DNA from: a bacterium
GTDB lineage: Bacteria > JAMCPX01
Assembly: GCA_021792615.1 (NCBI GenBank)
Contig: JAJYUJ010000060.1
Location: forward strand, 1 to 9,813
Length of the DNA stretch: 9,813 nt
Reading direction: 5' to 3'
The translations under genes were made by a program, and so were the position numbers. The notes below the pieces were generated by a model, which was not told the DNA's origin, did not search any database, and saw only the letters and a program-made list of their open reading frames with translations. Position 1 is the first letter of the stretch, and each line of letters begins with the position of its first letter. Shown piece after piece: positions 1 through 9,813 of the stretch.

Positions 1-22
1 AACGAATGTGTATGAAGATCTA

Positions 23-1570
23 TCATAGGTTTATAACCTTCCTTAAGAGCGTGGGAATAATGTTCAAACTATCCGTGGAATCTTTATTTAAAACAAATAT
101 GGGATCATCGCTATCCGAGGTTAGTAATTTTTTCAAGGTTGGTATAACCTTGGCCTTCTCATCATGTCCGTCAGGTGTCACAAAAACGTACGTTACCGGC
201 AGAGTCTTGGCGCTCCTAAACTTTTGTATCGCGGACAGGAACGCCCCGAGGATTTCTTTTGAACCCTTATCGAACACGACGATAACCCCGACAGCACTAC
301 TGGACAAGGCCATCCATAAAGGGCCATATTCAATCAATGGAGGCACCGAGATGATCTCTATGCTTAAAAGCTCCGTAAGGGATACCAGACCGATCTCGCC
401 GAACACGACATCGTCCCTGCTGCCCGATACTGCAAATGAACTGTTCAATACAAATCTCGGCGTATTGTTGATGCTATTGACGAATGTTTTCAGGGAATTG
501 TAATTGGCGGACAACACGACAACCCTTCCTCTGTGCGATTCCAGCTTCGTATGCTTGTTTATTGAAACGATATCCAGCAGTTTGAATATCTCTTCGTTTG
601 CCAGAAGAGTACCTTCACGATCGCTGGTCTTCGGCGTTACGTGCTGTACAATCTCTATAATGCCTTTTTCAAGGAGGGCAACCAGTACCCGGAGTACATC
701 ATAATCCGGGAATGTGCAGTTATCCACGATGTCCTCCACCTTGTTGTAGAATTCGAGTAGCAGCAATACCTCCTGCGTGATTGTCCTCACCTGTTTCGGC
801 AATTCCGAGAGTTTTTTCTTCAATTTTACGACAGCATCGAGCGGCGGGAGAACATCTTTATTCTTCTTCATTTCATCGATCTGCCGCATCCCTTCCATCA
901 GCAGGGATTCCGTCGTCGCTGCGATCCTTGTCGGTGTCAGCGCACGATGCGGTATAAATTCGAACTTGCCGTTCTTGACGGTAAGCAACCGGTAAAAGGC
1001 CTTTACGCCTTCGACTTTTTCAAATGTGGCGTTTATGATGTTCCCTTCCTGCAGATAGATGAAACCATTTCCCTTATCCGAGTATATGGTTATGGTACCG
1101 TCTTTCTTGTTCATGCTGAATATCTGGAGCAGATCGATCAGCGATATCTGGGACAGGTTCCCTTCTATTTCCTTGTTTTCCCTCGACAACTCTATGGTCT
1201 TTTGCCGCTTCTGATAGATGCCGGATATGGTGCCGATAAGCGCGTCGATCCTGAATGGCTTCGTTATGACCTTTTCTCCCATGGCGCTTACGGACTTCAA
1301 TTGCTCGGGCGTACCCATGAAAATCAATGCGAGGTTATCCGTCTTTGGATTCACGCTGATAATGTCTCTGAGTTTCACCGTATCTATAATCGGAAGCTGC
1401 ATGCCGAGTATGATGATGTCCGGAAGCTGCTCGATGATCGTTTCGAGGGCCTTTGCTCCGTTAATAGCCGAATAAATGCTATAGCCCTGGGCTTTCAATG
1501 CATCTTTTATCAGGACGACTGATTTCTGATCCGTATCCGCTATAAATATTTTACCCTTTGATTTCACCAT
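23..1570 (-). CDS. Receiver-like / PATAN (DUF4388) / degenerate GTPase-like protein
   Basis: Cytoplasmic signalling protein of 515 residues; no signal peptide or membrane segment is seen. Domains in order: a receiver-like domain (about 5-120), a PATAN/DUF4388 domain (about 134-235, with LLQIF, a YLQEG turn and the closing LLMEGMRQIDE), a winged-helix-like segment (about 258-308), and a C-terminal domain (about 345-515) whose layout resembles MglA/Ras-like GTPases. The receiver keeps acidic residues D12 and D14 and Lys103 (TKPF), but the phosphoacceptor position is Gly56 (ILGMQLP), so phosphotransfer is not expected. The GTPase-like part has an eroded P-loop (A355 and L360 where glycines belong, K361-T362 kept), and the usual TPGQ and NKxD motifs are not recognisable. 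PATAN domains are known as regulatory modules in gliding, adhesion and polarity systems; the role here is inferred to be protein-protein signalling. Last gene of the miaB operon, starting 4 nt after the preceding stop. Domain assignment is firm for receiver and PATAN, tentative for the C-terminus. Confidence 0.88.
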   Translation of the reverse strand: MVKSKGKIFIADTDQKSVVLIKDALKAQGYSIYSAINGAKALETIIEQLPDIIILGMQLPIIDTVKLRDIISVNPKTDNLALIFMGTPEQLKSVSAMGEKVITKPFRIDALIGTISGIYQKRQKTIELSRENKEIEGNLSQISLIDLLQIFSMNKKDGTITIYSDKGNGFIYLQEGNIINATFEKVEGVKAFYRLLTVKNGKFEFIPHRALTPTRIAATTESLLMEGMRQIDEMKKNKDVLPPLDAVVKLKKKLSELPKQVRTITQEVLLLLEFYNKVEDIVDNCTFPDYDVLRVLVALLEKGIIEIVQHVTPKTSDREGTLLANEEIFKLLDIVSINKHTKLESHRGRVVVLSANYNSLKTFVNSINNTPRFVLNSSFAVSGSRDDVVFGEIGLVSLTELLSIEIISVPPLIEYGPLWMALSSSAVGVIVVFDKGSKEILGAFLSAIQKFRSAKTLPVTYVFVTPDGHDEKAKVIPTLKKLLTSDSDDPIFVLNKDSTDSLNIIPTLLRKVINL

Positions 1571-1574
1571 ATTC

Positions 1575-3443
1575 TTATATCTGCCTCTGTAAGAAATACT
1601 TCTCCTGCAGCACGGCGACGAGCTCTTCCACGATAATCGGATCGCTCGTATGGAAAACGGAAAATTGCTTGCTGCTCGATTCGTTCGTTATAAAGCCGTA
1701 AGCGTATTCCTCGTTCAGGTTGAACATAAAAAACCTGTTGCCGATATCTTCGTTGATAATCATGATGGGGGCATAGGAAATATCAATATATTCTCCCTGC
1801 TGCTTCCTGCCCAGCAGGTACAGTTTGGTATTCGAATTGTATAATTTATACTGTTCCTTGATGAGTTTGATGTCTTTCGTTATGGCGGGTATGCCGAGAA
1901 ATATAAGACCGCGCATGAACGGCCGTGCCAGTATATCGCTGGAAAGAAGGTTTATAATATCCATAATGCGTTCTTTCGTAATAATGAATATGGCATTGGT
2001 GATATCGTCACCTTTTTTATCCGCATCCTTGAATATCCTGAGAATGTTGTCGGAGAACTCCATAAAGCCGAGTGATTCCATGGATGTGATTTCTTTAATT
2101 CTGCCGGTACTCGATCGCTTCGCCATATCGTAAGACTTTGACAGGAGCGTTTGTGCCGTCGTTCCGTCGTTCGGGTATGTCGCGGAACCGATGATAAGCT
2201 CCACATTCTTCGTAACCGAACCGTTGGTCACATACAATGTTTGTTTTAACTGATTCTTGATTCTCCGCATGGTAATGATAGAACCGAAATAGTCCGTATC
2301 CGGAAGAAAAAGGTTCAACATGCTCGAATGCTCGGACACAGAGAGGGTGTCCGCATCCCGTATGACCTCGTTGATCAGGGTTGTTATCTTCGTAAAGATC
2401 TCATCCACATACGGCCTGCCGAACGTCTCCACGAGATCCCGGTAGTTTTCTACGGATACGACCGCGATTGAGAACATGCCGTGTATCCTGTTCGCCCTTT
2501 TTATTTCGTTTTCCGTGTACTCGATAAAATACCGGTAACTGTACGCGGGAAGGTTATCGGCCTTCAAGGTATCGGTAATCTTTTGAGAAAGCTTCACTGC
2601 GTTGGAGGCCGCTATGCCGCCAAACGTGGAGAGGGTCCTCGCAACCCTTATGTCCTGAACGGTAAAAGTCTTCTCTTTTTTAATAAGCCTCAACAGTGCG
2701 TAAATATGACCGTCCTGGCCCTGAACAACCAGGTACATCACCTTGCGGTTGTCTGCATCCGTTACAATACAATAGCCGTCCTTGATGGATGCCCGGTGCT
2801 GGAATGTCTTCCAGCTTATCGAAGCGGGCGCATCGTAGGCATCCGATTCATAGCCGAAAGAATGCAAGAGCTCAAATTTGTCATCGTCTTTACGGGACAA
2901 GAGCAATGCCTTTGAAAGTTTTAGTTCTACGACCATGGCATCCATAAGCTTTTTAAATACATCGTCAAGGCTGGGCTGGGACAGTATATCGCTCGACCTT
3001 TTGTAAACCTCAAGCAATATCAGATACTCCATCCCTTCCTTCGCAAGTTTTTCCTTCTCCATAAACAGCCTTCTCTGGGCTATTATATTCGTCACAAGAT
3101 GGAGGAACTTGCTGTCATCGAAAGGTTTTTTGATATAGGTGTAATGTATTCCGTCATCCGGTATGAGGGTTTTAACGGAAGACATGCTTATCGACGTTAT
3201 AACCAGCACCTCCGGCTTATAGATAAGCTTTTTTGCCTTTTCAAAAATACTATTCAATCCGTCTTCATGCCGGTTTGGTTCATAGATAATCAGATCGAAG
3301 AGAGAGATGTCCAAATCGGCGAGTACGGAATTGTCATGCACGTGTACCTCGTAACCTACTCCGGAAAGCAGGTCGCGGTACAGTTCCCGGTAAAATCTAT
3401 CTTTATCGACTATCAGAATAGTGCCATTCTTCATACTGGTCAC
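1575..3443 (-). CDS. Receiver-like / GAF / degenerate GGDEF protein with an orphan C-terminal domain
   Basis: Cytoplasmic 622-residue protein, apparently a non-catalytic signalling protein. The N-terminal receiver-like domain (about 7-125) keeps D13, D15 and Lys106 (KKPF) but carries Glu55 in place of the phosphoacceptor Asp (DLIIYEPN). A helical linker leads into a GAF-like domain (about 145-290). Residues about 298-455 follow the GGDEF pattern (SYRYFIEY start, LPDTD after the active loop), but the GGDEF motif aligns to HSSML (372-376) and the metal-binding Asp position to Ser330, so cyclic-di-GMP synthesis is not expected. Residues about 460-622 are a further domain I do not recognise with confidence; its end (FHTSDPIIVEELV) loosely recalls DICT-type sensory domains. 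The start is GTG, overlapping the upstream stop as GTGA; an ATG three codons in (3434) is an alternative, and neither has a strong Shine-Dalgarno, which suits translational coupling. It probably works with the next gene, 4 nt downstream. Confidence 0.87.
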   Translation of the reverse strand: MTSMKNGTILIVDKDRFYRELYRDLLSGVGYEVHVHDNSVLADLDISLFDLIIYEPNRHEDGLNSIFEKAKKLIYKPEVLVITSISMSSVKTLIPDDGIHYTYIKKPFDDSKFLHLVTNIIAQRRLFMEKEKLAKEGMEYLILLEVYKRSSDILSQPSLDDVFKKLMDAMVVELKLSKALLLSRKDDDKFELLHSFGYESDAYDAPASISWKTFQHRASIKDGYCIVTDADNRKVMYLVVQGQDGHIYALLRLIKKEKTFTVQDIRVARTLSTFGGIAASNAVKLSQKITDTLKADNLPAYSYRYFIEYTENEIKRANRIHGMFSIAVVSVENYRDLVETFGRPYVDEIFTKITTLINEVIRDADTLSVSEHSSMLNLFLPDTDYFGSIITMRRIKNQLKQTLYVTNGSVTKNVELIIGSATYPNDGTTAQTLLSKSYDMAKRSSTGRIKEITSMESLGFMEFSDNILRIFKDADKKGDDITNAIFIITKERIMDIINLLSSDILARPFMRGLIFLGIPAITKDIKLIKEQYKLYNSNTKLYLLGRKQQGEYIDISYAPIMIINEDIGNRFFMFNLNEEYAYGFITNESSSKQFSVFHTSDPIIVEELVAVLQEKYFLQRQI

Positions 3444-3946
3444 ATCTTGTATTTACCAAAATCGGTATTGGAAAACTGCTTGAGCAATTCATCGTACTTC
3501 TTTTTTTTATCCTCGGCATTGGTATCGGATATGCCGGTTGCAGATATGATGGACTCTATGGATTTATCCAGGACACCTTTGTCTACGAATATCGAGGCGG
3601 ACATCCTCAGGGCAATTGCTATGGCATCCGATGGCCTCGAATCTATGGTAATCTCCCTGTCCATTACCTTCAAAAATAACAAGGCGTAATACGTGTTGTC
3701 TTTCAATTCCGTAATCTCGACCTTGGTTGCAAAAATGTTGAGGCCGGTTAATATGCTTTTGATAAGGTCGTGGGTATTGGGTCTTGGGGCTTTTATTCCT
3801 TCAAGCTCTATCATAATGGCGCTTGCTTCCGATACGCCTATCCAGATAGGCAGGGTATACTTGTTTTCGTTATCGCGCAAAACAACGATGGGAGTCGAAT
3901 TTACCGGATCAATCATAATACCGACCACCTTCATTTCGATAAGCAT
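3440..3946 (-). CDS. Bifunctional nuclease family protein (BFN / DUF151)
   Basis: 168-residue protein of the BFN (DUF151) family. The fold is clear from the opening MLIEMKVVGIMIDP, the segment YTLPIWIGVSEASAI, the HDLIKSIL helix and the family hallmark SRPSDAIAIALR. Plant and some bacterial members have been reported to have RNase and DNase activity, but the family-wide function is poorly established and I infer no substrate here. The tail after about residue 135 is lysine-rich and probably flexible. I chose the ATG at 3946 because GGAGG lies at 3956-3960, 9 nt upstream, and because homologues begin at this motif; a longer reading from 4003 would add 19 residues inside miaB. The start follows the miaB stop by one base and the stop overlaps the next gene's GTG, so it is embedded in the operon. 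Proximity to miaB hints at an RNA-related role, but that is inference. Confidence 0.93.
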   Translation of the reverse strand: MLIEMKVVGIMIDPVNSTPIVVLRDNENKYTLPIWIGVSEASAIMIELEGIKAPRPNTHDLIKSILTGLNIFATKVEITELKDNTYYALLFLKVMDREITIDSRPSDAIAIALRMSASIFVDKGVLDKSIESIISATGISDTNAEDKKKKYDELLKQFSNTDFGKYKM

Positions 3947-3947
3947 A

Positions 3948-5276
3948 TCATTTTTCCTCCGTAATATGTTTACCATACAATGCATTGTCCGAATAATCAT
4001 CAATCAGGACGTTAGCAACCGTGCCTTCCGGTACAGTACCTGAGAAGTTCACAATCCTCCCGTGGGCCGTCCTGCCTTGCTGCCTGCCTTGTTTTTTGCT
4101 TTCACCTTCCACAAGGACCTGCTGGAACGTGCCGGTAAGAGCGCCGTATATTTTTCTTGTTATTTCAAGCTGGGCATCCTGTAACTCCTTGAGCCGCCCG
4201 GCTATAACCTGTACCGGTACCTTACCGTCATAGGTACTCGCCCTTGCGAGCCGCCTGTCCGAGTATTTGAACGAAAATATGTTATCATAGTTTGCACGCC
4301 GTATAAACTGAATAGTGTCCCGGTGATCTTCATCGGTTTCCGACGGAAAACCAACGATAAAATCCGACGTCAGTGCGATATCGGGCATCAAAGCCCTTAT
4401 CCGGTCTATTCTATCCCTGTATTCTTTTACCGTATACCCGCGTGCCATCAGCTTTAATATTCTGTCGGAACCCGACTGGATCGGGAGGTGCAAATGCGGA
4501 CATACCTTCTGAAAATCCGTAAACGCGTGCACAAGTTCATCCGTCAGATCCTTAGGATGCGATGTTATAAACCGTATACGCTCCAAACCTTTTATATCGT
4601 TGAGAGCGGACAGGAGTTCGTACAGCGTTATCTGCCTGTCTTCTGAATTATCCCTGTACGAGTTAACATTCTGCCCGAGCAATACTACTTCTTTCACTCC
4701 GGAGGCAACCAGTGCGTACACTTCGTCTATGATATGCCGGGCATGCCTGCTTACCTCCCTGCCGCGAAGATACGGCACGGTACAGTAAGAGCAGAAATTG
4801 TCGCACCCTTCCATGATCGTAACAAAGGCCTTTACTCCCTGAACACCCCTCACTGGGTTTCTGAAGCGCTCCTGGTCCTTATCCGGTGCTACGGCAATAA
4901 CGGTCCCGTCTGTTTTAGCTTTATTGACAAGCTCATCGATCCTATGAATCTGCGAAGGTCCGACAACAATATTTAAACCTTTGAACCTGCCGAGTAATTT
5001 TTTGCCTTCCTGCTGGGCGACACAGCCGCTGAAAACAACGACCCTGTCCTTATCGCTCCCCTGCTGCCCCTTCTTAAGTCCGGTATATCGCCCTATGCTG
5101 GAATAAGCCTTTTGCTCGGCCTTTGCCCGTACACTGCAGGTGTTTACGATGACAACCTCGGCTTCCTTTGGTTTGTCGGTCTGCACATAGCCATTGTCGG
5201 AAAGAATTGCCAGCATCCTCTCTGAATCGTGTTCATTCATCTGACAGCCGTACGTTTCGATATACACTTTTTTCAT
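3948..5276 (-). CDS. miaB: tRNA-2-methylthio-N6-dimethylallyladenosine synthase MiaB
   Basis: Radical-SAM methylthiotransferase that adds the 2-methylthio group to i6A37 in tRNAs reading UNN codons. The 442 residues fit the family length. The N-terminal MTTase domain carries the three auxiliary-cluster cysteines C11 (YGCQMNEHDSE), C47 (NTCSVRAKAEQK) and C85 (SGCVAQQEG). The radical-SAM cluster is C158-C162-C165 (GCDNFCSYCTVPYLRGRE). A TRAM RNA-binding domain occupies about 375-440. The CQMN and NTCSVR signatures favour MiaB over its relatives MtaB and RimO. First gene of a four-gene minus-strand operon; its stop is one base from the next start. The start at 5276 gives the normal family N-terminus but has no Shine-Dalgarno, and the predicted transcription start lies only a few bases upstream, so the message may be almost leaderless. 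Confidence 0.97.
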   Translation of the reverse strand: MKKVYIETYGCQMNEHDSERMLAILSDNGYVQTDKPKEAEVVIVNTCSVRAKAEQKAYSSIGRYTGLKKGQQGSDKDRVVVFSGCVAQQEGKKLLGRFKGLNIVVGPSQIHRIDELVNKAKTDGTVIAVAPDKDQERFRNPVRGVQGVKAFVTIMEGCDNFCSYCTVPYLRGREVSRHARHIIDEVYALVASGVKEVVLLGQNVNSYRDNSEDRQITLYELLSALNDIKGLERIRFITSHPKDLTDELVHAFTDFQKVCPHLHLPIQSGSDRILKLMARGYTVKEYRDRIDRIRALMPDIALTSDFIVGFPSETDEDHRDTIQFIRRANYDNIFSFKYSDRRLARASTYDGKVPVQVIAGRLKELQDAQLEITRKIYGALTGTFQQVLVEGESKKQGRQQGRTAHGRIVNFSGTVPEGTVANVLIDDYSDNALYGKHITEEK

Positions 5277-5285
5277 ACTTTAAAA

Positions 5286-5314
5286 ATTGTAATAGTGATA
5301 TGAACTATTGTCAA
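5286..5314 (-). promoter_or_regulatory. Sigma-70-type promoter for the miaB operon
   Basis: Read on the minus strand, a perfect -35 TTGACA (5309-5314) is followed after exactly 17 nt by TACAAT (5286-5291), which is 5 of 6 to the -10 consensus. Transcription would begin near 5279, about 3 nt before the miaB ATG. This is a sequence prediction only. Confidence 0.72.
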
Positions 5315-5321
5315 ATAGAAA

Positions 5322-5350
5322 TGCGCAGAGACGTTGCGCATAAACGCGCA
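5322..5350. repeat. Spaced TGCGCA palindromes (candidate operator)
   Basis: Two identical self-complementary hexamers TGCGCA (5322-5327 and 5335-5340) are separated by 7 nt, followed by a near copy CGCGCA (5345-5350). They sit just upstream of the miaB -35 box and about 210-240 bp upstream of the predicted cytochrome transcription start, so they could bind a regulator of either gene. No regulator family can be assigned from this alone. Confidence 0.35.
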
Positions 5351-5534
5351 CACAGGTGGGGCAAAACACCCAGTTCACCCAGTCAGAACATTCCTGGCGT
5401 TTCATGGCGATACTCTGTTGTTATGAAAAGAATGGATAAGGATACTATCGCCTCCGCAAATTTTCTAACGGAGCATATCCTACAATACGCCTTGCTATCC
5501 ATCTGATCTGCAGGACAATGAAGAAATGAGGGTT

Positions 5535-5551
5535 CTGGTATGAATTTTGCT
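5535..5551 (+). promoter_or_regulatory. Candidate sigma-54 (RpoN) promoter for the multiheme cytochrome
   Basis: CTGG-tatgaatt-TTGCT matches the -24/-12 signature YTGGCACG-N4-TTGCW. The invariant GG (5537-5538) and GC (5549-5550) are present with the required 10-nt spacing, and the two departures are T for C in the CAC part. With the C of the -12 box at 5550, transcription would begin near 5562, giving a 24-nt leader that contains the ribosome-binding site of the gene at 5586. Confidence 0.62.
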
Positions 5552-5573
5552 TTTTTTCTGCTATTCTACGGAT

Positions 5574-5580
5574 GAGAGGA
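5574..5580 (+). promoter_or_regulatory. Ribosome-binding site fixing the cytochrome start
   Basis: GAGAGGA ends 5 nt before the ATG at 5586. It supports this start over an upstream in-frame TTG at 5547, which would lie inside the -12 promoter box and upstream of the predicted transcription start. Confidence 0.75.
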
Positions 5581-5585
5581 AAAAC

Positions 5586-7007
5586 ATGGAAGCAAATAAA
5601 GAAGAAAAAAAATCAAAAGGAATGAAACATTTTATGCGGTCCCATAAGATTCTGACTGCGATCCTGGGACTTTTATTCGTATCGTTTATTGTTTTTTTCA
5701 GTTTTGTGGAATATAGTGAAAGTCCAACCTTCTGCAAAAGCTGCCACATTATGGTCCCTTACTATAATGCATGGAAGATATCCGCACACAACTTTGTACC
5801 CTGTGTAGAATGCCATTACCCTCCGACAAACAGTCTGGAGTCTGCCGCATGGCACAAGATACAGAACTTCTCCATGGTTGTACGGTACTTTACGAAGACG
5901 TATGACCCCAGGCCGTTCGCAGATATACCAGATGCGAGTTGCATGAGAATAGGATGCCATTCCACACGGCTGCTCGTTGGCAGTGTTGTCACTCCGAAAG
6001 GCGTGAACTTTAACCATATACCGCACATGGAGCATATAAAAGACCTAAAACTGCGGTGTACAAGCTGCCATTCCCAGATCGTCGTTGGACGGCATATAGA
6101 GGTTACGTATGAAACATGCTTCCTTTGCCATTTTTCAAAACTCAATAACGAGAACAACAACAAGGATATAAACAATTGTTTGCAATGCCACCAGATACCG
6201 AGGCAAACCATCAATGTTAACGGCATATCGTACAACCACCTGGACTTTTTGGAACACAATCCGAATATAAAATGCGTTGACTGTCACCTCGACGTGATTC
6301 AAGGTACAGGCGAGGTACCAAAAGAACGCTGTTATGCCTGTCATAATATACCGGCAAGGATTGCATATTATACGGACACGACATTCATACATAAGTGGCA
6401 TGTAACTAAGCATAAAATCACCTGCACGCTATGCCACCTTGAAATCAAACACGGCCTCGAAACATCCATTAAACCGCTGGAGTACGCAAACAATTGTACG
6501 CTCTGCCACAGCCAGAACATGCATACAGCGCAGGAAGACATGTATATGGGTGTCGGGGGCATCGGAGTCAAGGGATCAGCAAGCCCCATGTTTAAGGCCA
6601 ATGTCAAATGTATCGGCTGCCATAAGGTCGCGACACAACATGGTGTGAACGCAAAGTTGTTCGGACAGACCTATATTGGAGGAGCGGTTGGATGCACGAC
6701 CTGTCATGGCAAGGGATATCAGGACATTTACACTATGTGGAAAGAAAACCTGAAATCCATGCTTGCGGATGCGGAAACCAGGCATCTCGAGGCGAAGAAG
6801 CTCATCAACGGCGCTTCCAAAAATAATACTGATTATCAGCAGGCTTTAAAGTTGTATCAGGCTGCCTCATACAATCTGTTGTTCGTAAAAGCTGCGAAAG
6901 GCATCCATAATGTGGACTATGCCTCAAGCCTGCTCGATAATGCTTCCACGAATTTTAAACAGGTTATAAAGCTCCTGACGCAGAAAACAGCACCTGCGGC
7001 AAAGTAA
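5586..7007 (+). CDS. Membrane-anchored 12-heme c-type cytochrome, NapC/NirT-like
   Basis: 473-residue cytochrome with a lysine-rich cytoplasmic N-terminus, one uncleaved membrane anchor (about 22-41) and a periplasmic heme region. Eleven CxxCH motifs begin at C50, C73, C158, C178, C198, C230, C249, C280, C304, C342 and C370, and one CX4CH motif (CMRIGCH) lies at 119-125, giving 12 predicted hemes. The first motif is CKSCHIM, the CxxCHxM form in which Met ligates heme 1 in NrfH/NapC quinol dehydrogenases. From about 141 to 308 the motifs fall in roughly three repeats of a His-rich stretch followed by two heme sites, as in c3/c7-type multihemes. After the last heme a 99-residue helical tail contains KGIHNVDYASSLL. 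The inferred job is to take electrons from the quinol pool and relay them to an unknown periplasmic or outer-membrane acceptor. Monocistronic, with its own sigma-54-type promoter and a strong terminator. It is longer than the 4-heme NapC/NrfH proteins; no known named cytochrome can be assigned. Confidence 0.93.
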   Translation: MEANKEEKKSKGMKHFMRSHKILTAILGLLFVSFIVFFSFVEYSESPTFCKSCHIMVPYYNAWKISAHNFVPCVECHYPPTNSLESAAWHKIQNFSMVVRYFTKTYDPRPFADIPDASCMRIGCHSTRLLVGSVVTPKGVNFNHIPHMEHIKDLKLRCTSCHSQIVVGRHIEVTYETCFLCHFSKLNNENNNKDINNCLQCHQIPRQTINVNGISYNHLDFLEHNPNIKCVDCHLDVIQGTGEVPKERCYACHNIPARIAYYTDTTFIHKWHVTKHKITCTLCHLEIKHGLETSIKPLEYANNCTLCHSQNMHTAQEDMYMGVGGIGVKGSASPMFKANVKCIGCHKVATQHGVNAKLFGQTYIGGAVGCTTCHGKGYQDIYTMWKENLKSMLADAETRHLEAKKLINGASKNNTDYQQALKLYQAASYNLLFVKAAKGIHNVDYASSLLDNASTNFKQVIKLLTQKTAPAAK

Positions 7008-7020
7008 GATTGTCTCGTTC

Positions 7021-7055
7021 AAGAGGATTCCGGGACGTCCCGGAATCCTCTTTTT
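7021..7055 (+). terminator. Rho-independent terminator after the cytochrome gene
   Basis: Positions 7021-7052 are a perfect 32-nt palindrome (16 nt each side, centre GGGAC|GTCCC), ending in a TTTTT run through 7055. It starts 14 nt after the cytochrome stop. Only the plus-strand transcript gets a U-tract, so termination is directional. Confidence 0.9.
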
Positions 7056-7062
7056 GTTCTTA

Positions 7063-7077
7063 CCCGCCATGAGCGGG
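7063..7077. repeat. Small hairpin CCCGC-CATGA-GCGGG
   Basis: A 5-bp GC-rich stem with a 5-nt loop, directly after the terminator and without its own U-tract. It may add to transcription insulation or be incidental. Confidence 0.35.
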
Positions 7078-7122
7078 CAACTATTCTCCCGATAGAGCGC
7101 TATCTTCGCTGTCCTTTTCCCT

Positions 7123-7151
7123 TTGACCATAAAAATGCACTATTGTAAAAA
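7123..7151 (+). promoter_or_regulatory. Possible sigma-70 promoter for the PEBP gene
   Basis: TTGACC (7123-7128, 5 of 6) followed after 17 nt by TAAAAA (7146-7151, 4 of 6), about 60 nt upstream of the chosen TTG start. The surroundings are AT-rich, so the -10 call is loose. Confidence 0.4.
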
Positions 7152-7197
7152 TACACAAAAGAATGTAAGTAGAAAACAGTAAACGCAGTTGTTCCAT

Positions 7198-7204
7198 AAG
7201 GAGG
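7198..7204 (+). promoter_or_regulatory. Strong Shine-Dalgarno deciding the PEBP start
   Basis: AAGGAGG lies 8 nt before the TTG at 7213. It overlaps the coding frame of an alternative upstream TTG at 7189, so initiation at 7213 is the better reading. Confidence 0.75.
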
Positions 7205-7212
7205 CAATTTAC

Positions 7213-7803
7213 TTGTTTTATCGTGAGAAATTTCAAGCCGGGTATACAAAAAAGATAGCCGGTAATCCTGCTGCCGGTCTCTTTTCAGGATTATGGATTG
7301 CAGTTCTATGCTTAACAGTCCTTGCAGTAAGTAGTCCAGCCCTTTCCAAATCATACAATCTGGCCATATCGAGCCATGCATTCAATAATAATGGTTTTAT
7401 CCCCGTACACTATACCTGTCAGGGAAGCGATATAAACCCTCCGCTTGCTTTTAAAAACATTCCTCCCCATACGGCATCGCTCGTATTGATACTGGAGGAT
7501 CCCGATGCCCCGGGTGGCACATTCACCCATTGGCTTCTGTGGAACATCGATCCCAAGACCCGGGGAATAGGCGGGCATGCTGTTCCGCACGGAGCAGTGC
7601 AAGGTTTCAATGATTTTGGCACAAAAGGATACGGCGGTCCATGCCCGCCCCCCGGCAATGCCCACAGGTATATATTCAAGCTGTTCGCGGTAAACACCGT
7701 ACTTCACGTCAACAGAACCATAACACGGCAAGGCCTGGAAAAAGCGATACACAGCCATATCATCGCCCATGCCCTGCTGACGGGCTTCTATAAAAGGAAA
7801 TAA
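7213..7803 (+). CDS. Exported YbhB/YbcL-type phosphatidylethanolamine-binding protein (PEBP)
   Basis: 196-residue PEBP-family protein starting at a TTG chosen from the AAGGAGG 8 nt upstream. The N-terminus is a signal peptide: basic segment, hydrophobic core (about 23-40) and likely cleavage after SPALS (residue 45), which puts the mature protein in the periplasm. The mature part holds the PEBP anion-binding signatures LEDPDAPGGTFTHWLLWNI and the later YGGPCPPPGNAHRYIFKLFAV. Bacterial YbhB/YbcL homologues have no well-fixed ligand or function, and I infer none. The n-region (about 22 residues before the core) is long for a signal peptide. The gene stands alone, converging on mscL, with a modest promoter candidate upstream and no obvious terminator after it. 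Confidence 0.93.
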   Translation: MFYREKFQAGYTKKIAGNPAAGLFSGLWIAVLCLTVLAVSSPALSKSYNLAISSHAFNNNGFIPVHYTCQGSDINPPLAFKNIPPHTASLVLILEDPDAPGGTFTHWLLWNIDPKTRGIGGHAVPHGAVQGFNDFGTKGYGGPCPPPGNAHRYIFKLFAVNTVLHVNRTITRQGLEKAIHSHIIAHALLTGFYKRK

Positions 7804-7987
7804 GAAAGTTCGTGAATGAGCACACATTGCTATTGGATTGTTGGATAACCTGAAAAATGCAATAAGGAAGATTACCCCTGAAGATACCCACGGGCAAGCC
7901 CGAGGAACCCTACTTCATCGTAAGAAAGCTCAGCGGTTTTCAGCCAGCGGTCTTGCGCCCGGGGCGTGTCCGCCTTTGGCCGGCTTT
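7804..7987. other. Convergent intergenic region with degenerate hairpin and short repeats
   Basis: 184 nt between the convergent PEBP and mscL genes. It contains the hairpin at 7888-7905, a GC-rich right half, two copies of CAGCGGT separated by a few bases (7931-7937 and 7946-7952), and AGAAAGC (7923-7929) pairing with GCTTTCT (7983-7989, overlapping the mscL stop). None of these has a U-tract, and no credible gene is seen. It may hold remnants of an interspersed repeat. Confidence 0.5.
7888..7905. repeat. Imperfect palindrome CCaCGGGC-AA-GCCCGaGG
   Basis: A 5-bp core stem with a 2-nt loop, one A/A mismatch, then two further G:C pairs. A single base change would make it a perfect 8-bp stem, which is how a decayed REP-like palindrome would look. 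Confidence 0.4.
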
Positions 7988-8371
7988 CTAACGAGGGTTA
8001 CTCTTGAGCTGTTCTAAGATTCCTCTCAAAAGCTTCACTTCTTCCGAAGGCTCGGGCACCGGTGCCGGGGCTGCTTTCTCTTGTTTTATCAACCGTTTTT
8101 TTGCCGTATTTATTGGTACAACCACCAGGAAGTAGATGACTGCCGCTACGATAAGGAAATTGACGACTGCATTGGTAAATTGGCCGATACCAACGGGACC
8201 CAATTTAATAGAAGAAAAATCCGGAGCACCGCCGAATACACCAAGGATCGGTGTGATAACGTCGACAACCAAAGAATGTACAATTTGGCCGAATGCAGCA
8301 CCAATAATCACAGCCACAGCCAGATCTACGACATTACCCCGCATGATAAATTCTTTAAACCCTTTAAGCAT
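7988..8371 (-). CDS. mscL: Large-conductance mechanosensitive channel MscL
   Basis: 127-residue inner-membrane channel that opens under high membrane tension and releases solutes during hypo-osmotic shock; the family forms homopentamers. The N-terminal amphipathic segment and start of TM1 match the family closely (FKEFIMRGNVVDLAVAVIIG, residues 5-24). TM1 spans about 14-45, a short periplasmic loop follows (about 46-64), TM2 spans about 66-88, then a KK-rich juncture and a proline-rich linker lead to the C-terminal helix (EEVKLLRGILEQL). Length is normal. An AAGGGGG-type Shine-Dalgarno precedes the ATG. It has its own promoter and is transcribed toward the PEBP gene. Confidence 0.97.
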   Translation of the reverse strand: MLKGFKEFIMRGNVVDLAVAVIIGAAFGQIVHSLVVDVITPILGVFGGAPDFSSIKLGPVGIGQFTNAVVNFLIVAAVIYFLVVVPINTAKKRLIKQEKAAPAPVPEPSEEVKLLRGILEQLKSNPR

Positions 8372-8407
8372 AGTGCCCCCTTTTTTGATTTTGTTTGTTT
8401 GCTTTTT

Positions 8408-8436
8408 ATTTTAATACGGACAGTATCATCCGTCAA
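8408..8436 (-). promoter_or_regulatory. Sigma-70-type promoter for mscL
   Basis: On the minus strand TTGACG (8431-8436, 5 of 6) is followed after exactly 17 nt by TAAAAT (8408-8413, 5 of 6). Predicted transcription start is near 8401, giving a leader of about 30 nt before the mscL ATG. Confidence 0.68.
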
Positions 8437-8495
8437 ACACTATCTTTTAACGATTTTTGGTTCATCACTCATACCGGACTCCGTGCGTTGATGAT

Positions 8496-9482
8496 TTATT
8501 TATTCACCGCTTTCATCATTGCTTCGGGATAGCGCATACCGGCTGCAATACCGGGAGGGAGCGAGGCATTTATGCGGTCAAGATCCTGTTTGGTAAAGGT
8601 GATATCCAATGCGGCCATGTTTTCTTCCAGATACTTGACATGTTTCGTACCCGGTATGGGCACAATGTCCTTACCCATGGCCATGACCCAGGCAAGGGCA
8701 AGCTGAACCGGTGTACACTTTTTTTCTGTTGCAATTTCCCGGACACGGTTCAAAATTTGCATATTTTTCTTTATATTCTCTTCCTGAAAACGGGGTGTTT
8801 TACGCCGGTAATCATTCGGAGACAGGGCGTCGGTGCTTTGTATGGTGCCGGTCAGAAAGCCCCTGCCCAAAGGACTGTATGCAACGAACCCTATGCCGAG
8901 TTCGCGGCAAACGGGCAGGACCTCCGTTTCTACATCGCGGGTCCAGAACGAATACTCGGTTTGAAGTGCACTGATGGGATGTACTGCGTTTGCACGCCGG
9001 ATCGTCTGTACCGAGGCCTCGGATAAACCGAGGAACCGCACCTTACCTTGTTCAACCAGCCTTGCCATTGCACCAACTGTTTCTTCTATGGGTGTCTGTG
9101 GATCGACCCTGTGCTGGTAGTAAAGATCTATTGTTTCGATACCGAGCCGTTTCAGACTGGCCTCGCATGCCTGGCGCACGTATTCCGGTCTGCCGTTTAT
9201 ACCGAGCATGGCTCCGTCTTTGCCGCGCACATTTCCAAACTTCGTTGCGATGATCACCTTGTTCCGGTATGGCTTCAATGCCTTGCCCACAAGCTCTTCG
9301 TTGTCACCGACACCGTACATATCCGCTGTATCGAAAAAATTGATTCCGAGTTCTACTGCCCTCTGTATCGTTGCCGTTGATTCCCGATCGTCCCGGACGC
9401 CGTAAAAATCGGACATACCCATACATCCAAGACCCATTGCCGAAACCGCCAGTCCCGATTTACCCAATGTTCTCGTCTCCAT
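8496..9482 (-). CDS. Aldo/keto reductase (NADPH-dependent family, AKR13-like)
   Basis: 328-residue cytosolic (beta/alpha)8 oxidoreductase that would reduce aldehydes or ketones with NADPH; the substrate cannot be read from sequence. The catalytic tetrad is complete: D51 and Y56 (FFDTADMYG), K81 (ATKFG) and H124 (YYQHRVDP). The usual N-terminus ([20 protein letters not shown]), the segment GLSEAS and the nucleotide-binding [13 protein letters not shown] near the C-terminus are all present. The pattern resembles the AKR13/YakC group. The start has an excellent Shine-Dalgarno (AAGGAGG, 6 nt upstream). It lies between mscL and a metallopeptidase gene on the same strand with gaps above 100 nt, so it is probably transcribed on its own. 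Stress or detoxification roles are common in the family but are not shown here. Confidence 0.95.
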
Positions 9483-9488
9483 TGTAAT

Positions 9489-9495
9489 CCTCCTT
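9489..9495 (-). promoter_or_regulatory. Shine-Dalgarno of the aldo/keto reductase
   Basis: Minus-strand AAGGAGG, 6 nt before the ATG at 9482, fixing that start. Further upstream an AT-rich run (TTATATAAGA on the minus strand, about 9530-9539) could hold a -10 element, but I find no convincing -35. Confidence 0.75.
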
Positions 9496-9596
9496 TTTGA
9501 AAAGCTTAACTATGCACACCGGCACAGTCTTATATAAGATAATAATCGGTTGTGTCGGTTGCCAGCCCTGGTCGATCGCCCGGGTCCGGCAGCCCT

Positions 9597-9813
9597 TCAA
9601 ATTATGAGTAGATGCTCATTCTCCTTGAGCCATGTTAAGCTTTTCTTGTAATCAGGAAGCATAGTGCCGACCTTGTCCCAGAACCTTTTTGAATGGTTCT
9701 TTTCTTTAAGGTGCGCTAACTCGTGAATAACAACATAGTCGACAACATGCAAAGGGGCCATAACAAGTCGCCAGGAAAAATGCAGATTGTTGCGAGCGCT
9801 GCAAGACCCAGAT
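9597..9813 (-). CDS. YgjP/DUF45-type zinc metallopeptidase, C-terminal part (cut by window edge)
   Basis: The last 71 codons of a gene running in from the right edge, with stop TGA at 9597-9599. The reading begins SGSCSARNNLHFSWRL, continues MAPLHVVDYVVIHELAHL and then KEKNHSKRFWDKV. The HExxH zinc motif (HELAH) and third histidine in the NHSKRFW segment are the hallmark of the YgjP-like (DUF45, M48-related/SprT-like) metallohydrolases, normally about 230-250 residues, so roughly the last 30 percent is present. Family members usually read RWGSCS before this part; here Ser stands in the Trp position, at the very first codon visible. The cellular role of the family is not settled, and some copies lie beside type I restriction genes. 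The stop is 114 nt from the aldo/keto reductase start. Confidence 0.9.
   Translation of the reverse strand, partial: SGSCSARNNLHFSWRLVMAPLHVVDYVVIHELAHLKEKNHSKRFWDKVGTMLPDYKKSLTWLKENEHLLII

Follow-up and report, generated by a model that had tools for sequence, protein, structure and literature searches.

Two adjacent pseudo-enzymes, a GGDEF protein and a PATAN/GTPase-like protein, are conserved as a pair and may form a non-catalytic c-di-GMP receptor module

In a bacterial draft genome, two adjacent genes downstream of miaB and of a gene for a BFN-domain protein (bfn) encode a degenerate GGDEF protein (P2) and a PATAN protein with a GTPase-like domain (P1). Our preferred, still tentative, reading is that they constitute an old and selected two-protein module, in which P2 would be a non-catalytic c-di-GMP receptor and P1 its obligate PATAN/pseudo-GTPase adaptor. 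Degenerate proteins of this kind, pseudo-enzymes, are usually encountered singly. All domain families concerned are known; a fixed pair of pseudo-enzymes encoded in a miaB-bfn operon is not described in the literature searched, where we also found no paper on DUF4388 in such a setting, on miaB together with BFN and a response regulator, or on the neighbours of MXAN_5053.

Organization of the locus

The window, i.e. the whole stretch of 9,813 nucleotides analysed, corresponds to contig C37 from a draft genome of 2.54 Mb. Four genes on the minus strand follow each other in the order miaB-bfn-P2-P1:

5286..5314, minus strand: promoter-like pattern (TTGACA-17-TACAAT) located about 10 nt ahead of the start of miaB (pattern match only)
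3948..5276, minus strand: miaB, a neighbour conserved outside myxobacteria
3440..3946, minus strand: BFN-domain protein (PF02577), a neighbour conserved outside myxobacteria
1575..3443, minus strand: P2, 622 aa, with receiver, GAF-like, degenerate GGDEF and C-terminal, tentatively DICT-like domains (start GTG at 3443 or ATG at 3434)
23..1570, minus strand: P1, 515 aa, with receiver, PATAN domain (DUF4388), winged-helix-like linker and GTPase-like domain (PF14332 2.8e-24, PF00072 9.7e-9, AlphaFold2, homologue alignment)

The BFN domain was matched by Pfam with 127.9 bits (E 2e-37), and a nuclease role is predicted from the domain. The reading frames of BFN, P2 and P1 are intact, and P2 and P1 are separated by 4 nt, as the first-pass annotation had stated. 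That annotation had also reported a GTGA overlap between the BFN stop and the start of P2. The overlap, at 3443-3440, is present if P2 starts at GTG; however, the methionine with which the homologues start is conserved and corresponds to codon 4 of P2, an ATG located 5 nt past the BFN stop, and hence the overlap depends on the choice of start. The best promoter-like match (11/12 positions) lies just before miaB and is a candidate operon promoter. Since a pattern search of the window found no terminator-like match between the four genes, they are likely, as predicted from these patterns, to be carried on a single transcript. Divergent from the miaB operon, at 5547-7007 on the plus strand, the window encodes a multihaem cytochrome c with a NapC/NirT-like N-terminus.

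P1 accompanies P2 across phyla

P1 lies directly 3' of P2 in 78/80 P2 loci, with a median gap of 27 nt, and among these 80 loci none with room for P1 but without it was flagged by the script. P2 is a single-copy gene in eight of the nine genomes compared from the window's phylum, all of one family, and in 11/12 genomes of another phylum. Distant relatives in other phyla were found in Myxococcus, Corallococcus, Archangium and Anaeromyxobacter and in many deltaproteobacterial MAGs. One Myxococcus-like P2-P1 locus (L120, BNCN01000006.1) is labelled Comamonas sp. KCTC 72670, likely a labelling or contamination error.

The surroundings of the pair are more variable. Among 71 loci with upstream room, both miaB and bfn adjoin the pair in 35, miaB only in 1 and neither in 35. 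The expected co-occurrence with miaB and bfn thus holds outside myxobacteria, where both stand 5' of the pair in 35/40 testable loci, but not for 31 myxobacterial and 4 other loci, which lack both; an obligate tie is ruled out by the myxobacterial loci. The first-pass annotation had suggested a link to BFN or to tRNA modification, of which only a shared operon is left. Direct control of MiaB or BFN activity by the pair, i.e. of the operon's RNA or nuclease function, would fit the position of both genes directly 5' in several phyla and the fact that the genes overlap or nearly overlap. Nonetheless, we consider it quite improbable, given the loci that keep the pair on its own and given that MiaB is widespread in bacteria where the pair is absent.

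In the window's family miaB-bfn-P2-P1 is followed by a PHP-domain gene and then a large TPR gene; the window's contig ends before these. A PHP gene follows the pair in 27/69 testable loci and in none of the myxobacterial loci scanned. Two loci differ in other ways: in L062 a VanZ-like gene (7269-7637, minus strand) is inserted between bfn and P2, and in L137 genes for PilM and a PilQ-like secretin, with probable PilN/O/P (1089-5845, plus strand), lie directly 5' of miaB-bfn-P2-P1-PHP, a single case.

P2 has lost the GGDEF motif and kept the inhibitory site

The following features of P2 were assigned:

3090..3422, minus strand: receiver in which Glu55 takes the phospho-acceptor position (sub-threshold in Pfam, 20.6 bits; homologue and PleD alignments)
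2109..2561, minus strand: degenerate GGDEF domain (PF00990 6.9e-13, above the cut-off; PleD alignment)
2349..2360, minus strand: I-site motif R362-D-A-D365, equivalent to PleD R359/D362 (PleD alignment)
2319..2333, minus strand: lost active-site motif, EHSSM replacing GGDEF (sequence)
1578..2078, minus strand: C-terminal domain, tentatively DICT-like, about residues 456-622 (profile comparison)

The AlphaFold2 model of P2 (mean pLDDT 80.1) contains the receiver, a long helix, a GAF-like domain, the GGDEF domain and, at the C-terminus, a mixed domain. Pfam matches the GAF-like domain weakly (PF13185, E 0.13). The homology of the GGDEF domain also appears in profile matches to PleD and DgcR. The replacement of GGDEF by HSSML, noted earlier, is real; the motif reads EHSSM, or HSSML if shifted by one residue, and stands 5 residues past an intact RDAD. 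This complete I-site and the C-terminal domain had been missed by the first-pass annotation.

For the family-wide comparison 85 P2 sequences were used (21 clusters at 50% identity, median pairwise identity 27%); a few loci are represented by duplicate copies in all these counts, and myxobacteria are heavily sampled. The GG[DE]EF motif is present in 0/85 P2 proteins, and the equivalents of D327 and N335, the metal and guanine residues of PleD, are replaced. The equivalents of PleD R359 and D362 (RxxD) are retained in 84/84 P2 proteins and are among the few invariant columns; PleD R390 corresponds to R in 68 and K in 16 (n = 84). RxxD was also found in 20/22 control GGDEF domains, 17 of them with an intact motif, and its conservation alone is therefore weak and possibly structural. 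The argument for a working I-site, as read from the alignment, is instead the contrast within the family, where RxxD is kept and the adjoining motif is freely replaced.

GGDEF domains with a degenerate A-site and an intact I-site are known to act as receptors in PopA and SgmT (PMC3509222). The same combination is found in P2, with RDAD as its I-site. Within the window's own genome, GG[DE]EF and RxxD are kept in 6/9 GGDEF domains, belonging to six proteins other than P2, so c-di-GMP is probably made by this bacterium.

The receiver of P2 varies by lineage: the acidic residue, Asp and Lys are kept in 38/85 proteins, the domain is absent in 28/85 and degenerate in 19/85. Canonical P2 receivers occur mostly in myxobacteria, and the window's phylum belongs to the degenerate group. 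The earlier statement that all catalytic and phospho-accepting sites are lost consequently describes the window and not the module, since the P2 receiver is canonical in many relatives and absent from others.

These data also bear on a pure scaffold, in which neither protein would bind a nucleotide, the pseudo-domains would serve as dimerisation or docking surfaces and RxxD would be structural. The frequency of RxxD among control domains, the family-wide loss of the A-site and of the P-loop (see below) and the missing acceptors of both receivers in the window are in its favour. We nevertheless hold it to be rather unlikely, because both I-site elements are kept at 27% median identity next to a freely replaced motif, sensor domains of the GAF-like and DICT-like types are present in P2, and a canonical receiver is kept by many relatives. 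Of the two functions proposed in the first-pass annotation, a ligand-sensing complex gains from the conserved I-site, while a constitutive scaffold stays an option.

The C-terminal domains of P2 (n = 26) matched DICT in a profile-profile comparison with hhalign (91.6%, E 8e-7, 75 columns, against only three DICT sequences), and controls stayed under 1%. Pfam PF10069 (DICT) gave no match in the window's P2 and a weak one, below the gathering cut-off, in one homologue (E 0.13). Based on the profile match, the domain is tentatively termed DICT-like. In two loci (L067 1742-3706 and L100) P2 contains approximately 32 extra residues, some of them undetermined, between the GGDEF and C-terminal domains, probably an assembly gap.

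Another ligand, bound by the GAF-like or DICT-like domain, or phosphorylation where the receiver is intact, could be what P2 senses, with the GGDEF domain as a passive relay. The DICT match and the intact receivers are in line with this, as is the fact that P2 proteins without a receiver still have their C-terminal domain and are accompanied by P1. However, the GAF-like domain is weakly scored and missing from short P2 forms, and DICT domains have no known ligand; we regard this alternative as distinctly unlikely.

P1 contains a GTPase-like domain without nucleotide-binding motifs

In P1 the following domains were assigned:

1208..1558, minus strand: receiver with Gly56 at the phospho-acceptor position (Pfam 9.7e-9, homologue alignment, structure search)
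866..1165, minus strand: PATAN domain (Pfam)
650..784, minus strand: putative winged-helix-like stretch, helices 263-274, 278-284 and 289-301 and strand 305-307 (conserved in homologues)
26..538, minus strand: GTPase-like domain, about residues 345-515, without P-loop or NKxD (AlphaFold2, hhalign)

The PATAN match (PF14332) reached 85.9 bits against a gathering cut-off of 25. The AlphaFold2 model of P1 (mean pLDDT 77.6) shows the receiver, the PATAN domain, the helical winged-helix-like stretch and the strand/helix order of a G domain. When the C-terminal domains of P1 (n = 34) were compared with small GTPases by hhalign, a match of 96.6% (E 6e-10) was obtained, and the controls (receiver, PATAN, P2) gave at most 2.8%; this supports a GTPase ancestry of the domain at the profile level. 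Searches with the whole models (Foldseek and VIA) matched only the receiver and GGDEF/PleD and have no bearing on the GTPase-like domain of P1 or the C-terminal domain of P2.

As the first-pass annotation had claimed, the GTPase-like domain is eroded: neither a P-loop (GxxxxGK[ST]) nor NKxD was found at the expected place in the window's P1. An in-register P-loop is present in 0/84 P1 homologues, and the lone regex match among P1 proteins (L137) is out of register. By sequence, P1 is hence not a nucleotide switch. The residue set of a phosphorylatable receiver (acceptor Asp, acidic residue, Lys) is incomplete in both receivers of the window, and the alignments place Gly56 of P1 and Glu55 of P2 at the acceptor positions, as first described. 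The P1 receiver has Asp at this position in 52/84 homologues.

Intact GGDEF or P-loop motifs are thus not the norm among homologues, and the absence of both from every homologue counted means that these losses are old and fixed. Judged from the alignments, the four losses are two old, fixed ones (GGDEF and P-loop) and two lineage-specific ones (the receivers).

A second receiver-PATAN protein, with two PATAN matches, is encoded in the window's own genome on contig C66 (L074, 602-2479); its gene is followed by genes for a Zn-ribbon protein, a biotin ligase and a pantothenate kinase. The same contig encodes an MglA-type GTPase (C66:9544-10029).

The pair is under purifying selection

Where dS is not saturated, within genus and family, dN/dS of P1 and P2 is 0.035-0.09, similar to BFN and MiaB. 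Both frames are therefore under purifying selection, which is more than chance preservation of open frames. Together with the conservation of the pair and the recurrence of its neighbourhood outside this genome, this bears out the earlier view that the two genes are not decaying at random. The missing acceptor residue in both receivers might point to a formerly active pair losing its function in the window's lineage, but with intact frames, low dN/dS and identical catalytic losses in distant phyla there is next to no chance of this. Purifying selection, together with the occurrence of these losses in distant phyla, rules out local decay of the whole module.

Discussion

In the mechanism that we tentatively favour, P2 would not synthesize c-di-GMP; its GGDEF domain would have been turned into a c-di-GMP receptor via the retained inhibitory site. 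The GAF-like and DICT-like domains may provide further inputs, as may the receiver where it is phosphorylatable. P1 would act together with P2 as an adaptor that combines PATAN and a GTPase fold in one protein; having lost hydrolysis and probably nucleotide binding, this fold may serve as a fixed interaction surface. In the window's phylum both receivers are without a phospho-acceptor, which would leave ligand binding as the likely input. It is from domain content and conservation that we infer c-di-GMP binding, P1-P2 contact, the adaptor role and any output.

Known systems share parts of this design. PopA of Caulobacter and SgmT of Myxococcus have, like P2, a degenerate GGDEF domain, an intact RxxD and fused receiver domains (PMC3509222); P2, for which binding is predicted, differs by its C-terminal DICT-like domain and its obligate PATAN/pseudo-GTPase partner gene. 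The cyanobacterial regulators PixE, PixG, LsiR and PatA join PATAN to a CheY-like receiver, as does P1, and relay to effectors such as PilB1 (PMC9090330, PMC7690835). In P1, by contrast, the receiver comes first, followed by PATAN, the winged-helix-like part and the GTPase-like domain, and the acceptor Asp is missing here. PATAN genes are found close to MglA genes (PMC4316618). The MglA/Rup small GTPases are related by profile to the C-terminal domain of P1, which, unlike them, is fused to PATAN and lacks P-loop and NKxD. FrzS of Myxococcus uses a pseudo-receiver without phosphorylation residues for protein contact with SgmX (PMC11580455); only the receiver fold relates it to P1 and P2, FrzS having a large coiled coil and P1 and P2 other domains.

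Type IV pili are targets of cyanobacterial PATAN regulators, PixE acting via PilB1 (PMC9090330, PMC7690835). By analogy a surface or pilus output of the pair could be imagined, although we think it improbable. Co-occurrence was uninformative, PilM being present in nearly all genomes tested whether or not they carry the pair. In Myxococcus xanthus P2 is L150 (616 aa counted from GTG), which, judged from size and residues, is probably MXAN_5053, a protein of 617 aa (PMC4877007). MXAN_5053 is a response regulator with at least two specificity residues in common with DifD (PMC4671073), and Phe and Asp of L150 fit these shared residues. An MXAN_5053 deletion is in the strain list of a study in which 20/24 such genes had no effect on development, and MXAN_5053 is missing from the GGDEF proteins reported to affect T4P motility or development when deleted (PMC4877007). 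T4P motility defects were reported only for deletions of DmxA, SgmT and TmoK (PMC4877007), hence a strong motility role of P2 in M. xanthus is unlikely.

A bolder form of the proposal is a phylum-spanning single-copy module in which c-di-GMP or a new ligand is sensed by a pseudo-diguanylate cyclase with a DICT-like domain, which then acts on a PATAN protein with a fused, silenced GTPase, all wired into a miaB-bfn operon. In this full form the idea is unlikely; if true, it would represent a PATAN/MglA-type switch that operates independently of a nucleotide. Two pseudo-enzymes, one from the c-di-GMP and one from the small-GTPase system, are fixed neighbours in all intact loci examined, which come from myxobacteria, deltaproteobacterial lineages and candidate phyla. 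The pair can be studied in culturable carriers (Myxococcus, Corallococcus, Anaeromyxobacter), and the receivers, phosphorylatable, dead or missing depending on the lineage, offer a natural series on the loss of phospho-input from a signalling complex.
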